A DNA stretch of 64,000 nt from Gilvimarinus agarilyticus. Its GTDB lineage: Bacteria; Pseudomonadota; Gammaproteobacteria; Pseudomonadales; Cellvibrionaceae. Location: NCBI RefSeq assembly GCF_000832015.1, contig NZ_JXCJ01000001.1, positions 1,544,649 through 1,608,648 on the forward strand, written 5' to 3'. A program made the position numbers and the translations under genes. Positions 1-64,000 of the stretch are shown here, piece by piece. Position 1 is the first letter of the stretch. Each line of letters opens with the position of its first letter. Below the pieces are notes generated by a model, which searched no databases, was not told the origin of the DNA, and saw only the letters and a list, made by a program, of their open reading frames with translations.

Positions 1-744
1 TTTTGTCATGCCATTTTGTCCCAGGGTCCCCATGACCACCAGGTCGGCACTCAGATCTTCGGCAACTTTAGACACCACGTCCGAGGTGTAGCCGTTGTCT
101 ACGTGAATTCGCTCAGTAGGCACACCGGTCTCGTTGGCCAAGCGGCCGCGATCGGGGTAATTCAAGGAGTCCATGTAGCCATTCACCACGTGCAGCTCGG
201 CGTTGTACACCTCGCAAAAGTGGCGGGCAGCGGCCAAAATTTTCTCGTTGAGCTCGATTTGCACATCGCGTACTGCCTGAAAGTTAACCGCAGCCAGAAT
301 CTTTTTACGGGCCGTGTGAGCACTTGGGCGAATCAACACTACCGGGCAGGCGGCGCCTTTTAACAGCTCCCACTTAGACTCGGTAAAGAAGAAGCGACGG
401 CTGGCGGTTTTGGCGTGCACCGGAATATAAATTAGGTTGGCGTTGGCGCGCTTAGCGGATTGCATAATCGACTCTTGCCACTCAGATGACCAAGAAACCT
501 CGATTAAGTGTTCCACACCGGCGTTGTTAAGAACACTGCGAATTTGTTCTTCAAACCAGCCCTGATCGCGTACCAGGTTGGCATTGTAGGCGCGCGTGTC
601 TACCGCGTCGCCATCGACAGCGACAAACACATGGACAAAGGGCTTAACCTCTTGCAGTTGTGATGTCAGTGCGACACGCTCCAGAGCGACGTGTTGCTCG
701 TCGTTGGGATCCACTACTACAAACATTATTTGCTGCTTGGACAT
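1..744 (-). CDS. Universal stress protein, UspE-like tandem (3' end outside window)
   Basis: The reading frame is open on the minus strand from an ATG at 744 to the left edge, so 248 residues are visible and the C-terminus is missing. The start has a good ribosome site (GGAGAACCC) just upstream. The first Usp domain spans about residues 1-145 and opens with a hydrophobic strand followed by VVDPND. A second Usp domain begins around residue 150 (KKILAAVNF) and reaches the ATP-binding-like VMGTLGQNGM stretch before the edge. Two Usp domains in one chain is the UspE arrangement, a cytoplasmic stress-resistance protein in gammaproteobacteria. It is transcribed divergently from the MaoC-like gene. 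The ligand and exact role cannot be read from the sequence. Confidence 0.88.
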   Translation of the reverse strand, partial: MSKQQIMFVVVDPNDEQHVALERVALTSQLQEVKPFVHVFVAVDGDAVDTRAYNANLVRDQGWFEEQIRSVLNNAGVEHLIEVSWSSEWQESIMQSAKRANANLIYIPVHAKTASRRFFFTESKWELLKGAACPVVLIRPSAHTARKKILAAVNFQAVRDVQIELNEKILAAARHFCEVYNAELHVVNGYMDSLNYPDRGRLANETGVPTERIHVDNGYTSDVVSKVAEDLSADLVVMGTLGQNGMTK

Positions 745-914
745 GGGTTCTCCTACTGTTTCCCTTTGATCGTACCATTTGTTATTGATTATCGCGCATT
801 AGTGGCGCGTTGTCAGTGGCCAAGCATAGCAAGTTGGTCGGCGCGTGAATAGCGGCGTACCTCCCAAGTTACGGTACAATGGCTAAGTTATGTTGACTAT
901 TTAGGAGTGGGCGT

Positions 915-1379
915 ATGCCGCAATTGATTTCTACCGGTTTTGATGAGTTGAGCTTAGGGCAGGAAGAAACCTTTGAGCGCACCTTAACCGCCGAGGTGAT
1001 TCGTCAGTTTGCCGTTGTCAGCGGCGATGTAAACCCAGTACATTTAGACGCCGAGTACGCTGCCGGTACGGTGTTTGGCGAGCCTATTGGTCATGGAATG
1101 TGGCTGGGCGCGCTGGTTTCGGCGGCTATTGCGACCCGGTTACCCGGGCCCGGCTCTGTGTATCGCGCTCAGCAGCTGCAATTTAAGCAGCCCATTAAAG
1201 TGGGGGATACGGCGGTGGTGACCTTGACGGTTAAAGAGCTTAAGGCGCGCATGCGCCTGGTGGTGATCGACTGTAAAGTACACAACCAGCAAGGTACGCT
1301 ACTGGCGCGCGGAGAGGCCGAGGTGATTGCACCGGCGGCGAGCGGCCGCATCGATGCGCCGGAGCTTTCGCAGCTTTAA
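915..1379 (+). CDS. MaoC-like (R)-specific enoyl-CoA hydratase
   Basis: This 154-residue protein has the single hot-dog fold of MaoC/PhaJ-type hydratases, which add water to trans-2-enoyl-CoA to give (R)-3-hydroxyacyl-CoA. The diagnostic hydratase motif is visible: D38 and H43 in SGDVNPVHLD, followed by the conserved FGEPIGHGMW segment. Length is normal for a stand-alone family member. The start has a TAGGAGT ribosome site. It is a single gene between the divergent usp gene and the convergent rnt gene, so the physiological acyl substrate is not indicated by context. A role in fatty acid or polyhydroxyalkanoate metabolism is inference. Confidence 0.85.
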   Translation: MPQLISTGFDELSLGQEETFERTLTAEVIRQFAVVSGDVNPVHLDAEYAAGTVFGEPIGHGMWLGALVSAAIATRLPGPGSVYRAQQLQFKQPIKVGDTAVVTLTVKELKARMRLVVIDCKVHNQQGTLLARGEAEVIAPAASGRIDAPELSQL

Positions 1380-1381
1380 CT

Positions 1382-2038
1382 TTAGGCTTCGGATGGCATC
1401 CAGCCGCCCAGCTCTTGCCAGCGATTAACAATTAGGCAAAACAGCTCGGCCGTTTTTTCGGCATCGTAGGCGGCGGAATGCGCGGCGCTATTGCTGAACT
1501 CGATACCGGCCAGCTGACAGGTTTTGGCCAACACCGTGTGACCGAAAGCCAGGCCCGATAGTGTTGCGGTATCAAAGCATGAAAACGGATGAAAAGGATT
1601 GCGCTTGATTTCGCAGCGGTTGATCGCGGCATTGATAAACCCCAGATCGAAGTGAGCGTTATGGCCCACCATCACCGCGCGGGTGCAGCCCTGCTCTTTT
1701 ACCGCGCGCCTTACCCCTTGTAGCAGCTCTATCATGGCCATGGGTTCCGGGTCAGCAAAACGGTCGGGGCTGTCTAAGTCGATCCCCGTGAAGTCGAGTG
1801 CCGACTGCTCGATATTGGCGCCATCAAACGGCTCGATATGATAGGCGAGGGTTTGGTCCGGCAGCAGCAGGCCATTGTCGTCCATGGTTAGGGTGACTGC
1901 GGCCACCTCCAGTAGCGCATCGCGGCCACTGTTAAAGCCCCCGGTTTCCACATCGACTACCACGGGTAAAAAACCGCGAAAGCGCTGGGCCATAGGCGAG
2001 CTGGTGTCTCGGTCAAACTCGGGGGGCGTGGGGTTCAC
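1382..2038 (-). CDS. rnt: Ribonuclease T
   Basis: RNase T is a DEDD-family 3'-5' exoribonuclease that trims the 3' ends of tRNA, 5S and 23S rRNA. The motifs are present: D29 and E31 in VVVDVETGG, then HNAHFDLGF, and HSAAYDAEKTAELF carrying the last His and Asp. At 218 residues the length matches the family. It lies on the same strand as pyrC, 73 bp downstream of it, the same neighbourhood seen in Pseudomonas. Its stop is only a few bases from the end of the convergent MaoC-like gene. Confidence 0.95.
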   Translation of the reverse strand: MNPTPPEFDRDTSSPMAQRFRGFLPVVVDVETGGFNSGRDALLEVAAVTLTMDDNGLLLPDQTLAYHIEPFDGANIEQSALDFTGIDLDSPDRFADPEPMAMIELLQGVRRAVKEQGCTRAVMVGHNAHFDLGFINAAINRCEIKRNPFHPFSCFDTATLSGLAFGHTVLAKTCQLAGIEFSNSAAHSAAYDAEKTAELFCLIVNRWQELGGWMPSEA

Positions 2039-2111
2039 TTGGCTTCCTTAAATATAGGCTCTGGTTCGTGTCAGGATTAAAGCTCTGGTGCGCTGAGCAC
2101 ACCAGGGGTGT

Positions 2112-3152
2112 TTACTGGCTGGATTTGATCTGCCAGTTAAGGGTTTCACTGGCGCACAGTGGGACAATATTTTCATCTAAGTATGGCAGCGTGGCGGGTA
2201 GTTGCCACGGCTGTTTTACCAGCGTAATTGTCTGTTGGTTACGCGGCAATCCATAAAAGTCGGCGCCAAAGTGGCTGGCAAAGCCTTCGAGCTTATCCAG
2301 CGCTCCGGCGGCGTCAAAGGCCTCGGCGTAAAGTTCGATGGCGCTGTAGGCGGTGTAACTGCCAGCGCAGCCACAGGCCGCTTCTTTTTTACTTTTGGCG
2401 TGTGGTGCCGAGTCGGTGCCTAAAAAGAACTTGGGGTTGCCACTGATAGCGGCCGCCATTAAAGCCTCTTGGTGGCTTTGGCGCTTCAGGATCGGTAGGC
2501 AATAGTAGTGTGGCCGAATACCGCCTGCGAGCATGTGGTTGCGGTTGTAAAGCAGGTGGTGAGCGGTAATGGTCGCCCCAACGGTGGGGCGGGCGGCTTT
2601 TACAAACTCGGCAGCGTCGCGGGTTGTGATGTGCTCCAGCACGATTTTCAGCTCGGGAAAATCATCCACAACTTTGCTTAGCGAGCGCTCGAGAAAGGTT
2701 TTTTCACGATCAAAAATATCGATGCTCGAGTCGGTAACCTCGCCGTGAATTAGCAGGTAAACCCCTTCCTCTTGCATGGCCTCCAGCGCCGGGTACAAGC
2801 GCGCAAGGTCGGTCACCCCCGAGTCGGAGTTGGTGGTGGCACCCGCCGGGTAGAGCTTGCCGGCTACCACGCCGGCAGCGCGTGCGGCGCGGATATCCTC
2901 GGCGCTGGTGTTATCGGTTAGGTAGAGCACCATCAGAGGCTCAAACTTAACGCCGCTGGGCGCGTGTGCAAGAATGCGCTCGCGGTAGGCCATTGCCTGA
3001 GAGGCATGCAGTACCGGCGGTACCAGGTTTGGCATGACAATGGTGCGGGCAAATTGCCGTGCAGCATCGGGCACGGTCCGGGCCAGCGAGTCACCATCGC
3101 GCAGGTGAATGTGCCAGTCGTCGGGGCGAGTAATCGTCAATTCTTGGGTCAT
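2112..3152 (-). CDS. pyrC: Dihydroorotase
   Basis: PyrC catalyses the reversible cyclisation of N-carbamoyl-L-aspartate to dihydroorotate in pyrimidine synthesis. The zinc-binding HIH of [11 protein letters not shown] is at the N-terminus, and the [12 protein letters not shown] segment carries the lysine that is carboxylated in class II enzymes. A C-terminal [10 protein letters not shown] motif gives another metal-site Asp. The ATG at 3152 was chosen because it yields 346 residues, close to the E. coli enzyme (348); a longer frame from 3191 adds 13 residues unlike the family. It probably forms a transcription unit with rnt downstream. Confidence 0.95.
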
Positions 3153-3306
3153 GGTGTGAGCTTTTGTCGGTAAAGGCTCGCATCCTAGCAAAAATGCCGC
3201 TAAAGCGCAGCCGTCTTGGGCCGATACCCCCTACAGACTTGGTGTTTAGAGTGCGACCGTTGTTTGGCGGGCGATTGTAAGGGTGGAGATTTGAGGTGAT
3301 GAGCTA

Positions 3307-4263
3307 ATGGTGTTGTGTAAGGCCCGACAGCGGTTTGTCTCGCTCGCCGCGCTATTGGCGCTGGCGCCAGCGGCGCTCGCCATTACCTTTGAGGCGCCTA
3401 TGGAGCTGAGCCGCTGGCAGGTTGATGCCAGCGCGTTTGCCTGTAAGCTCTATCAGCCGCTTAATCGCTATGGCGAGGCGGTGTTTTTACGCCGTGCCGG
3501 TGAGCCTCAGCGTTTTTACCTGCGCGAGCAAAACCGTCAGTTTGCCGGAGGCGAGGCGCAGTTGTTGGCCCAGGCGCCGCGCTGGGAGGGCAGTGGTGTA
3601 CAGCGCCAGCTGGACTCGGTGCCGGTGGTGTCGGGCGACGAACCTATTCGTATGGATTGGCTCGAGTCTCAGCGACTTATTGGCGAACTACAACAGGGGC
3701 AGCAACTCATGTTTGCCCACTACGCCTGGTACGAAGAGGCCACCCCGGTGAATGTCGTGTTAGAGCCCATTCGGTTCCGTTTGGCGTTTGAAGAGTTTCA
3801 GCAGTGCCTGGGTGGTTTGCTACCGGTTAACTACGATCAGGTGCGCCGCAGCAGTGTTGCGTTTGTGGGCGGTGCGCCGGAGTTTGAGCCCGATCAGCAG
3901 CCGCTGCTGGATAATATTATTCAGTATATCTTGGCCGATGAGTATGTCACCACTGTGGTGATCGACGGCCATACCGATGGCCAGGGCTTGCGCGCCGATA
4001 ATTTAGAGCTGTCTAAAAAACGCGCCGAGTTTGTCGCCGCCTACCTCAAAGAGCGTGGGGTGACGGAAGATATGGTGCAGGTACGTTGGCACGGCGAGCG
4101 TTACCCTATCGGCTCCAACCGTACGGCAGAAGGTCGCGCAGAGAACCGCCGGGTGACCTTACGAATTGATCGGTTTGAGCCTAAAGGCCAAACGTTGGAG
4201 GCGCGCCGCCAAGAGCCTGTATCGGAGCCATCCCAAGACGAATCCGAGTCGTCGCAGTCGTAA
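3307..4263 (+). CDS. motY: MotY-like OmpA-domain protein, flagellar T-ring component
   Basis: The 318-residue product has a signal peptide (about residues 1-25, ending ALA before ITFEAP), a MotY-type N-terminal domain rich in aromatic residues, and a C-terminal OmpA peptidoglycan-binding domain from about residue 190. The latter shows VVIDGHTDGQG and the NRRVTLRI end motif. MotY anchors stator units around the flagellar motor in Vibrio and Pseudomonas. In Pseudomonas motY sits beside pyrC and rnt, away from other flagellar genes, and the same order occurs here, which supports the call over a generic OmpA protein. The last 25 residues are a low-complexity Glu/Ser tail. Confidence 0.85.
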   Translation: MVLCKARQRFVSLAALLALAPAALAITFEAPMELSRWQVDASAFACKLYQPLNRYGEAVFLRRAGEPQRFYLREQNRQFAGGEAQLLAQAPRWEGSGVQRQLDSVPVVSGDEPIRMDWLESQRLIGELQQGQQLMFAHYAWYEEATPVNVVLEPIRFRLAFEEFQQCLGGLLPVNYDQVRRSSVAFVGGAPEFEPDQQPLLDNIIQYILADEYVTTVVIDGHTDGQGLRADNLELSKKRAEFVAAYLKERGVTEDMVQVRWHGERYPIGSNRTAEGRAENRRVTLRIDRFEPKGQTLEARRQEPVSEPSQDESESSQS

Positions 4264-4326
4264 CTCGCCGTATCCGTCCCCTGTTATTTCGCACGACTTT
4301 AATCCGGGTAATTTTTTAACGCCCCC

Positions 4327-4354
4327 GGAATCTTTGCCTCCTGTGTGTGTCCAA
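4327..4354 (+). promoter_or_regulatory. Candidate sigma-E (AlgU) promoter upstream of mucD
   Basis: GGAATCT at 4327-4333, a 16-nt spacer and TCCAA at 4350-4354 match the sigma-E pattern GGAACTT-N16-TCNAA with two differences in the -35 element. It lies 99 bp upstream of the protease start. MucD/DegP genes are known members of sigma-E regulons, and the sigma gene itself is about 4 kb downstream. Found by eye only. Confidence 0.45.
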
Positions 4355-4453
4355 ACGCCCGTAACGTAAGTCGGCCGCGCCCCGCAGGGCGGCTGCTGAT
4401 CGATTGGCTGCCAGCAGGCAGTTCGCAATAGTAAGCACAGAGGTGATACGTAA

Positions 4454-5863
4454 ATGCAGCAAGTAGTATTAAATGCCCGCGCATTAATGGCGGTACTGAT
4501 GTTGTCCATGGTGGCGCTTACAGCACGCGCGGCCGCATTGCCGGAGTTTACCGATTTAATCGAAAAGAGCGCCCCGGCCGTGGTGAAAATCACCACCAGT
4601 AAAACGGTTAGCAGTGGTGGTCCAAGTCTCGATCAGCTGCAGGATCTTCCTGAGGCATACCGCCATTTGTTTCCCCAGCCCAGCCCGCGTGATCGTCAGG
4701 CACAGTCTATGGGCTCCGGCTTTATCATCAGTGAGGATGGTTATATTCTGACCAACAACCATGTGGTGGATTCGGCCGATGAAATTAATGTGCGCTTGTT
4801 TGATAAGCGCGAACTGCTGGCTAAGGTGATCGGGGTCGATCCATTGTCGGATTTAGCGCTGCTTAAAGTGGAGGCAGAAGATCTTCCGACCTTGAGCCTG
4901 GCCACAAATGACGACTTAAAAGTTGGCCAGTGGGTGGTGGCGATTGGCTCACCTTTTGGGTTGGATTACTCGGCGAGTGCAGGCATTGTCAGCGCCATGG
5001 GCCGCTCGATACACGCCAACGACAGTCAATATGTTCCTTTTATTCAAACCGATGTGGCGATTAACCCAGGCAACTCTGGCGGCCCACTGTTTAACCTAAA
5101 AGGTGAAGTGGTAGGGATTAATTCACAAATATACAGCCGCTCCGGTGGCTCAAACGGTTTGTCGTTTTCGATTCCCGCCGATGTGGCCTCCGAGGTGGTT
5201 GCCCAGTTAATGGATAACGGCTCGGTGCAGCGCGGTTGGTTAGGCGTGGCTATTACCGATGTGAGCCGCGATGTGGCCATCTCGTTTGGCCTGAGCAAGC
5301 CGATCGGTGCCCTGGTGAATGATGTAGAGCCAGGCAGCCCGGCGGAGGAAGCGGGTATTAAGCCAAGTGATATTATTGTTGCTTTTAACGGCGCGGAAGT
5401 GCTGGACTCGGGGGTACTGCCACAATTGGTGGGGCGTATGGCGCCGGGCAGTGAGCTTGAGCTAACCGTTATGCGTGGCGGCAAAAGAAAAACCTTGGAT
5501 GTCACGTTGGGCGAGCGCGAAAGCGACCCTGAGGCCGTTGCCAGCATGGGCGGACGCGACAGTAATGTCAGCGGTGTGGATCGTTTGGGCCTTAAGCTCG
5601 AGGATCTATCCGAACAATACCGCGAGCGCTCCAATCTGGACGGCGGGGTTTTGGTACGTCAGGTAGAGCCTAACTCGGCAGCGGCGGCCACGGGGTTACG
5701 CCCTGGCGATGTGGTTGTTCAGCTAGGCTACGATGAAGTGCAAAGCCTGGATGAGTACCGCGATTTGGTGAAGAAGCTGGATGAAGACAAGCTGGTGCCC
5801 ATTCGCTTTTACCGCCGTGGTCAGTCGATGATTCGCACCATTAAAATCGAGACCGACGAGTAA
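4454..5863 (+). CDS. mucD: Periplasmic serine protease/chaperone MucD (DegP/Do family)
   Basis: A 469-residue HtrA-family protease with a signal peptide (about residues 1-28). The catalytic triad is visible as H103 (NNHVVDSADE), D133 (LSDLALLKV) and S208 (PGNSGGPLF). Two PDZ domains follow, at about residues 255-345 and 375-465. DegP-type enzymes degrade or refold misfolded envelope proteins; in Pseudomonas MucD also dampens the AlgU pathway. There mucD is the last gene of algU-mucABCD, but here it stands alone between motY and sdhE and has its own candidate sigma-E promoter and terminator. The presence of two PDZ domains distinguishes it from AlgW/DegS. Confidence 0.93.
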   Translation: MQQVVLNARALMAVLMLSMVALTARAAALPEFTDLIEKSAPAVVKITTSKTVSSGGPSLDQLQDLPEAYRHLFPQPSPRDRQAQSMGSGFIISEDGYILTNNHVVDSADEINVRLFDKRELLAKVIGVDPLSDLALLKVEAEDLPTLSLATNDDLKVGQWVVAIGSPFGLDYSASAGIVSAMGRSIHANDSQYVPFIQTDVAINPGNSGGPLFNLKGEVVGINSQIYSRSGGSNGLSFSIPADVASEVVAQLMDNGSVQRGWLGVAITDVSRDVAISFGLSKPIGALVNDVEPGSPAEEAGIKPSDIIVAFNGAEVLDSGVLPQLVGRMAPGSELELTVMRGGKRKTLDVTLGERESDPEAVASMGGRDSNVSGVDRLGLKLEDLSEQYRERSNLDGGVLVRQVEPNSAAAATGLRPGDVVVQLGYDEVQSLDEYRDLVKKLDEDKLVPIRFYRRGQSMIRTIKIETDE

Positions 5864-5889
5864 CGGTTGTTTGAATAAATGTTGTAATT

Positions 5890-5920
5890 AAAAAGAGGCA
5901 GCTTAGGCTGCCTCTTTTTT
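5890..5920 (+). terminator. Rho-independent terminator after mucD
   Basis: AAAAGAGGCAGC and GCTGCCTCTTTT form a near-perfect stem around a short TTAG loop, ending in a run of six T. It lies 26 bp after the mucD stop. The stem has A-rich and T-rich flanks on both sides, so it could act in both directions. Confidence 0.85.
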
Positions 5921-6013
5921 CTCTATCGATAGCCGGTATGCCCTGTGGGCGAGCGTGGCTCTGGGGTATACTGCGCGCAACAATCGATGATCGAATTGAG
6001 ACGAGGTCAATAC

Positions 6014-6265
6014 GTGGAGCGCAATCGCTTATTTTGGGGCAGCCGACGGGGCATGCTGGAGTTGGATTTAATTCTGCTGCCGTTTTTAGAAAATGTGTAC
6101 CCGAGCCTGGAGCCCGAAGACAAGCTACGTTACCAGCAGCTGCTAGAATGTGAAGATCAGGATATGTTCGCCTGGTTGCTACACCGCCACGAGCCCGAAA
6201 ACCCCGAGCTGCAAAGGATTGTTCAAATTGTTCGCGACAACACCGGTATGCCCGACGACGCCTAA
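6014..6265 (+). CDS. sdhE: FAD assembly factor SdhE
   Basis: SdhE (YgfY) is a small cytoplasmic protein that promotes covalent flavinylation of the succinate dehydrogenase flavoprotein. The hallmark RRGMLELD motif is present, followed by the all-helical core with [17 protein letters not shown] start at 6014 is preferred because ACGAGG lies 7 nt upstream; it gives 83 residues, against 88 in E. coli. An in-frame ATG at 5987 is possible but lacks a ribosome site. It is followed by a ygfX-like gene, the usual partner. Confidence 0.9.
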
Positions 6266-6296
6266 TCGCCCCGCTTTACGGCGGGCTGAACCACGT

Positions 6297-6704
6297 GTGC
6301 TGGTTGTCAGCCCGTCACGCTACCTGCGTTACTTTTACCTTGCCACTTACGGCACGCTAATACTTTTATTTCTCGGGTTAACAAGCCGGGGCGGTGGTTA
6401 TGGTGCTTTGGCGTTGGCGGTAAGTGGGTTGGTAGGCTTACTGTTGTTAGCCCGGTTGCGTTGGCAGCGCGCCCAGCATTGGCGCATCCAGTACGATGCC
6501 GACGGCTGGTGGATAGCTCGGGTGGGCAGCGAGCTAACACCGGCCCGGCTGGCCGGTGGGGTTAGGCTTTGGCGTGCGGTGGTATTTTTGAGCTTTGCCG
6601 ACGAGAACGGCTTACATCATATGGCCTTGTGCCCAGACAGTGCTCCCGCTGCGGATTTACGCCAGTTACGGGTGTGGTTGGTTACCCATCGGTGCGTTTG
6701 CTAA
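6297..6704 (+). CDS. YgfX/CptA-like inner membrane protein
   Basis: About 135 residues from a GTG at 6297. Two hydrophobic segments ([17 protein letters not shown] and [18 protein letters not shown]) are followed by a soluble basic/tryptophan-rich tail containing [11 protein letters not shown]. This layout and its position 31 bp after sdhE match YgfX (also called CptA), proposed to form a toxin-antitoxin-like pair with SdhE in E. coli, although that role is debated. The start codon is uncertain: the open frame continues upstream through sdhE in another phase, but those residues do not look coding. The end overlaps the convergent nadB by 23 bp. Confidence 0.75.
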
Positions 6705-8313
6705 CAATAATATCTTGTCCGGCAAAGTTGGTTGGTACTAGCATAGTGTCACGTGCAATGGGGCTCTGCTCCGGGTGATCCAGCGAGTAGTGTAGGCCCC
6801 GGCTCTCTTTGCGCTCCATGGCCGAGCGGATAATCAGCTCGGCTACCGTGGTTAAATTGCGCAGCTCAATGAGATCGCCGCTGACTTTGTAGTTGCTGTA
6901 GTACTCGGCGATTTCTTTTTGCAGCAGTTTAATGCGGTGGGTGGCGCGCTCTAGCCTTTTGTGGGTGCGTACAATGCCCACATAATCCCACATAAAACGT
7001 CGCAACTCGTCCCAGTTGTGCGAGATAACCACGTCTTCGTCAGAGTTAGTTACCCGGCTTTCGTCCCAGTTGGGCGAGCGGTCCGGCTCGTTTAAATCGG
7101 CCATTTTTAGCAGAATATGCTCGGCCGCCGACTGAGCGTACACGATGCACTCCAGCAGCGAGTTAGAGGCCATGCGGTTGGCTCCGTGCAAGCCGGTAAA
7201 CGAGGTCTCGCCAATGGCGTATAGGTTTTGCAAGTCGGTTTGGCCGTTGCGATCGACCACCACGCCGCCACAGGTATAGTGGGCGGCCGGTACGACGGGG
7301 ATCGGGTCGCAGGTGATGTCGATGCCGTATTCCAAACAGCGGGCTTTGACCGTGGGGAAGTGCTCGGCGATAAACGCCTCGGATTTGTGCGAGATGTCGA
7401 GATACACACAGTCGCAGCCCAGGCGCTTGATCTCGTGGTCGATGGCGCGGGCGACGATATCGCGAGGGGCGAGCTCGGCGCGCTCGTCAAACCGTGGCAT
7501 AAAGCGCTCGCCGTTGGGCAGCCTTAAATAGGCGCCTTCGCCGCGCAGGGCCTCGGTAATCAAAAAGGTTTTTGCCTTGGGGTGATACAGGCACGTGGGG
7601 TGAAACTGGTTAAACTCCATGTTGGCCACCCGACAGCCGGCGCGCCACGCCATGGCGATGCCGTCGCCACTGGCGCTGTCTGGGTTGCTGGTGTACAGGT
7701 ACACTTTACTGGCGCCGCCGGTGGCTAACACCACAACCTTGGCCTGAAACACGTGCACATGGTCCGCTTTGCGCGACAGGGCATAAGCGCCACTGCAGCG
7801 CAGCTTGCGCGAGTCGGCGTCGGCCTGGCTGATCAGGTTAAGCGCGACATGGTGCTCGTAAATTTCAATCGAGGGGTGGCTGCGCACCCGGTCAATGAGC
7901 GTGCTGTGCACCGCCTGACCGGTAGCGTCGGCGCTGTGAATAATACGCCGGTGGCTGTGGCCGCCCTCTTGGGTTAGGTGATAGTCGCTGGAATCTTGTT
8001 CGCGGGTAAAGTTGACGCCTTGGTTAATGAGCCACTTGATGGCGCCCCGGGAGCGCTCGACGGTAAAGCGCACGGCGTCTTCATGGCATAGGCCCGAGCC
8101 CGCTACCAATGTGTCGGCGACGTGGGCGTCCACTGAGTCCTGATCATCCAGAACCGCCGCTATGCCGCCTTGGGCAAACCATGTGGAGCCTTCGTTAATA
8201 GCGCTTTTACTCAGTACCGCTACGCGGGCGTGATCGGCTAGCTGCAGCGCCAGCGTGAGCCCCGCCGCGCCCGAGCCGATGATAAGCACATCGTGACTAT
8301 AGTGTTGGTTCAT
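6682..8313 (-). CDS. nadB: L-aspartate oxidase
   Basis: NadB oxidises L-aspartate to iminoaspartate with FAD, the first step of de novo NAD synthesis. The N-terminal dinucleotide fold [15 protein letters not shown], the substrate-loop [11 protein letters not shown] and the YTCGGVVVD region are all typical of the succinate dehydrogenase/fumarate reductase flavoprotein family. An ATG at 8313 gives 543 residues, matching E. coli (540); the frame extends to 8352 but adds only an unconserved leader. It is divergent from algU, exactly as in Pseudomonas, and shares a 338-bp control region with it. Confidence 0.96.
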
Positions 8314-8434
8314 AGTGTGGTCTTTGCTCCCAGAAGGCTGGCAGTATATCAAGGCCGCGGGGGTTTTGGGGGAGTCTGTGGTTTCGACCCGGCGGCATCA
8401 GGGTGTGGCGTTAGTGTACACAGTTATAAACACG

Positions 8435-8475
8435 TATAATCAACACGGAACTTCTTATAGTGGCCTTTGGTCTAT
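8435..8475 (+). promoter_or_regulatory. algU promoter region with candidate autoregulatory sigma-E site
   Basis: The 338 bp between nadB and algU contain no gene. GGAACTT at 8447-8453, a 17-nt spacer and TCTAT at 8471-8475 resemble an AlgU/sigma-E promoter; the -35 is a perfect match, the -10 is one base from the Pseudomonas TCTGA form. A TATAAT at 8435-8440 just upstream could be a vegetative -10, but its -35 is poor. A second TATAAT is at 8521-8526. Autoregulation of algU by its own product is established in relatives; its use here is inferred. Confidence 0.55.
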
Positions 8476-8651
8476 TGGGCACTAAATTCGACATTGCCGG
8501 ATCCGTTTGAGGCAGTGCTATATAATGGCGACGTAACAGGCGCTATCGGCGTCGCACGACCAGGCCTAAGCCGGCATCGGTTTGGCGGGTTGATCTTGCG
8601 CACAGTTTTGTATGCCACCTCGTGCGAGCGGGGTGTTTTGGGGGTTAGACG

Positions 8652-9245
8652 ATGACAGCGCAATCTGCGCCGGATACAGATCAACAGCTAGTCGAGCGCG
8701 TGCAAAAAGGCGATAAGCGCGCGTTTGATCTTCTGGTGGTAAAGTACCAACACAAGATATTTTCTATTATCGGGCGTTATATCCGTGACCACGCCGAGGT
8801 GCAGGACGTGGCCCAGGATGCGTTTATCAAGGCCTACCGTGCCCTGGGAAATTTTCGGGGTGAAAGCGCCTTCTACACCTGGCTGTATCGCATCGCTATT
8901 AACACCGCTAAAAACCATTTGGTGTCGCGCTCGCGCCGGCCTCCGTCGTCAGACGTGGAGGTGGACGATGCCGAGTATTATTCGGGCTCCGATTTATTAA
9001 AGGATGCCGATACCCCAGAAAGCAATCTTCTGTGCGATGAGATCAAAGCGGCGGTGGATGAAGCTATTTCGGGCCTGCCGGAGGATCTGCGTTCGGCGGT
9101 AACGTTGCGCGAGATGGAAGGCTTGAGCTACGAAGACATTGCCGCGATTATGGATTGCCCAGTGGGTACCGTGCGCTCGCGTATCTTTCGCGCGCGGGAG
9201 GCAATTGATAAGCGTATTGCCCCGCTGTTGGATCGGGCGGAATAA
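8652..9245 (+). CDS. algU: RNA polymerase extracytoplasmic sigma factor AlgU/RpoE
   Basis: This 197-residue ECF sigma factor directs the envelope-stress response. Region 2 (about residues 25-95) contains AFDLLVVKYQHKIF and VQDVAQDAFIKAYRAL; region 4 (about residues 135-190) contains the helix-turn-helix GLSYEDIAAIMDCPVGTVRSRIFRARE. The sequence is very close to the AlgU/RpoE group by inspection. It is followed by its anti-sigma factor mucA, then mucB and mucC. The gap to mucA is 192 bp, larger than the tight spacing usual in Pseudomonas. Confidence 0.96.
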   Translation: MTAQSAPDTDQQLVERVQKGDKRAFDLLVVKYQHKIFSIIGRYIRDHAEVQDVAQDAFIKAYRALGNFRGESAFYTWLYRIAINTAKNHLVSRSRRPPSSDVEVDDAEYYSGSDLLKDADTPESNLLCDEIKAAVDEAISGLPEDLRSAVTLREMEGLSYEDIAAIMDCPVGTVRSRIFRAREAIDKRIAPLLDRAE

Positions 9246-9392
9246 AAAATGGTGCGAACCTGAATCTTGGCTGAACCTTTTACCAAAAGCTGTGTCAGAC
9301 ACGGTAAGAAGGATGTAAATCTTTGTAATCTCGGCCGACGTGGGGTATGTTTAGCAGCCCTAATACGTTGTACTCGGCGAGCTTGGTTGTCA

Positions 9393-9414
9393 CCCAATTG
9401 GCCCTTTTATTGGG
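9393..9414 (+). promoter_or_regulatory. Inverted repeat in the algU-mucA spacer
   Basis: CCCAAT at 9393-9398 and ATTGGG at 9409-9414 form a six-base-pair hairpin 24 bp before the mucA ATG. TTGGCC at 9398-9403 and a TATAT-rich stretch near 9417-9424 could also make a promoter. The 192-bp spacer contains no ORF of note. Confidence 0.3.
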
Positions 9415-9437
9415 CATATATATAGGTAAACGCGAGC

Positions 9438-10133
9438 ATGACAGAGCAGTCTTTAGATACCCAGTTGGCGGAATCGTTATCGGCTCTATCGGATAACGAG
9501 GCGTCCGAGCTAGAACTAGCTCGAATTCTTAAAGCCAGCGAGGGCGACGCGCTCCGCGCTAAGTGGTCCCGCTATCAGGTAGCCCGCTCAGCTATGCGCG
9601 GTGATTTGCCCACTGAACTGGCCCCTTCCGGCTTTGCCGACCGCTTAAGTGCGGCGTTGGCCGACGAACAAACTCCGCAAGTAGATTCCGCTCCGGCTAC
9701 CTCTGGCGCTCAAGGTTCTGGCCTGTCGCGTTGGTGGCTTGGCTTGGGCCGCGTGGCGGTAGCTGCGTCGGTAACCGGAGCCGTGGTGATCGGTGCCCAG
9801 TTATATCAGGCCGATGATTCGGATGCCGGTATGAGCAACATGACCGCTGGCAACGAGCAAAAAACCATCAGCGCCCCCGATAACTCACTGCCTATTGGCT
9901 ATGGTGCCCCGGCGTTGCCGGCGCAACAAGTGAGTGCCGCTGTTGGCGGTTATCAACCTCAACGCTCCCGGCAAGTCGTGTTTGAGCCTCGCCGTGCCGA
10001 TGTTAAAGTATCTAACGAGCAAATTCGTGCTTATTTAAACCAGCTGGTCGAAGAGCACACCGACCACGCTGCGGTTAATAGCGCTCAGGGTATGCTGCCC
10101 TATGCGCGAGTTCCTTTAATCGAAGAAGAGTAG
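9438..10133 (+). CDS. mucA: Anti-sigma factor MucA (RseA family)
   Basis: MucA holds AlgU inactive at the inner membrane and is released by regulated proteolysis. The N-terminal cytoplasmic RseA domain starts with TQLAESLSALSDNEASELELARIL; a single membrane segment lies at about residues 104-122 (GRVAVAASVTGAVVIGAQL); the periplasmic C-terminus contains PIGYGAPALP and a charged end. Length 231 is slightly above Pseudomonas MucA (194). No strong ribosome site precedes the ATG, and a CCCAAT/ATTGGG stem lies just upstream, so translation could be set lower than that of algU. mucB begins 3 bp after the stop. Confidence 0.92.
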   Translation: MTEQSLDTQLAESLSALSDNEASELELARILKASEGDALRAKWSRYQVARSAMRGDLPTELAPSGFADRLSAALADEQTPQVDSAPATSGAQGSGLSRWWLGLGRVAVAASVTGAVVIGAQLYQADDSDAGMSNMTAGNEQKTISAPDNSLPIGYGAPALPAQQVSAAVGGYQPQRSRQVVFEPRRADVKVSNEQIRAYLNQLVEEHTDHAAVNSAQGMLPYARVPLIEEE

Positions 10134-10136
10134 TGT

Positions 10137-11231
10137 ATGTCGCACCGTCGGTTCGCCGGCTTCGTGCTGTTACTGTTAAGCCCGCTAGGGCTTGCCCAAG
10201 TTCAGAACGAGAGCACCTCCCCAGAGCCGCCACCGGCGGTAACTTCTAACGATACCGAGGCGGCCCTCTCTAGTGAGTCGCCTGATCAAGACAGTGGGCC
10301 TGTGCCCGAAGCTGGGCTCGACGCGAGCGCGCATCAACTGCCCTCGGTTCGCGAGCTGCTTGAGCGTATGTCCGAGCGGCAACAAAGCCTGAATTATAAG
10401 GGCACCTTCACCTACCAAAACAATGCCGGTACCGAGAGCTTTCAGCTGCAACATTGGGTGGACGAAGGAACCGAGCATCAACGCCTGTACTATTTAAACG
10501 GCCCCGAGCGCGAGGCCGTAATGCGCCATACCACTCAGTGTCAGACGCTGGCTGAGCGGCTTATTGCCGGTAAGCTCGGTGGCCTGGCGGATAATTTTAC
10601 CAGTCTGGATCGCTTGTACAGTTTTTCTGTCCGAGGTGTTGAGCGTGTCGCGGGTCGCTTGGCGACGGTCTTGCAAGTGGTGCCACGGGATGCCTTCCGT
10701 TTTGGTTATTTGTTTAGTGTCGATCGTGAAACCGGACTGCTGTTAAAGACCTTGTTGGTGGATGAAAATCAGCGCGTGGTCGAGCAGTTTCAGTTTATCG
10801 ATTTGCAGACCGGCCTTGCGGTTGAAGATTTTGCTAGCGACCGGGAAGCCAGCATCACCCACAATGTGGATGCCGATCAGGTTTCCGGGTGCGAGCAGCC
10901 CGTCGCTGCGGCGCCGTCTGAATGGGCGCTGCATTGGTTGCCTGCGGGTTTTGCGTTTTCGGGCCAGCGAGTTGTACACACAGATATGCATATGCTGATG
11001 TATACCGATGGCTTGTCGACCTTTTCGATATTTCTTGATCCGGTAGAAGGTAAGCTGGTGATTGAGGGGCGTGCTCAGCGTGGCGCCACTAATTTTTATA
11101 TGCAGGGGCTGACCCGTGAGGGGCAGACTTACCAAGTAACGGTGGTAGGAGAAATCCCGCTGGCGGTAGCCGAAAAAATGGCGCAGTCTATAGGTTCTGT
11201 TGAATCTAAATCGGCGCTTCCCGGAGGCTAG
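10137..11231 (+). CDS. mucB: Sigma-E regulatory periplasmic protein MucB (RseB)
   Basis: MucB/RseB binds the periplasmic part of MucA and protects it from the site-1 protease until lipid or lipopolysaccharide signals displace it. The 364-residue product has a signal peptide (about residues 1-20, ending GLAQ), a Ser/Pro/Glu-rich linker to about residue 70, and the two-lobed MucB/RseB domain starting at ELLERMSERQQSLNYKGTFTY. The C-terminal lobe from about residue 255 contains WLPAGFAFSGQ. The linker is longer than usual. It sits between mucA and mucC with gaps of 3 and 2 bp, so the three are co-transcribed. Confidence 0.92.
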   Translation: MSHRRFAGFVLLLLSPLGLAQVQNESTSPEPPPAVTSNDTEAALSSESPDQDSGPVPEAGLDASAHQLPSVRELLERMSERQQSLNYKGTFTYQNNAGTESFQLQHWVDEGTEHQRLYYLNGPEREAVMRHTTQCQTLAERLIAGKLGGLADNFTSLDRLYSFSVRGVERVAGRLATVLQVVPRDAFRFGYLFSVDRETGLLLKTLLVDENQRVVEQFQFIDLQTGLAVEDFASDREASITHNVDADQVSGCEQPVAAAPSEWALHWLPAGFAFSGQRVVHTDMHMLMYTDGLSTFSIFLDPVEGKLVIEGRAQRGATNFYMQGLTREGQTYQVTVVGEIPLAVAEKMAQSIGSVESKSALPGG

Positions 11232-11233
11232 TT

Positions 11234-11689
11234 ATGTTAATTGAGCCTGGCACTATTGTAGCCGTCGAGCCGGATGGCTTGTGGGTTGAGACAATTCAAC
11301 GCTCCACCTGCGGCAGCTGTGCGGCGCAAAAAGGTTGCGGGCAAAGCTTATTGGCAAAGCTGGCGGGGCACTCAAGTTATCTTTGGGTTTCTCTGGCTGG
11401 TCGCGACGCCGATGAGTATCGTATCGGCGATGAGATTCAACTGGGTGTGCCGGAAGCCGTGGTCGCCAACGGCTCGCTTATTGTGTACTTTACGCCGCTG
11501 CTGAGCATGCTCGCGGCCACCATCGTTGCGCATTATGCTCACGCAGGTGAAGGTGTTACTGCGCTGGCGGCCATCGCCGGTTTAATCGCGGGTGGTGGCT
11601 TAGTGCGCTGGCATGCCTTTAAGCATCGTCACGATAGCCGCTTGCAGCCAGTGTTGGTGGATGATCGCCAAGTGGTACAGCTGGTGTAG
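11234..11689 (+). CDS. mucC: SoxR-reducing/RseC family protein MucC
   Basis: A 151-residue inner membrane protein of the RseC/MucC family. The N-terminal domain has the family cysteine cluster (C26, C29 and C35 in STCGSCAAQKGCGQ) and two membrane segments follow at about residues 80-125. RseC homologues occur with sigma-E operons and with Rnf-type electron transfer; the precise function remains unsettled. It is the last gene of the algU-mucABC group and is convergent with the glycosyltransferase gene downstream. Confidence 0.9.
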   Translation: MLIEPGTIVAVEPDGLWVETIQRSTCGSCAAQKGCGQSLLAKLAGHSSYLWVSLAGRDADEYRIGDEIQLGVPEAVVANGSLIVYFTPLLSMLAATIVAHYAHAGEGVTALAAIAGLIAGGGLVRWHAFKHRHDSRLQPVLVDDRQVVQLV

Positions 11690-11735
11690 GCTTTACCTGC
11701 CTAGCGCTCCCTGCCAGACAATTCTTCCTGCTACT

Positions 11736-12812
11736 CTAACAGACTTGCTCTGCCCGCAGAGTTGAGCGGCCAATATTCGGCGGTGTAACCCCGGGCACTT
11801 GCTGCCATAGTGTTCGGCTGAGGGTTTCAAGGTCTTTGGCGCCATCTTTGCAAATCCACTGTACGATCGCATCCGATACATCCGGATAATGGATGGCTTC
11901 TGGCATTGGCAATTTCAGCCACTGTTCAATGACGCCCCGCTCGAGCGGTGAGGCGATGGTCGCATAATCGAGCTGCTCTAGCGCCACCGCGTTGGATTGC
12001 TGCTCCATTTGCCGTACTACGGGTTCGGCCAGAATTTTTTTACCTAAACCTAAGGCCTCACTTGGCAGCTCAAAACCGGCGCTGCAAATCACTCCTTCAC
12101 AACTATGCAGGTGATCCTGAAAGCCGCTGCGTGAAAACGGCCGCAAGTGCAGATGGCCGCGATCAACTGGCTGCTCCAGCTTGTGGTAGATGTAAAAATC
12201 CACGCCCGAAATCGGCTCTAGTAAAGCCACAATATCATCGAGCTCGGCAAACGGTAGGTACACCAGAATACGCCCCGGAGTTACGCTAACCGGGTGGCTC
12301 GAGGGCTCGACAATAGGTGGCAGCAACGGCTGATCAAAGTGATGCCAGTGAACACCTATCGGTGTAGTGCAGGGGGCAAAGCTGCGCATAAACAAATCGG
12401 TAAACACGTTGTTGGCGCGCTTGGGGATAGGATGCAAAAAAGAGCTTTGGTGCGATACCCCGAGGCTGCGTACGCCGGCACGCTTGGCCGCCCAGGCGCT
12501 CACTGGCTCAAAGTCGCTAATCACTAAATCGTATTGCTGACAATTAAGTGCCCGAGTGTCCCGGTATAGCTGTAACAAGTCGCTCTTGAGCAGGGTCTTG
12601 GACATGTTGACCTTGCCCTTAAATGTTTGCAGCGTCATACCTTTAAACAGCTGGTAGTCGCCAAAGGCTTCCATATCAAAAAAATCCCCTCGGGCTCTAC
12701 CAGAGAATACCCAATCGACCTCGATCTGGTGTCGCGCAAAGGCGCGGGCCATAGAGCGAGCGCGGGTTAAATGCCCGTTGCCAGTTCCTTGCACGCCATA
12801 CAGAATTTTCAC
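11736..12812 (-). CDS. Glycosyltransferase of the MJ1255/VC2487 family
   Basis: A 358-residue protein starting MKILYGVQGTGNGHLTRARS, the typical nucleotide-sugar transferase GNGH start of this GT-B-like family. A second domain includes PGRILVYLPF and the donor-site region CEGVICSAGFELPSEALGLGKKILAEP, similar in layout to MurG-type enzymes. It overlaps the PAP2 phosphatase start side by 4 bp, indicating translational coupling, and sits near dgkA, so an envelope glycan or glycolipid substrate is likely. The actual sugar and acceptor are unknown. Confidence 0.82.
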   Translation of the reverse strand: MKILYGVQGTGNGHLTRARSMARAFARHQIEVDWVFSGRARGDFFDMEAFGDYQLFKGMTLQTFKGKVNMSKTLLKSDLLQLYRDTRALNCQQYDLVISDFEPVSAWAAKRAGVRSLGVSHQSSFLHPIPKRANNVFTDLFMRSFAPCTTPIGVHWHHFDQPLLPPIVEPSSHPVSVTPGRILVYLPFAELDDIVALLEPISGVDFYIYHKLEQPVDRGHLHLRPFSRSGFQDHLHSCEGVICSAGFELPSEALGLGKKILAEPVVRQMEQQSNAVALEQLDYATIASPLERGVIEQWLKLPMPEAIHYPDVSDAIVQWICKDGAKDLETLSRTLWQQVPGVTPPNIGRSTLRAEQVC

Positions 12813-13345
12813 CCAAGTACTCCCGCATACAGCAAGCTGCCCAGTATGGCGCAGCCAGTGCCTAGCAGCGCGCCGGCTAATATGTCGGTGGGAAAATGCA
12901 CGCCCAACAGCACTCGGGAGACGCCTATCAGCGTCGCCATAACATACGCCGGCACGGCGAATAGCGGGTAAAAGGTCAGTACCAAAAAGGCAAAAACAAA
13001 TGCCGCGGCGGTGTGACCTGAGGGAAAACTAAACTGATCGGACGGTGTAAACCAGCCCTCGTAAATATCGATAGCGGCGGCCGGTCGGTCGCGCTTGATT
13101 ACGTTCTTTAGTAGTAAATACAGGCTTACGTCCAGCAGGTAGCAGGTCAGCCCCATATACAGAAAGGTTTGGCTGTTAGGCACATCAAAGGCGACCAAGC
13201 TCAATGCTATCAGGGTATACAGCGGGCCGTCGCCGCAACGCGAAATCCAGCGCACGGTGCGTCGGTAGGGGAACTGCTTGGTAACGTGTAGCCAGACAAA
13301 TGCGAGGGTATCTATCTGGTGGACTCTTTGCAAAAAAGCATTCAT
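12809..13345 (-). CDS. PAP2-family membrane phosphatase
   Basis: This 178-residue integral membrane protein carries the three phosphatidic-acid-phosphatase type 2 signatures: KNVIKRDRP, FPSGHTAAA and the SRVLLGVHFPTD segment with the catalytic His. Family members dephosphorylate undecaprenyl diphosphate, phosphatidate or similar lipids at the periplasmic face. It is upstream of and overlaps the glycosyltransferase gene by 4 bp, and is divergent from dgkA, which acts on a related lipid. An undecaprenyl-phosphate recycling role is possible but not proven by sequence. Confidence 0.85.
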   Translation of the reverse strand: MNAFLQRVHQIDTLAFVWLHVTKQFPYRRTVRWISRCGDGPLYTLIALSLVAFDVPNSQTFLYMGLTCYLLDVSLYLLLKNVIKRDRPAAAIDIYEGWFTPSDQFSFPSGHTAAAFVFAFLVLTFYPLFAVPAYVMATLIGVSRVLLGVHFPTDILAGALLGTGCAILGSLLYAGVLG

Positions 13346-13437
13346 AGTTTCACCCGTTTTCGCCGATCCGTTTGGGTTGGCTAAGAGATACCACCGGACT
13401 GTGACGTTCGTGTGACACAGTGAAGGAGTTTTATTGC

Positions 13438-13809
13438 ATGAATAAGCCCGGCAAGCGCGGTTTCACACGCTTGAAGCACGCCACCGTATACTCTCTGCAA
13501 GGCTTAGCGGCCGCTTGGCGGTATGAAGCGGCCTTTCGGTTAGAGGTTGTATTAACGTTGCTCGGGTTACCGCTCGCGTGGTGGCTGGCCCAGACCCATA
13601 TTGAATTGATCTTACTGGTGTCTAGCTTGTTTTGGGTGCTGGTGGCCGAATTGGTTAATTCCGCGGTCGAGGCCGTGGTCGATCGGACTGGCTCTGAGCT
13701 GCACGAGTTGTCAGGCCGGGCTAAAGATATTGCATCGGCGGTCGTGATGGTCAGTTTGGGGGTGTGTATATTCGTCTGGGCGGTTATTGCCTGGCACCGT
13801 TTTATGTAG
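13438..13809 (+). CDS. dgkA: Diacylglycerol kinase
   Basis: DgkA phosphorylates diacylglycerol released during periplasmic glucan or LPS modification, returning it to phosphatidate. The ATG at 13438 is chosen because AAGGAG lies 10 nt upstream and the length becomes 123 residues (E. coli 122). The family signature ELVNSAVEAVVDR is present around residue 70 and there are three membrane segments. It is divergent from the PAP2 gene. Confidence 0.94.
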   Translation: MNKPGKRGFTRLKHATVYSLQGLAAAWRYEAAFRLEVVLTLLGLPLAWWLAQTHIELILLVSSLFWVLVAELVNSAVEAVVDRTGSELHELSGRAKDIASAVVMVSLGVCIFVWAVIAWHRFM

Positions 13810-13886
13810 TGCGTTTACATTCGGCCTCAGTCGGTTGATGCGGTTATTTTCTGCATCTGGACTATCATAACGGTAACAAAATACAA

Positions 13887-15110
13887 ATGGATTGGTATAT
13901 GAAGGATATAGCTGGGGTGACGAGACTCTTGGGTATGGCTCACGCGGTTACTCGTGTTGCTATGGCTCTTCTGATGGGCGGCGCCATTGCGTTAGCGGTG
14001 GGCTGCTCGGAGAAAGCAGAGCAAACCACCGGTGCCCCCCCGCCTGCGGTAGTGGTTTATGAAGTCGCAACCAAGCCCGTCGGTACTTACCGTGAGTTTG
14101 TCGGTCGCACTGAAGCTTTTAGAGATGTGAATTTAATGGCTCGCGTCGAGGGAGAGTTGATGGCGAGACACTTTGTTGAGGGGGCAATGGTGACTGAGGG
14201 GCAGGTGCTCTACGTCATTGACGATGCCCCTTTTGTGGCGGCTGTGCAGGGTGCCGAGGCCGAGTTAGAGCGGGCGCGGAGCGAGGTTGAGCGCACAGCC
14301 AGCGAGTTAGAGCGAGGGACACAATTAGCTCCTGAAGGCTTTTTAAGCGCTCAAGATTTAGACAAGCTAAGAGCGGCCGCGAGCCAGGCGCAGTCGGCAG
14401 TTAAAGCGGCCGAATCGCAACTAGAGACCGCACGTATTAACTTAGGTTATACCAAGATAACCGCGCCCTTTACTGGGTTGATCGGTAAAACTCAATACAA
14501 TGTTGGCACTGTAGTCGGGCCTGGCAGTGGCACATTAGCTCAGTTGTCCGCAGCCGATCCGATTTACGTCAACTTCCAGCTTGAAGAAAGCGCCTATATG
14601 TCTTACCTGCAAAAGCGTCAAAATGAAGGTGCTGGGGTTTCCAATCCGCCTTTGGATATATCTATGCGGCTTCCCAATAATGAGGCGTTTGGTCAAGAGG
14701 GCAGTTTGACTTTTGCTGATACTCAAATTGATGCCACCATGGGGGCAGTCAATTTACGAGCAGAGTTCCCCAACCCCAGCGGCGTGGTGGTGCCAGGAAT
14801 GTTCGTGACCTTAATGATAGAGGGGCGTGAGAAACAAAACAAAGCCGTAATCCCTCAGTCTGCGGTGCAGTCGACGCAAGAGGGTTACACGGTTTTGAGC
14901 GTTGATAAAGACAATACTGTGTCACAAAAACTGGTAAAAATGGGGCGCCGCATTGGGCCAATGTGGGCCGTGGACGAGGGGCTCGGCGACGGCGACCGAA
15001 TTATTATTGATGGTTTGCAGAAGGTGCGGGTAGGGGTAGAAGTTGCACCGGTTACGGGTATGGTGGACCCAGTAACCGGCGCTGTAGCACCCATTGAAAA
15101 CGGTCAGTAA
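13887..15110 (+). CDS. RND efflux periplasmic adaptor (membrane fusion protein), first pair
   Basis: A 407-residue AcrA/MexA-type adaptor. The N-terminus has a hydrophobic segment ending in a lipobox (ALAVGC, Cys near residue 38), so it is probably a lipoprotein. The barrel-sandwich hybrid domain is marked by VNLMARVEGELMARHFVEGAMVTEGQVLY, a coiled-coil hairpin covers about residues 120-190, and the second hybrid half contains ITAPFTGLIGKTQYNVG. Several in-frame starts exist (13887, 13899, 13935) and the exact one is unclear. It is 11 bp upstream of its permease. No outer membrane channel gene is nearby, so a TolC-type partner elsewhere is implied. Confidence 0.88.
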   Translation: MDWYMKDIAGVTRLLGMAHAVTRVAMALLMGGAIALAVGCSEKAEQTTGAPPPAVVVYEVATKPVGTYREFVGRTEAFRDVNLMARVEGELMARHFVEGAMVTEGQVLYVIDDAPFVAAVQGAEAELERARSEVERTASELERGTQLAPEGFLSAQDLDKLRAAASQAQSAVKAAESQLETARINLGYTKITAPFTGLIGKTQYNVGTVVGPGSGTLAQLSAADPIYVNFQLEESAYMSYLQKRQNEGAGVSNPPLDISMRLPNNEAFGQEGSLTFADTQIDATMGAVNLRAEFPNPSGVVVPGMFVTLMIEGREKQNKAVIPQSAVQSTQEGYTVLSVDKDNTVSQKLVKMGRRIGPMWAVDEGLGDGDRIIIDGLQKVRVGVEVAPVTGMVDPVTGAVAPIENGQ

Positions 15111-15121
15111 AGGATTCGGCC

Positions 15122-18100
15122 ATGATCAGTAAAACGTTTATCTACCGTCCCAAGTTTGCCTTTGTTATTTCGATTGTTATCACCCTGGTGGGGTTGCTGG
15201 CGATCGCTAACCTCCCTGTCAACATGTACCCCGATATTAAACCGCCTAAAGTTCAGGTGAATGCGGTGTACCCCGGGGCCAGCGCTCAAGTGGTGGAGGA
15301 TTCAGTTTTACGGCCATTAGAGGAGCAGATTAATGGCGTAGAAGACATGATTTATATCGAGTCTTCAGCGTCTAACAATGGCTCTGCCAATATTACCATC
15401 ACCTTTGCTACGGGCACCGATATCGATATGGCCCAGGTGAACGTGCAAAACCGGGTGTCACTCGCTGAGCCCTTTTTGCCTGAAGAGGTAAAGCGCCAGG
15501 GCATTAACGTGCGCAAGCAGGCCAGTGACATGTTGATGGGCATTAACCTGTTGGCAAAGGAAGGCCATGAGCACATCGACACGTTGTACCTGAGTAATTA
15601 TGCGACCAACTTTATTCGCGAGCCCTTATCGAGGGTTCCGGGGGTGTCCGATGTCAATGTGATGGGTGATAAAGCCTATGCCATGCGGATTTGGTTAAAC
15701 CCAGACAGGATGAGTGCGTTAAATATTACGGTCAGCGACATCGCCGCTGCATTGCAAGAGCAAAATGTTATTGTTGCAGCGGGGAAGTTTGGTCAAGCGC
15801 CAGTACCAAAATCTCAGCCCTTTGAATACAGCATTCAAGCCCAGGGGCGCCTGATAGAAACCGAAGAGTTTGGCAATATTATCCTGCGTGCCGACGCCTC
15901 AGGTTCTATGGTGCGTATGCGTGATGTAGCAAGATTAGAGTTGGGGTCGAAAAGCTATGGGATTAACGCCAAGCTTAATAATCAAGAGACCGCATTCGTC
16001 GTTATTTATCAGCTTCCCGACGCGAATGCGACTGAAGTCGCCGCGGCGGTTAATGCAAAAATGGACGAGTTGGCGAGCACCATGCCCGACTCGTTAAGGT
16101 TTAGCGTGCTGTATGATTCTACCCGGTTTATTGAGCGATCTATTCACGAAGTTTTTATCACTCTGCTGCAAGCGGTTGTTTTGGTTGTTTTGGTGGTCTT
16201 TGCATTTTTGCAAAACTGGCGGGCCACAATTGTACCGACGGTTGCTATCCCCGTATCACTGATCGGTACCTTTGCCTGTATGTTGGCGCTGGGTTTTTCG
16301 ATTAACACCATTACCTTGTTTGGGTTGGTGCTCGCCATTGGGGTGGTGGTGGATGATGCGATCATCGTCATTGAAAACACCGAGCGGATCTTAAAAGAAG
16401 GAAGTTTGACGGTCCAGCAGGCCGCGCTCAAAAGCATGAAGCAAGTGACGGGCCCCGTTATTGCGACTACCTTGGTGCTGTTGGCGGTGTTTGTGCCGGT
16501 GGGTTTTATGCCGGGCATGACGGGTGTGTTGTACAAACAATTCTCGGTGACTATTTCTTGCGCCGTTATCATTTCGTCAATCAACGCGCTCACCTTAAGT
16601 CCGGCGTTGTGCGTTGTTTTACTGCGTAAGGACTCTAAACCCATCAGCTGGATGGGACCTTTTGAGCGAGGTCTAAACTGGGTGATCACGCTCTACCAGA
16701 AAACGGTTGGCGGTATTTTAAAGCGCGCCGGTCGTGCTGGTTTGGCAATGGTAATGATCGTTGGTGCCTTGGTGTGGTTGTTCACCAGTGTCCCTTCAGG
16801 GTTTGTTCCCTCGGAGGATCAAGGTTATTTGTTTGTCGATGTGCAGCTGCCCGATGCCGCTTCCAGTGCTCGCTCTGAGGCGGTAATGGCAAAGGTTACC
16901 GATATTGTGCGCGATGACCCCGGGGTGATTGATATCATTACTGTGGCCGGATTCAGTATTCAAAGTGGGGTAGGCTCTAATACGGGCTTCGCTATTGCGG
17001 TTCTCGATGACTGGGACAATCGCACCACACCCGAGTTGAGTGTGGGCGCTATTCAACAGCGTTTACAGGGGCAGTTATGGCAGCTGTCTGAGGCGCAGGC
17101 AATGATCTTCAACCTGCCGGCCATACCTGGCCTCGGGGTGTCCAGCGGCTTTGAGTTTCGTTTGCAAGACATGGAGGGGCGCTCTCCGGCTGAGTTGGCT
17201 CAGGCCATGAGTGCACTCGTGTATAAGGCCAACAGTGCCGACGAGTTAACGCAAGTGTATTCGACTTATCGCGCTAACGTACCTCAGTACTTTGTCGAGG
17301 TGGACCGGCTTAAAGCAAAAGCTCAGGGGGTGGCAATCAGCGATGTCTTTTTGACATTGCAAGCCAACCTAGGCTCCTTGTACATTAACGACTTTAATCA
17401 ATTCTCTCGTACTTATCGGGTTATGATTCAGGCCGATAGCGAGTTTCGCTTAAGCCCGGATGATTTGCGGCACTATTATGTGCGCAATGCCAAGCAGCAG
17501 ATGGTGCCACTGATGACCTTGGTGTCGGTGGAGCCCATATTGGGGCCAACCACTATCAATCATTTTAATTTGTATCGCTCCGCTAAAATTAACGGCTCGG
17601 CGGCAGAGGGTTTAAGTTCCGGCCAGGCTATTGCTGCCATGACAGAGCAGGCGCAAAGCTTGCCCGACGGCTTTATCTACGAGTGGTCGGGCCAGTCTCG
17701 TCAGGAAATTGAGGCGGGCAATTTGGCCCCGGTTCTAATGTCTTTGGCCATGCTGTTTGTCTATTTATTCTTAGTGGCCTTGTACGAAAGCTGGACGATA
17801 CCCATTGCCGTTTTACTGTCTGTTCCAATTGCCCTGTTTGGCGCGCTAGCAACATTAAAAATAGCGGGCCTGGATAACAATATTTATGCTCAAATTGGTC
17901 TGGTGTTGCTGATTGCGATGTCGGCAAAAACGGCAATCTTGATTGTAGAGTTTGCCATGGAGCAAAGGCGCGAGGGTAAAAGTATTTTTGAGGCTTCGCT
18001 GACGGCCGCGCACCTGCGCTTTCGCGCGGTATTGATGACGGCGCTGTCATTTGTGCTGGGGGTGATGCCTTTGATGTTTTCGTCCGGTGCTGGTGCTGCA

Positions 18101-18256
18101 TCGAGAATTTCTTTGGGGGCTACGACGTTTGGCGGTATGCTGGCGGCCTCATTACTCGGGCCCTTGTTGGTTCCGCTGTTTTATTTGGCTGTTCAGCACC
18201 TGAGAGAGCGCTTTGGAGGGCCATCTAAGTCGGGTCAGCCCGAGGTCCAGGTGTAG
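15122..18256 (+). CDS. RND multidrug efflux permease, first pair (AcrB/MexB type)
   Basis: A 1044-residue inner membrane proton antiporter of the HAE1 family, with a first membrane helix at residues 10-30, two large periplasmic loops and eleven further helices. The proton-relay pair of Asp in TM4 is visible in GVVVDDAIIVIENTERI, and the TM10 segment contains MSAKTAILIVEFA with the conserved Lys. The PxxxPPKVQVNAVYPGAS start of the porter domain is typical. It forms an operon with the adaptor immediately upstream. Substrate range cannot be predicted. Confidence 0.93.
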   Translation: MISKTFIYRPKFAFVISIVITLVGLLAIANLPVNMYPDIKPPKVQVNAVYPGASAQVVEDSVLRPLEEQINGVEDMIYIESSASNNGSANITITFATGTDIDMAQVNVQNRVSLAEPFLPEEVKRQGINVRKQASDMLMGINLLAKEGHEHIDTLYLSNYATNFIREPLSRVPGVSDVNVMGDKAYAMRIWLNPDRMSALNITVSDIAAALQEQNVIVAAGKFGQAPVPKSQPFEYSIQAQGRLIETEEFGNIILRADASGSMVRMRDVARLELGSKSYGINAKLNNQETAFVVIYQLPDANATEVAAAVNAKMDELASTMPDSLRFSVLYDSTRFIERSIHEVFITLLQAVVLVVLVVFAFLQNWRATIVPTVAIPVSLIGTFACMLALGFSINTITLFGLVLAIGVVVDDAIIVIENTERILKEGSLTVQQAALKSMKQVTGPVIATTLVLLAVFVPVGFMPGMTGVLYKQFSVTISCAVIISSINALTLSPALCVVLLRKDSKPISWMGPFERGLNWVITLYQKTVGGILKRAGRAGLAMVMIVGALVWLFTSVPSGFVPSEDQGYLFVDVQLPDAASSARSEAVMAKVTDIVRDDPGVIDIITVAGFSIQSGVGSNTGFAIAVLDDWDNRTTPELSVGAIQQRLQGQLWQLSEAQAMIFNLPAIPGLGVSSGFEFRLQDMEGRSPAELAQAMSALVYKANSADELTQVYSTYRANVPQYFVEVDRLKAKAQGVAISDVFLTLQANLGSLYINDFNQFSRTYRVMIQADSEFRLSPDDLRHYYVRNAKQQMVPLMTLVSVEPILGPTTINHFNLYRSAKINGSAAEGLSSGQAIAAMTEQAQSLPDGFIYEWSGQSRQEIEAGNLAPVLMSLAMLFVYLFLVALYESWTIPIAVLLSVPIALFGALATLKIAGLDNNIYAQIGLVLLIAMSAKTAILIVEFAMEQRREGKSIFEASLTAAHLRFRAVLMTALSFVLGVMPLMFSSGAGAASRISLGATTFGGMLAASLLGPLLVPLFYLAVQHLRERFGGPSKSGQPEVQV

Positions 18257-18262
18257 AGCTTA

Positions 18263-18290
18263 GGGCGGGCTCTGTTGGCGCCCGTTTCTT
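18263..18290 (+). terminator. Weak terminator between the two RND pairs
   Basis: GGGCG and CGCCC flank a 11-nt loop and are followed by GTTTCTT. The stem is short and the T-run interrupted, so termination may be partial. The gap between the two RND operons is 136 bp. Confidence 0.35.
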
Positions 18291-18392
18291 AACCTTCCCT
18301 TGCCGCGCCGGGAACATTTACAGTTCCTTACGTGCATTGCATGTAACTTCTCATTCCCGCCCGTAAAATAGTTGTATTACTAATAATGCCCC

Positions 18393-19586
18393 ATGATAGT
18401 GGGTGTAGCTTGGAGTGCCTCTGTGCCCAATACCATTTCTATTGTCAAACCTTACTACCTACTACTGGCGGCTGTTTTCTTGGGGAGCCTGGTCGGCTGC
18501 AGTGACGATGCGACGTTACAACCCGGTGCCGGCGGGGCGAAAGCGCGCCCGGTTATTGCCGCCAAAGTAGCCGTTAGCCCCGAACAAGTGAACGTGGAAG
18601 CGGTGGGCACCTCGCGTGCATTGCACTCGGTGGCCATTCGTTCACGCGCCGCCGGTCAGGTGACTGAGGTCAATATTAGCCCCGGTCAGTCGGTTGCCGA
18701 AGGGCAGGTTTTGCTGCGGTTAGACGATCGTGATGAGGCTTTGGCCTTGCGCAAGGCCGAGGTGGAGCTTGCTGATGCTGAACGTTTATTAACCCGTTAC
18801 CGGCAGACCAAAGGCAGTGGTGCGGTTACTGAGTCGGCTCTGGACGATGCCGAAAGTATGGTAGCTCGCGCGCAAATCGCCGTCGACCGCGCCCGCGTTA
18901 ATTTAGAGTACCAAAACGTTGTGGCACCGTTTGCTGGCCATGTGGGGCTTAGCGATATCGATCCGGGTGCTTGGGTTGATACCGATACCGTGATTACCAC
19001 GATCGACGACCGCAGCCTGCTGTTGGTGACCTTTGAATTGCCCGAATTATTATTGGGCCAAATTCAGCCGGAGCAGGAAATAGAGCTTTCGACGTGGCGT
19101 ACCGACTCGGTAGTGGCTCAAGGCAAAGTGGTTGCCATCGATAGCCGGGTCGATGAGAGTGAACGAACGTTTAAAGTGCGGGCTCATGTAAACAACAGTG
19201 CGGACCGGTTGCGCCCGGGGATGAGTTTTCGTATTGGCCTCACGTTAACCGGCAACGACTACTATCTGGTGCCGGAGGTGTCCCTACAGTGGGGGGCGCG
19301 CGGCTCCTTTGTCTGGACCATTAAAGACGGTATTGCCCGACGCGAGTTGGCAACCATTGTCCAGCGCCGTGCTGGTCAGGTCTTGGTCAGCGGCGCTCTG
19401 CAAAAAGATAGCTTGGTGGTGCTTGAAGGTATTCAAATGGTTCGCGAAGGGCAGCCGGTTAAGGTGGCTGAGGTGCGCGAGCTTAACGTTAAGGCTCAGT
19501 CGTCCGAGAGCTCAGCAGCCAATGAGGCCAGTGTAAGTTCTGTCGTGCCTGCCTCGGCCCGTGATGGCGAGGTGAGTGGTGAGTAA
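18393..19586 (+). CDS. RND efflux periplasmic adaptor, second pair
   Basis: A 397-residue membrane fusion protein. A signal sequence ends in the lipobox LGSLVGC (Cys near residue 36), suggesting a lipoprotein. The hybrid domain contains IRSRAAGQVTEVNISPGQSVAEGQVLL split around a short coiled coil (about residues 105-165) and VVAPFAGHVGLSDIDPGAWV. The hairpin is shorter than in the first adaptor, placing this in the MexH/MdtA-like group. A GTG at 18423 is an alternative start nearer the signal peptide. Its end overlaps the following permease start by 11 bp. Confidence 0.87.
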   Translation: MIVGVAWSASVPNTISIVKPYYLLLAAVFLGSLVGCSDDATLQPGAGGAKARPVIAAKVAVSPEQVNVEAVGTSRALHSVAIRSRAAGQVTEVNISPGQSVAEGQVLLRLDDRDEALALRKAEVELADAERLLTRYRQTKGSGAVTESALDDAESMVARAQIAVDRARVNLEYQNVVAPFAGHVGLSDIDPGAWVDTDTVITTIDDRSLLLVTFELPELLLGQIQPEQEIELSTWRTDSVVAQGKVVAIDSRVDESERTFKVRAHVNNSADRLRPGMSFRIGLTLTGNDYYLVPEVSLQWGARGSFVWTIKDGIARRELATIVQRRAGQVLVSGALQKDSLVVLEGIQMVREGQPVKVAEVRELNVKAQSSESSAANEASVSSVVPASARDGEVSGE

Positions 19587-22500
19587 TACCCCCGAGTCGC
19601 TTCACAAAGAAGATCTGGCGAGTCTGAGCATTCGGCGCCCGATTTTAATTCTGGTGCTGAATTTATTGATCACTATCGCGGGCTTGGCCGCGGTTATGGC
19701 GGTCGAAGTGCGCGAGTTGCCGGACGTCGATCGTCCGGTTGTTTCTGTGCGCGGTGTGTATCCCGGCGCTTCACCTGAGACCATGGATGCGGAAGTCACC
19801 AGTATTGTTGAGGGGGCGGTGGCCAGGGTTTCGGGTATACGCAATATTCGCTCCTCCAGCGAAGAGAATAATTTTCGCCTGCACGTCGAGTTTTCGCCCG
19901 ATGCCGATTTAAACAGCGCCGCTTCGGATGTACGTGAAGCGGTAAGCCGGGTGGAGCGGGATTTGCCTGCGGATATGGAGTCTCTAACGGTTGTTAAAGC
20001 CGACCCCGACGCTAACCCGATTATTAATTTGGCGTTGGTTAGTGAGCAGATGGATGAACTGCAGCTGACTCGCCGTGCTGAAAAAGACCTAATACCCGAA
20101 TTAGTCTCTATTGATGGCGTCGCCGATGTCGTGCTATTTGGTCAGCGACAAAAGGTGTTGCGGGTTGTAATGGACCCCATCCGCTTGGCGAGTTTTGGCT
20201 TAGGTGTCACTGATGTTGCCGACGCCTTGCGCCAGGCTCCGTTCGACGTGCCCTCGGGCAGCTTCCGTTCTGGCGATTTAGAGCTGCTGGTGCGAGCCGA
20301 TGCCTCGGCGGTGACGGAACGAGAACTACAGGGCATCGTCATTGAGGGCACCACTCGTTTGGCGGATGTGGCCCAGGTGTTTTTTGCCCCAGAGGATGCC
20401 GAATCTTATGTGCGGCTCGATGGCCTCCCAGTGGTGGGCATGGGGGTGGTGCGGCAGTCGCAATCTAACACTCTGGATATTGCCGAGCGGGTGCACTTGG
20501 CCGTAGAGCGTTTAAACGAGCGCTTCACCGATTTTGATTTAGTGGTCACCGAAGATAGCTCCAAGTTTATTAAGGGCTCGATGAGCGAGGTGTTATTCAG
20601 CTTGCTGCTTACGGTCACCATCGTGATTATCACTATTTGGCTATTTATTGGTTCGTTGCGGGTCACGTTGATTCCCAGTGTCGCCATACCCGTGGCGCTT
20701 ATTGGTACGGTTGCCGCCATTTGGGCTATGGGTTTTTCCCTAAACATTCTAACGTTACTTGCGCTAGTGCTGGCCACCGGCCTGGTGGTGGATGACGCTA
20801 TTGTGGTGCTCGAGAACATTCAGCGTCGCCGCGATCAGGGGTTAGGTGCACGGGCGGCCGCGGTACTGGGTACTCGCCAGGTGTTTTTTGCCGTTATCGC
20901 CACCACAGCGGTGTTGGTGTCGGTGTTTGTGCCGGTGGCTATGCTCCCCAGTACCGCCGGGCGCTTGTTTCGCGAGTTTGGTTTTGTCTTGGCGTTTGCC
21001 GTCGCTATCTCATCGTTTGTGGCCTTGTCCTTAGTGCCGGCGATGGCGGCGCGAATCGTGCCCGAGCGAAGCGATAAGTCGCACCCGGTGCGCGATCGTT
21101 TACAGCGCTTTGGCGGTCGTATCGCCAATGGGTATTCACGCACATTGGGCTTTGTGCTTAAACACAGTGTTATTGCCGTTGTTGTGGCGCTGCTGGTTAT
21201 TGTCGGCTGTGGGCTGTTGTACCAGTTTATTCCCCAAGAGCTGTTGCCCGAGGAGGATCGCGGTGTTATCTACGTGGATGCTACCGGGCCAGACGGCACC
21301 GGGCTTGAATATACCGAGCGGCAGGTAAATGCCATGGAGGCTCGTGTGCAGCCTTTGCTCGATTCTGGAGAGGCGACTCAATTGTTCTCGATAGTAGGGC
21401 GCTACGACCCCAACCGCGGTCGGGTGATTTTGCCACTGGCCGACTGGGAGGCCCGCAGCCGTACTCAGCAAGAGATGATGCAAGAGTTACAGGGCCCGTT
21501 AAGCGAAATTCCCGGTGCCTTTGTCAGGGTATCCAGTACCAATAGCCTAGGAGTGAGGGACGGCGGCGGCGGCGTAGACATCGCATTGGTGGGGAGCGAT
21601 TACGATGAAATTTTTGTCGCCGCTGAACATTTTGCCCGCGCGATTGAGGAGCAGCTGCCCCATCTGTCGCAGCCGGATATTCAGTTTCAGCCGACGCAAC
21701 CGCAATTGTCCGTCACCATCGATCGGCGCCGGGCGTCTGATTTAAATATCCCGCTAGAGAACATCTCTGCCACGCTGCGTGCCATGGTGGATGGTTACGA
21801 TTTGGTGGACCTGAGCGTCGAAGACGAAGCGATTCCGATTATTCTTGAGTCTTCCGGCAACCAGATTAACGACCCCGGTGATTTGGTTAACTTATTTGTC
21901 AGTACCCGGGATGGCCGCTTGCTACCACTGTCGTCCGTCGTCACCTTAAGTGAGCAGGCGGTTGCCGCCGAGCTGGATCGCCATAAGCAACGCCGTGCGA
22001 TTGAAATTGATATGAATCTCGACAGCGGCTATCCGCTGCAGTCGGCGGTGAATGATTTGCGCGGTTTGGCCGAGCGCGAACTGCCACCTGGCATTGGCAT
22101 CATCTTTTTAGGCGAGGCCGAAACACTGAATGAAACGGCACATGAAGTCACTATGACTTACATCATTGCGTTAGTCGTCGTGTTCTTGGTTCTGTGCGCA
22201 CAGTTTGAGAGCTTCACCAGCGCGTTGATCGTGATGATAACGGTGCCTTTTGGTATTGCGGCCGCTATTGTTGCCCTCTTGCTTACTGGCACCAGCATAA
22301 ATATTTACTCGCAAATTGGGCTGGTCATGCTGATTGGTTTGATGGCTAAAAATGGCATCTTACTGGTAGAGTTTGCCGATCAGCTACGCGACCAGGGACG
22401 CTCGGTGCTGCAGGCGGTGCAAACCGCCGCCGCTGTGCGCCTGCGCCCCATTGTTATGACGATGATGTCGACCGTGTTGGGCGGCTTGCCGCTGATACTC

Positions 22501-22713
22501 AGTGCCGGGCCCGGCGCCGAGGCACGGCGCGCTATTGGCTGGGTGGTGTTTGGCGGGCTGGGCTTAGCGGCCATCTTTACATTGTTTTTAACGCCGGTGG
22601 TATATCTGCTGGTGGCACGATGGTCTAAGGCTCGGGCTGAGGAAGGGTTAAAGCTGGAGACAGAGCTGGATGCCGCTGCTGACATTCCTGACGATCACGG
22701 GGAGTACCGCTAA
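19576..22713 (+). CDS. RND efflux permease, second pair
   Basis: A 1045-residue HAE1-type RND transporter starting at GTG inside the 3' end of the adaptor gene. TM4 carries GLVVDDAIVVLENIQRR with the essential Asp pair and TM10 has MAKNGILLVEFADQL. The periplasmic part begins VELPDVDRP-like with the PGASPETM motif. It is clearly divergent from the permease just upstream, so the two pairs are not a recent duplication by inspection. No regulator is adjacent to either pair. Confidence 0.92.
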   Translation: MVSNTPESLHKEDLASLSIRRPILILVLNLLITIAGLAAVMAVEVRELPDVDRPVVSVRGVYPGASPETMDAEVTSIVEGAVARVSGIRNIRSSSEENNFRLHVEFSPDADLNSAASDVREAVSRVERDLPADMESLTVVKADPDANPIINLALVSEQMDELQLTRRAEKDLIPELVSIDGVADVVLFGQRQKVLRVVMDPIRLASFGLGVTDVADALRQAPFDVPSGSFRSGDLELLVRADASAVTERELQGIVIEGTTRLADVAQVFFAPEDAESYVRLDGLPVVGMGVVRQSQSNTLDIAERVHLAVERLNERFTDFDLVVTEDSSKFIKGSMSEVLFSLLLTVTIVIITIWLFIGSLRVTLIPSVAIPVALIGTVAAIWAMGFSLNILTLLALVLATGLVVDDAIVVLENIQRRRDQGLGARAAAVLGTRQVFFAVIATTAVLVSVFVPVAMLPSTAGRLFREFGFVLAFAVAISSFVALSLVPAMAARIVPERSDKSHPVRDRLQRFGGRIANGYSRTLGFVLKHSVIAVVVALLVIVGCGLLYQFIPQELLPEEDRGVIYVDATGPDGTGLEYTERQVNAMEARVQPLLDSGEATQLFSIVGRYDPNRGRVILPLADWEARSRTQQEMMQELQGPLSEIPGAFVRVSSTNSLGVRDGGGGVDIALVGSDYDEIFVAAEHFARAIEEQLPHLSQPDIQFQPTQPQLSVTIDRRRASDLNIPLENISATLRAMVDGYDLVDLSVEDEAIPIILESSGNQINDPGDLVNLFVSTRDGRLLPLSSVVTLSEQAVAAELDRHKQRRAIEIDMNLDSGYPLQSAVNDLRGLAERELPPGIGIIFLGEAETLNETAHEVTMTYIIALVVVFLVLCAQFESFTSALIVMITVPFGIAAAIVALLLTGTSINIYSQIGLVMLIGLMAKNGILLVEFADQLRDQGRSVLQAVQTAAAVRLRPIVMTMMSTVLGGLPLILSAGPGAEARRAIGWVVFGGLGLAAIFTLFLTPVVYLLVARWSKARAEEGLKLETELDAAADIPDDHGEYR

Positions 22714-22759
22714 GCTTGCTTGCGGTACAATGCCTGCTGCATTTTGAGTGGAGTAACCC

Positions 22760-23074
22760 ATGAACTCTGTACAACACAGCATTGAAACCACCTTAAGCGA
22801 GGTGTTTGCCCCAGAGCATTTGGCCGTTGTAAACGAGAGCCATATGCACAGCGTGCCGCCCAACTCGGAAACCCATTTTAAGGTAACTTTGGTGAGTGAG
22901 GCGCTGACGGGTAAGCGGCAGGTGCAACGTCACCAATTGGTATATGGCGCGCTGGCTGAGCAGTTACAGGGCCCCGTGCACGCCTTGGCGCTGCATACCT
23001 TTAGCCCCGATGAGTGGGCGCGCGAACAACAAGTGCCTGACTCGCCGCATTGTTTGGGTGGCGGCAAGCATTAA
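22760..23074 (+). CDS. bolA: BolA family protein
   Basis: A 104-residue protein with the BolA fold: the NESHMHSVPPNSETHFKVTLVS segment and the closing HALALHTFSPDEW match BolA proper rather than IbaG. BolA forms a [2Fe-2S]-bridged heterodimer with monothiol glutaredoxin and affects morphology and stress responses in E. coli. GGAGTAACCC precedes the ATG. It sits upstream of trhO, as in Pseudomonas. Confidence 0.92.
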   Translation: MNSVQHSIETTLSEVFAPEHLAVVNESHMHSVPPNSETHFKVTLVSEALTGKRQVQRHQLVYGALAEQLQGPVHALALHTFSPDEWAREQQVPDSPHCLGGGKH

Positions 23075-23210
23075 CAGCGCTAAATGTTTGCTAAATTTGC
23101 TCTAAATCAAACCAAAGGCAAAAATACTGGCTGTACAAAAAACAAGCGGTTATAATGCCCGCGTTTTCAATCTGCCCGTTCTGGGCTGCATTTAGGTAAA
23201 TGTTTTTCTT

Positions 23211-24152
23211 ATGAATCAGTATGTTGTCGCTGCGCTGTATAAGTTTGTTGAGCTCCCCGATTACGAGGCTATTAGCACCGGGCTAAAAGCCGAGTGCGAT
23301 CGACTGGGTATTAAAGGCACATTGCTGTTGGCCGCCGAAGGCATCAATGGCACCGTGTCAGGCTCGCGAGCAGGCATCGATGCTTTACTGAATTACCTGC
23401 ACAGTGACCCGCGTTTTGCCGATATTGAGCACAAAGAGTCGCTCTATGATGATCAACCGTTTTACCGCATGAAGGTGAAACTCAAAAAAGAGATTGTCAC
23501 CATGGGTGTCGAGGGGATCGACCCTAAGCAGATCGTGGGTACTTACGTAAAACCCACCGATTGGAACGCGCTGATTAGCGACCCTGAGGTCGTTGTGGTG
23601 GATACCCGAAACCATTACGAGTACGCCATTGGTAGCTTTGAGCGAGCGATTGACCCCGAGACTGAAACGTTTCGCGAGTTTCCCGCCTATGTGAAAGAAA
23701 ACCTCAACCCGGTGCAACACAAGAAGGTAGCCATGTTTTGTACCGGTGGCATCCGCTGTGAGAAAGCCACCGCCTACATGAAAGAGCAGGGCTTTGATGA
23801 GGTGTATCACCTGGAGGGCGGCATCTTAAAATACTTGGAAGAAGTGCCCGTCGAAGAGAGCCTGTGGCGTGGAGAGTGCTTCGTATTCGATAATCGCGTG
23901 GCGGTTAATCACGACTTGGAGCGCGGCTCATTTGATCAGTGTTATGGTTGCCGGCACCCCATTACCGAAGAGGAAATGGCTTCGGAGCTTTACATGAAGG
24001 GCGTATGTTGCCCTCGTTGCCATCACAGCTTAACCGATGAGCAGAAAACGCGATTTGCCGAGCGACAAAAACAAATTGAGTTGGCAAGCGCCCGCAATGA
24101 GGTTCATTTAGGGGCCGAGCCGCCAGCGCGTCAAAAGCGCAATGCTGGCTGA
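23211..24152 (+). CDS. trhO: tRNA uridine(34) hydroxylase TrhO (rhodanese family)
   Basis: TrhO (YceA) makes 5-hydroxyuridine at the wobble position of tRNA. The 313-residue product has an N-terminal acylphosphatase-like domain (about 1-95), then a rhodanese domain with [16 protein letters not shown] and the active-site loop [12 protein letters not shown], and a C-terminal cysteine-rich part ([15 protein letters not shown]) likely to bind a metal. Length and order of domains match the family. It follows bolA in the same direction with a 136-bp gap. Confidence 0.93.
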
Positions 24153-24330
24153 TTGAAAGGCACTTAGCGCGTCGCAAAACCCGCGCATGGGGCGCGGTGC
24201 GCCTACGGGCTAGGCAAAAACTCTAGTGTGATTGTCGTGAAAATGTCACAATTGCCCGATACCCTCTTCCATCCCCCAGATGCACCGCGTGTCTGGCGGG
24301 GGTTTATCTGTAGCAAAATAGGTCGAGACA

Positions 24331-24693
24331 ATGGACTTTAAATCCTGGGACGTGGACTTGGCAGCCGGTGAGGCGCGCCATGCATCTGGTTGTATCATCC
24401 GAGTTGAGGGCGATCCGCGCAACCCGTCGTCTGTTGATCCGAGCCACTTTCCCAAAGAGTTAAACTTTATCGATCAGGCCCGGCTGTTGCGCTGCGGTGT
24501 TGAGGCGTTAGCCAATGCCGCCGCTGATGGGGGCTTTGCGGTGCCGCGCGAGCGCGACGACAGCGCCAGCGTGAAGATCAAAAGCCGAACCGTGCGCGAT
24601 TTGGAGCAAAAAGCCAAAATGTTTGCCGATAACCCCGACAAGCCCAAGCGCGCGGTGTTGTCACTGAAAAAGCGCGAGCCCGCCGGCGACTAA
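24331..24693 (+). CDS. Hypothetical protein, 120 aa
   Basis: I do not recognise this small soluble protein. It is hydrophilic, without signal peptide or membrane segment, and begins MDFKSWDVDLAAGEARHA. The middle has FIDQARLLRCGVEALANAA and the C-terminus is rich in Lys/Arg/Asp. Codon usage and composition resemble the surrounding genes, which supports it being real. It is convergent with the periplasmic hypothetical gene downstream. No ribosome site is obvious before the ATG. Confidence 0.6.
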   Translation: MDFKSWDVDLAAGEARHASGCIIRVEGDPRNPSSVDPSHFPKELNFIDQARLLRCGVEALANAAADGGFAVPRERDDSASVKIKSRTVRDLEQKAKMFADNPDKPKRAVLSLKKREPAGD

Positions 24694-24728
24694 AGTCACC
24701 CGCGAGAAGCTTGTAAGGCGCAGCTTAC

Positions 24729-25262
24729 CTAGCGAATCACCAGCTGGCCGCGCAGCTGCAGGTTAGTTTTATGTTGATCCAGAGTGCTGAGCATTTGGTC
24801 AAAATCCTGCTCGGCGATATCCAGGCCATTGCTCACAATCACGTCCTGACTGCCGTTGTACACCAAGCCGTTTAGCTCGGCGGTGACTTTGTCGATCGCG
24901 GCAAAAATGCTCTTGGTGGTCTCGGCGTTGTAAAATACCCGCCCTTGTTCTGTCAGGCGAAGATAATCGTCGCACTCGATTAACCACTCTTTGCGTTGTT
25001 CCAGCATCTTGCGAATATTGTTCATACCACCTTTGTGACCAGTGGGTAAGCGCTCATTGCGGTATTTTTCCAGGCTGGCGTAGTCACGCAGCAGAAAGTC
25101 GACACTGGTGGTTTCGCAAAACTTCGCGTTTAGGTAACTGGGAAACTCTACATTGTGCTGATCCATAGCTTGCTGGCGCTTACAGTCCTCGTCGCACGCA
25201 TTTACCTGATTGCCGAACAGCGCTAGCAGCACCAAAACCGACGGTAGTAGCAAGTTTTTCAT
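24729..25262 (-). CDS. Hypothetical periplasmic protein, 177 aa
   Basis: The product has a signal peptide (MKNLLLPSVLVLLALFGNQVNA, about 22 residues, in two parts of a hydrophobic core and an ANA-like cleavage site) followed by CDEDCKRQQ, so the mature protein starts with a CxxxC pair. Two further Cys occur at KFCETTS and LIECDDYL. The remainder is predicted helical. No family is recognised. It is monocistronic with about 160 bp upstream containing a TATAC-like promoter facing the gene. Confidence 0.6.
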   Translation of the reverse strand: MKNLLLPSVLVLLALFGNQVNACDEDCKRQQAMDQHNVEFPSYLNAKFCETTSVDFLLRDYASLEKYRNERLPTGHKGGMNNIRKMLEQRKEWLIECDDYLRLTEQGRVFYNAETTKSIFAAIDKVTAELNGLVYNGSQDVIVSNGLDIAEQDFDQMLSTLDQHKTNLQLRGQLVIR

Positions 25263-25422
25263 AAGACGGCCTTTCTGTTTATCATTTTTGTTATGACGAT
25301 CACACTTTTTGTATAAAGGAGATTGAGGCTCAGGTCAAGTGTTGGATGTAAATCCGTGCATTTTTATAGTGCACTGTTTTTTTTGGGGCGTCTTCTATTC
25401 ACTTTTGTTGTAAAAGGCTGCT

Positions 25423-26019
25423 TCACGCAGCCAGAGCTTTACCCACCAATTGTTGTAAGTGTGGTGCTAAGTTGATCTGCAAGGCGTGCTCATGGCCTTT
25501 TTCTGACATCTTGTTCCAGGTTTTGCGGATGATATCGATCAGCTTTTCGTCGCTGTGCTTGGTGGCAAAGTCCTCCAAATAGTGGCGGATAAACACCAGG
25601 CAAATCACATCCTCCAGAGCCTGCACTTCGGCGTCACGCTTGAGCTGCTTTTTTTGCAGCATGGTGGCAACCCGCTCGCAACTGGCGTCGTTGTACCCGT
25701 GTTCACGCATAATGGCGCTTGCGCGCTCGGCGTGATGCTGCCCCAGTGCGGTACGCCAGCGCTTATAGCCGGAGCGGTCCATGGGGTAATCGGCCCGGGG
25801 AATAACCCAGCGCTCGATATGCTGCGCTCGCGCCGCCAGCTGCAACTCGGCACTAGCCTCTGGGTCGAATTGTGCAAGTTCGGTACTCATACGCTGGGCG
25901 TACAGTAGCTCTTTGGGGTGCGATTTACCTTCTCGGTCTTGATCTAGGTTTGGATCCTGAGAGTTTGCATCGTCAAACGCGTTAAGTGTGGCGGTTAACG
26001 GGTCGGCTTGGTTAGTCAT
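25423..26019 (-). CDS. DUF4202 domain-containing protein
   Basis: A 198-residue soluble protein that matches the DUF4202 family by its characteristic AQHIERWVIPRADYPMDRSGYKRWR block, cut here in two: AARAQHIERW and IPRADYPMDR. His and Asp residues spaced through the helical body (HHAERA, EDVICLVFI) recall HD-type metal sites, but catalysis has not been shown. AGGAA precedes the ATG. It lies 18 bp upstream-to-downstream of the fnr-like gene on the same strand, so fnr-like and DUF4202 genes may be co-transcribed (fnr is downstream). Confidence 0.8.
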   Translation of the reverse strand: MTNQADPLTATLNAFDDANSQDPNLDQDREGKSHPKELLYAQRMSTELAQFDPEASAELQLAARAQHIERWVIPRADYPMDRSGYKRWRTALGQHHAERASAIMREHGYNDASCERVATMLQKKQLKRDAEVQALEDVICLVFIRHYLEDFATKHSDEKLIDIIRKTWNKMSEKGHEHALQINLAPHLQQLVGKALAA

Positions 26020-26036
26020 GGTTTAATTCCTAATAT

Positions 26037-26774
26037 TTATTCGGTTTGGGCGAGATGATGAAGCTGCTCAAGGTCAATGACGGTGAGTTGTTTACCCGAG
26101 CTTTGTAAAACGCCCAGCTTTTGTAATTGGCTAAAGGTGCGGCTCACGGTTTCGAGCGTCAGCCCTAAAAAATTGGCGATGTCGCCGCGGCTCATAGGTA
26201 AGGTAATGTCTGTCGCAGAGAGCTGATGGCGGTGTTGTCGGGTGGATAAATCTAGCACAAATGTCGCGACCCGGGTTTGCGCCGAGGCACTGCTAATCAG
26301 ACGTAGTTGATGTTGCTCGTGCACAATTTCGCGGCTAAGCAGTTGCAGTAGGTTGCGCTGCAGCCCCGGCACCTGACTGCCAAGTTGCTCAAGTTGGTTG
26401 AAGGGCAATTTACATACCGAGCTGGTTTGCAGCACTTGAGCGCTATTGCTGTGGCGATTGTCGGCCGGGCCGTCGAGCCCGGCAATGTCCCCCGGTAAGT
26501 AAAACCCGGTGATTTGCTCGCGGCCATTGCTGCTGGATGTCCAGGTTTTAAGCGCACCGGCACGCACGGCGTAGATGGCGGTAAAAGGGTCACCGGCGCG
26601 ATACAGCATCTCGCCCGCCTGCAGCGGCTGGCGGCGCTGGACAATAGCGTCGAGCTGGTCGATGTCCTCAAGACTTAGGCTTAGAGGTAAGCAAACGGAC
26701 TTAAGTCGGCAGTTGTTGCAATGTGAGCGCGAGCACAGCGCCTGTGCGGATCGAGCGAGGGGAGTGTGTCCCAT
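26037..26774 (-). CDS. fnr: Oxygen-sensing Crp/Fnr regulator (Fnr/Anr type)
   Basis: A 245-residue transcription regulator. The four [4Fe-4S] ligands of Fnr are all in place: C19, C22 and C28 in SHCNNCRLKSVC, and C121 in SSVCKLPF, at almost the same numbering as E. coli. The cAMP-type jelly roll spans about 35-150. The C-terminal helix-turn-helix has GDIANFLGLTLETVSRTFSQL, with the Glu and Ser-Arg that recognise the TTGAT half-site. It should respond to oxygen loss by cluster assembly and dimerisation. In Pseudomonas the equivalent is Anr. No Fnr box was seen nearby. Confidence 0.92.
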   Translation of the reverse strand: MGHTPLARSAQALCSRSHCNNCRLKSVCLPLSLSLEDIDQLDAIVQRRQPLQAGEMLYRAGDPFTAIYAVRAGALKTWTSSSNGREQITGFYLPGDIAGLDGPADNRHSNSAQVLQTSSVCKLPFNQLEQLGSQVPGLQRNLLQLLSREIVHEQHQLRLISSASAQTRVATFVLDLSTRQHRHQLSATDITLPMSRGDIANFLGLTLETVSRTFSQLQKLGVLQSSGKQLTVIDLEQLHHLAQTE

Positions 26775-26976
26775 ACTGGCGCAACCTGATAGTCGTTTGA
26801 GGTGCCACTATATTACGTCATCCGTGTCTGTGTTTTAACCCCGCAAACCACAAGCTTTGTGCCTTTACAGCTACTAAATAGGCGGTTTATAGTAAGTTTC
26901 TCGAACTTGCGCAGATTAGCGGGTTTGAGCTTTCTATGGAGCATAATCCGGCCTGGGCCGGCAAAAGGTTATTGTT

Positions 26977-27183
26977 ATGTCAAAAAGTACCGGTGTGGTT
27001 AAGTGGTTCAATGAGTCCAAAGGGTTTGGTTTTATTGAGGGCGAAGGTGGTCAGGATGTGTTTGTGCACTTCTCGGCGATTGTCGGCTCTGGTTTTAAAA
27101 CGTTGACCGAAGGCCAAAAAGTTACCTTTGAAGTAACACAGGGGCAAAAAGGCCCACAGGCTGAAAATGTAACGCCCGAATAA
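26977..27183 (+). CDS. Cold shock protein, CspA family
   Basis: A 68-residue single cold-shock domain with both RNA-binding motifs, RNP1 (KGFGFIEGE) and RNP2 (VFVHFSAI). Such proteins melt RNA secondary structure. The 5' region of about 200 bp up to the divergent fnr-like gene leaves room for a long leader, as seen in csp genes. A strong terminator follows 22 bp after the stop. Confidence 0.95.
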
Positions 27184-27205
27184 GAAATCCAGTATTCCTT
27201 AAAAT

Positions 27206-27229
27206 AGCGCCCTTTACGGGCGCTTTTTT
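27206..27229 (+). terminator. Rho-independent terminator after csp
   Basis: AGCGCCC, a TTTAC loop and GGGCGCT form a seven-base-pair perfect stem followed by five more T. It stands between the convergent csp and glutaminyl cyclase genes. Confidence 0.9.
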
Positions 27230-27246
27230 ATGCCCGCTCCACATCG

Positions 27247-28092
27247 CTATGGTTTGTTCAATGGTTGGGTGTTGAGTTTTAATTGGTACAGGTTGGACCA
27301 GTGTTTGCCGGTCACCCAAAACGTATCGTCGCGCGCATCGTAAGCAATACCGTTGGTCACGGCGTTCGGGTCCGGGTTGTGGGTTCGCTCGCGCCGGGCT
27401 AATTCTGCAACGTCTAGCACCGCCACGACGTGGCCTGTGGCCGGGTCAATGGCGATAATCTCGCTGCTAAACCAGATGTTGGCCCAGATAAGCCCGTGGG
27501 CAAATTCCAGTTCGTTGATATTTTTAACTGCTGTGCCACGGCGGGTGACGGCTATTTGTCTGTCGATGGTCAATGTGGTGGGGTCGTGAAAGTACAGGGT
27601 GTCGCTACCGTCGGAGCGAATCAGGTGTTTGCCGTTGTTGCTAAGCCCCCAGCCCTCACCTTGGTATGTGCTGCGACTACGAAGTTTGCCGCTGTTTAGC
27701 TCAAAGCGCCACAGGGTTTGTTCGCGCCAGCTTAGCAAATAGACAGTATCATCTAATACTGTCAGCCCTTCGGCGAAGTAGTTTTTGGGCAGCGCCTGCT
27801 GCCAGGACAATTTAGCGTCAGGTGATTGTGGCTCGGCGTTAAGTGGCCGGCTCACCAGTTTGGATTTGCCGTACAGCCCAGAGCTTTGCAGCAACTGCCC
27901 CTGATGGATCTCCAGCCCCTGAGTAAAATAGCGTGCGTCCTGCGGGCTGCTTTGCAGTAAAGTGTAGTGCAGTGAGGTGGCCTTAAGTGCGTCGGCACAA
28001 GCTGGCTGCACCAGCCCGAGCAAGGCCAGTAACAGCAAGTAATGTCGGTGTGCCGGGCGACATAAATTGTTTGCTCTGAAACGATTGGCCAT
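27247..28092 (-). CDS. Glutaminyl-peptide cyclotransferase (plant/bacterial type)
   Basis: A beta-propeller enzyme of the glutamine cyclotransferase family, which converts N-terminal Gln to pyroglutamate. Diagnostic parts include YFAEGLTVLDDTVYLLSW, GEGWGLSNNGKHLIRSDGS, the NINELEFAHGLIWANIW block and AVTNGIAYD near the end. A signal peptide follows the ATG at 28092 (hydrophobic HYLLLLALLGLVQPACA), so it is exported. This start is preferred to one at 28134, which would nearly abut the divergent DUF502 gene. Mature length of about 260 residues fits the family. Confidence 0.85.
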   Translation of the reverse strand: MANRFRANNLCRPAHRHYLLLLALLGLVQPACADALKATSLHYTLLQSSPQDARYFTQGLEIHQGQLLQSSGLYGKSKLVSRPLNAEPQSPDAKLSWQQALPKNYFAEGLTVLDDTVYLLSWREQTLWRFELNSGKLRSRSTYQGEGWGLSNNGKHLIRSDGSDTLYFHDPTTLTIDRQIAVTRRGTAVKNINELEFAHGLIWANIWFSSEIIAIDPATGHVVAVLDVAELARRERTHNPDPNAVTNGIAYDARDDTFWVTGKHWSNLYQLKLNTQPLNKP

Positions 28093-28136
28093 AATAGCCG
28101 GCCGGCCGGTTGTTAATATTTTACTAAGGTTCACTT

Positions 28137-28763
28137 ATGTCTCGCGTTCGTTCGTTTTTGGTGCTCACCCTGCTGGGTGGTTTGGCGGTCGTGCTGCCAA
28201 TGACCATTTTTGTCTTTTTACTGCATTGGCTGGCGGGTATCTTGGGCAAAGCCATCGATCCGCTCAGCCGTTGGTTGGCTAACTATATCACCGTCGGTGA
28301 ACACAGTGCGGACGTGCTGAGTTTAGCGCTGGTGTTGTCGGTGTGCTTTGCCATTGGCCTGTTGGTTAAAACAGGAATCGGGCGCTGGATTCACAGCAAA
28401 CTGGATGCGTTGTTCTCTCGTTTAGCGCCGGGCTACAGCACGATTCGCGAGATGGTGACTCAGGTGATGGGTGGTGAGGGCAATGCCTCACTGCTTAACG
28501 GCAAGGTATGCCGCGCTTATATTATGGGTGCGACTAGCCCGGTATCGGTTACCGGTATTGTCACCGCCGAGCACGCCTCGGGCGAGTACACTGTGTATGT
28601 GCCTACCGCACCCATTCCTACCTCTGGGTTTGTTTACCACTTGCCGGCTGATTGCGTGGTTTTGCTGCCTGAGGTGACCGTCGAGGCGGCGATGCGCACG
28701 GTGGTTGCCTGTGGCAGTGGCTCGCAGATTATATTGCCGCAGCCGCCTAGCGCCCCCGAATAA
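28137..28763 (+). CDS. DUF502 family membrane protein
   Basis: A 208-residue protein with two membrane helices (about 8-32 and 62-82) and a C-terminal soluble domain containing LAPGYSTIREMVTQV and the PTAPIPTSGFVYHLP motif that typifies DUF502. The function of the family is unknown. The 3' end overlaps the convergent mnmC by 17 bp. Confidence 0.85.
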   Translation: MSRVRSFLVLTLLGGLAVVLPMTIFVFLLHWLAGILGKAIDPLSRWLANYITVGEHSADVLSLALVLSVCFAIGLLVKTGIGRWIHSKLDALFSRLAPGYSTIREMVTQVMGGEGNASLLNGKVCRAYIMGATSPVSVTGIVTAEHASGEYTVYVPTAPIPTSGFVYHLPADCVVLLPEVTVEAAMRTVVACGSGSQIILPQPPSAPE

Positions 28764-30783
28764 GATCTCGCAAGGCAAAACGCGCCGGATGCAGCGCCTG
28801 AGCCAGCTCAGCATCCAGTGGCGCGCTGTCGCGGTTAATAATATCGCATAATAGCTGTGCACTGATGGGGGCGTAAGCCAGGCCGCGTGAGCCGTGCCCG
28901 CAGTTGACATACAACCCGTCGTGGTAGCTCGGTTGTGTGTTGATTACGGCTTTGGCGTTGCGGCTTAACTCCGCAAAGTCGTGCTTAAGCGCTGCGTAAT
29001 CTGGCACTGGGCCTACAACTGGTAAGTAATCGGGTGTGGTACACCGAAATGCCGCACGCCCGTCTGTAACTTGCTCGAGGCCTGGGTCGCTAAATAGCTC
29101 TGTCACACCTTGCCCTAATTCCGCCAGATGTTGCAGGTTGCGCAGGTGATCCTCGTTATTTAAGGCGAGGTCATGCTCCCCTAAATTAAAGGTTGCCCCC
29201 AAGCTATGGCTACCCTTGTTGGCCGGGGCTAAATATCCGTGACCACACAGTGCGGTCTTGAGCTTCTGACTGGCGCTAGTGGCCGCAAGAGTACTGACTT
29301 GACCGCGTATTGGTTTCAGCGGTAGCGGTTGCAGCTGCGCAAGCTCCGCACTGCGCTCGGCACAGGCAACTACGGCAATGGTGGCGCTGGCAATGGTGTG
29401 GTTTTGCGCGGTTAGAGCGCGCCAGTGGCTCTCTTGCTGAGTTAATCGGGCGACAGTCTCGCCACAGCGCAATTGGATATTGGCATGATTGAGCAGCCAG
29501 CGACACACAGTGCGAGGGTCTAACCAGCCACAGTTTGCAAAGTACAATCCCGACTTATTTAGCGGGACACCGCTCAAGTTTGTGGCCTCGGTTGTACTAA
29601 CGTACTTTACCAATGAGTCGGGGTAATCAAGCGCGGTCACTACCTGCTGTTGTGCGATGGCTTGTTTCTCGCCGCTGGCCAGTTGCAGTAGCCCACAGCG
29701 CTGGCCGGCCTCTGGGTGGTCGCGCCACAGGCGTTGATAGTGGCGCTGGGCGTACATCAGTGCGTGTAAATTAAACTGGGGTAGGGTTTCGCGGCGATGA
29801 CTTAAGCGAGCGTACAGCAGCCCCTGCGCATTGCCCGAGCCGCCGCTGGCGGGAGAATCTTGTTCGATGACGATGACCTGCCAACCGGATTCGGCCAGCG
29901 CCCGCGCGCTATGACAGCCGGCTAGCCCCGCACCAATCACCAACGCCGTTTTCGGCCCCGGTGCCTGGGTTGCGCACTGCAGAAAGCCTGCCGAGCGAGA
30001 GGGCGTGATATGGGCCCCAGTTGGCTCCGCTCTGCTTGCCGTTATCATTTCTCGTTTGCGACCAAAGCCGGGTACTTTACTAACCGTAAACCCCGCACTG
30101 AGTAAGCCGCGTTTTACCACGCCGGCCGCGCTAAAGGTGGCGGCGGTGGTGTGGCGACCCGATAGCTCGGCGATGCAGGCAAACAGTTCATTGCTCCACA
30201 TACCGGGGTTTTTACTGGGGGCAAAACCGTCCAAAAACCACGCATCAACTCTGGGTTGTATATTGGCGTCGGCGCTCGCGTGATTGGGCCATAGTAGCGA
30301 GTTAAAACCGGCGGCGGCTTCATCGATAATTAATGTCAGGCTGACGTTGTCGCTAAAATGCAGGCGCTGAAGACCGCGCCCGACAAACTCCGGGTACTGC
30401 GCCGTCAGTTGCTCGCTTAAGGGGGCGAGCTCGGGCCACAAAGCCAGAGCGCGGGTTAGGTCGGCCAGTGCCAGTGGGTGCTTTTCTACCGAGATAAAGT
30501 GTAAGCGGTTATTGCCGCGCGGTTGCTGGCGCCAGAGTTGCCAGGTGGCTAGAAAATTAAGGCCGGTACCAAAGCCAGTCTCGGCAATGGTAAAGGCAGT
30601 GCTGGCGCCAGGCTCAAGTGCGGCAAAGCGGGCGGGCAGTTGGTTGGCCGCAATAAAAACGTGGCGAGTTTCGGCCAAACCATCGTGGCGAGAAAAATAC
30701 ACATCACTGTAGGCACTCGATAGCGGTTGGCCATCGGCATCCCAGTGCAGTTGCGCCGGGCTTGTGTCCGGGGTGTCGGTCAC
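28747..30783 (-). CDS. mnmC: Bifunctional tRNA mnm5s2U34 enzyme MnmC
   Basis: MnmC completes 5-methylaminomethyl-2-thiouridine at the tRNA wobble position. The 678-residue protein has both domains: an N-terminal methyltransferase (about 1-240; FTIAETGFGTGLNFLATW is the SAM loop, DAWFLDGFAPSKNPGMW the catalytic region) and a C-terminal FAD oxidoreductase (from about 275; VIGAGLAGCHSARALAESG). The GTG start overlaps the fldB stop by 4 bp (GTGA), so translation is coupled to the flavodoxin genes upstream. Confidence 0.95.
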   Translation of the reverse strand: MTDTPDTSPAQLHWDADGQPLSSAYSDVYFSRHDGLAETRHVFIAANQLPARFAALEPGASTAFTIAETGFGTGLNFLATWQLWRQQPRGNNRLHFISVEKHPLALADLTRALALWPELAPLSEQLTAQYPEFVGRGLQRLHFSDNVSLTLIIDEAAAGFNSLLWPNHASADANIQPRVDAWFLDGFAPSKNPGMWSNELFACIAELSGRHTTAATFSAAGVVKRGLLSAGFTVSKVPGFGRKREMITASRAEPTGAHITPSRSAGFLQCATQAPGPKTALVIGAGLAGCHSARALAESGWQVIVIEQDSPASGGSGNAQGLLYARLSHRRETLPQFNLHALMYAQRHYQRLWRDHPEAGQRCGLLQLASGEKQAIAQQQVVTALDYPDSLVKYVSTTEATNLSGVPLNKSGLYFANCGWLDPRTVCRWLLNHANIQLRCGETVARLTQQESHWRALTAQNHTIASATIAVVACAERSAELAQLQPLPLKPIRGQVSTLAATSASQKLKTALCGHGYLAPANKGSHSLGATFNLGEHDLALNNEDHLRNLQHLAELGQGVTELFSDPGLEQVTDGRAAFRCTTPDYLPVVGPVPDYAALKHDFAELSRNAKAVINTQPSYHDGLYVNCGHGSRGLAYAPISAQLLCDIINRDSAPLDAELAQALHPARFALRDLIRGR

Positions 30784-31301
30784 TGGGCAAACTCGGCCTT
30801 AACTTGCTCGCACCATTGGGCAATGCGGCTATCGGTTAGGTTAAATTCGTTTTCGTCGTCGAGTGCGAGCCCGACAAATAACGTGTCATCGGCGATCAGC
30901 GCTTTGGAGGCTTCGAACTCGTAGCCATCTACTGGCCAGTAGCCGCAAGGAATCGCCCCAAGCTTGGCCACTTTTGCGTGCAGGTATCCTAAGGCGTCTA
31001 AAAACCACTCGGGGTAGCCAATTTGATCGCCCAAACCAAAGTGGGCGACTTTTTTGCCCTGCCAGTTTACCTGATCAATTTCGTCCCAAATTTCATCCCA
31101 GTCCTCTTGCAGCTCACCGTAATCCCAGGTGGGAATGCCAAGAATTACTTTTGTGTAAAATTCTGCTTCGATAATAGAGGTGTCGGCGATATTAAACACA
31201 TCGACCTGGCCCTCACCCATCTGGGCGCGGATTTTCTCGGCGCAAATTTCGGTGTAGCAGGTGGAGCTGCCGTAAAATAAAGCGATGGGTGCTCGGCTCA
31301 T
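30780..31301 (-). CDS. fldB: Flavodoxin FldB-like
   Basis: A 173-residue long-chain flavodoxin, an FMN electron carrier. The phosphate loop YGSSTCYTEICAEKI is at the N-terminus, with the flavin-contact GIPTWDYGELQEDW and FGLGDQIGYPEWFLDA segments following. These features and the Cys in the phosphate loop match FldB more than FldA. The start at 31301 overlaps the stop of the upstream mioC-like gene in an ATGA. It is also overlapped with mnmC downstream, giving a tight three-gene operon. Confidence 0.88.
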   Translation of the reverse strand: MSRAPIALFYGSSTCYTEICAEKIRAQMGEGQVDVFNIADTSIIEAEFYTKVILGIPTWDYGELQEDWDEIWDEIDQVNWQGKKVAHFGLGDQIGYPEWFLDALGYLHAKVAKLGAIPCGYWPVDGYEFEASKALIADDTLFVGLALDDENEFNLTDSRIAQWCEQVKAEFAQ

Positions 31302-31744
31302 AGTTGCGCAGTCCAGTTGTCGAGCCACTCCAGCGCCAGCTCCGATGGGTCATCACCGCTGCTGGCATCCAACACTAATGGCTCGCCAATACGGCTGGCG
31401 CCCAGCTCGCTCATGGCGTGATCGATGGCGCGCCCAGCCTCACCGAAAGTGGTGTAGCTGCTGTCGCCCAAATTGATCACGCCGTAACGGCGACCGGCAA
31501 TTCTGGGAAAGTCGCGCACCAGCGACAGATAAAGCGGCTGAATATTGCCCGGCAAATCGCCGGCGCCGGTGTTAGAGGTGCAGATGAGCAGCGTATCGTC
31601 TGGGTGATCGAGCAGGTCATCAATCTCGGGTAACGGGTTGACGATATTCTCGATGCCTTTGCTGTCGAGGCGGTCTTTGATATCGCTGGCAACGGTTTCG
31701 GCGGTGCCCATCTCAGAGCCGACGAGTATTTGCACACGTGTCAT
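31298..31744 (-). CDS. mioC: MioC-like short flavodoxin
   Basis: A 148-residue flavodoxin-domain protein beginning VQILVGSEMGTAETVA, with the FMN loops CTSNTGAGDLPGNI and NLGDSSYTTFGEAG. It matches MioC, an FMN protein involved in biotin synthesis electron transfer in E. coli. It is the first gene of the coupled mioC-fldB-mnmC unit on the minus strand. Confidence 0.87.
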   Translation of the reverse strand: MTRVQILVGSEMGTAETVASDIKDRLDSKGIENIVNPLPEIDDLLDHPDDTLLICTSNTGAGDLPGNIQPLYLSLVRDFPRIAGRRYGVINLGDSSYTTFGEAGRAIDHAMSELGASRIGEPLVLDASSGDDPSELALEWLDNWTAQL

Positions 31745-31798
31745 AACGTTTACCTGTATTGGTAAAAGGGCGCTATTGTACGGTGTTGATGCGCGGTT

Positions 31799-32263
31799 TT
31801 AAATCGCGCCTGGGTAGTCCAGCTGACGCCACGCCTCGTACACCATAACGGACACCGCGTTGGAGAGGTTCATACTGCGGCTGCCTTCACGCATGGGGAT
31901 GCGCAGAACTTGCTCAGGTGGTAAGGACTCGCGCAGCTCGGCAGGCAAACCGCGGGTTTCGGGGCCAAATAGCAGGTAGTCATTGGGTTTAAACCGGGCA
32001 TCACTGTGGTGGCGTGTGCCCTTGGTGCTCAGGGCAAAAAGCCGCTCGGGCTGCGCCGTGGCTAAAAAGTCCTCCCAGTTGCGATAGGTGAGCAGGTCTT
32101 TCCACTCGCCGTAGTCTAACCCAGCGCGGCGCAGGCGCTTATCGTCGAGGACAAACCCCAGCGGCTCAATCAGGTGTAGCTGGCACCCGGTATTGGCCGC
32201 CAGGCGGATAATATTGCCGGTATTAGGCGGAATTTCCGGTTCGAATAAAACGATATTGAGCAT
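31799..32263 (-). CDS. trmL: tRNA (cytidine/uridine-34 2'-O)-methyltransferase TrmL
   Basis: A 154-residue SPOUT-class methyltransferase acting at the wobble base of tRNA-Leu isoacceptors. The trefoil-knot SAM motifs are [11 protein letters not shown] and [20 protein letters not shown]. An ATG at 32263 ([17 protein letters not shown]) is the family start; six extra residues upstream are not conserved. It is divergent from the nitrate-assimilation genes and 54 bp upstream of mioC in the same direction. Confidence 0.94.
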
Positions 32264-32400
32264 GGCGTTGCAGGGTTCCAAAAAGCTGTTGTCAGAATGC
32301 GGGTTAATTATAAACTGGCTTCATAAAGAATACTGTTATTCCTTGGCGGCAACGACCGGAGCACCTACTGGCGTAAGGCGTTGGATTAGAGCTGGCCTAT

Positions 32401-32416
32401 TGGCCTGGCTTTTGCT
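32401..32416 (+). promoter_or_regulatory. Candidate sigma-54 promoter of the nitrate-assimilation genes
   Basis: TGGCCTGGCTTTTGCT matches the -24/-12 consensus TGGCAC-N5-TTGCW with correct GG-to-GC spacing and only two mismatches. It lies 175 bp before the reductase start. Nitrogen-regulated sigma-54 promoters drive nas operons in several proteobacteria. No NtrC site was identified by eye. Confidence 0.5.
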
Positions 32417-32495
32417 TTTTCTCTGTTAAATCTGTTTATTCCCCCTGTTTATGGATCAATCGGCACAAAAAAGGTGCGCTAGAGCCAATACTGCC

Positions 32496-32577
32496 TCACT
32501 TGCAGTGCATATTGCTCAAGTGGGTTTGCGCGGGATTGGTGCGGACGCGGGGTAGGGCTTGGTGCGTACAGCACCAA
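32496..32577 (+). promoter_or_regulatory. Structured leader upstream of nas genes
   Basis: The 307 bp between trmL and the reductase contain no gene. Two hairpins lie in the expected transcript leader: CACTTG/CAAGTG at 32497-32522, and TTGGTGC/GCACCAA at 32559-32577 with a five-base loop. The second ends just before the AAAGGTGG ribosome region of the TTG start. Nas leaders are commonly bound by ANTAR proteins (NasR/NasT). No T-run follows, so a translational or protein-binding role is as likely as attenuation. Confidence 0.35.
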
Positions 32578-32590
32578 AAGGTGGCGAGTT

Positions 32591-33856
32591 TTGAGTAAAA
32601 GCAAACAAACACTACTGATTGTGGGCAATGGCATGGCCGCTGGCCGGTTGTTGGACGAGCTGATCAAACGTGATATCTCGGGCTTTGAGATCACAGTGAT
32701 TGGTGATGAGCGCCAGGGCAGCTACAACCGTATTATGCTCTCGCCGGTTTTGGCGGGCGAAACCGATGTGCCAGCGATTATTGGCAAGCCATCGGCGTGG
32801 TATCGCGACCGCGGTATCCGCTTTGTCAGTGGCGTGCAGGTTAAGGCCATCGAGCGGGAACAAAAGTGCGTGTTAACCACCGAGGGCAATCGCCTGCGCT
32901 ACGATCACCTGGTACTGGCCACGGGCTCGCGTCCGGCAAAAATCCCCGCTAAAAATCAACAGTTGGAGAATATTTACAGCTTTCGCACTTTACGCGATGT
33001 CGATCGACTGTTAAACGTGGCCCGCTTTCACGATAAGCACGGGCGCAAAACCGATACCGATGCATTGGTGATTGGCGGTGGCTTACTTGGGCTTGAAGCC
33101 GCTTACGGTTTGGCGCTAAAAGGCTTGCGGGTAACCTTGGTGCATCGCTCGGGCTGGCTGCTAAACCGCCAATTAGATAAAGCCGCCGGCACCTATTTAC
33201 AGCGAGTTTTGGAAAGCAAAAACATCCACTTTATGCTGAGCGATGAGGTGGAGCGTTTTACCGGCTCCCACGAGTTAAAAGCGGCCGAGTTTAAATCTGG
33301 TCGGAGCGTTAGCTGCAAGCTTTGCGTTATTGCTACCGGTATTACCCCCAATAAAGAGTTGGGTTTAACGGCCGGCTTACAGGGCGATCGCGGTGTCTCG
33401 GTCGATGCCTATATGGCCACATCGGACACCAGCATTAGCGCTATAGGCGAATGTGTCGAATTTAAAGGCGCGACGTTTGGTTTGGTCGAGCCGATTTGGC
33501 ATCAATGTACAACGCTAGCTGAGCGCTTGTGCAATAACATCAAACGGCCTTTTGAAAATAGCCCGGTACCCACCAAGCTTAAAGTATCCGGTGTTAATTT
33601 ATTTTCGGCCGGCGAGTTTATAACCACCGATGAGCACCGAGAATTACTCTATTGCGACGATCAGGCGGGTATTTACCGAAAAATATTACTGCGTGACAAC
33701 CGCATTGTTGGGGCCGTGTTATTTGGCGATGCCCGCGACGGTCAGGATTATTTTTCTATGCTGCAAGAAAAGCGTGATGTCTCGGACATTGCACAGTATT
33801 TATTAATGGGGCGGGCGTTTTACGCTGCCAGCTCTGACGAACCAGCGGCTGCGTAA
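32591..33856 (+). CDS. FAD-dependent NAD(P)H reductase of assimilatory nitrate reduction (NasB/NirB-N type)
   Basis: A 421-residue pyridine nucleotide-disulphide oxidoreductase. It has the N-terminal FAD fold (TLLIVGNGMAAGRLLDEL), a central NAD(P) fold (ALVIGGGLLGLEAAYGLALKG) and the ATG-type motif VLATGSRPAKIP. The sequence resembles the N-terminal half of NirB and the electron-transfer subunit found beside NasA. The start appears to be TTG at 32591. Five bases separate it from nasA, so it probably feeds electrons to that enzyme. The C-terminal siroheme parts of NirB are absent. Confidence 0.82.
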   Translation: MSKSKQTLLIVGNGMAAGRLLDELIKRDISGFEITVIGDERQGSYNRIMLSPVLAGETDVPAIIGKPSAWYRDRGIRFVSGVQVKAIEREQKCVLTTEGNRLRYDHLVLATGSRPAKIPAKNQQLENIYSFRTLRDVDRLLNVARFHDKHGRKTDTDALVIGGGLLGLEAAYGLALKGLRVTLVHRSGWLLNRQLDKAAGTYLQRVLESKNIHFMLSDEVERFTGSHELKAAEFKSGRSVSCKLCVIATGITPNKELGLTAGLQGDRGVSVDAYMATSDTSISAIGECVEFKGATFGLVEPIWHQCTTLAERLCNNIKRPFENSPVPTKLKVSGVNLFSAGEFITTDEHRELLYCDDQAGIYRKILLRDNRIVGAVLFGDARDGQDYFSMLQEKRDVSDIAQYLLMGRAFYAASSDEPAAA

Positions 33857-33861
33857 ACTCT

Positions 33862-36546
33862 ATGACTTCTAGTGCACAACTTATTACTTCCGATCGGCCG
33901 CAAGAGGTCGGCACCACTATTCAGACGACCTGCTGTTATTGTGGGGTGGGCTGCGGTGTGGACGCCCAGGTGCAAGATAATCAGGTGGTCTCGGTGTCGG
34001 GAACCCAAGCGCACCCGGCCAACCTCGGACGCTTATGTGTAAAAGGCTCGTCGTTGCACGAAACCCAGCGCTCGCCCGATCGTTTGCTTACGCCTATGCT
34101 TCAGGGCGAGCCCACCAGCTGGGACACGGCGCTGGATTATGCCGCGCAAAAATTTCAGGCAATTATCGCCGAACATGGGCCGGATTCAGTCGCCTTTTAT
34201 TTGTCCGGACAGCTCCTGACCGAAGACTATTACATTGCCAACAAACTTATGAAAGGGTTTGTGGGTACCGCCAATATCGACACTAACTCGCGCCTTTGTA
34301 TGGCCTCAGCGGTGGTGGCTCACAAGCGCGCCTTTGGCGGCGACACTGTGCCCGGCTGCTACGAGGATTTAGAGCAAACCGACGTGTTAATCTTGGTAGG
34401 CTCGAACACCGCGTACGCCCATCCGGTGGTGTACCAGCGCATTGCCCGGGCCAAAGAGTTGCGCCCCGAGATGAAGATCGTGGTGATCGATCCAAGGCGC
34501 ACCGCCACCTGTGAAATTGCGGACATTCATTTGCCCATTAAACCCGGCTCGGACGCCTTCTTTTTTAATGGTTTATTGCAGTACTTGGCTCAGCACGGTC
34601 ATACCGATGTCGATTATATCGCCGCGCACTGTAATGGTTTTGATGAAGCCTTAGCGGTGGCAGCAGAGCAGGTGCCGACCCCTGAGGCAGCCGCCGAGGT
34701 GTGCGAAGTTCCAAGCGGGGATATCGAACACGTTTATCGATTATTTGCCGCTCACGAAAAAGTGGTAACGGTATTTTCTCAGGGAGTTAATCAGTCGTCC
34801 TCGGGTGTGGATAAAGGCAATGCGTTAATCAACTGCCACTTGGCTACCGGCAAAATCGGCAAGCCTGGGGCAACGCCGTTTTCGATTACCGGCCAACCCA
34901 ACGCAATGGGCGGGCGCGAAGTGGGCGGCCTGGCCAATCAGCTGGCGGCGCACATGGGGTACGACAACCCCGCGAGCATCGAGCGCGTGGCGCAGTTTTG
35001 GCAAGCGCCCAACATGGCCCGCGACGAAGGCTTAAAAGCAGTGGATATGTTTGATGCGATTCACGAAGGCAAAATTAAAGCGGTTTGGGTTATGGCTACC
35101 AACCCGGCTGTTACCATGCCCGATGCCGGCAAGGTACGCGAGGCGTTGCAAAAATGTGATCTGGTGATAGTGAGCGACTGTATTGGCAATACCGATACCG
35201 CCAAACTGGCGGATGTCGTATTGCCGGCCTCCACCTGGAGTGAAAAGCACGGCACCGTGACCAACTCCGAGCGTTGTATCTCTCTTCAAAAAGGCTTTTT
35301 GTCGCCCCCTGGCGAAGCGCTGCACGACTGGCAAATTATTATGCGCTTTGCCGAGAAGCTCGGCTTTGGCGAACAGTTTAATTACCGACATCAGGTTGAG
35401 ATATTCCGTGAGCACGCGGCGTTATCGGCGCTCGATAATAACGCCGAGGTGGCGCTACGCGGTTTTAATATTTCGGCGCTGGCCGATATTAGCGAGCAGG
35501 ATTATGAAAACTTATCACCCATTCAGTGGCCGGTAACCCCTGAGTCGCCTGAAGGTACCCCACGCTTATTTGCCGATGGGCAGTTTTACACTGCCGATGG
35601 TCGTGCGCGGCTAGTGCCCATCACCGCACGGCTACCGGTAAAAACACCACTGCCCAATCAGGTGATTATGAATACCGGGCGTATTCGCGATCAGTGGCAT
35701 ACGATGTCGCGCACGGGCACAGCGTCCAAATTGCTCGGTCATGTGGACGAGCCTTATATCGACGTTCACCCGGATGATGTGGCCCGCTTTGGCTTGCTTG
35801 AAGGCGATTTGGCGATGCTGAAAAATCGCGGCAGCGTCTATTACGGTCGGGTAAAACCATCGGCATCGCAGCGCGTAGGTGAGGTGTTTGTGCCAATGCA
35901 CTGGAACGGCAAATACGCTGCGTCCAGTTGTGCCGACGCGTTAGTAAATCCTTATGTCGACCCGATTTGTGGACAGCCGGAATTTAAACATTCACCGGTA
36001 ATGATTAAACCCTTCCGACAAGCGTGGAATGGTTTTTTAATTTGCAGCCAAGATATCCGCCCCGAGTGTGAATACTGGGCAAAGATCACCCTGGATACGG
36101 GCTATAAGTTTCGCTTGGCCGGGGGCGAGTCGCTGCCCTGTTGGCGCACCTGGGCGCACGCGCAGTTTCCCGAAATTTCTGACTGGGTAACGGTAGAGGA
36201 TTCTGATCATCAGTTTTTTCGCACCGCAGGTTTTGTCGGCGGCGTATTGCAGGTGATGTTTAGCGCGGCAACCGATAAAAAAAGCGCCCCCGAAATGCGC
36301 TGGTTAGAGCAGCAGTTGGGGCAGGCGACCGATGCCTCCGGACGCTTTGCTATACTGGCAGGTATACCCGATGCTGGCGTCGAAGACGAAGGTGCGATGG
36401 TGTGCTCATGCTTTCAGGTGGGCGAAAAAACCATTCGCAAAGCCATTAGTGACGGATGCGATAGCGTTGAGGCGCTGGGCAACAAAATTAAGTGTGGCAC
36501 CAACTGCGGCTCCTGTATCCCCGAGCTCAAGGCGATGCTGCGATAA
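33862..36546 (+). CDS. nasA: Assimilatory nitrate reductase catalytic subunit
   Basis: An 894-residue molybdopterin oxidoreductase that reduces nitrate to nitrite in the cytoplasm. The N-terminal [4Fe-4S] motif is CCYCGVGCGVDAQV with a fourth Cys in GRLCVKGSS. The molybdopterin domain (about 60-560) includes TNSRLCMASAV, the dinucleotide-binding C-terminal domain is about 590-710, and a BFD-like [2Fe-2S] domain ends the protein (VCSCFQVGEKTIRKA and CGTNCGSCIPEL). No twin-arginine signal is present. Nitrite reductase and nitrate transport genes are not in the window. Confidence 0.93.
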   Translation: MTSSAQLITSDRPQEVGTTIQTTCCYCGVGCGVDAQVQDNQVVSVSGTQAHPANLGRLCVKGSSLHETQRSPDRLLTPMLQGEPTSWDTALDYAAQKFQAIIAEHGPDSVAFYLSGQLLTEDYYIANKLMKGFVGTANIDTNSRLCMASAVVAHKRAFGGDTVPGCYEDLEQTDVLILVGSNTAYAHPVVYQRIARAKELRPEMKIVVIDPRRTATCEIADIHLPIKPGSDAFFFNGLLQYLAQHGHTDVDYIAAHCNGFDEALAVAAEQVPTPEAAAEVCEVPSGDIEHVYRLFAAHEKVVTVFSQGVNQSSSGVDKGNALINCHLATGKIGKPGATPFSITGQPNAMGGREVGGLANQLAAHMGYDNPASIERVAQFWQAPNMARDEGLKAVDMFDAIHEGKIKAVWVMATNPAVTMPDAGKVREALQKCDLVIVSDCIGNTDTAKLADVVLPASTWSEKHGTVTNSERCISLQKGFLSPPGEALHDWQIIMRFAEKLGFGEQFNYRHQVEIFREHAALSALDNNAEVALRGFNISALADISEQDYENLSPIQWPVTPESPEGTPRLFADGQFYTADGRARLVPITARLPVKTPLPNQVIMNTGRIRDQWHTMSRTGTASKLLGHVDEPYIDVHPDDVARFGLLEGDLAMLKNRGSVYYGRVKPSASQRVGEVFVPMHWNGKYAASSCADALVNPYVDPICGQPEFKHSPVMIKPFRQAWNGFLICSQDIRPECEYWAKITLDTGYKFRLAGGESLPCWRTWAHAQFPEISDWVTVEDSDHQFFRTAGFVGGVLQVMFSAATDKKSAPEMRWLEQQLGQATDASGRFAILAGIPDAGVEDEGAMVCSCFQVGEKTIRKAISDGCDSVEALGNKIKCGTNCGSCIPELKAMLR

Positions 36547-36576
36547 GCCCAGCGTAATTGCTCTAGGATTTTGGCT

Positions 36577-37347
36577 ATGCCGTTCTCAATTACCCCCACC
36601 GAGCGCGAGCGGCTAATCGCTCGTCACGCGCCGGCCAAGATTGCTAAACGACTAGAGCAGGGGCCGGCGCAAAATTATTTACGCGATTTCATCTATGGCG
36701 CCATTGATGGCGCTATTACCACCTTTGCCATTGTTGCCGGGGTAGCCGGCGCTGGGCTGTCGGCTACTGTTGTTATCGTGTTGGGCCTGGCAAACCTGCT
36801 TGCCGATGGTTTTAGCATGGCGGTGAGCAACTACTTAGGGGTGCGTGCCGAAAATCAATTGCGCGAGCAAACTCGCCGCCAAGAGCAGCGTGAAATTGCC
36901 CTTTACCCAGAGGGGGAGCGCGAAGAAGTACGGCAGATATTTGCGGCCAAGGGTTTTTCCGGCGATGCTTTGGAGTCTATCGTCGACACCATTACCGGCG
37001 ATGAGCGGCTTTGGATTGACACCATGCTGCAGGACGAGCACGGGCTAACGCTGGATTCAGCCAACCCGTACAAAGCGGCCTCGGTGACTTTTGTGGCGTT
37101 TATCAGTTTGGGGGCCATGCCGCTGCTGCCATTTTTTCTTAACGCCATTGGTGGTGGGGTTATTTCCCAGCCTTACTTGTACAGCAGCGTGTTAACCGCT
37201 GTTAGTTTTGTGTTGGTGGGGGCGGCCAAAGGTGCTCAGGTGGGCAGTTCACGCTGGGTCGCGGCGCTCGAGACGTTGCTAATGGGCGGCGCCGCTGCGC
37301 TTTTGGCCTACGGCGTTGGCTACGCGCTAAATGGTTTGATCGTGTAG
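36577..37347 (+). CDS. VIT1/CCC1-family iron/manganese transporter
   Basis: A 256-residue membrane protein of the vacuolar iron transporter family. The first helix region has YLRDFIYGAIDGAITTFAIVAG, with the conserved metal-pathway Asp and the LANLLADGFSMAVSNYLG motif. A charged cytoplasmic helical insertion (about 95-150) with several Glu is the metal-collecting domain, and three helices follow. The ATG at 36577 is favoured by AGGA 8 nt upstream; a TTG at 36571 is also open. It is 30 bp after nasA in the same direction, possibly by chance. Confidence 0.88.
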   Translation: MPFSITPTERERLIARHAPAKIAKRLEQGPAQNYLRDFIYGAIDGAITTFAIVAGVAGAGLSATVVIVLGLANLLADGFSMAVSNYLGVRAENQLREQTRRQEQREIALYPEGEREEVRQIFAAKGFSGDALESIVDTITGDERLWIDTMLQDEHGLTLDSANPYKAASVTFVAFISLGAMPLLPFFLNAIGGGVISQPYLYSSVLTAVSFVLVGAAKGAQVGSSRWVAALETLLMGGAAALLAYGVGYALNGLIV

Positions 37348-37371
37348 CCTGTGGGTAGGTCTTGTCTCAGG

Positions 37372-37914
37372 TTAATGGGTTAATTCGGTCCCGGGCTCTG
37401 GTTGCTCTACCCGGATATCCACCGCTAGTTCATCGGCAATCACATCCAGCTGATCGTAGAGGTCATCCATATCTACCTCGGCGGGTACCCGGATAAACCC
37501 CGTGGCCTCAAACATGGGTTCGCCCGACCAGGGCATACTGGAGCAGTCGGTTTCCAGCTCTTCCACGCTGATACCGCGCCCGGCGAAGGCCTCGGCTATT
37601 TCGGCGACAATACCGGTGCGATCGGGCCCGACCACACTAAAGGAAAAGTGGTTGTCGCTACTTACGCTGTTGCTATCGGCAAGCTCGGCCACTACCTGTA
37701 AACCCTCGCTCGACAACGCTTTTAGCGCCGTCAGTAACTCTGAGTGATTTTCATCCGGTACGGCGACCTGTAGAATGCCGGCAAACTTGCCCGCCAAGTG
37801 CGCCATTCGGCTCTCGAGCCAGCTGCCGTGATGGGCGTGAATGGTTTTGGCCAACAGTTGCACAACCCCGGGGCGGTCGGCGCTGATTACAGTAAGTACA
37901 AGATGCTGGTTCAC
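37372..37914 (-). CDS. gcvR: Glycine cleavage system transcriptional repressor-like ACT protein
   Basis: About 180 residues with two ACT domains (about 5-80 and 90-165): LVLTVISADRPGVVQLLA and FSVVGPDRTGIVAEIAEAF are the ligand-binding loops. This two-ACT layout matches GcvR, which modulates the gcv activator in response to glycine. The GTG at 37914 is chosen because AAAGGA lies 6 nt upstream; an ATG at 37938 would place the ribosome site within the gene. The gcv genes are not in the window. Confidence 0.82.
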   Translation of the reverse strand: MNQHLVLTVISADRPGVVQLLAKTIHAHHGSWLESRMAHLAGKFAGILQVAVPDENHSELLTALKALSSEGLQVVAELADSNSVSSDNHFSFSVVGPDRTGIVAEIAEAFAGRGISVEELETDCSSMPWSGEPMFEATGFIRVPAEVDMDDLYDQLDVIADELAVDIRVEQPEPGTELTH

Positions 37915-37991
37915 GTGATGTCCTTTATTTATTGTCATAACTCGGATATTGGTGGCGTAGCCACATTAGCCCTAAGATAACACAGGCAAAC

Positions 37992-38216
37992 ATGATTATT
38001 CCCCATCAGCAGCTAGCGCCCGAGACTCTCGATGCGCTGATCGAAGAGTTTGTGACCCGAGAGGGCACAGAATATGGCGAGACCGATGTCCCGCTGGCCA
38101 CCAAGGTTGAGCAAGTGCGCCAACAATTGGCTAGGCGCACCGTGGTGATTGTGTTCGATCCAGCCATCGAGACGACCTCGCTGGTGCCGGCCGATCAGTT
38201 GCCGCCGGGTATCTAG
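37992..38216 (+). CDS. YheU family protein (UPF0270)
   Basis: A 74-residue protein matching the YheU family through MIIPHQQLAPETLDALIEEF, the REGTEYGETDVPL stretch and the closing FDPAIETTSLVP. The function is unknown. It lies 3 bp upstream of an alpha/beta hydrolase gene, the same pairing as in many gammaproteobacteria, and is likely co-transcribed with it and rlmM. Confidence 0.9.
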   Translation: MIIPHQQLAPETLDALIEEFVTREGTEYGETDVPLATKVEQVRQQLARRTVVIVFDPAIETTSLVPADQLPPGI

Positions 38217-38219
38217 CGC

Positions 38220-38849
38220 GTGGAGTTACTGATTAATCGGGCCGCTGCCGGTGCGCCCACCCTGGTGTTGGCCCACGGCGCCGGCGCCCCCATGGACAGC
38301 GACTTTTTGCAGCAATTAAGCGAGCTGTTGTGCGAGCGGGGCGTTAATGTCTGCCGCTTCGAGTTTCCCTATATGGCGGAGCGCCGCGACGGGGGCAAAA
38401 AGCGCCCACCCAATCGTCAGCCCGAGCTTATCGCCACTTGGCAAATGGCGCTCGAGCAGGCTCGACAGGCGTTTTCGGGCCCTGTGTTTATCGGTGGCAA
38501 ATCAATGGGCGGGCGTATGGCGGCGGTATTAGCAGCAGCAAACCCTGTGCCGGGGGTGGTGTGCTTTGGTTATCCGTTTCATCCGCCAGCGAAACCCGAA
38601 AAGCTGCGCGTGGATACCCTCAAGCAGCTGCCGTGTGATGCATTGGTCGTGCAGGGGACGCGGGATAAGCTGGGCAATAAGCAAGAAGTATCAGGCTATA
38701 ACCTGCCCGGGACTATTGCTCTGCACTGGTTGGAAGACGGCGATCACGATTTAAAGCCCCGGGTGCGCTCGGGGTATACTCACCAGCAACATATCGTCAT
38801 GGCCGCACAGGCAGCGGCGGATTTTATGGCTCGGGTGAGCCCGCTTTAG
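38220..38849 (+). CDS. Alpha/beta-hydrolase, KANL3/Tex30-like
   Basis: A 209-residue hydrolase-fold protein. LVLAHGAGAPMDSDF supplies the oxyanion region, VFIGGKSMGGRMAA is the nucleophile elbow with the catalytic Ser, and the Asp of QGTRDKLG and His of GDHDLKP complete a plausible triad. It resembles the KANL3/Tex30 family, whose bacterial substrates are unknown. Translation seems to start at GTG, 3 bp after yheU. rlmM follows after 9 bp. Confidence 0.8.
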   Translation: MELLINRAAAGAPTLVLAHGAGAPMDSDFLQQLSELLCERGVNVCRFEFPYMAERRDGGKKRPPNRQPELIATWQMALEQARQAFSGPVFIGGKSMGGRMAAVLAAANPVPGVVCFGYPFHPPAKPEKLRVDTLKQLPCDALVVQGTRDKLGNKQEVSGYNLPGTIALHWLEDGDHDLKPRVRSGYTHQQHIVMAAQAAADFMARVSPL

Positions 38850-38858
38850 GAGATTAAC

Positions 38859-39917
38859 GTGAACCACCTGTATCTGCATTGTCGCAGTGGTTTTGAAAAA
38901 GAGTGCGCGGCCGAACTAAACGACTTGGCTGCGGGGCGGGGCATTTACGGTTACAGTAAAACCAACCCAGCTAGTGCGTTGGTGGAGTTTGTCACCCACG
39001 AGCTAGACGGGGCCGAGCGCTTAATTAAACAGCTGGAGTTTAAGCGTTTGATGTTTGTCCGGCAGTGGTTTGTGGGGGCTGAAATACTGCAAAATTTGCC
39101 GGTGGATGATCGCCTAACGCCGCTACTGGCGAGCGCTCAAGAGCTGCCGGTGGCTTGCGAGGTGTGGCCAGAAACCACTGACACCAACGATGGCAAGTCG
39201 CTCTCGGCACTGGCGCGCAAGTTTAGCAAGCCGTTTATTCAGGCGCTAAAGCGCCATCAACGCCTGGCCCCCTCGGCTAAATGGCGTTTGCATTTACTGT
39301 TTTTGTCTGGCAATAGCGCCGTGGTGGGTGTCGCTCCGGTCAATAATAGCGCCGCCTGCGTCATGGGCATTCCGCGTTTGCGTCAGCCCTCGGCCGCCCC
39401 CAGCCGTGCTACCTTAAAGCTCGAAGAGGCCTGGCATCATTTTGTGCCAGCTGAAGAGTGGGATGAGCGTTTGGCCGGTGGTATGCGTGGCGTCGATTTA
39501 GGGGCGGCGCCAGGTGGTTGGACTTGGCAGCTGGTTAATCGCGGTATGTTTGTAGATGCGGTAGACAACGGCCCCATGGCCGAGTCGCTCATGGAAACCG
39601 GTCAGGTAACGCATCACCAAATGGACGGTTTTGTCTATGAACCGAAAAAGCCGGTGGATTGGTTGGTGTGCGATATTGCCGATAAACCGTCCCGTACGGC
39701 GAGCTTAATGGGTCGCTGGGCCGAGCGACGCTTGTTTCGCGAGGCGGTGTTTAATTTAAAGCTGCCGATGAAGCAGCGCTACGCCGAGGTGACTAAGCTG
39801 GCTGACCGGCTGGCCGAAACGCTGGCGGATGCCGGTATTAATGCCGATATTGCTTTTAAACAGTTGTATCACGATCGCGAAGAGGTGACGGGACACATCC
39901 GTTTGCTCGGGCGCTAA
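38859..39917 (+). CDS. rlmM: 23S rRNA C2498 2'-O-methyltransferase RlmM
   Basis: A 352-residue protein with an N-terminal THUMP-like region (about 1-170) and a C-terminal Rossmann methyltransferase. The SAM loop GVDLGAAPGGWTWQLV, the catalytic DWLVCDIADKP and NLKLPMKQRYAEV match RlmM, which methylates C2498 in the peptidyl transferase centre. The start is GTG with GGAG 7 nt upstream. It is the last gene of the yheU operon and overlaps the convergent monooxygenase gene by 4 bp. Confidence 0.95.
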   Translation: MNHLYLHCRSGFEKECAAELNDLAAGRGIYGYSKTNPASALVEFVTHELDGAERLIKQLEFKRLMFVRQWFVGAEILQNLPVDDRLTPLLASAQELPVACEVWPETTDTNDGKSLSALARKFSKPFIQALKRHQRLAPSAKWRLHLLFLSGNSAVVGVAPVNNSAACVMGIPRLRQPSAAPSRATLKLEEAWHHFVPAEEWDERLAGGMRGVDLGAAPGGWTWQLVNRGMFVDAVDNGPMAESLMETGQVTHHQMDGFVYEPKKPVDWLVCDIADKPSRTASLMGRWAERRLFREAVFNLKLPMKQRYAEVTKLADRLAETLADAGINADIAFKQLYHDREEVTGHIRLLGR

Positions 39918-40195
39918 CGCTCAAGCAGGGTGATTTTTTCAAAATCGGCCAAGGTCGGGTTAAGCTGGTTCATAGCTTCGTGACGTTCATCACTGTAGTA
40001 CCACTGTTTCCAGTCGTGCAGCGAGCGCCACTTAGACAGCAAGTAACGGTGGTTGTGACGTTGCAGATCGCTGAGAGTTTCACCCGAAATAAACCCCGGC
40101 GCACGGTGCGCCGCTTCGAGTGCTAACCTGGCCGCTACATCGTAAGTGCTTTCCATAGAGTCGGCGATGTGCCTTTCGACTAAAACGTAAATCAT
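39914..40195 (-). CDS. Antibiotic biosynthesis monooxygenase (ABM) domain protein
   Basis: A 93-residue ferredoxin-like dimeric alpha-beta barrel protein. The pattern IYVLVERHIADSM ... APGFISGETLSD ... YLLSKWRSLHDWKQW matches the ABM family, which includes heme-degrading and quinol monooxygenases and many proteins of unknown role. The Trp pair after the SKW motif is typical. No neighbouring gene indicates a substrate. Confidence 0.82.
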   Translation of the reverse strand: MIYVLVERHIADSMESTYDVAARLALEAAHRAPGFISGETLSDLQRHNHRYLLSKWRSLHDWKQWYYSDERHEAMNQLNPTLADFEKITLLER

Positions 40196-40333
40196 GGCGT
40201 ACCTTTTAACGGTGTTGCTATTTTACGGCGTGGCTGTCGCTAACGGCGACCTTGTTTGTCACGGGCGACAGCGTTGCTATTGTTGGTGACGATCCAATAT
40301 GGAGTCTTAATTTTATTGTAACGTAAAATGCAA

Positions 40334-40726
40334 CTAATGTACGGCCGCGGTGCGAACGAGCCAGTCGCCCAGTTCGATCCACTCATCCAGCAGTTGTTTT
40401 AATGATGTGGCGCTGGCTTGCGATGGCGGTGGTTGCTTAAGCCATTGGCTGCCGAGCGCAGTAAGGTTGGCAATGATGCTGGAGACAGACTGCGCGCCCA
40501 GCTCATTAATTAACGGGTAAAATCCGATTTGGCAATGGTCGGGGGGTATTTCGGAGTTAATGTGTTGCTCGGTTTGGCGCAGTAGCTGATGTAGTTGGTT
40601 GGCCAGCGCAGGCTCTTGCTCACGCAATAAATCGTGCGTTAATTGCAAATTGCGACAGCTAAACATCGGGTGCGATTCGGGAATGAGGCCCTCGGTGTTG
40701 GGCTCACAACCGTACAAAAACGCCAT
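40334..40726 (-). CDS. Hypothetical protein, 130 aa
   Basis: An unrecognised soluble protein. The ATG at 40726 (MAFLYGCEPN) is preferred because GGGAG lies 8 nt upstream; the frame opens at 40756. The sequence is mostly helical with Leu/Gln-rich segments (LTHDLLREQEPALANQLHQLL) and a central CQIGFYPLINELGAQS. Composition is like the neighbours. It stands alone, with 250 bp upstream and 138 bp downstream that hold nothing recognisable. Confidence 0.55.
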   Translation of the reverse strand: MAFLYGCEPNTEGLIPESHPMFSCRNLQLTHDLLREQEPALANQLHQLLRQTEQHINSEIPPDHCQIGFYPLINELGAQSVSSIIANLTALGSQWLKQPPPSQASATSLKQLLDEWIELGDWLVRTAAVH

Positions 40727-40976
40727 AGCAACAAACTCCCGCGTCATGTGACGCACAGGGGGCGCAGGTAAAACACGCTTTGCGTAGTAGCCTGCAAGTT
40801 TCGGTACGATGTAGCTTTACTGTGGTTGCGCGACAACGGCCAAAAGCTACATACAAAGAGTTGGCTGGGTAGGTTTTTCGGGTACTGTTACTAGCGCCGC
40901 CAAAGCCACTGCTTACTAACGCTAAGTTTAGCAACAGCGCCAGCGGCTGCTGACGATTTTAAGATGATATGACGCT

Positions 40977-41216
40977 ATGAATGAGCAAGTTGATAATGTT
41001 TTGGATACAAAGGGGCTGCTTTGCCCAGAACCGGTAATGATGTTGCATCAAGCGGTAAAGAAATACGCGGCAGGTGATGTTATTAAAGTCGAAGCAACTG
41101 ACCCTTCGACTACGCGGGATATTCCAAAGTTCTGTTTGTTTTTAGGCCATGAGTTAGTGGCCGAAACGCAAACGGATGGTGTGTATTACTACACCATCCG
41201 TTTGGCAAATGGGTAA
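40977..41216 (+). CDS. tusA: Sulfurtransferase TusA
   Basis: A 79-residue SirA/TusA-fold protein. C16 in the [10 protein letters not shown] motif is the persulfide-carrying residue; the protein relays sulfur from IscS to the Tus system for 2-thiouridine synthesis. The length matches E. coli TusA (81). The 3' part of the gene contains an unusually long perfect inverted repeat (41169-41204). MnmC, which finishes the same wobble modification, is encoded elsewhere in the window. Confidence 0.94.
41169..41204. repeat. Perfect 14-bp inverted repeat inside tusA
   Basis: CAAACGGATGGTGT at 41169-41182 and ACACCATCCGTTTG at 41191-41204 are exact reverse complements around an eight-base loop. It encodes part of the C-terminus of TusA. 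No T-run follows on either strand. Confidence 0.85.
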
Positions 41217-41232
41217 CTCTAGGGGGTACGAG

Positions 41233-41934
41233 TTACGGGGTTTCTTCCACCAGCATTGAGATCGCCGCCAGTGCTTCTGGGTCCTCGGCTTTGATCTTGT
41301 TGGCAATTTGATGCTGAAAAAAGTAACGAAACTCAATGTGCTTTTGGGCCGGGTAAAGGCAGTCGTCCCCCGGCAGCACCGGTGTACTACTGACTTTGTC
41401 CGCATCGGTGAGCATGCCGTAAATACTGCCGTCGTGCAGCAGACGCCAGCTAACCACCTCCACCAGCGTTAACTGGTGGTTGGCCTGATTGGCCAATACC
41501 GCGTGAGTACCAATGGTGTCTGGTAGCTCTTGTACGACATCGTCATCGTTTTCGCACTCGAGCTCGTAGTACTCGGCGGCGGTTTCCAGCTCGATGATTT
41601 TGTGCATGGGCGCGTCAAAAAAGACCTCGTCAATGCCGGCATCATAGTAGCCTTCCCACTGCCCGTTGAGCGGGTCGATAACATCGGTACAGGCGACGAT
41701 GTCATTGAGCCAGGGCACCAGGCCCACGACTTCGCCATTGGCCCTAAGGCCCCAACATAAAACCTTTAAGCTAAACAGTTTGTCTGGGTTGCTTTCGTTG
41801 GAGTAGAGCATTTCCAGTCCGTCGAGCTCGGCGGACAAGCGAATAAAGCGCTGATCGTGGAGTTCGCTGAAGGATTTGCCAGAAAAGAAATCAACGACAT
41901 TATCTGAGTTGTCGCTTTTGACGGGGGTCTTCAT
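41233..41934 (-). CDS. Hypothetical acidic protein, 233 aa
   Basis: Not recognised. The ATG at 41934 has a strong AGGAGGTGTGT site; the frame runs further to 42039 but without family-like or ribosome-site support. The protein is strongly acidic, has no signal peptide, and contains LKVLCWGLRANGEVVGLVPWLNDI and an EYYELECENDDDVVQELPD patch. The C-terminus includes HIEFRYFFQHQIANKI. It is convergent with tusA and divergent from the EpmC gene. Confidence 0.65.
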   Translation of the reverse strand: MKTPVKSDNSDNVVDFFSGKSFSELHDQRFIRLSAELDGLEMLYSNESNPDKLFSLKVLCWGLRANGEVVGLVPWLNDIVACTDVIDPLNGQWEGYYDAGIDEVFFDAPMHKIIELETAAEYYELECENDDDVVQELPDTIGTHAVLANQANHQLTLVEVVSWRLLHDGSIYGMLTDADKVSSTPVLPGDDCLYPAQKHIEFRYFFQHQIANKIKAEDPEALAAISMLVEETP

Positions 41935-42154
41935 AATACACACCTCCTGGATGAGGCCGGGGACCGGACGAGACTCTGAGTAGCTGTATAAACCACAGTA
42001 GGCTTGCGTCTTACTTCGGCGCAATAACAGGGCCATCACTACATAAGGTATATGCTTATTTGCGTTTGCACAATACCTTGCCCAGCAAAAATTAATGCGG
42101 GGTGTAGCCCCGCTGTTTGCCGGATTACCCGCAAACTAAGATGTTAAAAACGAG

Positions 42155-42733
42155 TTGACGACATTGACCGCAGTTGCCCCACATATCCCGCCAGATTGCC
42201 AGCATTTGGTGGCAATCTTTGACCGCTGTTTCCGCCGGTCTGAGCGCACTTGCCTAGTCGGTGGCGCCGACGAGCCGTTCTACCGGGCGGCAACTGGCGA
42301 CAGCGGGTTTCATCAAATCGAGTTCAGTCACGATTATTTTGCCAGCGCACTGCACGAAATTGCTCACTGGAGCGTCGCGGGCCCAGCGCGGCGGCGGCAG
42401 GATGATTATGGCTATTGGTACGCCCCTGACGGGCGAACCGCCTCCCAGCAAGCGGAGTTTGAACGGGTTGAAGTGAAGCCCCAGGCTTTAGAGTGGCTGT
42501 TCTCGGAGGCTGCCGGTGTGCAGTTTAGGGTCAGTGCCGATAATCTGGCCCAGGGCCTCGGCCCCTCAGAGACCTTTAAAGATGCCATCCATAACGAGGT
42601 GATGCGCCTGTGCCGTGAAGGAGTGAGCGACCGGGTGGCGACCTTCTGCCGCGCGCTTTTGGCGTTTTATCGCCCTGGCACAGAGCTGGCGTCACTGCTG
42701 CAAAGCGAGCGATTTGCGAGGTCGTCTCTTTGA
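42155..42733 (+). CDS. epmC: Elongation factor P hydroxylase EpmC (YfcM)
   Basis: A 192-residue metalloenzyme that hydroxylates the beta-lysylated Lys of elongation factor P. The metal motif HEIAHWSVAGPARRRQDDYGYWY with the preceding SHDYFASAL is characteristic, as is FNERVE-like FERVEVKPQALEW. The start seems to be TTG at 42155 because no ATG or GTG lies suitably placed. It overlaps the xni start by 4 bp. The EpmA/EpmB genes are not in the window. Confidence 0.87.
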   Translation: MTTLTAVAPHIPPDCQHLVAIFDRCFRRSERTCLVGGADEPFYRAATGDSGFHQIEFSHDYFASALHEIAHWSVAGPARRRQDDYGYWYAPDGRTASQQAEFERVEVKPQALEWLFSEAAGVQFRVSADNLAQGLGPSETFKDAIHNEVMRLCREGVSDRVATFCRALLAFYRPGTELASLLQSERFARSSL

Positions 42734-43629
42734 GCTCGCCCGCGGTTTGCCTGATCGACGCGTCTATCTATATATTTCGCTACTACTTCTCGCTGCCCGA
42801 GAGCCGCTTTAGTGTGCCCGAGCACTATGCGACGGATACCGTGTACGGTTTTACCGGGTTTTTGTTGCAGCTGCTCGAACGCCATAGCCCGGTGCAGGTG
42901 GCGGTGTGTTTTGATGGGAGCTTAACCACGGGCTTTCGCCACGAACTTTATCCGCTTTATAAAAGCTCTCGCGCACTGCCAGACGCAGCGCTGGCGTTTC
43001 AGCTTAACGCGTGCGCCGAGGCGGCGCGACTGCTGGGGTTAACCTGCTTTGCCAGTGAGCGATATGAGGCCGACGACTTAATTGGCAGCCTTTACGCTCA
43101 ATGTAGCCGCCAGCCTGACTCCATTGGCATTGTCAGCCGCGATAAAGACCTGGCGCAGCTGTTAGCTCGCCCGCAGGATTGCTTATGGGATTACAGCGCC
43201 AGCGTGATGCTGGGGCAAGATGACATTGCGGTTAAATTCGGCGTCGCGCCGGAGCAAATAGTGGATTATCTCGCGCTGGTGGGTGATGCCGGGGACGATA
43301 TTCCGGGCGTGCCCGGAGTGGGGGCAAAAACCGCTACGGCGCTTTTGCGGCATTTTGGCTCGTTGAGCGAGCTGCTCGGCCGGCTCGATGAGGTGGGTCA
43401 GGTGCCCGTGCGGGGCGCCCGGAGCCTGGCCGCCAAACTTGAGGCGGCGCGCGAGCAAATTGCACTGGCACAACAGCTCGCCACCATTGTGCGCGATATC
43501 CCGCTCATCGAGTCGCCCCTACAATTGCAACCGCAAGCCCCCGATATCAATGCTTTTACCGAGTTCAGCCGCGCTATGGGCTGGACCGACACGCTCGTTA
43601 ACCGAGCGCGTAGACTAATACAGGATTAA
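42730..43629 (+). CDS. xni: Flap endonuclease Xni / 5'-3' exonuclease family
   Basis: A 299-residue protein with the 5' nuclease domain of polymerase I. Acidic metal-site residues are seen in CLIDASIYIFR, AVCFDGSLTTGFR, YEADDLIGSLY and GIVSRDKDLAQLL; the helix-hairpin-helix is IPGVPGVGAKTATALLRHFG. It lacks a polymerase domain, so it fits Xni/ExoIX. Length is slightly above E. coli Xni (251). The TTG start overlaps epmC (TTGA). Confidence 0.85.
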   Translation: MSSPAVCLIDASIYIFRYYFSLPESRFSVPEHYATDTVYGFTGFLLQLLERHSPVQVAVCFDGSLTTGFRHELYPLYKSSRALPDAALAFQLNACAEAARLLGLTCFASERYEADDLIGSLYAQCSRQPDSIGIVSRDKDLAQLLARPQDCLWDYSASVMLGQDDIAVKFGVAPEQIVDYLALVGDAGDDIPGVPGVGAKTATALLRHFGSLSELLGRLDEVGQVPVRGARSLAAKLEAAREQIALAQQLATIVRDIPLIESPLQLQPQAPDINAFTEFSRAMGWTDTLVNRARRLIQD

Positions 43630-43634
43630 CTTCT

Positions 43635-44774
43635 ATGAAGATTGTGATCGACGAAAACATCCCTCTGGCCGATGCTTTTTTTAGTGCCCACGGCGAGATT
43701 GTGCGCCTGCCCGGACGCAACATGAGTGCGGCTGATGTGGCGGATGCCGATGCGCTGTTGGTGCGCTCGGTCACCCAGGTGAACGAAACCCTGCTGGCTG
43801 GCAGCAAAGTTAAGTTCGTCGGCACTTGCACGATTGGCATGGATCACCTCGATCAGCGCTGGCTGGATCATCAGGGTATTGCCTATACCAATGCCCCCGG
43901 CTGCAACGCCAACTCGGTGGTGGAGTACGTTTATGCGGCGCTGGCTCACCTTAATATTGATTGGCGTGATAAAACAGTGGGCATTATTGGCTGTGGCAAT
44001 GTGGGTGGTGCCTTACACAAGGCCTTGCTGGCGCAAGGGGTCACATGCCGCTGTTACGACCCGCTGTTGTCGATTGAACAAAACCCAGATCTCTGTGAGC
44101 TGGAGGATGTGCTGCAAAGCGATATCGTCAGTATGCATACTCCGCTCACCACCGAGGGGTCGCATCCCAGCCGCCACTTGTTGGCTAAAGAGCAATTATT
44201 GCAGTTGCCGCCACAGAGTATTTTGCTTAACTGCGGGCGCGGCGCGGTGATCGATAACAAGGCATTGTTACAGGTGATGCGCGCGCGCAATGACTTGCAG
44301 CTGGTGCTGGATGTGTGGGAGTGGGAGCCGGATATTGACCTGAACCTGCTGGAGCATGTCGAGCTGGGCTCGCCGCACATTGCCGGCTATAGCTTTGATG
44401 GCAAGCTTAAAGGCACAGCGATGATCTATGATGCTTTTTGCGAAGTATTTGAGCTTGCGCCAAGCACTGCGCTGGCCGATGTCGTGCCCGCCGTGGCGGA
44501 TAACCTGTTGAACGCCGCCAGTATTCAGGGCGGTGATTGGGACGTCGTGCGCCAACTCATTGCTCAAGTATATGACATCGCCGCCGACGATAGCCGTTTG
44601 CGCGCGATGGCGGCTGAGGCTGGGGAGCAGGGAAGTGCGCTATCTAAAGGGTTTGATCAGCTGCGCAAGCACTATCCGGTGCGCCGTGAATTTAATAATT
44701 ATCAGGTGACGGGAGTAGAAAAAAAGACGCCGCTGGCGAATACGCTAGCGGCGCTGGGTTTTACTGTTACGTAA
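43635..44774 (+). CDS. pdxB: Erythronate-4-phosphate dehydrogenase
   Basis: PdxB is the second enzyme of DXP-dependent vitamin B6 synthesis. The 379-residue protein has the 2-hydroxyacid dehydrogenase fold: NAD loop VGIIGCGNVGGALHKAL, catalytic Arg in LNCGRGAVID and the His of GSPHIAGYSFDGKLKGT, which is specific to PdxB. A C-terminal dimerisation domain (from about 290) is present. A GC-rich hairpin (44731-44755) lies at the 3' end of the coding region and may take part in termination. Confidence 0.95.
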   Translation: MKIVIDENIPLADAFFSAHGEIVRLPGRNMSAADVADADALLVRSVTQVNETLLAGSKVKFVGTCTIGMDHLDQRWLDHQGIAYTNAPGCNANSVVEYVYAALAHLNIDWRDKTVGIIGCGNVGGALHKALLAQGVTCRCYDPLLSIEQNPDLCELEDVLQSDIVSMHTPLTTEGSHPSRHLLAKEQLLQLPPQSILLNCGRGAVIDNKALLQVMRARNDLQLVLDVWEWEPDIDLNLLEHVELGSPHIAGYSFDGKLKGTAMIYDAFCEVFELAPSTALADVVPAVADNLLNAASIQGGDWDVVRQLIAQVYDIAADDSRLRAMAAEAGEQGSALSKGFDQLRKHYPVRREFNNYQVTGVEKKTPLANTLAALGFTVT

Positions 44775-44879
44775 ATCCTAAAAGAACCAAAAGGTTTGAC
44801 TGACAAAGACACGGGCACATAAGGCCCTGTGGTTGTCTGCCGCGCAGGTTAACAACCCCATATGACAATCTGGTGACAA

Positions 44880-46022
44880 ATGCTCAGGCTTGGAATCATT
44901 ATTAACCCCTTCGCTGGTATTGGTGGCAGTGTGGCGCTCAAGGGTAGCGACGGCGCTGCCACCCGCGAGCTCGCATTAAAGCGCGGCGCACCGCTGCGCG
45001 CTGCGGTGCGAATGCGCCGTGCGCTTAGCGTGCTTGAGCCCGCCGAGGCAATATTGTTCGGTTTTGATGGCGCCATGGGCGGCGAAACTGCGCAGCAATT
45101 GGGGTTAAGGTTTGAATCGGTTGGCGCAGCCGCCGCGGCGGTGAGTGAAGAGAGTGATACCCGGCGCGCCGCGCAGCAGCTGCTGAGTATCGGTGTGGAT
45201 GTGATTGTGTTTGCCGGTGGCGATGGTACCGCGCGCAATATCGCCGACGTGGTGGGTGTCAGTGTGCCGGTTATCGGCGTGCCCGCGGGCGTTAAGATTC
45301 ACTCCGGGGTGTACGCCAACTCGCCCGAAGCGGCCGGCTGCATCTTGCAGCGTTTGGCGCAGCGCCAGTGGGCGCCTCTGGTGGAGCGCGAGGTGCGAGA
45401 TATCGACGAGCACGCGTTTCGCTCAGGGCAGGTGCGCGCCAGGCACTACAGCGAGTTATTGGTGCCCGAAGAGCCCCAGTGGCTGCAAGAGGTGAAAAAC
45501 GCCGGCGCCGCGGTAGATGAACTGCTGCAACTGGATGTAGCGGCAAGCCTTGTTGAGCAGCTAGAGCCAGACGTGTTGTACCTGGTGGGGCCGGGCTCCA
45601 CCACCAGGGTGTTGCTGGAGCAGTTGAGCTTAAGCGGTACGCTGCTGGGGGTGGATATGCTGCTGAACTGCGAGCTGCTTGCGGTGGATGTCGGTGCCCA
45701 CGAGATTCGCCGTGCGCTCGATGCGCACGGTGGCGAGGCGCGTATTATCGTCACCGCCATCGGCGGGCAGGGGCATATTTTTGGCCGGGGTAATCAACAG
45801 TTGGCGCCGGATATTATTCGCCGGGTAGGGCGCGACAACATCATACTGATTGCCACCACCGAAAAGTTGCAAGCTCTTAATGGTCGGCCATTGCAATTGG
45901 ATACGAACGATCCCGAGCTCGATCAGCAATTGGCTGGCGCCTGGCCGGTGATCACGGGCTACCAGCAACAAATACTCTATCCCGTGGGTAATACCCGCAA
46001 AAACGAAACGGACAGCCGATGA
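44880..46022 (+). CDS. ATP-NAD kinase family protein
   Basis: A 380-residue protein with the GGDGT motif of NAD/diacylglycerol kinases in VIVFAGGDGTARNIADVV and an N-terminal GIIINPFAGIGGSVALKGSDG. The C-terminal half has ITAIGGQGHIFGRGNQQL. This is the AcoX-like branch of uncharacterised ATP-NAD kinase homologues, longer than classic NadK (about 290). It overlaps the methyltransferase gene by 4 bp. The true phosphoryl acceptor is uncertain. Confidence 0.82.
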   Translation: MLRLGIIINPFAGIGGSVALKGSDGAATRELALKRGAPLRAAVRMRRALSVLEPAEAILFGFDGAMGGETAQQLGLRFESVGAAAAAVSEESDTRRAAQQLLSIGVDVIVFAGGDGTARNIADVVGVSVPVIGVPAGVKIHSGVYANSPEAAGCILQRLAQRQWAPLVEREVRDIDEHAFRSGQVRARHYSELLVPEEPQWLQEVKNAGAAVDELLQLDVAASLVEQLEPDVLYLVGPGSTTRVLLEQLSLSGTLLGVDMLLNCELLAVDVGAHEIRRALDAHGGEARIIVTAIGGQGHIFGRGNQQLAPDIIRRVGRDNIILIATTEKLQALNGRPLQLDTNDPELDQQLAGAWPVITGYQQQILYPVGNTRKNETDSR

Positions 46023-46984
46023 GCGAATTACCCCCCAAGATAGATTTGCAGCCGCTTCAGGCACTGGCACAGCAATGCGCCAGCCGGCCCCTCGAAGTAC
46101 TTGATAGCCGGCGCCTGTTTCACGGTCGCGGCCAGTGTTATCCGGGCCTTGAATTTGTCTGCATCGACTTTTTTCAGCCGGCCTTGTTAGTTACCTTGTT
46201 TGACGCGCCGCCCCAACATTGGCTGGATGAACTATTGTCCGGGATTACACCGTTGGCGCTCAGCGCTAACTGGACGTTGGTCGTACAGCGGCGCTATCTG
46301 GAGGGGGCGCCCTCGGAGGTCGTGCTGGGCGAGATGCCCGAGCGTTGGTTCGCGGCCCGTGGCCCGCTGCGCTTTTTGCTTAACCCGCTAACTCAACAAA
46401 ACGTCGGCTACTTTTTGGATATGGAGCCCGGGCGGCGGTGGTTGGAGGCGAATGCAGCGGGTAAGCGGGTGCTAAACCTGTTTGCCTATACCTGTGCGTT
46501 TTCGGTGGTGGCGGTGGCGGCCGGCGCGGCGCAGGTGGTAAATGTCGATATGAGTAAAACGGCGTTGTCCCGGGGGCGGGAAAACCACCAGCTGAATGGG
46601 CACGATAAGCAGCGCAGCGCGTTTTTACCTGAGCAGATTTTAAAATCCTGGAGCCGTATCCGGCGTCAGGGGCCATACGATATTGTCATTCTTGATCCGC
46701 CAAGCTTTCAGCGCGGTAGCTTTGTGGCCAGTAAAGATTACGCCAAGTTAGTGCGCCGTTTGCCCGAGTTGCTGCCCCAGGGCGGCCGCGTATTGGCCTG
46801 CCTTAACGCGCCAGAGCTGGCTACGGATTTTTTACATCAGTGCTTTACTGAATACTGCCCCAACGCAAGATTTGTGCGGCGGTTGGCAAATGCTCCGGAG
46901 TTTCCCGACGCCAATCCCGAGCAGTGTTTAAAACTGCTCGAGTTTGAGGTTGCCCCCGCTACTGATCCAGCAGGATCTGCATAA
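46019..46984 (+). CDS. Class I SAM methyltransferase, RlmI/RlmK-like
   Basis: A 321-residue protein with an N-terminal RNA-binding-like part and a Rossmann methyltransferase from about residue 125. QNVGYFLDMEPGRRWLE and VLNLFAYTCAFSVVAVAAGA are typical of 23S rRNA cytosine methyltransferases, and the catalytic motif is VILDPPSFQRGSF. It is shorter than RlmI (396) and lacks its PUA domain, so the target is uncertain. It is coupled to the kinase-like gene (ATGA) and overlaps the convergent gene by 26 bp. Confidence 0.83.
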   Translation: MSELPPKIDLQPLQALAQQCASRPLEVLDSRRLFHGRGQCYPGLEFVCIDFFQPALLVTLFDAPPQHWLDELLSGITPLALSANWTLVVQRRYLEGAPSEVVLGEMPERWFAARGPLRFLLNPLTQQNVGYFLDMEPGRRWLEANAAGKRVLNLFAYTCAFSVVAVAAGAAQVVNVDMSKTALSRGRENHQLNGHDKQRSAFLPEQILKSWSRIRRQGPYDIVILDPPSFQRGSFVASKDYAKLVRRLPELLPQGGRVLACLNAPELATDFLHQCFTEYCPNARFVRRLANAPEFPDANPEQCLKLLEFEVAPATDPAGSA

Positions 46985-47423
46985 TGCTGTCAACCGCGCT
47001 AGAGGCTCGGGTGCGCAGTGCAGCCCGCAGTAAATCGATGGCTGGCGAGAAGTCTCCCACCAGCTCACATTGAGTGGTTTGGTCAGAAAGCTGACGGTTG
47101 ATGTGGGTGACTTTGTCGGCCGCAGCCGAGCGACAGCTAAGCTGCGCACTCAATAACGTAAAACCCTTGTGGGTAAGGGTAACCTGGTCTATCGCCTCTT
47201 GGCGGATGGTGTCTTGATAGCGGATGTAGCCCTCGGAGGCCAGCCACAATAACGTAGCAAAGCAGGCTTGGTGCCGAGGGCTGTGTAGGCCAAACTCATC
47301 GGGCGTGTCGGGGCCGCTAATGTCCTCGACAAACACTGTAATCAAGCGCGGAAAACTGCCGTAAATTTGGTTCAGCGCTTTTGCCGCGTCGCGGTAAAAG
47401 TCGGTAATGTGTATATCAGCCAT
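46959..47423 (-). CDS. Hypothetical protein, 154 aa
   Basis: Not assigned. A soluble, largely helical protein beginning MADIHITDFYRDAAKALNQIY, with a middle HQACFATLLWLASEGYIRYQD that resembles a winged-helix segment and LTHKGFTLLSAQLS after it. The pattern suggests a small DNA-binding-type domain, but this is weak. It is 12 bp downstream of the aminotransferase gene and likely shares its transcript. Confidence 0.65.
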   Translation of the reverse strand: MADIHITDFYRDAAKALNQIYGSFPRLITVFVEDISGPDTPDEFGLHSPRHQACFATLLWLASEGYIRYQDTIRQEAIDQVTLTHKGFTLLSAQLSCRSAAADKVTHINRQLSDQTTQCELVGDFSPAIDLLRAALRTRASSAVDSIMQILLDQ

Positions 47424-47435
47424 AACGCGCTAAGG

Positions 47436-48650
47436 TTACTGTCGGTAGCGTTGGATAAAGTGACCAAAGCGCTCGATGGCACGGCTAAGCTCGTCTTCGC
47501 GGGGTAAAAATACAATCCGCAAATGGTCGCGCTCGGGCCAGTTAAACGCCGTACCTTGCACCAACAACACCTTTTCCTGAATCAAAAAGTCCAACACCAT
47601 TTGCTGGTCGTCTTTGATTTTGTGCATGTCCAAATCGATTTTGGGGAAGAGATAAAGCGCGCCTTTTGGTTTGACGCAACTGATACCCGGTATATCCGCC
47701 AGTGCTTTTAATGCCGCGTCGCGCTGATCGCGCAATCGGCCACCGGGTAAAATCAGCTCGTTAATACTCTGATAGCCGCCCAGCGCTGTCTGCACCGCGT
47801 ACATGGCCGGCACATTGGCACACAGGCGCATCGACGCAAGCATCTCAATGCCCTCTAGATAATTTTTGGCTTTGTGTTTGGCGCCGCTGACGATCATCCA
47901 GCCCGAGCGAAAACCCGCTAGCCGGTAAGACTTGGATAAGCCGTTAAAACTGATGCATAGAGTGTCTTGTACCAGTCGCCCGAGGGGTACAAATTCGGCG
48001 TCATCGTACAAAATCTTACTGTAAATTTCGTCGGCGTAGATAATCAGGCCTTTTTCCTCAGCCAGCTTGACGATTTTCTCCAGTATGTCTTGGTTGTAGA
48101 CCGCACCGGTGGGGTTATTGGGGTTAATTACGACAATGCCCCGGGTTTTATCGGTAATCTTGCTGGCGATATCCTCAATGTCCGGAAACCAATCCGATTG
48201 TTCATCGCAGCGGTAGTGCACCGCTTTGCCGCCGGCCAGGTTCACAGCGGCCGTCCACAGCGGGTAGTCAGGCGCCGGGATCAGCATCTCATCGCCGTTA
48301 TTGAGCAGCGCCTGCATCGACATCACAATGAGTTCGCTAACACCATTGCCCAGGTAGATATCGTCAATGTCGACGTTGGGAATGCGCAGCTTTTGGCACT
48401 CTTGCATAATGGCTTTGCGCGCGGCAAACAGACCGCGCGAGGCTACGTAACCCTCGGCATTGGGTAGGTTGTAAATCACATCCTGAATAATCTCATCGGG
48501 TGCGGCAAAACCAAACGGCGCCGGGTTGCCGATGTTAAGTTTCATAATGCGGTGGCCTTCTTCCTCAAGCCGGTAAGCGTGCTCAAGGACCGGGCCGCGA
48601 ATGTCGTAGCAAACGCCATTTAGTTTGGCGGATTTTTGAATCGTATCCAT
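47436..48650 (-). CDS. alaA: Glutamate-pyruvate aminotransferase AlaA-like
   Basis: A 404-residue PLP aminotransferase (fold I). The PLP Lys is in CISFNGLSKSYRLAGFRSGW, the cofactor-binding NPNNPTGAVY and ADEIYSKILYDD are upstream, and the C-terminal substrate Arg is in HLRIVFLP. By inspection it is close to AlaA, the main alanine-forming transaminase in E. coli, with the same length (405). The 164-bp gap to the divergent msrB contains its promoter. Confidence 0.9.
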   Translation of the reverse strand: MDTIQKSAKLNGVCYDIRGPVLEHAYRLEEEGHRIMKLNIGNPAPFGFAAPDEIIQDVIYNLPNAEGYVASRGLFAARKAIMQECQKLRIPNVDIDDIYLGNGVSELIVMSMQALLNNGDEMLIPAPDYPLWTAAVNLAGGKAVHYRCDEQSDWFPDIEDIASKITDKTRGIVVINPNNPTGAVYNQDILEKIVKLAEEKGLIIYADEIYSKILYDDAEFVPLGRLVQDTLCISFNGLSKSYRLAGFRSGWMIVSGAKHKAKNYLEGIEMLASMRLCANVPAMYAVQTALGGYQSINELILPGGRLRDQRDAALKALADIPGISCVKPKGALYLFPKIDLDMHKIKDDQQMVLDFLIQEKVLLVQGTAFNWPERDHLRIVFLPREDELSRAIERFGHFIQRYRQ

Positions 48651-48814
48651 TTGCGTTAAGATGCCTTAGGTCTTTTTGTGTGCCGATCAGCAATGATCCG
48701 GTCTCGCCACCCCAAGTGTCAAGGGTGCCGCTTAATAATACTGAATGTCTTGGTCGCACGTTTTCCGCGTCGGCTGCTGCTGTTTGCTACTAACGGCGTT
48801 CACAGGAGTTTTAT

Positions 48815-49210
48815 ATGTCTGACAAGCCTACCTTTACCGAGGAGCATTGGCGTGAGGTGCTCACCCCCGAGCAGTACTACGTGTGCCGCGAAAAAGGCAC
48901 CGAGGCGCCGTTTACCGGCGAGTATTGGGATGTTTTTGCCGATGGCCGTTACCACTGCCGTGGTTGCGGGGCGCTATTGTTTGAATCGGAGACTAAATTT
49001 GATGCCGGCTGCGGCTGGCCGAGCTTTTCGACCCCGGCCGATGGCAGTGCGATTGACGAAGAGTTTGATGCAAGCCACGGCATGCGCCGCACAGAGGTGC
49101 TGTGTCATAACTGTGGTAGTCATCTGGGCCATGTGTTTCCCGATGGCCCGGCACCGACCGGGTTGCGCTACTGCATTAACTCGGCCTCGATAAAGCTGGA
49201 CGAATCTTAG
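48815..49210 (+). CDS. msrB: Peptide-methionine (R)-S-oxide reductase MsrB
   Basis: A 131-residue zinc-containing reductase that repairs Met-R-sulfoxide. Zinc ligands appear as CRGCGALL and [16 protein letters not shown]; the catalytic Cys is in [12 protein letters not shown] near residue 117. AGGAG precedes the ATG. Msr A is not adjacent. Confidence 0.96.
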
Positions 49211-49235
49211 CGCGGGCCTCGTTTCCGTTAATTGC

Positions 49236-49997
49236 TCAGTCGTACAGCTGTTTCTTTTTCCAGTCGCCGTCTTCTTCAAACTCGTCCCACGCTTTATTGC
49301 TGTCGGCTTCTTCCGCGCTGACACTGGCGGGTTTGTTTAAGGTGGCATCTTCTTGCTCTAGCTTGGTAATAACCGCACTTAGTTGCGCTACCTGCTTAGT
49401 AACGTCTTGCTGCCCGGCCTCTTTTAACAAAAGTTTGCGCGCCGTGCTGTAGTGGTGAATAGCGAGACGCAGTTTTTTATCGCTGCGTGCTTGTTTGGCT
49501 TGACTAATATAGCCCTCGATAGTGCTCTGCAGTAATAGCCTGCGGCATTGCCCCAGCAGCTTACTGGCCTGCGCCTTGGAGAGCCGTCCGCTCTCGGTTT
49601 GGGCACCGATATAGCGGGCCAGCTCTTTCAGTAGCGGTTGTACCTGAGTGGCTTGCTCGGGGTTTAGACGGGTTCGCTCGGCGGCCTCTTTGCTAGCTTT
49701 AAATTGCTTTTGGTACTCGCTTGCCTCGGCGGCGTAATTTTCTTTAGGGGCAATTTTAGCCAATTGTTCTAGTGTATTAACAAGCACTTGATAAACCAGT
49801 GCGTTAAGCTCGCTGGGTAAGTAACCCGCTGGCATACCGCTGACGACTTGTTTAAATAGGTCGAGCCTTTGCTTCAGAGCGTTTAACAGGCGCAGGCGCT
49901 GCTTGCGTTTTTTGGCCAGCTGCTGGCTAATGAAGGCATAACAGACCAACGCTGTAACGAGCGCGACGATGGCGATTATTATATAGACGGACGACAT
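49236..49997 (-). CDS. Hypothetical membrane-anchored coiled-coil protein
   Basis: A 253-residue protein with one N-terminal membrane helix (about 4-24) and a long charged helical body, predicted to face the cytoplasm. Segments such as LNALKQRLDLFKQVV and LRLAIHHYSTARKLLLKEA look like helical repeats; the C-terminus ends in an acidic patch (WDEFEEDGDWKKKQ). No family is recognised. It is convergent with msrB and lies 233 bp from the tRNA cluster. Confidence 0.7.
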   Translation of the reverse strand: MSSVYIIIAIVALVTALVCYAFISQQLAKKRKQRLRLLNALKQRLDLFKQVVSGMPAGYLPSELNALVYQVLVNTLEQLAKIAPKENYAAEASEYQKQFKASKEAAERTRLNPEQATQVQPLLKELARYIGAQTESGRLSKAQASKLLGQCRRLLLQSTIEGYISQAKQARSDKKLRLAIHHYSTARKLLLKEAGQQDVTKQVAQLSAVITKLEQEDATLNKPASVSAEEADSNKAWDEFEEDGDWKKKQLYD

Positions 49998-50177
49998 AGG
50001 GGTACCTTTAGGTGCGCTGGTGTGTCCTTAGTTGATTTTGGGCCAAAGCTATTTGGGTGAATGTCGCTTAGTATAGCATTTTCTGTTCTCTGGCGGCCTG
50101 TTTGGTCGCTTTATAGGCAGCTTTTGCCTGGCGCTAAGTTGTTGTTTAGCTTCATTAAAAAAATCCTATATTAAGTG

Positions 50178-50206
50178 TTGACAGGTGGGCACGCTCTACT
50201 TAGAAT
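50178..50206 (+). promoter_or_regulatory. tRNA-Glu/Gly promoter
   Basis: TTGACA at 50178-50183 and TAGAAT at 50201-50206 are separated by 17 bp. The following GCGCCCCTC discriminator is GC-rich, as in stringently controlled stable-RNA promoters. It lies 24 bp before the first tRNA. Confidence 0.85.
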
Positions 50207-50230
50207 GCGCCCCTCTTTTACGAGACGTGT

Positions 50231-50306
50231 GTCCCCTTCGTCTAGAGGCCTAGGACACCGCCCTTTCACGGCGGTAACAGGGGTTCGACTCCCCTAGGGG
50301 ACGCCA
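50231..50306 (+). tRNA. tRNA-Glu (TTC), copy 1
   Basis: A 76-nt cloverleaf with GTCCCCT/AGGGGAC acceptor stem, CCGCC-CTTTCAC-GGCGG anticodon arm (TTC) and GGTTCGACTCC T-arm; CCA is encoded. A tRNA-Gly follows after one base. Confidence 0.97.
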
Positions 50307-50307
50307 T

Positions 50308-50382
50308 GCGGGAATAGCTCAGTGGTAGAGCACAACCTTGCCAAGGTTGGGGTCGCGAGTTCGAGCCTCGTTTCCCGCTCCA
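50308..50382 (+). tRNA. tRNA-Gly (GCC), copy 1
   Basis: A 75-nt tRNA with GCGGGAA/TTCCCGC acceptor stem, anticodon loop TTGCCAA (GCC) and encoded CCA. It forms a pair with the preceding tRNA-Glu. The 51 bp up to the second pair include a CCCCC/GGGGG hairpin without a T-run. Confidence 0.97.
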
Positions 50383-50433
50383 TTTCCCCCTTATTGGGGG
50401 TGGCGGATGCACGTAAAGTAAGAGAGATGTCCT

Positions 50434-50509
50434 GTCCCCTTCGTCTAGAGGCCTAGGACACCGCCCTTTCACGGCGGTAACAGGGGTTCGACTCCCCTAG
50501 GGGACGCCA
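50434..50509 (+). tRNA. tRNA-Glu (TTC), copy 2
   Basis: Identical base for base to the copy at 50231. No separate promoter is obvious in the 51-bp spacer, so it is probably processed from the same transcript. Confidence 0.97.
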
Positions 50510-50510
50510 T

Positions 50511-50585
50511 GCGGGAATAGCTCAGTGGTAGAGCACAACCTTGCCAAGGTTGGGGTCGCGAGTTCGAGCCTCGTTTCCCGCTCCA
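50511..50585 (+). tRNA. tRNA-Gly (GCC), copy 2
   Basis: Identical to the copy at 50308. Its last ten bases (TCCCGCTCCA) recur at the 5' boundary of the tandem repeats that follow. Confidence 0.97.
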
Positions 50586-50599
50586 TATTCTACAAAAGA

Positions 50600-50623
50600 A
50601 GTCAGCTCCGGCTGGCTTTTTTT
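50600..50623 (+). terminator. tRNA operon terminator, repeat unit 1
   Basis: AGTCAGC and GCTGGCT pair around a TCCG (UNCG-type) tetraloop, followed by seven T in total. It starts 15 bp after the tRNA-Gly CCA. Confidence 0.88.
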
Positions 50624-50772
50624 GTGCCTGAAAGTTTTGTGCCGTTAGATGGGCGGCAACCGAGGCTACGCCTCGTTACACTCAGGCCATCCGTGGCCTT
50701 CGCCCTGCGGGCAGCGCTCGCTGTGCAAATACGCTCCCGGCGTATTGGTCCCGCTCCATATTCTACAAAAGA

Positions 50773-50796
50773 AGTCAGCCCCGGCTGGCTTTTTTT
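50773..50796 (+). terminator. Terminator, repeat unit 2
   Basis: The same stem as in unit 1 with a CCCG loop and an intact T-run, 173 bp further on. Confidence 0.85.
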
Positions 50797-50945
50797 GTGC
50801 CTGTAAGTTTTGTGCCGTTAGATGGGTGGCAACCGAGGCTACGCCTCGTTACACTCAGTCCATCCGTGGCCTTCGCCCTGCGGGCAGCGTTCGCTGTGCA
50901 AATACGCTCCCGGCGTATTGGTCCTGCTCCATATTCTACAAAAGA

Positions 50946-50968
50946 AGTCAGCTCCGGCTGGCTTTTTT
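50946..50968 (+). terminator. Terminator, repeat unit 3
   Basis: Third copy of the stem with a TCCG loop and six T. Confidence 0.83.
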
Positions 50969-51037
50969 GTTTCGGTTAGGTTTTGTGCCGTTAAGTGGGC
51001 GGGAGGGGAGGTTTTTCTGCAGGGCCTTGCTTGAGTC

Positions 51038-51061
51038 TCGTCACCCCCGCGAATGCGGGGG
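51038..51061. repeat. REP-like palindrome
   Basis: TCGTCA followed by CCCCCGC, a GAAT loop and GCGGGGG (51044-51061). This resembles the short dispersed TCGTCATTCCCGCGAA-type palindromes found in many proteobacteria. Only one copy is seen in the window. Confidence 0.55.
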
Positions 51062-51205
51062 TCTAGTGTCTTCGGTTGCCAAGGCCTCTGCCTTTGCGGG
51101 ATTGGCTGGCAACCTGGCCTTAGCGCTGCGTCGCAGGCGCTTCACGCGGTCTTTAAGGGGCGGGCGGTTACCTGGCTTAAGCTCGCTCTGTTACAATGCC
51201 GCTCG

Positions 51206-51610
51206 TTAATGGAGCCCGAGCGCTCTTGCTCGTTCGCGCTCGTAGTCGAAGTCTTGTCCCGTCTGCTCGGCCTCGTGGCGCTGCTCATCCAGTCGCTGAA
51301 AGCGATCGATCTCTTCATCGGGCATAAAGTGCAGGCAATCGCCGCCAAAGTGCCAAAGCAGATCGCGCGGCAGCAGCGGCGTTAAGTGCGGGTAGGCGGC
51401 AATGCTCTGGCACATGAGTGTTTGCCCCTCTTCGGCGTACTCGCTTCCGCGCTGTTGCGGCAGCGCCTCTAAACGTTGCAAAAACGCCAGATGCTGTTCG
51501 TCGCAGTCGTCTTCGATAAACGGCGGTTGCTGTTGCACGCTTTGAGTAAATTGGGTGACCAGTTTACGCATATACGCAAGGTACTGTGCTTCGGCGCCGG
51601 TTTGGCTCAT
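51206..51610 (-). CDS. PA2817-like protein
   Basis: A 134-residue soluble protein starting MSQTGAEAQYLAYMRKLV. It contains YAEEGQTLMCQSIAAYPHLTPLLPRDLLWHFGG in two parts and PDEEIDRFQRLDE, and resembles a Pseudomonas protein family of unknown function (PA2817). The frame runs on to 51916, but that part is antisense to the ABC ATPase gene, so the ATG at 51610 is used. It is divergent from the ABC transporter operon, a neighbourhood also seen around PA2811-PA2817. Confidence 0.75.
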   Translation of the reverse strand: MSQTGAEAQYLAYMRKLVTQFTQSVQQQPPFIEDDCDEQHLAFLQRLEALPQQRGSEYAEEGQTLMCQSIAAYPHLTPLLPRDLLWHFGGDCLHFMPDEEIDRFQRLDEQRHEAEQTGQDFDYERERARALGLH

Positions 51611-51671
51611 GGCGTATTCCTCAATACATTGATCAGGCGGAGCAGGGCTCCGGTGATAAAAGTAGGCAATT

Positions 51672-52607
51672 ATGACAGCTGCTCTTTCGATTAAAAATCT
51701 TCGCAAAGTATACGGCAACCAATTTGAGGCGCTCAAAGGCATCTCACTGGAGGTGCAGGCCGGTGATTTCTTTGCGGTACTTGGCCCCAATGGTGCGGGC
51801 AAATCGACCACCATTGGTATTATCAGCTCGCTGGTGCGCAAAAGCGCGGGCGAGGTGAGCGTGTTTGGCCACAATATCGATACCCATTTTTCTGAGGCCA
51901 AGCAGGAGTTGGGCATCGTACCCCAGGAATTTAATTTCAGCCAATTTGAAAAGGTGCGGGATATCGTCTTGCAGCAGGCGGGCTACTATGGCCTGCCTCG
52001 CGCTAAGGCCGAGGTCCAGGCCGATAAATACCTAGAGAAGCTGGGCCTGTGGGATAAGCGTCATACGCCGGCCCGGATGCTCTCCGGCGGCATGAAGCGC
52101 CGGTTAATGATTGCCCGGGCGCTGGTGCATGAGCCGCGTGTACTTATTTTGGATGAGCCTACCGCGGGGGTGGATATTGAGCTGCGCCGCTCCATGTGGG
52201 AGTTTTTGCGCGAGATAAACGCCCAGGGCACCACCATTATTTTAACTACCCACTATTTGGAAGAGGCCGAAAGCCTGTGCCGCAATGTGGCGATTATCGA
52301 CCGCGGCGAGATTGTGCAAAACACCAGCATGCGCTCGCTGCTTCAGCGGTTAAACAAAGAGGTGTTTGTGTTTGACTGCTCGGGTGCGTTAACGGCTGCT
52401 CCGGTTATTGCCGGCCATGGCGTGGAGTTGGTAGACGAGCACTGCTTTGAGGTGGAGGTTGAGAAAGGGCAGTCGCTCAATCAGTTGTTTGATCAGCTCT
52501 CGGCGCAGGGGGTTCAGGTGGTAAGTATGCGCAACAAAGCCAACCGTTTAGAGGAGTTGTTTGTTTCATTAATTAACGGTCAGTTGGACGAGCAGGGGGC
52601 AGAATAA
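51672..52607 (+). CDS. ABC transporter ATP-binding protein (YadG-like)
   Basis: A 311-residue ABC ATPase. Walker A is LGPNGAGKST, the signature MLSGGMKRRLMIA, Walker B VLILDEPTAGVD and the switch His in TTHYLEE. The C-terminal extension (from about 225) is typical of DrrA/YadG-type exporters. It overlaps the permease gene by one base (TAATG), so the two form an ABC-2 exporter. Substrate unknown. Confidence 0.92.
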   Translation: MTAALSIKNLRKVYGNQFEALKGISLEVQAGDFFAVLGPNGAGKSTTIGIISSLVRKSAGEVSVFGHNIDTHFSEAKQELGIVPQEFNFSQFEKVRDIVLQQAGYYGLPRAKAEVQADKYLEKLGLWDKRHTPARMLSGGMKRRLMIARALVHEPRVLILDEPTAGVDIELRRSMWEFLREINAQGTTIILTTHYLEEAESLCRNVAIIDRGEIVQNTSMRSLLQRLNKEVFVFDCSGALTAAPVIAGHGVELVDEHCFEVEVEKGQSLNQLFDQLSAQGVQVVSMRNKANRLEELFVSLINGQLDEQGAE

Positions 52608-53380
52608 TGCAGTTGGCACAGCAGTGGGTGGCTCTGTCCACCATCGTCCGCAAAGAGGTTAAGCGCTTTTCCCGTATCTGGGTGCAGACTTTGCTGCCAC
52701 CGGTTATCACCATGTCACTGTATTTTGTGATTTTTGGTAAGTTGATTGGCAGCCGTATTGGTACCATGGATGGCATCCCTTATATGCAGTTTGTGGTGCC
52801 GGGTTTAATAATGATGGCGGTGCTGACGAATTCTTACTCCAATGTTACCTCTTCATTTTTTAGTGCTAAGTTTCAGCGCTCGATAGAAGAGATTTTGGTC
52901 AGCCCGACCCCCAATGTGATTATTTTATTGGGTTATTGTATGGGCGGCATGGCGCGCGGCTTGAGCGTTGGTGTCTTGGTGACAGTAGTGTCTTTGTTGT
53001 TCACTGATATTCAGGTACACAGCTGGCCACTGACGATTACGATTGTGGTGTTAACGTCTTTGTTTTTCTCGCTGGCGGGGTTTATTAATGCCGTTTACGC
53101 CAACACGTTTGACGATATCTCCATTGTGCCCACCTTTGTCTTAACACCGCTTACCTATTTGGGTGGTGTTTTTTATTCGGTGAGTGTCTTGCCCGAGTTT
53201 TGGCAATGGGTGTCGCAGCTTAATCCGATCTTACACATGGTGGGTGCCTTTCGTTACGGCTTGCTCGGCACCGGCGGCGAGAATATCGGCTACGCCTTTG
53301 CCGGATTGTTGCTGTTTACCGCAGTGTTGTTTGCGGTGAGCTTGTACCTGTTAAAGAACGGCTCGCGCCTGCGCGCTTAA
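52607..53380 (+). CDS. ABC-2 type transporter permease (YadH-like)
   Basis: A 257-residue membrane protein with six predicted helices. The PPVITMSLYFVIFGKLIG start and the AGFINAVYANTFDDISIVPTFVLTPLTYLGG block (seen in two parts) are characteristic of YadH/NodJ-like ABC-2 permeases. It pairs with the ATPase upstream and is followed 16 bp later by queF. Confidence 0.9.
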   Translation: MQLAQQWVALSTIVRKEVKRFSRIWVQTLLPPVITMSLYFVIFGKLIGSRIGTMDGIPYMQFVVPGLIMMAVLTNSYSNVTSSFFSAKFQRSIEEILVSPTPNVIILLGYCMGGMARGLSVGVLVTVVSLLFTDIQVHSWPLTITIVVLTSLFFSLAGFINAVYANTFDDISIVPTFVLTPLTYLGGVFYSVSVLPEFWQWVSQLNPILHMVGAFRYGLLGTGGENIGYAFAGLLLFTAVLFAVSLYLLKNGSRLRA

Positions 53381-53396
53381 GGCTTAGGAGTTGATT

Positions 53397-54239
53397 ATGA
53401 GTCACACCATAGGTGATAGCCCGCTGGGTAAAACATCGGCCTACATAAGCCAGTACGATCCGAGCTTGTTGTATCCTATTGCGCGGGCCGAGTCGCGTCG
53501 AGCGCTGGGTGTCGTGGATAGTGCGCTACCGTTTCACGGGGTAGATGTGTGGACCGGGTATGAGCTGTCCTGGCTTAACGATAAGGGCCTGCCGCAAGTG
53601 GCGCTGATCGAGTTCACCTTGCCTTGCGATAGCCCCAATATTGTCGAATCAAAGTCCATTAAGCTTTACCTTAACTCGTTTAACCAAACATCCGTGGCTA
53701 ATGTAGGGCAGCTGCAGAACCAAATTGCGCAAGACCTAACCGCGGCTGCGGGCGCTGAGGTAAAAGTTACCGTGGCGCCTCTGGCCGCTGGTGGTAACGT
53801 GCAAGCTGATTTTTCGGTGGCGCCTTTTAACGCTCAGTGCCTTGATCAGCAGGATATCGCCATCGAGCACTATCACCCGCACCCGGATTATTTGTGTGCC
53901 TCGGGCGATGCGCTTGTATCGCGCGCCTGGTACAGCGATTTGCTAAAAACTAACTGTCCGGTGACCGGTCAGCCCGATTGGGCCAGTGTGTGGATTGCGT
54001 ACGAGGGTGACGAGATAGATCCGGCTGGGTTGCTGCGTTATATCGTCTCGTTTCGTGAGCATCAGGATTTTCATGAGCACTGCGTCGAGCGGATGTTTTG
54101 CGATATCACCGAGCGTTGTGCACCGCGTAAACTTGAGGTGTACGCGCGATATACCCGCCGCGGTGGCTTGGATATTAATCCGTTTCGCAGCAGCGAGCCG
54201 GGTACGGCGCCGGGTGCGATACGCTTAATACGGCAGTAG
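53397..54239 (+). CDS. queF: NADPH-dependent 7-cyano-7-deazaguanine reductase
   Basis: QueF reduces preQ0 to preQ1 in queuosine synthesis. The 280-residue protein is the long, two T-fold form. The QueF motif ESKSIKLYLNSFNQ is at about 84-97, the catalytic Cys is C187 (LLKTNCPVTGQPDW) and the Asp in PDW follows. ATG at 53397 has AGGAG six bases upstream. Position next to an ABC exporter is as in Pseudomonas, though no functional link is known. Confidence 0.95.
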   Translation: MSHTIGDSPLGKTSAYISQYDPSLLYPIARAESRRALGVVDSALPFHGVDVWTGYELSWLNDKGLPQVALIEFTLPCDSPNIVESKSIKLYLNSFNQTSVANVGQLQNQIAQDLTAAAGAEVKVTVAPLAAGGNVQADFSVAPFNAQCLDQQDIAIEHYHPHPDYLCASGDALVSRAWYSDLLKTNCPVTGQPDWASVWIAYEGDEIDPAGLLRYIVSFREHQDFHEHCVERMFCDITERCAPRKLEVYARYTRRGGLDINPFRSSEPGTAPGAIRLIRQ

Positions 54240-54246
54240 CTGAAGC

Positions 54247-55629
54247 TTAAACAATCACCTTGTCTTTGAGTTTTTCGGCGGCTTTTTTCAGCGCCGTTAA
54301 CACTTGCTCTTTATCGTAATTGCGCACCTTCTCGAGATCGAGGTACATCGAGAAGCCCTCGGCGCGATCTTCAAAGTAGGTTTGGTTTCGGCCCATATCT
54401 TTGCGCAGTCCTGCTACCTGATACACCTTAACCGGGGCGCTAAAGCCTTTAACGGTGATGTCGCCTTTGTCGCGGCACAAAACGGAATCTTTAACCAGAG
54501 ACCAGGTTTCGTGAGAGATTAAAATTTCGTCCGGCTCGGCGGCCGACTCCAGGCGGCTGGCCAGGTTCACATGGGTGCCGAGTACAGTGTAATCAAGGTG
54601 GCTTGAGGTGCCAAAGGTGCCCACGGTGCAGTAACCGGTGTTGATGCCCATACGAATTTGCAAGGGTTTTTTAATGCCTTGGTTGTGCCATTCCTGCTGT
54701 AGAGATTTCATGCGTTTTTTCATGGCAATGGCCATGCTTACGCAGCGGAGGCAGTCATCTTTTACGCCTTTACTGCCGCTGTCACCGTACAGCACCATCA
54801 CCGCGTCACCCATAAACTTATCGATGGTACCGCCAAAGTGGGTCACGATTTTGGTCATTTCGGTGAGGTACTGGTTAAGTAACTCTGTGAGCGCCTCGGC
54901 TTCCATCTCTTCTGACAACTGACTAAAGTTTTTAATGTCAGAAAAGAAAACAGTGACCTTTTTGCGCTCTGCTTGCAGTGTTTCGTCTCGCCCTTGGTTC
55001 ACTGCCTGCCATACCGCGGGGGCCAGATAACGCGATAATTTGTACGCGCGGATTTTGTGCCACTTTTGTTCGTTTAGTAGCTTGGTATTACTGAGTTTTA
55101 GTTTGTGAAATTTTTGGTGCATATAAAGCGCGTAGGCGAGAAAGTAGGTAATGATACCGATAAGGCTCACGGCGCTGATTTGAATGTTGCTGTGAAAAAT
55201 CCACTGAGGACGGTGTATCAACATGCTGATCACCACGCCGGTTGCCATGGCGGCGTTATCCTCTAACCAGCGTCGCAGGCCGCCAGTCAGCAAGGCATTA
55301 AATTGAATCATTGCCAAAAATAAAATACACGGCAGCAACGAAAAATTAATAAGATTGAGTACAACCCCAATCAGAGCGGCATCTGCGTAAGAGAGGATAC
55401 GGGTCGCTTTGGGGACCGCCTCGGGGGGGAGCTGCTTTGTATAAGTAAAGCTGGCGTAGGCATAAATCAGCATATAAATAATAGCGCCGACGTACACCCA
55501 GTTAATATTGTTCCAGTCCATCATGGCGGCTAACGTACCGCCAGCGGCAAAACAGATGAGGGTGCGAAAGTAATACTGTTGCAGTATCGATTCTGAGTTT
55601 TCAGCGTCCGGTAGTGCAGCTTTTGTCAT
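54247..55629 (-). CDS. Membrane-bound class III adenylate/guanylate cyclase
   Basis: A 460-residue protein. About six hydrophobic segments (residues 20-170) precede a cytoplasmic class III catalytic domain at about 215-400. Metal-binding Asp residues are in VTVFFSDIKNFSQL and IDKFMGDAVMVLYGD, and the domain ends with the LDYTVLGTHVNLASRLE transition-state block. Substrate specificity (ATP or GTP) was not determined from the residues. It is followed by no partner gene. The product probably makes cAMP for a Crp-like regulator. Confidence 0.87.
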   Translation of the reverse strand: MTKAALPDAENSESILQQYYFRTLICFAAGGTLAAMMDWNNINWVYVGAIIYMLIYAYASFTYTKQLPPEAVPKATRILSYADAALIGVVLNLINFSLLPCILFLAMIQFNALLTGGLRRWLEDNAAMATGVVISMLIHRPQWIFHSNIQISAVSLIGIITYFLAYALYMHQKFHKLKLSNTKLLNEQKWHKIRAYKLSRYLAPAVWQAVNQGRDETLQAERKKVTVFFSDIKNFSQLSEEMEAEALTELLNQYLTEMTKIVTHFGGTIDKFMGDAVMVLYGDSGSKGVKDDCLRCVSMAIAMKKRMKSLQQEWHNQGIKKPLQIRMGINTGYCTVGTFGTSSHLDYTVLGTHVNLASRLESAAEPDEILISHETWSLVKDSVLCRDKGDITVKGFSAPVKVYQVAGLRKDMGRNQTYFEDRAEGFSMYLDLEKVRNYDKEQVLTALKKAAEKLKDKVIV

Positions 55630-55875
55630 TGTATTGTTTGCCTAGCTAGCATGCTTATGGAGTAAAGCGACGGCCAACATCTTATACGCGAAGCCTTGTG
55701 GTCGTCTATGGCTGCAGCGGGTTGGCACATTTTGCTAAGTATAGTTGATATGCGACAGGCGCGGAGTGGGTAGGTTTATAAGGTGGTCTGGTTGATTTTG
55801 GCGACAATCCTAAGCAGCGCTTTTTTTGCATCGTGCTACAATACCGCCCCTTTTAACAGTAAGAGCGAAGCAAAT

Positions 55876-56439
55876 ATGGATGCGATAGCCGCCCTGACTC
55901 AGCGCGCCTCGGTTGCCAAGCTGGATGCCCCGGCCCCTACCGCCGGGCAGCTTGATACTTTGCTGCAGTGCGCCGCCCGCGCTGCCGATCATGGGCTATT
56001 GCGCCCCTGGCGATTTTTGACGATTGAGGGTGAGGCTCGCGAGGCGCTGGGCGAGTTATTTTGCCGCTCGGCGCTGCGTGAAGAGCCCAGCTTAAGCGAA
56101 ACCCTGCAAACCAAGCTGCGTAATATGCCATTGCGGGCACCGCTGTTGTTGGTTGTCATTGCGCAACTGCAAGATCACCCCAAGGTCCCCGAAGTAGAGC
56201 AGTTACTGTGCGCCGGCGCTGCTGCGCAGAATATCGTCAATGGCGCTTACGCTCAGGGGTTAGGGGTTATCTGGCGCACTGGCGATATGGCCTATAATGA
56301 GCATGTACTATCTGGGCTGGGTCTACAGGCTAATGAACGGCTGATCGGTTATATGTATCTGGGCACACCGGTTAAAGCATTGCCCCAGGCTGCTACCCCC
56401 GATTTATCGGGCCGCTGCCAGAGCTGGCCGCAATCCTAG
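55876..56439 (+). CDS. Nitroreductase family protein (YdjA-like)
   Basis: A 187-residue flavin reductase-fold protein. RAADHGLLRPWRFLTIEGEAR is the FMN-contacting start typical of YdjA, and LCAGAAAQNIVNGAYAQGLGVIWRTG the core. YdjA is a short (183-residue) member of the family whose physiological substrate is unknown. The ATG at 55876 (MDAIAALTQRAS) is the family start; the frame extends to 55783 with a hydrophobic non-conserved part. Confidence 0.87.
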   Translation: MDAIAALTQRASVAKLDAPAPTAGQLDTLLQCAARAADHGLLRPWRFLTIEGEAREALGELFCRSALREEPSLSETLQTKLRNMPLRAPLLLVVIAQLQDHPKVPEVEQLLCAGAAAQNIVNGAYAQGLGVIWRTGDMAYNEHVLSGLGLQANERLIGYMYLGTPVKALPQAATPDLSGRCQSWPQS

Positions 56440-56447
56440 ACTTGCCG

Positions 56448-56476
56448 TTGCGTTTAGCGTGCGATTTGTGTAGGAT
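56448..56476 (+). promoter_or_regulatory. tRNA-Ser promoter
   Basis: TTGCGT at 56448-56453, 17 bp, TAGGAT at 56471-56476, then a GC-rich TCGCGCCTCGC discriminator. It lies 46 bp before the tRNA. Confidence 0.6.
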
Positions 56477-56522
56477 TCGCGCCTCGCAAAAAGGTCTCTT
56501 TGAGAGCTGTTTGCAGTTGTAT

Positions 56523-56610
56523 GGTGAGGTGGCCGAGTGGCTGAAGGCGCACGCCTGGAAAGCGTGTAACGGGCAACCGTTCGAGGGTTCGAATCCCTCC
56601 CTCACCGCCA
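56523..56610 (+). tRNA. tRNA-Ser (GGA)
   Basis: An 88-nt class II tRNA with GGTGAGG/CCTCACC acceptor stem, anticodon loop CTGGAAA (GGA), a long variable arm and encoded CCA. Its last 19 bases recur 162 bp downstream. Confidence 0.97.
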
Positions 56611-56804
56611 TATAAAAAAGCCGCGCCGAGACGAGGCTTTGCTTATAAAGGTGCGGGAGGGTGAGAGCCCTCGCCGGGTTCGACAAACCGCCGGGAGCGG
56701 TTTGAACCGACCGAAGGGAGCCCCTAGGGCAAAACACATGACGTGTTTTGGTTAATCCCTCCCTCACCGCCATATAAAAAGCCGCGCTCAGGCGGGGCTT
56801 TTTA
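56592..56804 (+). repeat. Duplicated tRNA-Ser 3' end and terminator with structured spacer
   Basis: The 19-nt tRNA tail AATCCCTCCCTCACCGCCA with flank TATAAAAA at 56592 is repeated at 56754, followed each time by an AAGCC...GGCTT terminator-like stem. Between them are three hairpins: GAGGG/CCCTC (56657-56672), AAACCGC/GCGGTTT (56685-56703) and AAAACAC/GTGTTTT (56731-56749). A partial third motif (GGAGGGTGAGA) follows at 56814. The stretch to tRNA-Arg at 57056 otherwise holds only that gene's promoter. Confidence 0.82.
56776..56804 (+). terminator. Terminator after second tRNA-Ser tail
   Basis: AAAAAGCC and GGCTTTTT pair, with an inner CGC/GCG stem and one mismatch. The first copy (56616-56637) is weaker. 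Confidence 0.75.
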
Positions 56805-57009
56805 TAAATATGTAGGAGGGTGAGACTTTTCTGCATGTTAGCCTGCGATGGTCAAAGGGATTAAGGTCAGGTGTTCGCAAGCGATTGATCGGTTTTTTGT
56901 GTTGCCGTTGAGTTTGCCGCTTAGCTGTAGAGAATTTCATCAGGTTGGCTGCACAACAATCAATAACGGATTAAATCGCAAAAAACACAAAAAATACAGC
57001 GCGTATCGC

Positions 57010-57038
57010 TTGACGATGACAAGTTGAATCACTAATAT
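57010..57038 (+). promoter_or_regulatory. tRNA-Arg promoter
   Basis: TTGACG at 57010-57015, a 17-bp spacer and TAATAT at 57033-57038, followed by ACGCGCC. The tRNA begins 17 bp later. Confidence 0.8.
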
Positions 57039-57055
57039 ACGCGCCTCTTAACAAC

Positions 57056-57132
57056 GCACTCGTAGCTCAGCTGGATAGAGTACTCGGCTACGAACCGAGC
57101 GGTCGGAGGTTCGAATCCTCCCGAGTGCGCCA
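57056..57132 (+). tRNA. tRNA-Arg (ACG), integration target
   Basis: A 77-nt tRNA with GCACTCG/CGAGTGC acceptor stem, CTCGG-CTACGAA-CCGAG anticodon arm (ACG) and encoded CCA. The integrase gene starts 188 bp downstream in the same direction, so the tRNA 3' half is the likely attachment site. Confidence 0.96.
57110..57132 (+). other. Presumed attL core in the tRNA-Arg 3' end
   Basis: P4-type integrases recombine at the 3' end of tRNA genes and the element restores the tRNA. No second copy of this sequence was found to the right within the window, so the exact core is not defined and attR must lie beyond the edge. Confidence 0.4.
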
Positions 57133-57163
57133 TATTGAAGTCTGATTCAGTCCTGAATCGTCC

Positions 57164-57190
57164 AAAAGCCCGCAGCAATGCGGGCTTTTT
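57164..57190 (+). terminator. Rho-independent terminator after tRNA-Arg
   Basis: AAAAGCCCGC, an AGCAAT loop and GCGGGCTTTTT form a perfect stem of ten pairs. A seven-bp palindrome GATTCAG/CTGAATC (57144-57159) precedes it. Confidence 0.9.
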
Positions 57191-57223
57191 CGTTTATACT
57201 ATATCCCTTAAAGTCCAACCAAG

Positions 57224-57296
57224 TACCCCCTTATCCAGAGTGTCCTGGGGGTATTTCTGGGGGTATGTCATATCACCTCCGGATTCTTGTACCCCC
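57224..57296. promoter_or_regulatory. Candidate integrase arm-type sites (TACCCCC repeats)
   Basis: Four copies of a heptamer: TACCCCC at 57224-57230 and 57290-57296, and GGGGGTA at 57247-57253 and 57259-57265. The inner two sit in a ten-base direct repeat CTGGGGGTAT with a 12-bp period. They lie between attL and int, where tyrosine integrases usually have arm sites. Confidence 0.5.
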
Positions 57297-57319
57297 AAAC
57301 GGGGTGGAGGCGATACTGT

Positions 57320-58504
57320 ATGGCACTGACGGACAAAAAGATCAAAGCGGCGGCGCCACAATCCAAAGCCTACAAGCTCTCAGATGCGGGCGGTTTATAT
57401 CTGGATATTCGCCCGAACGGTTCAAAGTACTGGCGACTCAAATACCGCTTTTCGGGAAAGGAGAAGCTCTTGGCATTGGGCGTGTACCCGAAAGTCACAC
57501 TCAAGGACGCCCGTGAGAAAGCCCAGGACGCCAAGTCGATCCTTGCTGCGGGAAGCGACCCCATCGAGCAGAGAAAGGCCGCCAAAACGCACCAGAGAGC
57601 CAATCTGGATGCCACCTTCGAATCGCTGGCTTGGGCGTGGTTTGAGGTGGCTCGGCTCGATTGGTCTGAATCTCACACAGAGCGCACACAAAACCTGTTG
57701 AAGAATCACCTCTTCCCGTGGCTGGCGCAGCGCCCGGTTGGCGATATAACTCCGCCGGAGTTATTGCAGGTACTCTACCGCGCCCAGGATCGGGGGTTGC
57801 TAGAAACTGCCAAGCGCGCCAAACAAACCGCCAGCCAAGTATTCCGTTACGCGATTCGCCACGGCAAATTGCTCAGCGATCCAAGCCGGGACCTCGCCGG
57901 TGCGCTTAGGGCACCTAAAGCCAAGCACTTTGCCTCGATTACAGACCCGAAAGGTGTCCGTCAGCTGTTACAGGCTATTGATGTCTATCAAGGCACTCCG
58001 GCGGTTAAGGCCGCTTTGCAGCTCTCGGCTTTGCTATTTCAGCGTCCAGGCGAGATGCGGCAAATGAAATGGGAACAGGTCGACTGGGAAGCCAGTGAGT
58101 GGCGCTATACAGTCACCAAAACCAATGTGGAGCATATTGTTCCACTCCCTGCCCAGGCAGTCGACATCCTCCGGTCGCTGGAGCCCTATACCCAGCGCAG
58201 CCCTTATGTTTTCCCGTCAGCCAGAACCGCAGCCAGGCCAATGTCTGAGAATGCTGTGCGGGTGGCTCTCAGAAGCATGGGGTACACCAATGACCAAATG
58301 ACTGCCCATGGATTCCGGGCTATGGCCAGGACTTTGCTGGATGAGGCGCTGGGGTTTCCGCCGGAGTGGATAGAGCACCAGCTAGCCCATGCGGTAAAGG
58401 ATCCTTTGGGCCGTGCATACAACCGAACCAAACATTTGCCGCAGAGAAAGGAGATGATGCAAAAGTGGGCTGGCTATCTGGATGAATTGAGGGAGTGCTC
58501 ATGA
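57320..58504 (+). CDS. int: Tyrosine recombinase/integrase, P4 type (DUF4102)
   Basis: A 394-residue site-specific recombinase. The N-terminal DUF4102 arm-binding domain (about 1-90) has LTDKKIKAAAPQ and DAGGLYLDIRPNGSKYW; a SAM-like core-binding domain follows (about 95-180), then the catalytic domain. Active-site residues are visible: Arg in LFQRPGEMRQMKWEQ, HGFRAMART, HQLAH and Tyr in GRAYNRTKH. ATG at 57320 has GGAGG upstream. It lies directly beside tRNA-Arg and marks the left end of the island. The next gene overlaps its stop (ATGA). Confidence 0.95.
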   Translation: MALTDKKIKAAAPQSKAYKLSDAGGLYLDIRPNGSKYWRLKYRFSGKEKLLALGVYPKVTLKDAREKAQDAKSILAAGSDPIEQRKAAKTHQRANLDATFESLAWAWFEVARLDWSESHTERTQNLLKNHLFPWLAQRPVGDITPPELLQVLYRAQDRGLLETAKRAKQTASQVFRYAIRHGKLLSDPSRDLAGALRAPKAKHFASITDPKGVRQLLQAIDVYQGTPAVKAALQLSALLFQRPGEMRQMKWEQVDWEASEWRYTVTKTNVEHIVPLPAQAVDILRSLEPYTQRSPYVFPSARTAARPMSENAVRVALRSMGYTNDQMTAHGFRAMARTLLDEALGFPPEWIEHQLAHAVKDPLGRAYNRTKHLPQRKEMMQKWAGYLDELRECS

Positions 58505-59307
58505 AAAATCCCATCTATGCTAGTTTCACGAACTTTGACATCGAACAATCCTTCTCATCAGACGGTATCGGTTTTCGATCCAGAAAGTTGGTGAATCGGG
58601 ATGGAATTTTTCTTGCCAATAGTGAAAACGCTTGGCTTATTGGTATGACCGCCTACTCGGCCAACGAAATTCCCTCAGAAATAAAGGAGACATGCGATTC
58701 AGGTTTGAATTCTTCGGCTGTTCACGACGTGACTCTTTCTGTTGCTTTGGGTTATATCGAGGAGCTGATTACTATCACAGGTATAATTGCAGAGCTGCTT
58801 CAAAAGAAATCGTCAACTGAAGGTATTGAGGATATTAGAGGTAACATTCTTGATTATGACCAAGTAAGGGACTTAGTGGGGGTGGAAAAGGTGCTTTTTG
58901 CTGAGTCGCTAATTATTCGACGAGGAATGCTCGATGAAGCCTATCTTCCAAAGTTTATCCGGACATACAGCCTTTTTTGGTCAATCAACTCATATATTGA
59001 AATGCGAATGACAGATGAAATATTGGCAAGGAATCATTTAGAAAACGCTGATTTTTTACGGATGTCTATTAACAGGTTGGCTGCTTTTGAAAAGCATGCA
59101 AAAAAATCTGCAAAAAATGCTGCAAAAGCCAGGCATAAAGAGAATGCTGCTATAAAAGCAGACTTTCTGGCTTGGTATGAGGCGAATCACACAACCTTTT
59201 CAAGCTATCAAAGTGCCGCCAAGGCTGGAACAAAAATAGTCAACATGACCCAGAGGACGCTTGCTGATTGGATCAGCAAATACGAAAAATCTCGAACACA
59301 GGAATAG
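58501..59307 (+). CDS. Hypothetical island protein with possible C-terminal DNA-binding helices
   Basis: A 268-residue protein whose ATG overlaps the integrase stop. The sequence is AT-rich, unlike the chromosome to the left. No domain is recognised in the first 200 residues. The C-terminus has a Lys/Ala-rich linker (AKKSAKNAAKARHKEN) followed by FLAWYEANHTTFSSYQSAAKAG and LADWISKYEK, which resembles helix-turn-helix tails found in other mobile-element proteins. Coupling to int suggests a role in the element's own maintenance. This is inference. Confidence 0.7.
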   Translation: MKNPIYASFTNFDIEQSFSSDGIGFRSRKLVNRDGIFLANSENAWLIGMTAYSANEIPSEIKETCDSGLNSSAVHDVTLSVALGYIEELITITGIIAELLQKKSSTEGIEDIRGNILDYDQVRDLVGVEKVLFAESLIIRRGMLDEAYLPKFIRTYSLFWSINSYIEMRMTDEILARNHLENADFLRMSINRLAAFEKHAKKSAKNAAKARHKENAAIKADFLAWYEANHTTFSSYQSAAKAGTKIVNMTQRTLADWISKYEKSRTQE

Positions 59308-59311
59308 AAAC

Positions 59312-59335
59312 GTACAGTCTGCGCGTAGACTGTAC
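59312..59335. repeat. Perfect 9-bp inverted repeat upstream of alpA
   Basis: GTACAGTCT and AGACTGTAC flank GCGCGT. A second imperfect repeat TTGATA/TATCAA is at 59375-59398, just before the alpA ribosome site, and a GAGGA/TCCTC stem followed by five T (about 59348-59375) could be a terminator. Confidence 0.7.
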
Positions 59336-59416
59336 ACTACGCTAGCAAGAGGAATTCCGCTCCTCCTGTTTTTGTTGATAATGGGTATCTCTTATCAAGT
59401 GTGAGGAGATACCAAA

Positions 59417-59629
59417 ATGTCTAATGCAACAAACGCATTTCCATCGATCAGCTTTTATCGCCTTCCCCAAGTGCTCGAAATTATCCCTGTAGGCAAGTCC
59501 ACGTGGTGGGCTGGAGTCAAATCCGGCAGGTTTCCAAAGCCAGTTAAACTTGGTCCGCGTACAACGGCATGGAAAGCAACGGATATTGCTGCTCTAGCCC
59601 AGAGCTTTTCATATCACAACGAAAACTGA
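59417..59629 (+). CDS. alpA: AlpA-family phage/island regulator
   Basis: A 70-residue MerR-like helix-turn-helix protein. FYRLPQVLEIIPVGKSTWWAGVKSGRFPKPVKLGP (seen in overlapping parts) is the AlpA pattern: a short HTH followed by the FPKPVKLG wing. AlpA-type proteins activate integrase or excision functions in P4-like elements. GAGGAG precedes the ATG. It probably binds the inverted repeats upstream. The following gene starts 14 bp after its stop. Confidence 0.88.
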   Translation: MSNATNAFPSISFYRLPQVLEIIPVGKSTWWAGVKSGRFPKPVKLGPRTTAWKATDIAALAQSFSYHNEN

Positions 59630-59643
59630 ACGGTTTTTCCACA

Positions 59644-60435
59644 ATGGTAGCCTTTCAGTCCGTTCTGCAGCGAGCAGACCATGTAGAGATTAGGGATGGA
59701 AAGTTATCTATCACACCACGAAATGGGGCCATAGTGCCGCCGGATTGGTTCAAAAAACATGTTGATAGCCTTGTGCTGCAAATAGCCAATAGGCTCAACT
59801 TGGAGCCAATGAAGTATGTGGATTACTCCACTGGCATTTATGGCAAACGATTCTCGGGGTTGACGTTGCAGTTCGAGTTGCTGGAGGGCATTGAACAACG
59901 CTATGTTATTTTTAACGTCGAGCTAAATCGCCAGCGGAAGGGACCAAATGGAACAGGGGGAGAGAGGTATCCGGGCAAGCAATTTGCGGTTGGAAGAAGA
60001 AGCCTGTTTTATCGGTTCTGGAGTCATACCAAACTGAAACATCCCCAAAGCGTAACTGTTTACCACGATTATATGGGGAATCTGAAAAAGCTGTATTTTG
60101 TTGCCGAAAATCGTAGTGATGGCCGACTCGAGGCTGGTACTCTGCGCCCGCTCAATGCTTCATTTAATACGATTCTGCGAGCGTTTTACCCAGATAACAT
60201 ACGGACATTACCCGAATTACACCCGGATAAGTCCCAGATAAGTAATCCGGACAAGAGTTTCCCGCAAGCCCAGGTGTCACAAGGCGCAGAGCCACAATCA
60301 ACTACGTGTAAATATAACTACGAAACAAGTAATCAAGGAAGCGCGGGTACAAGGGGAATGAATACATCCCCTATTGCTACCCATTGCCCTCAGAATCAAC
60401 AGGTGGAGGAATGGCTAGAAAATTATGAAGGTTAG
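59644..60435 (+). CDS. Hypothetical mobile-element protein, 263 aa
   Basis: The ATG at 59644 is used because the frame upstream overlaps alpA. The protein is basic and begins MVAFQSVLQRADHVEIRDGK; the core (about 55-190) contains GKRFSGLTLQFELLEGIEQ, FYRFWSHTKLKHPQSVTVYHDYMG and LKKLYFVAENR. The C-terminal 70 residues are low-complexity and polar. I recognise the HDYMGNLK-type core as recurring in integrase-linked islands, but no function is established. It may be a replication or DNA-binding protein. Confidence 0.68.
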   Translation: MVAFQSVLQRADHVEIRDGKLSITPRNGAIVPPDWFKKHVDSLVLQIANRLNLEPMKYVDYSTGIYGKRFSGLTLQFELLEGIEQRYVIFNVELNRQRKGPNGTGGERYPGKQFAVGRRSLFYRFWSHTKLKHPQSVTVYHDYMGNLKKLYFVAENRSDGRLEAGTLRPLNASFNTILRAFYPDNIRTLPELHPDKSQISNPDKSFPQAQVSQGAEPQSTTCKYNYETSNQGSAGTRGMNTSPIATHCPQNQQVEEWLENYEG

Positions 60436-60520
60436 TGTTGACGACATGTCTGTTGGCATTCAGAGATGTAATCGCAAAAAAACATTTTTCCCTAATGATT
60501 TCGATAGTGCGGAGGATGCT

Positions 60521-61093
60521 ATGAGCAGAGGACATACTTTGAATGGACGCAACAGTATTGATATTCGCTATCTGAGACGTGAAGGCTTATTGCGACCGGG
60601 GGCTGTTGGCACACTACGCTGGAGTATTGGTGGTCGAGAGTGTGGCTCAGTTAGCTACAAAATAGATGACAAACAGATATTGGTATCTTATCGGTATAAC
60701 CATCCTGATAAAGGTTGGGTGGCTAGAATCCTTCCTATTATGTTTGAGGCCACTTCCTGTCACTATGGAGGCGAAAGGCTGTGGTTTAGCTGCCCAAGCT
60801 GTAACCGTCGAGTGGGTATTCTGTTTGATTGCGGCTCCCTGTTTATATGTAGGCATTGTTGTCGACTTCCTTATGTCACACAAAACGAAAATCAGGCATA
60901 TCGGCTAATACGAAAAAAGCACAAATTAGGGCAACGGATATTCGCCGATTATCATCGAGGAAGTGGCTCTATTAAAACCAAAGGCATGCACTGGAAAACT
61001 TTTGAGCGCCTACATCGACAATATCAGAATTTGGAACAGTGTTGGCTGCAGAGCTTAGATGACTTTCTACAAAAGCATAAGTGGCTTGATTAA
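60521..61093 (+). CDS. Mobile-element zinc-ribbon protein of unknown function
   Basis: A 190-residue protein from ATG 60521, chosen because GGAGG lies 5 nt upstream and because relatives start MSRG...; the frame is open from 60425. The N-terminus (IDIRYLRREGLLRPGAVGTL) and middle (LVSYRYNHPDKGW) are followed by a zinc ribbon: CPSCNRRVGILFDCGSLFICRHC, in which four Cys are metal ligands. The C-terminus has KGMHWKTFERLHRQY. This architecture recurs in genomic islands next to integrases; its role is unknown. Confidence 0.75.
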   Translation: MSRGHTLNGRNSIDIRYLRREGLLRPGAVGTLRWSIGGRECGSVSYKIDDKQILVSYRYNHPDKGWVARILPIMFEATSCHYGGERLWFSCPSCNRRVGILFDCGSLFICRHCCRLPYVTQNENQAYRLIRKKHKLGQRIFADYHRGSGSIKTKGMHWKTFERLHRQYQNLEQCWLQSLDDFLQKHKWLD

Positions 61094-61304
61094 ACGTTTA
61101 TCTAAACCGGACAAATCAGGACATTTTGGAGCAATAGAATCAGTAATGATGGTTGAGATTTCGGGAGCAGTATTATTGAGTCCGTATGAGTTGTTGATTT
61201 TCAATACCGATAATGTATCAAAGGGGGCCATGATAATACTTTATGACGCTTCCCTCAGGAACTACTTCTGGCGTTGGTAGGCGGGGGTTCTTTCCTGTAC
61301 GCGA

Positions 61305-62381
61305 CTACTCTCTAAGGCGATCCGGGTTCGCTCTATGTGCCGGCCTCCGAGCGCTCTCCTTGCTCTGCCGCCAGGCTCGGTCAATATAAATATTCCAGCC
61401 CTCAATATGCTCATGGTCTACAAACGTCATGCCTGACCAATCTCTTTCGCTGACCAATATCTTGGCTAGATATGGTAGGCGCTGCTCTTTTTCGCAAGCG
61501 TCGGCGCAAAGGGTTTTCCATGCTGGGATTACCATCAGCTCAGTTTGCACGCCGTTATTGATTTCCCCGCCCACATGACTGGCATTGTAAGGCGGCTTTG
61601 GTGAATCACACCCGCAGCGCAACTCCATATTGGGAGCGCCTACCGCAAGCTGGCGCTTGAGCATTTCATACCAAAATACATAACCGCCCTCTTCAGCGCA
61701 GACTGATCTAACCTGGTAAGTATCAACAAGGGCAACCAATCTCTCGACAAGCACAGGTGGCATTTTTATATAGGGTTTTGGCGCATGTAAGTAGACCCTG
61801 CGTTCAATATGCCGTTCAAGTTGTTGGGGGTGCCGGTTTTCATTCATCAACCTGATAGCAGCCTGAATCAAAGGGTCGGGGTTTTGTAGTGTTCGGTTTT
61901 GTACGGATTTCAACCGAGTAAATAAGCCATTCAGGTATTCCATCCAAAAAGAAGAATAATCGCGAGAAAGCTGCCACGACCCGTGCAGGTTGGTATCAGG
62001 GCTGGGCTCCAGTGGATACATTCGCTCGAAACTTGAAAAAACGATTCTTTTTATTGGCTTTTTATCGGCTATCCCTAATTCCCAGCGACGACTCCCGAAA
62101 CGATCCAATCTACTCTGCAGCTCTTGCTGAAGCGCAGTATCTGCAGGGTCAAATTCAAGGTAGACATACGCCAACAGCTCGCCGGGCCGGGTAATGGACA
62201 ACAACTCATACACACGCATTCCCAAGGACACATCGTTTACTAGTCGCGCAAGCGCATCAGCCTGAACTTCAATTTTCCAAGGCATTAGCGCACTGCCCGA
62301 GGTATGGCTGAAAGTAGATACCCAATGCCGCCGGGCAAATACCTCATAGTCCTCTCTTTCTAACAGCTTGTTCTCGTTCAT
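61305..62381 (-). CDS. Unrecognised 358-aa partner of the sirtuin
   Basis: No family is recognised. The start ATG overlaps the sir2 stop (ATGA), so the two are translationally coupled. The N-terminal half contains EVFARRHWVSTFSHTSG and LARLVNDVSLGMRVYELL, and YVYLEFDPAD; the C-terminal half has a Cys-bearing RCGCDSPKPPYNAS and DWSGMTFVDHEHIEGW. There is no signal peptide or membrane segment. The arrangement suggests a protein that works with the sirtuin, as substrate, activator or antitoxin; this is inferred only from coupling. 211 bp separate it from the convergent zinc-ribbon gene and hold no convincing gene. Confidence 0.72.
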   Translation of the reverse strand: MNENKLLEREDYEVFARRHWVSTFSHTSGSALMPWKIEVQADALARLVNDVSLGMRVYELLSITRPGELLAYVYLEFDPADTALQQELQSRLDRFGSRRWELGIADKKPIKRIVFSSFERMYPLEPSPDTNLHGSWQLSRDYSSFWMEYLNGLFTRLKSVQNRTLQNPDPLIQAAIRLMNENRHPQQLERHIERRVYLHAPKPYIKMPPVLVERLVALVDTYQVRSVCAEEGGYVFWYEMLKRQLAVGAPNMELRCGCDSPKPPYNASHVGGEINNGVQTELMVIPAWKTLCADACEKEQRLPYLAKILVSERDWSGMTFVDHEHIEGWNIYIDRAWRQSKESARRPAHRANPDRLRE

Positions 62382-63229
62382 GCTTGGCCCTGCAGTTGGT
62401 CTGTATTAATTTCAGGGCTCGAAGTTGCGTCACCCATCTCCAATAGATCAATTGCCTTTTCAAGCGCAAGTAGCCCTCTCAGGGCAGTCATAGGCAAACC
62501 GATATGAGGCGGCGTTATAGCGTGATCCTGCGGGTTAATACGCACAATCGGAAGCTCCAGGCTTGCGGCATAGCGGCGCACACTGGGGATGGTAATACCT
62601 GCCCCTAGCTCAATCACTACCGGATTGCTTACACCAGTCAACCAGCTTTCAAACGCTTCGTACTTCTTCTCGGTCCGATCGTTAATACAACCCCAGTCGT
62701 TAAACATCAACACATTGGGCCGAGCCAATTCGCCACAATGCGGGCATAGCGGTGTGGCGAATTGATCAAGTGCGCCTTCCAGCGGCCATACAGCCTGCTG
62801 GCAGGGCACAACGCACTGCAAGTAGGAGAGCGAGCCATGGCACTCGTTAATGCGCTCCTCGGCGAAGCCAGCGCGCTGGAAGTGACTATCGACATTGCTG
62901 GTGTACACAAAGCACCCATGCGCTTTGCTTTCGCACCATCGCTTAAGGATGTTAAAGCCAGCATGGGGTTTGGTTTGACGGTAGAGACTGATGCGATGGC
63001 TGTAAAACTGCCATGCCAAGGCCGGGCTCTCCATAAAAGCAGATGGATTGGCAATATCCTCAAACCGGATGCCCTCGGATCGTAAGGCAGGGTAAGCCTT
63101 CCAAAAGCCGGCAGCACCACGGAAATCCGGCAGGCCTGAGTCAACACCCATCCCTGCACCAGCACAGATCACCAGGCTGTCTGCATCTACGATGCGCTGG
63201 GCCGCTAGGGTGATTAGCCGATCAGACAT
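62378..63229 (-). CDS. SIR2-family NAD-dependent protein (zinc sirtuin)
   Basis: A 283-residue sirtuin. NAD-binding GAGMGVDSGLPDFRG is at about 24-38, the TSNVD motif (equivalent of TQNID) is at 110-114, and the catalytic His is H131 in NECHGS. The zinc ligands C139, C143, C162 and C165 are all present. It therefore looks active, as a deacylase or an NAD hydrolase. It lies between an McrC-like gene 76 bp upstream and an overlapping unknown gene, on a genomic island. Defence-associated sirtuins (Thoeris, DSR, SIR2-APAZ) deplete NAD during phage infection; whether this shorter zinc form does so is unknown. Confidence 0.9.
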   Translation of the reverse strand: MSDRLITLAAQRIVDADSLVICAGAGMGVDSGLPDFRGAAGFWKAYPALRSEGIRFEDIANPSAFMESPALAWQFYSHRISLYRQTKPHAGFNILKRWCESKAHGCFVYTSNVDSHFQRAGFAEERINECHGSLSYLQCVVPCQQAVWPLEGALDQFATPLCPHCGELARPNVLMFNDWGCINDRTEKKYEAFESWLTGVSNPVVIELGAGITIPSVRRYAASLELPIVRINPQDHAITPPHIGLPMTALRGLLALEKAIDLLEMGDATSSPEINTDQLQGQA

Positions 63230-63305
63230 GGTCGGATGCCTCTACTGGTTGGCGTTTTATCCTACATCAGCTTCGGAAATCCACCAAGGCCATATCAGGA
63301 TTTGG

Positions 63306-64000
63306 CTAAAACTTAAACGACAATTGCAAGTGGGCAGTAGGTTTTAGCAAATCAATACAATGAATATCCAGTTTTGCGCTATGACTACCCAATAGCTGTA
63401 ACGCATAAATTTCACTGAGACCTGCTTGACTGGGATAGGCGAGTGCTACCTGATGGATATGGTAGCGATTCGCGTAGGAGGAAAGCTGATACAAGTCTGC
63501 CTGGCTGACACCCAGTTTGGCATCTGGGCCATTCAGTAATTTCCATTTGGCATCAATAATCAGGTGGACCTTGCCATTACGGTCGATGAGGCTGATGTCT
63601 GGCCTTGTCTGGAATACCTTGCGGTCTACGTCTTCCCGATATGCCAGATAGCGCCTGGGGGCTTGCTCCCTCAAGGACAGTCCCGCTTTTCGAGCCAATG
63701 GGCGCAAGCTGGCCGCCAGCCAGCGCTCAAATAACAGGTTCATGTCAAATAGTATAGATAGCAGGCTATGCTTCCCCGCCGTTACATCCGGGTTTTCGGC
63801 ATCAATAAACAATCTGCACCAAGCCAGAATATCGGCATAGCGTTGGTTGGCTCGATCGAGTGTTAGGCGATCCAATGACTGGCGGTCTATGCGCTGATCA
63901 CTGATGTCATCATGCTGCATTAGTAACTCAGTCACGGCCTTTTTACTGCGATCCGAACGGCATTTGGGGAGCAAAAGGCGCAGCGTGAACTTGACCGCTT
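63306..64000 (-). CDS. mcrC: McrC-like 5-methylcytosine restriction subunit (5' end outside window)
   Basis: The frame is open through the right edge, so 230 C-terminal residues are visible. They include the McrC signature LLSILFDMNLLFERWLA and a PD-(D/E)xK nuclease core: Asp in RPDISLID and DAK in LIIDAKWKLL. McrC is the nuclease partner of the GTPase McrB, which cuts between methylated sites; mcrB would be expected just beyond the edge. A TTG at 63974 begins a long frame but is not the true start. Its neighbour is the sirtuin on the same strand. Confidence 0.87.
   Translation of the reverse strand, partial: AVKFTLRLLLPKCRSDRSKKAVTELLMQHDDISDQRIDRQSLDRLTLDRANQRYADILAWCRLFIDAENPDVTAGKHSLLSILFDMNLLFERWLAASLRPLARKAGLSLREQAPRRYLAYREDVDRKVFQTRPDISLIDRNGKVHLIIDAKWKLLNGPDAKLGVSQADLYQLSSYANRYHIHQVALAYPSQAGLSEIYALQLLGSHSAKLDIHCIDLLKPTAHLQLSFKF

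Follow-up and report, generated by a model that had tools for sequence, protein, structure and literature searches.

The window analysed here, a 64,000-nt stretch of Gilvimarinus agarilyticus contig NZ_JXCJ01000001.1, ends in three minus-strand genes that encode an McrC nuclease (63306–64547, 413 aa, of which the window holds 63306–64000), a zinc sirtuin (62378–63229, 283 aa) and a 358-aa protein (61305–62381). A previous sequence-only reading of this DNA had placed these genes correctly, and the 76-bp McrC–sirtuin gap and the overlap of the next two genes that it described were borne out; the sirtuin/358 overlap measures 4 nt, and the frames are free of internal stops. The McrC product was shown to match Pfam McrBC (6.3e-73) and, upon extension of the sequence rightwards, mcrB was located directly upstream of mcrC (window-equivalent 64556–67213, minus strand). 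The trio thus represents the tail of a nine-gene minus-strand run, which is headed (in window-equivalent coordinates) by genes for a YprA/DruE-like helicase (79491–84710), an SNF2 helicase (76672–79545), a PglX-like methylase (71963–76636), an SMC/DUF2326-like ATPase (69945–71945) and a UvrD-like helicase (67204–69885), followed by McrB, McrC, the sirtuin and the 358-aa protein. No promoter-like site was found in 61000–63500, compared with a mean of 3.0 in shuffled sequences. Co-transcription of the sirtuin–358 pair with McrBC is a candidate arrangement, given the common strand and short gaps, but the 76-bp gap upstream of the sirtuin gene is the widest within the run.

The run sits on a ~28 kb island at a tRNA-Arg (ACG) gene (57056–57132, plus strand, ARAGORN), which serves as the integration site. 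One att copy is located at the 3′ end of this tRNA gene (57110–57135), and a second copy, with 23 of 26 columns alike, at window-equivalent 84944–84968 (L003 10944–10968). The latter was missed by a pattern search with three mismatches, as it contains a 1-base gap, and was recovered by local alignment with a score of 35, against 22 for the next best of the sampled L003 stretches. The plus strand of the island furthermore encodes an integrase (57287–58504, PHROG 2.9e-68; listed with a TTG start, the real start perhaps lying downstream), an AlpA-type excisionase/regulator (59417–59629, PHROG 5.9e-5) and a protein with cysteine pairs (60425–61093), relatives of which occur in loci L043 and L049. 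These features agree with the integrative element proposed earlier.

The first three products of the run correspond to ARMADA type I, which is composed of a YprA-like helicase, a BrxHII/SNF2-like helicase and a PglX-like methylase and whose occurrence on integrase elements next to tRNA genes is reported by Bell et al. (2025 preprint, PMC12458937), and they are encoded in the published order. The YprA-like helicase matched DruE models (5.1e-104) and MZB (9.3e-12), representing the DUF1998/MZB zinc domain of this type, while the SNF2 helicase matched DpdE (5.7e-212), DrmD (3.2e-89) and BrxHII (3e-62), as expected for the BrxHII/RapA-like component. The first 877 residues of the methylase matched DrmMI (1.9e-76) and PglX (5.7e-13), and the whole protein, which carries DPACGSG and NPPW motifs, matched BREX PglX (1.1e-11). 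The C-terminal region of the YprA-like protein, where ARMADA type I carries a Vsr-type PD-(D/E)xK nuclease, contains an RPDF...IDGPHH motif and a weak match to DUF559 (5.9e-4; 20.1 bits, cut-off 20.6). Type IV restriction is represented by the P-loop (GPPGTGKT, 448) and NTAD (715; NxxD) motifs of McrB and by PD (316)...DAK, a PD...D-x-K motif, in McrC. ARMADA type II was rejected as a name for the core, since that type has the strict order SNF2–methylase–YprA followed by a RelE–GajB fusion, while here YprA comes first and the UvrD-like gene follows the SMC gene. DISARM class 1, which has drmB and drmC as separate genes, was likewise rejected, as DrmB or DrmC was the best match for none of the nine genes among the PADLOC matches listed. 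On these matches, the core is a predicted composite restriction island, in which ARMADA type I is joined by SMC-like, UvrD-like and McrBC genes, and as such it offers a concrete locus for testing layer by layer.

Compared with ARMADA type I, the run shares the first three genes and their order, with the SMC-like, UvrD-like, McrB, McrC, sirtuin and 358 genes added. A link between canonical McrBC and a DISARM-like cassette has been described by Bell et al. (2024, PMC11090510) and is taken up again in PMC12458937, and the present locus has in common with it McrB and McrC adjoining YprA/SNF2/PglX genes. The passages of the 2024 paper on that cassette mention no sirtuin or 358 gene, the terms 'Sir2' and 'NAD' are absent from its main text (supplements aside), and Sir2, sirtuin, SMC and DUF2326 are absent from the main text of the 2025 preprint (PMC12458937; supplements aside). 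No title or abstract among those listed joins a sirtuin with McrBC or ARMADA, a combination that the supplements of Bell et al. may list, and PMC9519451 and PMC12948488 contain Sir2, McrBC and 'defense island' without joining them in the passages on these terms. The ARMADA–McrBC link is already in print, while the sirtuin–358 pair was not found there. The YprA–SNF2–MTase–SMC block was also observed in four other loci (G015 and three plasmids), with no McrBC, sirtuin or 358 gene in the stretches read, and a Croceicoccus plasmid carries an independent ARMADA I with a UvrD relative and McrBC nearby, without the pair.

The sirtuin matched Pfam SIR2 (4.2e-21) and, in line with its earlier description as apparently intact, retains the catalytic H131–G132, two cysteine pairs (Cys139/143 and Cys162/165) and the GAG..DSG..DFR and N-x-D motifs of zinc sirtuins. 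It belongs to a distinct zinc-bearing subfamily, which formed a separate group in a tree of 37 chosen rows for which the program gave long-branch warnings. Alignment A5, representing the window and 43 of 93 loci (every second locus, four of those omitted), revealed that H131 and G132 are invariant in all 44 rows and that the GTS loop is replaced by GAG (209–211 of the window protein) and TQN by TSN throughout, unlike in CobB and deacylase rows. A structural model (pLDDT 93.2) gave predicted fold matches to SirTM (Z 24.0/23.9) and 1ici (23.1), which are tied. With class M SirTM (PMC4518038), the sirtuin thus has in common this top fold score, a GxGxxxP-like loop in place of GTS and partner-linked operons. 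Membership of class M was nonetheless rejected, as the window sirtuin keeps HG where class M has QG, and no macrodomain gene adjoins it in the window, the McrC and 358 neighbours being without a Pfam macrodomain match at E 0.01.

So far, the sirtuins of bacterial defence systems have mostly been described as effectors that consume NAD. The SIR2 defence proteins ThsA, DSR2, SPARSA and Sir2–HerA share with the present protein the SIR2 fold and a defence setting, but the PADLOC models, which include defence SIR2, gave no match to the sirtuin at E 0.01, and the 358-aa partner is no recognised ATPase or nuclease. The window sirtuin is of a stand-alone zinc type, as opposed to the large fused effectors typical of these defence proteins. 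Sir2–HerA is likewise described as a two-gene unit in PMC12948488. NAD depletion by the window sirtuin, as suggested previously, is unsupported.

The 358-aa protein was divided by us into two regions (~33–200 and 205–345), the second of which also occurs alone in relatives. It had no match in Pfam, NCBIfam, PHROGs, PADLOC or PDB, and an AlphaFold prediction from three rows yielded no usable fold (mean pLDDT 38.7). Relatives were absent from plasmids, phages and viral contigs and from a single-sequence pattern scan of genome contigs. Absences in single-sequence searches are weak because such a search also missed the relative in genome G213, which was in its sample. In a sample of the phylum, the sirtuin–358 pair occurred in 0 of 397 other genomes. 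Profile searches of whole genomes, in orders chosen for carrying the sirtuin and hence biased towards finding pairs, identified five relatives; for three of them (G373, G493 and G470), the stretch read contained no sirtuin gene, the G493 contig being 4.4 kb long and the G470 gene lying near a contig end.

Relatives of the 358-aa protein are rare, and four were found to be physically linked to a sirtuin from the subfamily of the window protein. In L055, both are encoded by a single 633-aa frame, while in L043 a gene corresponding to the C-terminal half of the 358-aa protein overlaps the sirtuin gene. In G403, which belongs to the same genus, the genes for the sirtuin (67 % identical) and the 358-aa protein (50 %) are arranged as in the window, with another integrase gene next to them but no tRNA gene. 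In G213, the order is reversed and the sirtuin has lost the DSGLPDFR motif, so that catalysis is not always kept in the pair. No McrBC or ARMADA gene was present in the stretches read around these four pairs; in L043 and G403, only distant SNF2 matches were seen. The sirtuin–358 pair is thus a recurrent unit, fused once and adjacent in both orders, which is separable from McrBC and ARMADA. Apparent long sirtuin fusions elsewhere (L046, L058, L078, L032, L075, L027 and others) were dismissed on visual inspection as frames extended spuriously in the upstream direction.

Restriction genes recur near the pair. A type III restriction–modification (R-M) system was identified within 10 kb of the pair in G403, L055 and L043. 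The association thus involves three of the four other loci with the pair, and two of these three were themselves a source of probes; next to the G213 pair, no gene could be recognised as a restriction gene. Among 113 sirtuin loci, the type III probes matched L043 and L055 and none of the 111 others, and McrBC was found near a subfamily sirtuin once (L023, without a 358 gene); these counts cover the bases present in loci of 0.8–20.8 kb, 19 of them under 8 kb, and, for type III, the particular probes applied. Adjacent to the G403 pair is a type III R-M superoperon with SNF2–DUF4391 genes, whereas the window has ARMADA/McrBC and not type III. A relative of the window UvrD-like gene is located inside such a superoperon on a Raoultella plasmid, a stretch with no SIR2 or 358 match.

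Taken together, these observations slightly favour a separable, NAD-dependent protein-modifying pair that would act as an accessory on restriction islands, through deacylase or ADP-ribosyltransferase activity and a partner protein. By homology, the ARMADA/McrBC core would act on incoming DNA, with self DNA marked by methylation. The zinc sirtuin and its partner, encoded by overlapping genes, would constitute a two-gene module attached at the 3′ end of the run, in which the partner may choose or present a target that the sirtuin would deacylate or mono-ADP-ribosylate, consuming a single NAD each time, in an accessory layer to restriction as opposed to wholesale NAD depletion. More tentatively, the pair could be a new two-component, NAD-dependent module that plugs into different restriction systems, such as type III R-M or ARMADA/McrBC, and, after these have been engaged, modifies proteins of the host or the phage. 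It is conceivable, at a similarly guarded level, that this represents a post-translational second layer whose sirtuin subfamily joins the catalytic HG of deacylases to a class-M-like loop. If so, a zinc sirtuin that keeps its catalytic histidine, is fused to or paired with an unrecognised protein and is encoded near restriction operons would mean that immunity uses NAD chemistry in a different way.

That the pair serves the mobile element (in maintenance, establishment or counter-defence) and not host defence is possible but unlikely. The integrase of the window island is related to that of the G403 island, relatives of the AlpA-type protein occur on the G403, L043 and L055 loci, and L043 and L055 have in common a further unrecognised neighbour of 431–435 aa. 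The 358-like gene of G493 adjoins ParA/ParB and HTH regulator genes, identified by eye. However, it is restriction genes, and not recognised transfer genes, that recur near the pair, and the surroundings of the G213 pair contain no recognised mobile gene.

Equally doubtful is a role of the sirtuin in regulation or metabolism as an ordinary protein deacylase, with the 358-aa protein as its substrate or regulator and an incidental defence setting. Such a role would suit the retained catalytic HG and zinc cysteines, and, since this genome gave no other SIR2 match, the window sirtuin could take the place of CobB. Moreover, the neighbours of its relatives are not dominated by any family, the commonest Pfam family accounting for 4 of the 68 tallied. 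Of the sirtuin loci, the best 80 of at least 387 confirmed were kept, and 22 loci gave no neighbours (sirtuin frame not selected); the tally represents 68 of 85 listed neighbours, after removal of repeats from near-identical viral loci, an 83-aa viral frame present four times, the genes next to the L055 fusion, the 358 half of L043 and one neighbour each of L007 and L078. Against this role stand the association of this rare pair with restriction loci and the GAG and TSN replacements, which set the subfamily apart from CobB and deacylase rows.

The sequence-only reading had proposed McrC, the sirtuin and the 358-aa protein as one composite system backed by NAD depletion, or else two adjacent independent systems. 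The former, with or without ARMADA, appears improbable: the common strand, short gaps and lack of internal promoter-like sites would fit it, but the pair occurs without McrBC/ARMADA in the stretches read of all four other loci, ARMADA I occurs without the pair in four loci and the Croceicoccus plasmid, McrBC accompanies a subfamily sirtuin in a single one of the 113 loci, and no defence SIR2 model matched. A restriction operon, an NAD-dependent gene and an unrecognised gene do share the island, as had been proposed, while the trio as a unit and as a single system was rejected, the operon extending to ARMADA/McrBC and the pair being separable. The notion of two adjacent systems comes nearer the truth; recurrence of the pair without McrBC, named in advance as evidence against the composite, was indeed observed, yet most of these pairs lie close to a restriction system of another type. 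Repair of RNA ends, a function that Iyer and colleagues (PMC9503650) have put forward for KptA-like phage sirtuins, is very unlikely, for although the sirtuin matched PHROG 2162 (Sir2; 5.5e-49), the phage GAP32 sirtuin gene lies near an RNA ligase gene and next to a Nudix gene, and 1 of the 68 tallied neighbours belongs to the KptA family, the three phage sirtuins tested group apart and lack the four cysteines of the subfamily, and no RNA-repair family was found by Pfam among the nine proteins scanned. Elsewhere in the subfamily, the sirtuin of L009 has a neighbour whose length of 358 aa is coincidental and which, sharing no similarity with the partner protein and rejected as its relative, is of the MavL type.

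Extension of the sequence to the right, within the 4.08 Mb contig in which the window occupies bases 1544649-1608648, revealed a run of nine genes, all on the minus strand and ending with the McrC, sirtuin and 358-aa protein genes. This trio had been proposed by a sequence-only reading as a candidate composite defence operon, and its same-strand arrangement and spacing were borne out: the 358 gene (61305-62381) and the sirtuin gene (62378-63229) overlap by 4 nt, 76 bp separate the latter from the McrC gene (63306-64547), which extends beyond the window, and all frames are unbroken. The McrB gene (NCBIfam McrB, 5.1e-35), which that reading had suggested seeking, immediately precedes the McrC gene in transcription order. 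The first five genes encode a helicase (1739 aa; PADLOC DruE, 5.1e-104; MZB domain, 9.3e-12), a SNF2 helicase (957 aa; DpdE, 5.7e-212; DrmD, 3.2e-89), an N6-type methylase (1557 aa; DrmMI, 1.9e-76 over the first 877 residues), an SMC-like ATPase (666 aa; LmuB, 1e-12; window-equivalent positions 69945-71945, corresponding to 15945-17945 of stretch L002) and a UvrD-like helicase (893 aa; UvrD_C_2, 5.4e-12; GajB, 2.2e-10). Intergenic distances range from -55 to +76 bp, and intact P-loops, DExH boxes, DPACGSG/NPPW, McrB NTAD and McrC PD...DxK motifs were found. The island closes at window-equivalent positions 84944-84968, where the tRNA-Arg 3' end is repeated (23/26 columns alike); the chromosomal gene directly after this second copy was taken, from a reading of its ORF, to be a putative rlmJ.

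The core of this run is an already known system, ARMADA type I, with which it shares the gene order YprA, BrxHII-like, PglX-like, as set out in the available text of Bell and colleagues (PMC12458937). The same text states that a DISARM-like cassette is often accompanied by canonical McrBC, a branch mentioned earlier in the available part of PMC11090510 (Bell and colleagues, 2024). Neither the SMC/DUF2326-like gene nor the UvrD-like helicase is named for type I in the available parts of these papers, and the terms DUF2326 and SMC are absent from the main text of PMC12458937 as available. The SMC/DUF2326-like gene was located 3' of the methylase gene in the window and in four of the five other loci with a relative, i.e. 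three plasmids and genome G015 (L141, L142, L143 and L145/L146), with the fifth (L144) matching the SMC gene alone; this ATPase is likely a recurrent fourth gene of ARMADA I. In a Croceicoccus plasmid (L151, 4426-29889), ARMADA I is followed by a relative of the window UvrD and an HNH gene, with McrB/McrC ~6-10 kb upstream, representing the window's module set in a different arrangement. Another UvrD relative (38%) is encoded within an apparent type III R-M operon of a Raoultella plasmid (L153, 9995-21933), in the run SNF2-DUF4391-UvrD-methyltransferase-helicase.

The 358-aa protein had no match in PADLOC, Pfam, NCBIfam, PHROGs or PDB sequences, and no relative among 72,556 plasmid records or in viral contigs. 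Among 113 loci of the sirtuin subfamily (the best 80 of 387 confirmed genome-contig loci, 25 viral-contig loci and 8 selected plasmid loci), a 358 relative was present in two and a McrBC match in one (L023). In the first of the two, L055, a single 633-aa frame matches the 358-aa protein over residues 1-362 (4.6e-17), the remainder being the sirtuin; in the second, L043, the sirtuin gene is overlapped by a gene whose 175-aa product matches the C-terminal half of 358. A profile search of whole genomes, in orders picked because a member carries the sirtuin, yielded five further relatives, and two of these five, whose discovery did not begin at a sirtuin locus, are paired. G403, of the same genus as the window, keeps the window's gene order, with a sirtuin and 358 that are 67% and 50% identical to those of the window; its integrase shares 50% identity with that of the window and has no adjoining tRNA gene. 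In genome G213 the order is reversed, with an 8-bp overlap. No sirtuin was found in the stretches read for G373, G493 (a 4.4-kb contig) and G470 (gene near a contig end). The G493 relative (L138, 1410-2465) lies between an HTH regulator gene and ParA/ParB genes, as judged by visual inspection. Neither a single-sequence search of 368 further genomes from the class, which also missed G213, nor a profile search of 397 further genomes from the phylum detected a relative.

The sirtuin-358 pairing thus recurs apart from McrBC in the stretches read. Its occurrence once as a fused frame, in either gene order and with closely overlapping genes, among diverged proteins (17-25% identity, G403 excepted), is better explained by a joint function than by chance. 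Kinship of mobile elements may account for part of the shared gene company around the pair: the islands of the window, G403, L043 and L055 may be related, because the latter three all carry relatives of the AlpA-like gene (window 59417-59629). Relatives of the Cys-pair gene (60425-61093) were found in L043 and L049.

The description of the sirtuin as an apparently intact zinc enzyme was confirmed by its unbroken frame and by the residues invariant in 44 aligned subfamily members, which comprise D30-S31-G32, D35-F36-R37, T110-S111-N112-V113-D114, H131-G132, the four cysteines C139, C143, C162 and C165, E207, G209-A210-G211 and R218. Exceptions beyond this set are L012, without some cysteines, and the G213 sirtuin (L134, 10256-11125), which adjoins the 358 relative and has lost DSGLPDFR, with GAD replacing GAG and HG kept; it is possibly an inactive partner. 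In a tree that carries long-branch warnings, the subfamily separates (100/99) from Escherichia coli CobB, from two deacylases and from three phage sirtuins. The predicted structure is of good quality (pLDDT 93.2), and among solved structures it scored highest against the ADP-ribosylating SirTMs (Z=24.0 and 23.9), with which the Sir2 homologue 1ici (Sir2-Af1; Z=23.1) is tied; profile ranking placed 1ici (3.2e-30) before SIRT5 (4.3e-27) and SirTM 5a3a (2.1e-24). According to the available text of PMC4518038, QG replaces HG in SirTMs, whose loop is GVGx[NT]TP, whereas the subfamily keeps HG, with a GAGxx-(I/V)-P type loop at that position in most rows; deacylase and ADP-ribosyltransferase are not separable by sequence for the window sirtuin. 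The genome (4.19 Mb) contains no other SIR2-family match at E 0.001, and a second CobB-like gene was not seen. Neighbours of subfamily sirtuins include a MavL-type macrodomain and phosphatase (L009) and cpYpsA SLOG genes (L006, L043 and L083), and therefore hint at a link to ADP-ribose chemistry. The L009 genes, on a Sphaerotilus plasmid (4670-15153), form a WYL regulator-AAA-sirtuin-MavL-type macrodomain-phosphatase-MoxR/VWA run adjoining BREX genes.

The YprA/SNF2/PglX and McrBC families act on DNA, and sirtuins spend NAD on protein modification. The 358-aa protein may target or control the sirtuin, and the pair would supply a protein-modifying layer on top of restriction. Type III genes lie within 10 kb of the pair in three loci, a small number: Mod and Res in L055 and L043, and Res and Mod in G403, together with AbiL/AriA-like genes, DUF4391 and a SNF2-HKD gene on the opposite strand. 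Type III probes, partly taken from L043 and L055 themselves, matched these two of the 113 sirtuin loci and none of the other 111, which lack a 358 relative (genome-contig part, best 80 of 387); the G403 Mod matched both and its Res L055 only. YprA and the ARMADA methylase had no match in L043 or G403, where SNF2 matches were distant. Against such a protein-modifying layer count the three unpaired 358 relatives, the degenerate G213 sirtuin, beside whose pair no restriction gene was recognised, and the rarity of the pair. NAD depletion, envisaged by the sequence-only reading as a second line, is not supported as the role of the pair.

Among the papers listed by the literature searches, none joins a sirtuin to McrBC or ARMADA in its title or abstract, and two papers naming both Sir2 and McrBC do not connect them in their available text. 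Iyer and colleagues (PMC9503650) discuss sirtuins coupled with HerA, TIR, macro and RNA-repair genes, and the available part of that paper holds no description of the sirtuin-358 pair. A 431-435-aa protein without a Pfam match is encoded beside the pair in L043 (10846-12141) and L055 (11891-13198), and a relative of it lies next to a sirtuin in L082.
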